Positions 1-8,668 of a DNA stretch of 8,668 bases are shown in pieces. The first letter of the stretch is position 1; every line of letters begins with the position of its first letter. The translations under genes and the position numbers were made by a program. The stretch is from positions 1 through 8,668 of the forward strand of contig JAEOTI010000358.1 in NCBI GenBank assembly GCA_016839955.1, read 5' to 3'. The notes under the pieces are model-generated. The model saw only the letters and a list, made by a program, of their open reading frames with translations, did not search any database and was not told where the DNA came from. Origin of the DNA: Candidatus Hodarchaeota archaeon. Lineage in GTDB: Archaea > Asgardarchaeota > Heimdallarchaeia > Hodarchaeales > YT1-057.

Positions 1-111
1 ACGAGATTCTTCAACCGTTGGTATGTAAAAACACGAGTTTTGAGTGAATGGTTGGATACTCTAATTGAAAAAATCTGGCAAGATGATAATCACATTAAAC
101 AATTTGGATGA
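1..111 (+). CDS. C-terminal end of a truncated reading frame, possibly the front part of a split RNase III
   Basis: Frame 1 is open from the window edge to a TGA at 109-111 and gives 36 residues, starting TRFFNRWYVKTR and ending DDNHIKQFG. No start codon can be assigned because the frame runs off the window. Its TGA overlaps the ATG of the next frame as ATGA, 1 base back. On its own the peptide is not recognisable. Read through the junction into the next frame, however, it gives NHIKQFG then MTIAL, which leads directly into the RNase III-like LNLEKFI segment. This is also where RNase III proteins carry a helix ahead of that segment. I therefore think it may be the upstream part of the same domain, separated by a -1 frameshift. 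The alternative is an unrelated, translationally coupled upstream gene. Confidence 0.4.
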   Translation, partial: TRFFNRWYVKTRVLSEWLDTLIEKIWQDDNHIKQFG

Positions 112-347
112 CTATAGCACTCATCTTTGATCGTCTGAATTTAGAAAAATTCATCTTAAGTGTTCGAAATACTCTTCCTCTAAAAACCTCAGAAACAGGT
201 TTTTCAGAGGTTACAGTAGTTAAATGGAAGGGAACAATGGTTGAATCGATTATCGGAGCGATATATTTTGATGGTGGGTTACGTGCAGTAAAACGCTTTT
301 TAGTTGGATGGAAACCTCAACTATTTGTTAATTTATACGGAGAGTAG
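108..347 (+). CDS. RNase III-like domain fragment (C-terminal half, no dsRNA-binding domain)
   Basis: This 79-residue frame resembles the second half of an RNase III catalytic domain. The matching blocks are LNLEKFI near residues 10-16 and VESIIGAIYFDGG near residues 45-57, followed by a hydrophobic/basic helix (LRAVKRFLVGW). RNase III normally has a D-x-x-E pair in this block (for example ADTVEALIGA in the E. coli enzyme). Here the E remains (E46) but the D position appears to be T, so the active site looks damaged. The N-terminal signature helix (ERLEFLGD type) is not in this frame, and no double-stranded-RNA-binding domain follows the TAG at 345-347. The frame begins at the ATGA overlap with the upstream frame. 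It is most likely a frameshifted or decayed RNase III. A functional mini-domain protein is possible but less likely. Confidence 0.5.
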   Translation: MTIALIFDRLNLEKFILSVRNTLPLKTSETGFSEVTVVKWKGTMVESIIGAIYFDGGLRAVKRFLVGWKPQLFVNLYGE

Positions 348-438
348 AAAAGTTTTGGTTCAAGTCTTGGAAATCCTTCCCTAGCACATATCTTTGGTTT
401 GATCGAAGCGGTGTTAATCATTTTAAGTAATATAAAAC

Positions 439-1542
439 TTAATTGAGTTTCATATAGAATTTTTCTGTTTTATCACTTGTTATTTCATTTGAGCGAATTT
501 TTGTTGAGAATACAATATTATCTAAGTTGATATCTTTTGGCACGTGAATGTAAAAAGGGAGAGAATACCGATCTCTTGGTCTAAGTCGTTCAAAACTAAA
601 TTGTAATGAAAATTCATTAGTAGTTAATCCTTTTTTTATTCTAATAGACGGATTCTTTTCTTTTCGTTCTTTTTTATCCTTTTTAATAATCGATTTAAAT
701 TTATGAATGGTTCTATTAAAAAAATTCATCTGTTTTTTCATTATTCTGTTATAATCAAAAGACTGTTTGTATTGCCATTTATTTATGAATTCAATTCTAG
801 AATCAGTGACACATTTAAACATCGCAGTTATATTTGTTGCCACTTGTTTTCCATCGTTTCTTATGAATAATCTAATAGGAATGTATTTAGGAACACCTAG
901 GTCAAATTTATAACTTTTTTTTATTGTTCTTGCGATTTTTCTTTTTAGATTCTTTTTGTTTGACTTATAATTCGGTTTCGTTGATATATTCAAAATAGGA
1001 AATTGTATTGCATTTAGATGATTAATTATTGTACTTAAGCTCAAATGTTGTTTATTGCCAGATGATCTTATCCAGAATTCATAAGCATCCACTTCTTTTC
1101 CATAGATTCTCTTCAATAGTTTTTGTCTTATTCCATAAACTACTTCATTATTTCTAAAAATTTTCACAATGAGTACAAATTTACCTGATTTTAGTGTAAC
1201 TGGCTGTATTTTCACGAAATTAAGTATGTTGGGTTCAATCTTGGCCGATAAAAGGTTAACAAAGTGATTTTGAAGTTCGTTTTCGTTAAAATTGGGAGAC
1301 CTTTTCATCCCAATCAATTGATGGGAATCATTAAAACCATAGATAATTAGCGCAGCATCAATATCACTATTAGCGAAGGCAATTACATCACGGAGAAATT
1401 CATTACCATACACTTCTTTTTTAGAGATATCATAAAAGGTCTTATATTCAATTCGATGGGATTCAAAATTAGAAGGCAAACTTTCTAGATTTGTGAGGTC
1501 TATTTCTGTTATTTCATCAATTCTTTTCTTGAATATATCCAA
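439..1542 (-). CDS. AlbA_2 (Schlafen-type) domain protein with a novel C-terminal region
   Basis: The protein has 367 residues. Residues about 28-175 match the AlbA_2 putative nucleic-acid-binding domain (Pfam Schlafen AlbA_2 type). The motifs seen are an IEYK opening strand (31-34), the helix FLRDVIAFANSD (49-60), the strand ALIIYGFND then LIGM (64-79), a VLIVKIFRN strand (123-131) and the WIRSSGN block (157-163). The usual AFANxxGG has AFANSDID here, so the glycine pair is replaced. Residues about 190-310 are strongly basic and interrupted, and 221-240 (IPIRLFIRNDGKQVATNITA) looks like a beta strand-turn-strand of an Ig/CARDB-like fold. A second such stretch lies at 319-335. The start is TTG at 1540-1542, because GAGGGG on the same strand lies 5 bases upstream. 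It diverges from tnpB across a 361-base gap. Family members act as nucleic-acid-binding or regulatory modules; the role here is unknown. Confidence 0.8.
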   Translation of the reverse strand: MDIFKKRIDEITEIDLTNLESLPSNFESHRIEYKTFYDISKKEVYGNEFLRDVIAFANSDIDAALIIYGFNDSHQLIGMKRSPNFNENELQNHFVNLLSAKIEPNILNFVKIQPVTLKSGKFVLIVKIFRNNEVVYGIRQKLLKRIYGKEVDAYEFWIRSSGNKQHLSLSTIINHLNAIQFPILNISTKPNYKSNKKNLKRKIARTIKKSYKFDLGVPKYIPIRLFIRNDGKQVATNITAMFKCVTDSRIEFINKWQYKQSFDYNRIMKKQMNFFNRTIHKFKSIIKKDKKERKEKNPSIRIKKGLTTNEFSLQFSFERLRPRDRYSLPFYIHVPKDINLDNIVFSTKIRSNEITSDKTEKFYMKLN

Positions 1543-1547
1543 TAAAT

Positions 1548-1553
1548 CCCCTC
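1548..1553 (-). promoter_or_regulatory. Ribosome binding site GAGGGG of the AlbA_2 gene
   Basis: On the minus strand GAGGGG is followed by ATTTA and then the TTG start. The 5-base spacing is ideal, and no in-frame ATG lies near the N terminus, so this site decides the TTG start. It is the clearest Shine-Dalgarno sequence in the window. Confidence 0.65.
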
Positions 1554-1620
1554 AGCTTGTGGTTGTTCTTAAATTGACTTTGAAGGCTTTTGTCCTGAAT
1601 TCTTGAAAATTCTCAGAATA

Positions 1621-1644
1621 ATTTATACAAAGGAGTGAAACTCC
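1621..1644 (-). promoter_or_regulatory. TATA-like box with an adjoining perfect inverted repeat, upstream of the AlbA_2 gene
   Basis: Read on the minus strand, GGAGT-TTC-ACTCC (1632-1644) is a perfect 5-base inverted repeat around a 3-base centre. It is followed directly by TTTG and TATAAAT (within 1621-1630). The box is about 80 bases ahead of the TTG start at 1542. It can be read as an archaeal TATA box or a bacterial -10 element, with the inverted repeat placed where an operator or activator site would sit. The same repeat could instead be a small stem-loop at the left end of the TnpB element. Confidence 0.35.
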
Positions 1645-1903
1645 AGTATATTCCAAGACATAGGGATTATTAAAACTTTTCAGCTCCCTAGTGAAAATCC
1701 AAATTTTATTCGATATCTTTTGAAGTAGAGGTAAAAAACTTATGATACAAAACTACTTTTTCTTAGGTGGTTATAAGGAGATTTGCGGTTTCTGCTTTGA
1801 CAAATTATCAAGCTCTCTATAACTTATCTTTTAGAGACTCCGAGGAATAAAACTCGCTTGACTACAACAATTTCCTTAAAAGTGATATTATTTGACAGAA
1901 CAG

Positions 1904-3127
1904 ATGAGAGTCTTCAGAACTGAACGAATCTGGTTAAAACCAACCAAGCACCTCAGACATCTGTGTCATGTATCAAAGAATCTGTTCAATGAAGCAAACT
2001 ATCTAGTTAGACAAGCGTTTTTTAATGAGAAAAAATGGATTCGAGCGACTTTGCTCCTGCAGGAACTTTCAACTTCCCCTAATTTCCAAAAATTGTCCGT
2101 TCCTACGGCTCAAAAGATATTACAGCTTGTAGATAAAGCTTGGAAGTCTTTCTTTACCGCGTTAGCAGATTGGCAGTTAAACCCTGAGAAATATTTTCAG
2201 AAACCACGAGTTCCAAAATACAAACCGAAGGACGGGGAATTTCAACTAGCCTTTACAAAAAACCAGCTCATCTTTTCAAATAAAGTTCTTACCTTACCCC
2301 AACAGACAGGTGTACAAGTAAAACCACGATTCTCTTCCGTTACATCGCTTGTAAGTGTACGGGTTACACCTAGAGGAGTAGGATATGTGTTAGAAATTAT
2401 CTACTCAAAAGAAATTCCTAGAATTCCAAAACGTGGTCCTCTTAATGTAGTTGGAATAGATATTGGACTCACTAACCTCATAACCATGGCAAATAACATT
2501 GGGAAAGAACCAATTGTTATTAAGGGTGGGGTGGTGAAATCCATCAATCAATACTATAATAAAGAACGGGCACGATTACAACATATCTATACTAGACAGA
2601 AATTAAAAACGGGGAAGCAGTTAAGGAAATTAGCTGATAAACGAAGTAGAAAAATAGACAATTATTTCCACGAAGTAAGTCATTCTATTTTGAAGTGGTG
2701 TAAACAGAATAATATTGATACAATAATAATTGGTCGAAATAAATACTGGAAACAACAAATCAATTTAGGGAAGAAGGTCAATCAGAATTTTGTGTTAATC
2801 CCATTCAATCGTTTAGTCCAAATGATTCGGTACAAAGCCCAGGATGCAGGAATTCGTTTTATTTCATTACGTGAGGATTATACCAGTAAATGTAGCTTTT
2901 TGGATAAAGAACCAATTGCAAAACGATCCCACTATGCAGGTGAACGAATAACGAGAGGGTTGTACCGGTCTAAAACGGGAACGCTAATTAATAGTGACGT
3001 TAATGGCGCATATAATATTATTAGAAAGGCAGTCCCGAACGTATTTTCCCAGTGGGAGACTACAGACGGGATAGAGGGTGTGTTGTTACACCCAATAAGA
3101 TGGAGCCTAGCCACGGTAACGAGCTAG
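1904..3127 (+). CDS. tnpB: TnpB-type RNA-guided nuclease of an IS605/IS1341-like element
   Basis: This is a full-length, uninterrupted protein of 407 residues from the ATG at 1904. A TTG four codons upstream (1892) is also in frame, but relatives usually begin a few residues before the RTxxIWLKP block seen here at residues 5-13. Family knowledge: TnpB is an omega-RNA-guided DNA nuclease that helps IS200/IS605 elements persist, and it is the ancestor of Cas12. The RuvC motifs are GIDIG with D186 and INSDVNGAYNI with D365. The RuvC-II position, usually IxxE, reads IIIGRNK with G277, while REDYTSKCSF carries E324. This is typical of a TnpB branch with a relocated glutamate. Only one cysteine (C330) of the usual CxxC...CxxC zinc ribbon is kept. 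The block GRNKYWK...NLGKK.NQNF at about 277-296 is characteristic of this branch. No tnpA is present in the window. No Shine-Dalgarno is evident. Confidence 0.92.
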   Translation: MRVFRTERIWLKPTKHLRHLCHVSKNLFNEANYLVRQAFFNEKKWIRATLLLQELSTSPNFQKLSVPTAQKILQLVDKAWKSFFTALADWQLNPEKYFQKPRVPKYKPKDGEFQLAFTKNQLIFSNKVLTLPQQTGVQVKPRFSSVTSLVSVRVTPRGVGYVLEIIYSKEIPRIPKRGPLNVVGIDIGLTNLITMANNIGKEPIVIKGGVVKSINQYYNKERARLQHIYTRQKLKTGKQLRKLADKRSRKIDNYFHEVSHSILKWCKQNNIDTIIIGRNKYWKQQINLGKKVNQNFVLIPFNRLVQMIRYKAQDAGIRFISLREDYTSKCSFLDKEPIAKRSHYAGERITRGLYRSKTGTLINSDVNGAYNIIRKAVPNVFSQWETTDGIEGVLLHPIRWSLATVTS

Positions 3128-3180
3128 TTGAGGATATCTTATGAAAGCACATTGGAGAGATTTCGGTGTGCTATAACACT
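3070..3180 (+). ncRNA. Candidate omega RNA (right-end RNA) overlapping the tnpB 3' end
   Basis: Omega RNAs of IS605-type elements are known to derive from the 3' end of tnpB and the right end of the element. Here several stems cluster exactly there. GGGTGT (3076-3081) pairs with ACACCC (3088-3093) within the codons for GVLLHP. CTAGC (3107-3111) pairs with GCTAG (3123-3127), ending on the stop codon. A stem of 12 pairs including several G-U pairs runs from AGCACATTGGAG (3146-3157), with an AGA loop, to 3161-3172. The G-U pairs suggest RNA rather than DNA structure. The exact 3' boundary and the guide cannot be read from a single copy, so the limits given are approximate. Confidence 0.45.
3146..3172 (+). 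repeat. Stem-loop just after tnpB
   Basis: AGCACA (3146-3151) and TGTGCT (3167-3172) are perfectly complementary. The stem continues inward through G-U, G-C and A-U pairs to an AGA loop at 3158-3160. It begins 18 bases after the tnpB stop. No T-run follows, so a simple intrinsic terminator is unlikely. A part of the omega RNA or the subterminal right-end hairpin recognised by TnpA fits better. Confidence 0.6.
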
Positions 3181-3199
3181 AAATAGTTTTCGTATTAGC

Positions 3200-3252
3200 A
3201 AGGAATCACTCACTCTACAGACTCTGAAAGAGATTGAATAACTCTATTCCTT
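3200..3252 (+). repeat. Nested inverted repeat downstream of tnpB
   Basis: AAGGAAT (3200-3206) is exactly complementary to ATTCCTT (3246-3252). Inside it lies a small perfect hairpin, CTCT-GAA-AGAG (3222-3232). The arms are followed by a short TT only, so a terminator is doubtful. The position fits the right end of the TnpB element, and the GAA loop is shared with the GGAGT-GAA-ACTCC hairpin at 1632-1644. That link is speculative. Confidence 0.35.
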
Positions 3253-3315
3253 TTAGAAAATCGCTCAAGATACTCATGGTGGTGGAGGAAGAATCCTAGA
3301 TTTTTTCCGTTTTGA

Positions 3316-3396
3316 ATATATAAGAGGTTTCCACCAATAGGTATTGATCAAAATGATCGATACTAATATTATGAGTTACTATTAGTAATATAAGAG
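3316..3396 (+). promoter_or_regulatory. Putative promoter and leader of the membrane-protein gene with two stacked inverted repeats
   Basis: A TATA-like stretch, AATATATAAG, lies at 3315-3324. Downstream of it are two consecutive inverted repeats. The first is GTATTGATCA (3341-3350) with TGATCGATAC (3354-3363), a 10-pair stem with one G-T pair and an AAA loop. The second is TACTAATA (3361-3368) with TATTAGTA (3380-3387), eight perfect pairs that share three bases with the first repeat. A second copy of ATATAAGAG (3388-3396; first copy 3318-3326) precedes the TTG start at 3409, with a weak AGGGA in between. The repeats could be operators, a structured leader, or a terminator for transcription from tnpB. 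Confidence 0.35.
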
Positions 3397-3408
3397 CAGG
3401 GAAAGAAA

Positions 3409-4560
3409 TTGGGTGTTATAATAGAAGATTTAGAACCAATTAAATTCAAATATAACTTAACCATTATTGAAAAAATATTTCTAGTATTCATTTATTCAGG
3501 GCCAGAGCTTTTCGCCCATTTACTTATAACATTGCGAGCTAAAACGAGTAGAGAAAAACTCAAAAAAGCCATAAGTATTATAATTTGGGCTATTTTGATT
3601 CTATGGATTTTTCTAATCTTTTTTAACATATTTACCCTGAATTTTACATTTAGTATAGTTCTTTTTTTATTAGCTTATATTTTTTCATCACTAATCGAGA
3701 TTCCTTATATCTCTTTCAATGATTTTGAAGAAAATCTATTCTCGAAGGATTTTTCAAAATATGTAAAGATTTCAGCTTCAATAGGATTTCTATATTGGAG
3801 TTTAATCTTTATATTACTCATAATCACAGGGATTTTACCTATAGACTTAATTACACAAATACCTCAAAACTACCTTGATTTCCAATTCTGGGTGATTCTC
3901 TTCAATAAATCTATTCATTTATTTGGGTTATTATTCTTTTTTACAATTTTATTCCATTATTATCTCGAAATAATAACGTTTAAACAAAAAGAGTGTTATA
4001 AATATTTTAGAGAAACACAAAAAAATTTACCAACTTTGCTAAACATCGGTAAAAATAACTTGATATATAACAGAATTTCTTGGTATGCTTTCCTCTTAAT
4101 CCCAACTGGATTCGAGCTAAAATTAGAGAGATGGCATACATCTATTGAATTTCAGGATTTTTTTGAAGGTTTTGAGGGCAAATCATCCCAAAAAAAAAGT
4201 TTTTTTTTATTAATTTTTTTTGTCGTGACTGTGATAATTAATATCGGTCCTTTAATAGTAATAAATCCTCCATTAATCGATTTAACAAATGTAGAACCAA
4301 ATAATATAATATCTTTCGTGATCATTGCGTTTGTATTCTTTTACAATGTGATTCCTGAGTACTTTAGAGGAAAGAGATGGAAAGAAAACATAGATTCGAT
4401 TATTAGACGCATAGTTGCTAAGGTTGATGATTCAAGTCTTGATGCTAGCCACAAACAGGAACTTATAAACTATAAAGCCAAATTAGAAAAATTGGAATAC
4501 GAATCAGGATTAAGAAAATTAATAAAAGACTTTATAAAGAAATTATTACCAATAGGGTAA
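3409..4560 (+). CDS. Unrecognised integral membrane protein, about six transmembrane segments
   Basis: The protein has 383 residues and I do not recognise its family. Strongly hydrophobic segments lie at about residues 54-75, 78-100, 122-144, 160-187, 264-287 and 297-316. A weaker amphipathic stretch is near 20-40. Between the fourth and fifth segments is a soluble loop of about 75 residues (188-263). The C-terminal part from about 320 to 380 is charged and probably helical, ending in a basic stretch (IKDFIKKLL). The start must be the TTG at 3409: no ATG exists in the N-terminal part, and a weak purine-rich AGGGA lies upstream. There is no cleavable signal peptide in view. The reading frame crosses an A9-G-T9 run (4190-4208) at residues about 261-267, so it is open to replication slippage. 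It converges on the large NTPase-LRR gene. No function is assigned. Confidence 0.75.
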   Translation: MGVIIEDLEPIKFKYNLTIIEKIFLVFIYSGPELFAHLLITLRAKTSREKLKKAISIIIWAILILWIFLIFFNIFTLNFTFSIVLFLLAYIFSSLIEIPYISFNDFEENLFSKDFSKYVKISASIGFLYWSLIFILLIITGILPIDLITQIPQNYLDFQFWVILFNKSIHLFGLLFFFTILFHYYLEIITFKQKECYKYFRETQKNLPTLLNIGKNNLIYNRISWYAFLLIPTGFELKLERWHTSIEFQDFFEGFEGKSSQKKSFFLLIFFVVTVIINIGPLIVINPPLIDLTNVEPNNIISFVIIAFVFFYNVIPEYFRGKRWKENIDSIIRRIVAKVDDSSLDASHKQELINYKAKLEKLEYESGLRKLIKDFIKKLLPIG

Positions 4561-4566
4561 ATTCCT

Positions 4567-4598
4567 GTAGGGATGATAGGATTTATTTAACCTCCTAC
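4567..4598. terminator. Possible weak terminator between convergent genes
   Basis: GTAGG (4567-4571) is complementary to CCTAC (4594-4598), and inside it AGG (4578-4580) can pair with CCT (4591-4593). This starts 7 bases after the stop of the membrane gene, and a T-rich stretch (AATTTTCTCTTGTT) follows. The stem is interrupted, so the call is weak. In the rest of the 187-base gap between the convergent genes I see no other structure. Confidence 0.25.
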
Positions 4599-4747
4599 CC
4601 AATTTTCTCTTGTTACAGTTCTTAATTCTATCTTCATAGTAATTCCGATAGTTAGTCTACTCTTTGAAGTGTATTATGAAGTAGTAATGGTTTTTTGATA
4701 AGCTATTTCTTTTATTATAATATGAGCATGATGAGAAAATCATTTTA

Positions 4748-7700
4748 TTATCTTAATTTAGATTTGTTTAAAGAAGCTTGAAGCTTTTTCAGTTCTTCAT
4801 TCCTGAATTCTCGATCATGAGGAAAAAGTTCAGAATTTTCCTGTAAATTGAGCCATTCTAAGTTCGTTAAGTCACCTAAGGAATCGGGGAATTTTACCAA
4901 CTGATTCATTGATAGATCTAGATATTTTAGGTTGGATAGGTCACCAGTGGATTCTGGAAGCTGCGATAACTGATTGTTGGCTAGACCCAACCTTTCTAAA
5001 TTTAGCAAGTTACCAAACGACTCGGGGAGCTTGGTTATCAGGTTGTTTGACAGTTCTAGTGATGTTAAGTTTGACAGACCACAAATTGATTGTGGAAGCT
5101 GCGTTAATTGATTGTTAGATAAATCCAGATCAAACAATACGAGATGGTCAAGACAATCTGGAAGGTGAGTCATCTGATTGTATGATAGATCTATTGATTC
5201 CAAATTATATAGCTCACTAATGGATTCTGGCAAAATTGTCAAATTATTGCGACGCAAATCCAGGGTTATCAGGTTTATTAGGTTACCAAACGACTCAGGG
5301 AGCTGCGACAACTGATTGCGGGACAAATCTAGATGTTCAAGGTTTGATAAATTTTTAAACGAGTTGGGTAACAGTTGTAATTGATTTCGAGATAAATACA
5401 GGGTTGTTAGTCGTATCAGGTTACTAAATGACTCGGGGAGCTGTGTCAACTGATTGCGGGATAAGTCTAGATAATCGAGGTTTGTCAGATTTCCAAATGA
5501 ATTAGGGAGCTGAGTCAGCTGATTGTGACTCAATTGTAGAAGATCAAGGTTTATTAGATTTCCAAATGACTTGGGAAGCTGTGATAACTGATTGTGAGAT
5601 AATTCTAGAGAGTCAAGGCTCGTTAGATTCCCAAATGAGTCAGGGAGCTGTTGTAACTGATTGGAAAACAAATTTAGATAATAAAGATTTGTTAAATTCC
5701 CAAACGAGTCAGGGAGTTGCGTCAACTGATTTAATCCCAAAGATAACCTTTGGAGGTTTGAAAAGCTACCCAACCAATCAGGAAGCTTTTGGAATTGATT
5801 ATCTGCGAGTGAAAATTCTCGGAGCTCAACCAAATTACTAAAGGAATTAGGGAGCTGCGGTAACTGGTTACCACCGAGGTCGAAAACTTTGAGATTACAT
5901 AAGCTACCCAACCAGATAGGAAGTTGTTGTAATTGATTACTTTTTAGATTTAGCTCTTGAAGTTCTTGAAGCCCCCTTAACAAAGGAGGAACATGCGAAA
6001 GAGAAAGTCGTGTAAAATTAATCTTTAACAAAGATTTTTTTTCAATGTCAAATCGGTAAATAATTTCCCCCCATGTTGTCGGAGGAAGTAAAAATGGTTC
6101 GAAAATTGAAATAAGATCAAGATTTAAGCTTGGAGTGTCCTGTAAGCGTATGACCAATTCTTCTCGAGTAATCGGCCAACCAAACTCTTTAAAAAGATCA
6201 AATCCATGGCCAAGACCACTATAACTCCTTCCAAGAAGTTCAAGAAGAGTTTCTTTTTCCTTGTCGATCTCTGACCAAAGCTTAAAGGCAAGTCTAATAT
6301 GAAGAAAATCAATTTTCTTAAGGGGATCAGAGAACTTTTCAAGAGGTTGTGGTGGTAACAATCTTATTCCTTCTCTCTTAGGAAATACCCAATCCTTAAC
6401 CATATCAATTAAAGAGTCCTCCCAGTGATGCTCATCACCTAAGATAGCAATGAGCAATTGTTTCTGTTCCTTTGTAGATTCCTTTAATACATGTATTACT
6501 TCTTTTAATGGCACTGGATTTCCATTATATAAAAGAAAGAGGGCAGCGAATAACCAGTAGATAATTTTCGGTATATTTTTTTCTTTAAAGAATTCTATTA
6601 TTCTTTTTTCCAAATCCCCGATGATTACACCAACTTCCCACGGGCTATTAATTGAATCCCAGTCTAGGATAGTTGGTTTATTATAACCAGTCACATCTAC
6701 TGCCCAATGACTCCATACTCTAAAAAAAGGTTCAATTCCAGCCCATTCCTGTCTATAATTTATGATACTTTGTTGATAAGTTGCTGACAGCCAAATCTGT
6801 TTATAGTTAGATTCTTCCTGAAATGATGGAGTTGTATATCCACCGAGCCACCACGTGATTGATTTGAAACGGTCACCGATTAAATTACTGAAATTTTCCC
6901 TATTCTCCTTTGCTTTATGGTGAAGATCATCGAATATTAACAGTAATGGTTTGTTATTCACATCTTTAATCCTTTCTTCTAATAAATTTCCCAAGTTACT
7001 CCATTGTTTGAAAGTCATGTCAGATGAACTGTAACAATAAAGAATTTCTCCTTGAAGATTTTCTTTTTTCCATAATGCCGCCAGATAAAGCAGTTTTCGG
7101 CTTTTTCCTGTACCTGACTCCGCAAAAACTGCCGCACGACCATCATTCCTTAAACTTTGCCAGAAAGGGTTGATAGCTATATCCAACGGGGGAACAGTTA
7201 TCAAAGTATCAGCAAGATAATTATTCGAAAGACCCCGAATACCATTAAAGAGTAAAACAAGCCGTGATTCAATCCAACGCTTACTGTCTTCTTCAGAAAC
7301 TACTGGTTGCCACTTTTTATTCCATTCTGTAATCCATGATTCAGGTGTTTGAAATCCTGATATTGGTGGTGGAAGATCTTCAATATTGAGTGTTGTTGGT
7401 ACTGAGGAATAGCAAACCTTCTCATAGCTTGGAAGTTCCCATTCTAAAGCTGTGAAGAAATCTTGTAGTCCAAATTGTTGGACAACATCATTGATAGTAG
7501 ATTCGATCCTCTCAAATTCAGAATTTGGAAGAAAGATACTCATCGCTTTTATAGGTTCTAAATTCTTGTCATGATCCTCTTCATATTCAAAAGCAAACCA
7601 TAAGCATAATAAGACTGTAATTGAACAAAAAAACTTCTGAATACTTGGAATAGTCTCATCGGAAGAAAAGAACGTATTTTGTTCAAACCGATAGAAGCTT

Positions 7701-8614
7701 TGATCTTTTTCATTTAAAATAAAAGCGTTATCATCGGTTACTCCGCAAATCCATTGCAGGTTTAGCGGATCAATTACTTTTTTTACTTTTTTAGCATATT
7801 TATCATCAATAATATATGCTTCAGGTATTTTGGGGTGTCTAATATCTGTAGAACGATGAACAATAAAATCCTTTTTATGATTCACTCGATCATAAAAATT
7901 CCGTGAATTAGACGGATCCAGCAAAATTGCCTGAAGTAAAAAGTTCTTTGAGATCCATAATTTCTGATAATGAGAGTAACAGAATACAAAAGCTAGAAGT
8001 AGCTCTAGATGATAAGGATTCGTAGCGACATCCCTAATTCGTTTGTCTTTACGAAAAACTGACTGATCCTGACTCAAATAAATGCCAAGAACCTCTAGAA
8101 GCATTTCTTTTGCTTTTAAGAAGAGTGTATGTACGGTCTCAGTCTTAGGACTTCCTACTTGAATGATCTCAAATGGATTTTGCTTGAACAGGAATGTAGC
8201 ATGTTTTTTTGTTAAAAATTCCTGCAATTTCTCCCAATATGTATTTTGAAAATCAGAAATCCCCTGTAATATTAGCTGATGATGACCTTCATGATGAACT
8301 GTGTCAATGTACCTTCTTTGAAATTTTTGCAACCAAACCAATAAGTGCTCTTTTGTAAAAGATCTTAGAGGATTTCTTGTGTTAGCAACAATTTCATCAC
8401 TATAAAAAATTTTAAACAAAAATTGAATAGTCTGTTGCCGGTCGACGACATTCAGTCCTATACCTAAGAGTTTTCTGAGGGATTTTACATATTCTTGATC
8501 CTTCACCAGTTCTATCCCCATTATGAGATTTTTTTTATTTGTGAGATGTGCGCGAAATTCGCATTTGAATTTTTTTGACCATAACGGGGAGATAGGAGAA
8601 CAATAATCCGACAA
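4748..8614 (-). CDS. Large NOD-like-receptor-type protein: unknown N-terminal region, P-loop NTPase, leucine-rich repeats
   Basis: The protein has 1288 residues from the TTG at 8614. An in-frame ATG at 8521 (residue 32) is an equally good start, giving 1257; neither has a Shine-Dalgarno sequence. Residues about 35-480 match no family I know and hold a histidine-rich stretch, VHHEGHH (106-112). The NTPase follows: Walker A is AESGTGKS (498-505), with A where the first glycine is usual, and Walker B is LLLIFDD (557-563). After it comes a helical region (about 680-870) that could hold a winged-helix and linker, then 17 leucine-rich repeats (874-1263), and a short basic cap. No signal peptide or membrane segment is clear, so it is probably cytoplasmic. 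NTPase-plus-LRR order is that of STAND/NLR switches, which typically sense a ligand with the repeats and oligomerise on ATP binding. A role in antiviral defence or signalling is inference. Confidence 0.85.
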   Translation of the reverse strand: MSDYCSPISPLWSKKFKCEFRAHLTNKKNLIMGIELVKDQEYVKSLRKLLGIGLNVVDRQQTIQFLFKIFYSDEIVANTRNPLRSFTKEHLLVWLQKFQRRYIDTVHHEGHHQLILQGISDFQNTYWEKLQEFLTKKHATFLFKQNPFEIIQVGSPKTETVHTLFLKAKEMLLEVLGIYLSQDQSVFRKDKRIRDVATNPYHLELLLAFVFCYSHYQKLWISKNFLLQAILLDPSNSRNFYDRVNHKKDFIVHRSTDIRHPKIPEAYIIDDKYAKKVKKVIDPLNLQWICGVTDDNAFILNEKDQSFYRFEQNTFFSSDETIPSIQKFFCSITVLLCLWFAFEYEEDHDKNLEPIKAMSIFLPNSEFERIESTINDVVQQFGLQDFFTALEWELPSYEKVCYSSVPTTLNIEDLPPPISGFQTPESWITEWNKKWQPVVSEEDSKRWIESRLVLLFNGIRGLSNNYLADTLITVPPLDIAINPFWQSLRNDGRAAVFAESGTGKSRKLLYLAALWKKENLQGEILYCYSSSDMTFKQWSNLGNLLEERIKDVNNKPLLLIFDDLHHKAKENRENFSNLIGDRFKSITWWLGGYTTPSFQEESNYKQIWLSATYQQSIINYRQEWAGIEPFFRVWSHWAVDVTGYNKPTILDWDSINSPWEVGVIIGDLEKRIIEFFKEKNIPKIIYWLFAALFLLYNGNPVPLKEVIHVLKESTKEQKQLLIAILGDEHHWEDSLIDMVKDWVFPKREGIRLLPPQPLEKFSDPLKKIDFLHIRLAFKLWSEIDKEKETLLELLGRSYSGLGHGFDLFKEFGWPITREELVIRLQDTPSLNLDLISIFEPFLLPPTTWGEIIYRFDIEKKSLLKINFTRLSLSHVPPLLRGLQELQELNLKSNQLQQLPIWLGSLCNLKVFDLGGNQLPQLPNSFSNLVELREFSLADNQFQKLPDWLGSFSNLQRLSLGLNQLTQLPDSFGNLTNLYYLNLFSNQLQQLPDSFGNLTSLDSLELSHNQLSQLPKSFGNLINLDLLQLSHNQLTQLPNSFGNLTNLDYLDLSRNQLTQLPESFSNLIRLTTLYLSRNQLQLLPNSFKNLSNLEHLDLSRNQLSQLPESFGNLINLITLDLRRNNLTILPESISELYNLESIDLSYNQMTHLPDCLDHLVLFDLDLSNNQLTQLPQSICGLSNLTSLELSNNLITKLPESFGNLLNLERLGLANNQLSQLPESTGDLSNLKYLDLSMNQLVKFPDSLGDLTNLEWLNLQENSELFPHDREFRNEELKKLQASLNKSKLR
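4826..5995 (-). repeat. Tandem leucine-rich-repeat coding array, about 17 units of 69 bases
   Basis: The encoded unit is 23 residues, with consensus LPxSFGNLxNLxxLxLSxNQLxQ. Units begin at residues 874 (degenerate), 898, 921, 944, 967, 990, 1013, 1036, 1059, 1082, 1105, 1128, 1151, 1173, 1196, 1219 and 1242. The unit starting at 1151 is one residue short. The central units (967-1127) are the most alike and keep SFGNL or a close variant. The flanking units diverge, with WLG near the start and DCLDHL, SICGL and STGDL near the end. At the DNA level the similarity shows as regularly spaced GGGAGCTG-like words on the + strand. Such tracts bind proteins or other ligands and can expand or contract by recombination. 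Confidence 0.88.
7100..7126 (-). other. Walker A motif region of the NTPase
   Basis: These codons specify FAESGTGKS (residues 497-505). The lysine-serine pair that holds the nucleotide phosphates and magnesium is intact. The first glycine of the GxxxxGKS pattern is alanine. With LLLIFDD 52 residues further on, this supports a working P-loop NTPase. Confidence 0.8.
8552..8562. repeat. Short G+C-rich palindrome between the two possible starts of the NTPase-LRR gene
   Basis: GCGAA-A-TTCGC is a perfect inverted repeat with a single central base, in otherwise A+T-rich sequence. It lies 30 bases upstream of the ATG at 8521. If translation starts there, the palindrome is in the leader and could bind a regulator. 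If translation starts at the TTG at 8614, it is simply coding sequence. Confidence 0.3.
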
Positions 8615-8631
8615 TAATATGATTATTATTG
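8601..8631. promoter_or_regulatory. Inverted repeat at the upstream end of the NTPase-LRR gene
   Basis: CAATAATA (8612-8619) and TATTATTG (8624-8631) form a perfect 8-base inverted repeat around TGAT. A further direct copy of CAATAAT lies at 8601-8607. The site overlaps the TTG start at 8614 and would lie about 90 bases upstream of the ATG start at 8521. That makes it a candidate operator or promoter core if the ATG is the true start. All of it is A+T-rich, so chance is possible. Confidence 0.35.
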
Positions 8632-8668
8632 AACAAGAGAGGTAATGAAAACATTCGACGAAAAATGA

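Follow-up and report, generated by a model that had tools for sequence, protein, structure and literature searches.

An 8,668-nucleotide stretch of hodarchaeal DNA (the window) encodes a protein with an unrecognised N-terminal region, then a P-loop NTPase module and finally 16-17 leucine-rich repeats (LRRs). We consider it probable that this is an NLR-like signalling protein of an Asgard archaeon, in which an LRR sensor, a STAND-like NTPase switch and an N-terminal effector act together in defence. This archaeal NLR-like architecture is carried by an apparently undescribed STAND-like NTPase. The features of the gene, all on the minus strand, are as follows.

4748..8521, minus strand: NLR-like gene, likely coding from the ATG at 8521 (ORF residues 32-1288; frame open upstream to the window end)
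7526..8521, minus strand: unrecognised N-terminal region, a candidate effector or signalling domain (ORF residues 32-363; no homologue found, and no family at E<=0.001)
7790..7984, minus strand: weak PvuII-like segment (DI..PKIP..Y), a lead only (ORF residues about 211-275)
6179..7525, minus strand: conserved NTPase module with pre-NTPase linker, P-loop core and helical part ending in FxH (ORF residues about 364-812, from homologues and models)
7100..7126, minus strand: Walker A, FAESGTGKS (residues 497-505)
6917..6946, minus strand: Walker B, LLLIFDDLHH (residues 557-566)
6632..6646, minus strand: SPWEV (PW invariant in five sequences)
6287..6310, minus strand: DFLHIRLA (F, H and A invariant in five sequences)
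4862..6031, minus strand: leucine-rich repeats, 16 strict units and one degenerate (Pfam and pattern counts)

The 1288-codon ORF was confirmed at 4748..8614 on the minus strand. The TTG at 8614 is merely the first start past the window edge and the frame stays open to the window end, while residue 32 (window position 8521) is the sole ATG within the first 60 codons. A neighbouring TnpB gene indicates a hodarchaeotal (Asgard) origin. The NLR-like layout proposed by a sequence-only reading of this DNA was borne out in its domain order, and homologues with caspase or TIR on the same NTPase strengthen it. The N-terminal region had been drawn too long, at about 480 residues: it spans residues ~32-363, because a linker similar to that of homologue L049 begins at residue ~364 (E 0.002). 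Strong similarity to homologue L046 begins at residue ~405.

The repeats comprise 16 strict units at residues 885-1251, spaced by 23 residues (once 22), and a degenerate unit at residue ~862, which is a fair count of the 17 LRRs reported earlier. Pfam LRR_8 matched with an E of 3.4e-55. A loose LRR pattern matched 18 times in the protein, with 16 of the matches past residue 850, compared with 4.9 on average and at most 12 in the shuffled protein (n=200). Positions 1, 6, 9 and 15 of the unit are invariant across the 16 units and the DNA varies there only silently; the repeats are therefore under protein-level selection.

The NTPase module contains a Walker A motif ([GA]xxxxGK[ST]) and a hydrophobic strand with a DD Walker B, a signature common to other P-loop classes and not to STAND alone, with counterparts in all four homologues. 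The P-loop reads AESGTGKS, with A replacing the usual first G. The invariant PW and FxH lie in plausible positions: SPWEV is possibly the counterpart of the STAND GxP motif, and DFLHIRLA possibly the end of a winged-helix domain; the predicted model around the PW and FxH motifs has a pLDDT of 43-83 by blocks of ten.

Strong relatives of the NTPase were found as four genes in three of 227 Asgard-phylum genomes, with a caspase N-terminus in one, TIR in one and a winged helix in two. The closest, L046, combines a caspase, the NTPase (39% identical) and LRRs. The TIR relative has a different C-terminus from the window protein and the two winged-helix relatives lack repeats, so that of the five known members only the window protein and L046 have LRRs. 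The winged helix matched the PADLOC models WH_III-A (E 5.9e-5) and Csa3 (E 4e-4). An effector, NTPase and repeat-sensor order with exchangeable effectors was thus found, the LRR sensor being present in the window protein and L046. The exchange of TIR and caspase on one NTPase is the pattern of STAND/NLR conflict proteins. As relatives carry such immune-type front domains, the window protein is probably a defence-triggering sensor.

In the NTPase search of the 227 genomes, 11 matched at E<=0.01, and the four strong matches were kept out of 12, the eight dropped having E values of 0.001-0.008. Among these eight, L050 and L051 represent a single conserved protein of 579-597 aa that matches in part, and L054 is a different P-loop protein. 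A further search gave eight weak matches (E from 1.6e-4 to 0.0085), which were dropped, and another row that was a second piece of L046; of the eight, L069 and L072 look HerA-like by eye. NTPase profile A5 gave one partial match (E 6e-4) across 292 genomes from the phylum to which G009 belongs, and none in 4 bacterial genomes or in 350 from the phylum of G521, sets without a positive genome and so uninformative.

The neighbourhoods of the homologues had been suggested as a check on the defence reading, and defence-like neighbours were found for one of the four, and not clearly for the other three. The caspase homologue gene lies near restriction-modification-like genes. A defence role of the window protein is plausible, and the full protein matched no PADLOC model up to E 10. 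An unlikely alternative is that the protein serves not defence but the physiology of the cell itself, as a STAND-like switch (MalT-like or scaffold) whose LRRs sense a cellular protein or metabolite. Two of the four homologues have a winged helix of DNA-binding type and adjoin longin-like (sub-threshold) and MinD/ParA-like genes, flanked by what look by eye like genes for enzymes of amino-acid metabolism, and the TIR homologue adjoins, again by eye, a radical SAM protein and a small cupin-like protein. Against this, an NTPase that carries TIR in one relative and caspase in another suggests conflict or cell death, and the family is rare and patchy (3/227 genomes). Moreover, two genomes share the winged-helix cassette, with its longin-like and MinD-like genes, at 97.7% identity over at least 3838 bp, whereas their four long flanking matches reach 75.4-80.5%; the cassette therefore moves between species and was recently transferred.

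We next consider the class of the NTPase, for which STAND membership is favoured, though not proven, on the strength of its nSTAND5 resemblance and fold coverage. The earlier suggestion of a STAND-type protein holds to that extent; the window protein matched no curated STAND profile over its cut-off, and neither NACHT (PF05729) nor NB-ARC (PF00931) in Pfam up to E 10. The best match to nSTAND_NTPase5 (PF25199) among the homologues was that of L049, at 20.2 bits against a cut-off of 34 and with only about 100 columns aligned. The nSTAND5-like group also came first in a profile panel (83.4, with the RFC group second at 68.9), in which the nSTAND5 group included L054, itself from the NTPase query, a wrong P-loop was taken for L082 and none obtained for L101, L091 was placed under 'other' despite exceeding the PF25199 cut-off, L084, L085 and L093 were left out, and NACHT (L111, probability 2.7) and SRP (L106, 0.9) were single sequences. 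An earlier version of the panel (8/15 loci) gave 91.0, with RFC at 54.9. It is improbable that the NTPase is instead an AAA+-type machine, or another P-loop one, joined to LRRs, although RFC is the runner-up in the panel and, in fold comparison of the predicted model, AAA+ chains tie with STAND chains on Z among the families listed (TRIP13, Mpa and clamp loaders equal or higher). Coverage of the model is broader for STAND chains: EfAvs5 (9jap) aligns over 287 of 388 residues, the widest NTPase-module coverage at rmsd under 7 among the matches listed, versus 122-195 of 388 for TRIP13, Mpa and the clamp loaders. Effector swapping of the TIR/caspase kind is not known in those families.

The N-terminal region had been described as lacking any recognised motif, and this was confirmed. 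At E<=0.001 nothing matched it in Pfam, NCBIfam, PHROGs or PADLOC, the searches of NCBIfam and PHROGs having covered it only inside a longer piece. In a set of 5.8 billion proteins, residues 32-860 gave none at E<=1e-3 (among the 7994 candidates sharing most words), residues 32-410 none at E<=1 and alignment A2 none at E<=0.01, absences that are weak since L046-type proteins, though part of A2, were not returned. No homologue was found in genome and viral contigs (exact peptide patterns, tblastn), a pattern scan that is weak for genome contigs in that it missed the B3_Heim homologues later found by whole-genome search. Phage and plasmid sets yielded none, nor did PDB sequences, where one search returned just three RAD51D chains at E>1. 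In the 227 genomes the N-terminal region gave three matches at E<=0.1, the best of which (E 0.02) is a 79-residue frame with two stops. SPASM, AAA_22, TerL_nuclease and mSLOG were rejected as domains, their Pfam matches being weak and below cut-off (TerL nuclease E 0.006-0.011, mSLOG E 0.0087-0.035 in the N-terminal region). A transmembrane N-terminus was rejected as well (best 19-residue hydropathy 1.68, versus 2.99 in a neighbouring membrane ORF).

That the NTPase activates a PvuII-like (PD-(D/E)xK) nuclease within this region, in the manner of nuclease-armed Avs proteins, is doubtful; such an effector would be compatible with the NLR-like reading. PADLOC REase_II matched the N-terminal piece alone (weakly, E 0.0048), and a profile of eight PvuII relatives, built from 8 of the 18 records found, scored 9.9 bits, an E of 2.4e-5 when taken as a single comparison, where the highest score was 4.2 among 200 shuffles and 4.4 among the 285 other ORF pieces. 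Against this, the family was picked post hoc from a PDB match (whole-sequence E 0.06, two single domains with i-E 20 each), the hhalign probability was 1.7, the alignment covers the C-terminal part only with no D...ExK counterpart seen upstream by eye, and the weak Pfam matches point to other folds.

Among known systems, bacterial NLRs (bNACHT), described in PMC12169576 as having an N-terminal effector, a central STAND-type NTPase and a C-terminal sensor that may be an LRR, share the order of the window protein, which differs in being archaeal, without a NACHT match and with an unrecognised N-terminal domain. EfAvs5 (Avs/AVAST, SIR2-STAND) shares fold coverage of the NTPase module in the predicted model; the window protein differs in its LRR sensor and N-terminus and shows no sequence match to it. 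The EACC1-caspase conflict systems (PMC7159879) are approached by L046, which fuses a caspase nearest the EACC1-associated type (below NCBIfam's cut-off) to the NTPase and likewise has a small overlapping ORF immediately upstream; the window protein differs in lacking a caspase. EACC1 was rejected as the identity of that small ORF, PF19953 not being found there, and L110, the single EACC1 locus in 101 genomes, reads as a GC-rich spurious frame. Of the features of strict NLRs, the window protein has the LRR sensor, and a NACHT or NB-ARC module was not detected; it has no sequence match to the NB-ARC or NACHT of animal and plant NLRs (NRC2, ZAR1), and the resemblance to them may be convergent.

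For the NLR-like signalling protein, we infer the following mechanism. The C-terminal LRR horseshoe would bind a trigger, probably a viral protein or one from another invader, and this would free the NTPase module. The freed module would exchange or hydrolyse nucleotide and oligomerise, gathering and activating the N-terminal effector domains. The NTPase would represent a small, apparently undescribed STAND-like family, with TIR, caspase, a winged helix or the window's new domain in the effector slot.

More tentatively, and with the odds somewhat against it, this would be a separately assembled hodarchaeal NLR class: an undescribed STAND clade independent of NACHT/NB-ARC, with interchangeable TIR, caspase, winged-helix and new orphan effector folds and LRRs in two of five members. 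No group is closer to eukaryotes than the Asgard archaea. The NACHT modules of animal NLRs are regarded as bacterial in origin (PMC12169576), and surveys of Asgard archaeal NLR/NACHT proteins have begun (PMC11291487). The NTPase family of the window protein escapes current profiles, and the present analysis yields an alignment for finding further members as well as a testable orphan effector. Under the proposal of a separate class, the N-terminal region of the window protein would be a new effector domain. An Asgard family joining caspase or TIR, an NTPase switch and LRRs would place an inflammasome-like layout in the archaeal lineage nearest eukaryotes.

The sequence-only reading had proposed an NLR-like protein with 17 leucine-rich repeats (LRRs) at 4748-8614, and this observation was borne out as a whole. 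The ORF exists on the minus strand, its frame is open as far as the window edge, and the sole ATG within its first 60 codons lies at 8521 (residue 32). Its repeat array comprises 16 units at residues 885-1251, spaced by 23 residues (once 22), and one degenerate unit that precedes them at about residue 862, giving the 17 repeats counted earlier; Pfam LRR_8 matched with an E-value of 3.4e-55. A loose LRR pattern gave 18 matches across the protein, and the repeat region accounts for 16 of them; 200 shuffles averaged 4.9 matches and never exceeded 12. Unit positions 1, 6, 9 and 15 are invariant, with only silent differences, and positions 2, 3 and 8 show the top entropy (2.95-3.03 bits). In known LRR proteins the latter three are exposed on the concave face. 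Such a pattern is what would be expected of a binding surface, though it names no ligand.

Residues 32-860 had no match in a large protein set, PDB sequences, phages or plasmids, and no pattern match in genome or viral contigs. Whole-genome searches of the Asgard phylum revealed matches at E ≤ 0.01 in 11 of 227 genomes and strong ones (E ≤ 3e-30) in three of the 227, in four genes. These homologues align with the NTPase module of the NLR-like protein, not with its N-terminus.

Domain layout of the four strongly matching NTPase genes
L046, genome G003 (genome of B3_Heim_120 locus L004): caspase, NTPase, LRR
L049, genome G138: TIR (E 1.4e-15), NTPase, C-terminus
L047, genome G006 (genome of YT2_004 locus L024): winged helix, NTPase, without repeat domain
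L048, genome G003: winged helix, NTPase, without repeat domain

L046 is 39% identical to the NLR-like protein over 412 columns. Its Peptidase_C14 match exceeds the Pfam cut-off, and the NCBIfam EACC1-associated caspase model gave an E-value of 2e-21 and 76.5 bits of the 140 required. The frame contains SCHG and DSCFS, which we take to carry the catalytic His and Cys of a caspase. In the C-terminus of L049, no LRR or other Pfam repeat scored above cut-off. By sequence, no PDB chain matched the L046 caspase part (E ≤ 0.1) or the L049 TIR part (E ≤ 0.01).

The N-terminus of the NLR-like protein did not match the L046 caspase part (E 0.41) and its similarity to the front of L049 was confined to a short linker preceding the NTPase, at residues ~364-396 (E 0.002), which places the border near residue 364. 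The region before it is, as these alignments indicate, the exchanged part. It had been called unrecognised, and it stayed so: protein set, contig, genome, PDB, Pfam and PADLOC searches found no homologue, and no family at E ≤ 0.001. One lead was a PvuII-like stretch at residues ~211-270 (PADLOC REase_II, E 0.0048), on which a profile of eight PvuII relatives scored 9.9 bits; the best score was 4.2 bits among 200 shuffles and 4.4 bits among 285 other ORF pieces. The catalytic motif of PvuII, D...ExK, can be seen in the alignment. A PvuII-like nuclease is nonetheless an unlikely reading, since the family was picked after the fact, the hhalign probability was 1.7, and by eye the N-terminal region shows no counterpart of D...ExK.

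The window covers the downstream side of the NLR-like gene, the upstream gene lying outside it.

Neighbours of the NLR-like gene
3409-4560, plus strand: 383-residue membrane protein, convergent with the NLR-like gene
1892-3127, plus strand: TnpB (NCBIfam guided_TnpB, 179.7 bits)
439-1542, minus strand: protein with a Schlafen AlbA_2 domain (Pfam E 2.4e-13)

The membrane protein matched no Pfam or NCBIfam family. TnpB is 73% identical to a TnpB in Hodarchaeota MAG YT5_056. Its relatives include many from Hodarchaeota, several of these in YT5_056, and 21 of the 24 first-listed of 45 listed loci are Asgard by title. A Hodarchaeal origin of the window is therefore likely, though not certain, TnpB being a mobile gene.

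Around the homologues, L046 is followed by a type IIG restriction-modification-like ORF after 0.8 kb (PADLOC E 3e-5) and a Nmad3 ORF after 3.6 kb (Pfam E 5e-9). Directly upstream, a 145-residue ORF (L058 4101-4538) runs 14 bases into the beginning of the caspase-NTPase-LRR ORF. By position it could be the EACC1 partner, and a partner gene or a frameshift is possible; no profile identifies EACC1 in it. A neighbour of L049, radical SAM by eye, matched the PADLOC candidate-defence model PDC-M51A (E 2.8e-11), which may reflect only the radical SAM fold. L047 and L048 are accompanied by a longin-like ORF (Fuz_longin_1, sub-threshold E 0.0055) and a MinD/ParA-like ORF (ParA E 2e-18). Two Asgard genomes share this winged-helix cassette (L060 8703-12540 versus L061 6822-10658) at 97.7% identity for 3838 bp or more; in the four long matches that flank it, the same genomes are 75.4-80.5% identical. 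The cassette was thus transferred recently.

The comparison with NLRs is fair in the sense of 'works like', but strict membership fails because the protein has no NACHT or NB-ARC. At E ≤ 1e-9, NACHT occurs in at least one and NB-ARC in at least five of 148 Asgard-phylum genomes, lower bounds given the strict threshold. In another Asgard-phylum genome, a weakly matching protein (L054 880-3249) has a restriction-endonuclease-like start, by eye, followed by a P-loop NTPase, and is perhaps a second effector-NTPase protein. Bacterial NACHT-LRR proteins have been termed bona fide bacterial NLRs (PMC12169576), some bacterial STAND NTPases carry an N-terminal TIR or caspase (PMC8195603), and STAND NTPases are among the many partners of the EACC1-system caspase (PMC7159879). 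A survey of Asgard defence includes NLR, NACHT and TIR-NLR systems (PMC11291487), and its NLRs may include the present genes. Among the published open-licence papers listed by full-text searches, no title or displayed abstract described such an Asgard NTPase family. The finding that matters is that different N-terminal parts are exchanged on one NTPase, namely an orphan domain in the NLR-like protein and a TIR, caspase or winged helix in its homologues.
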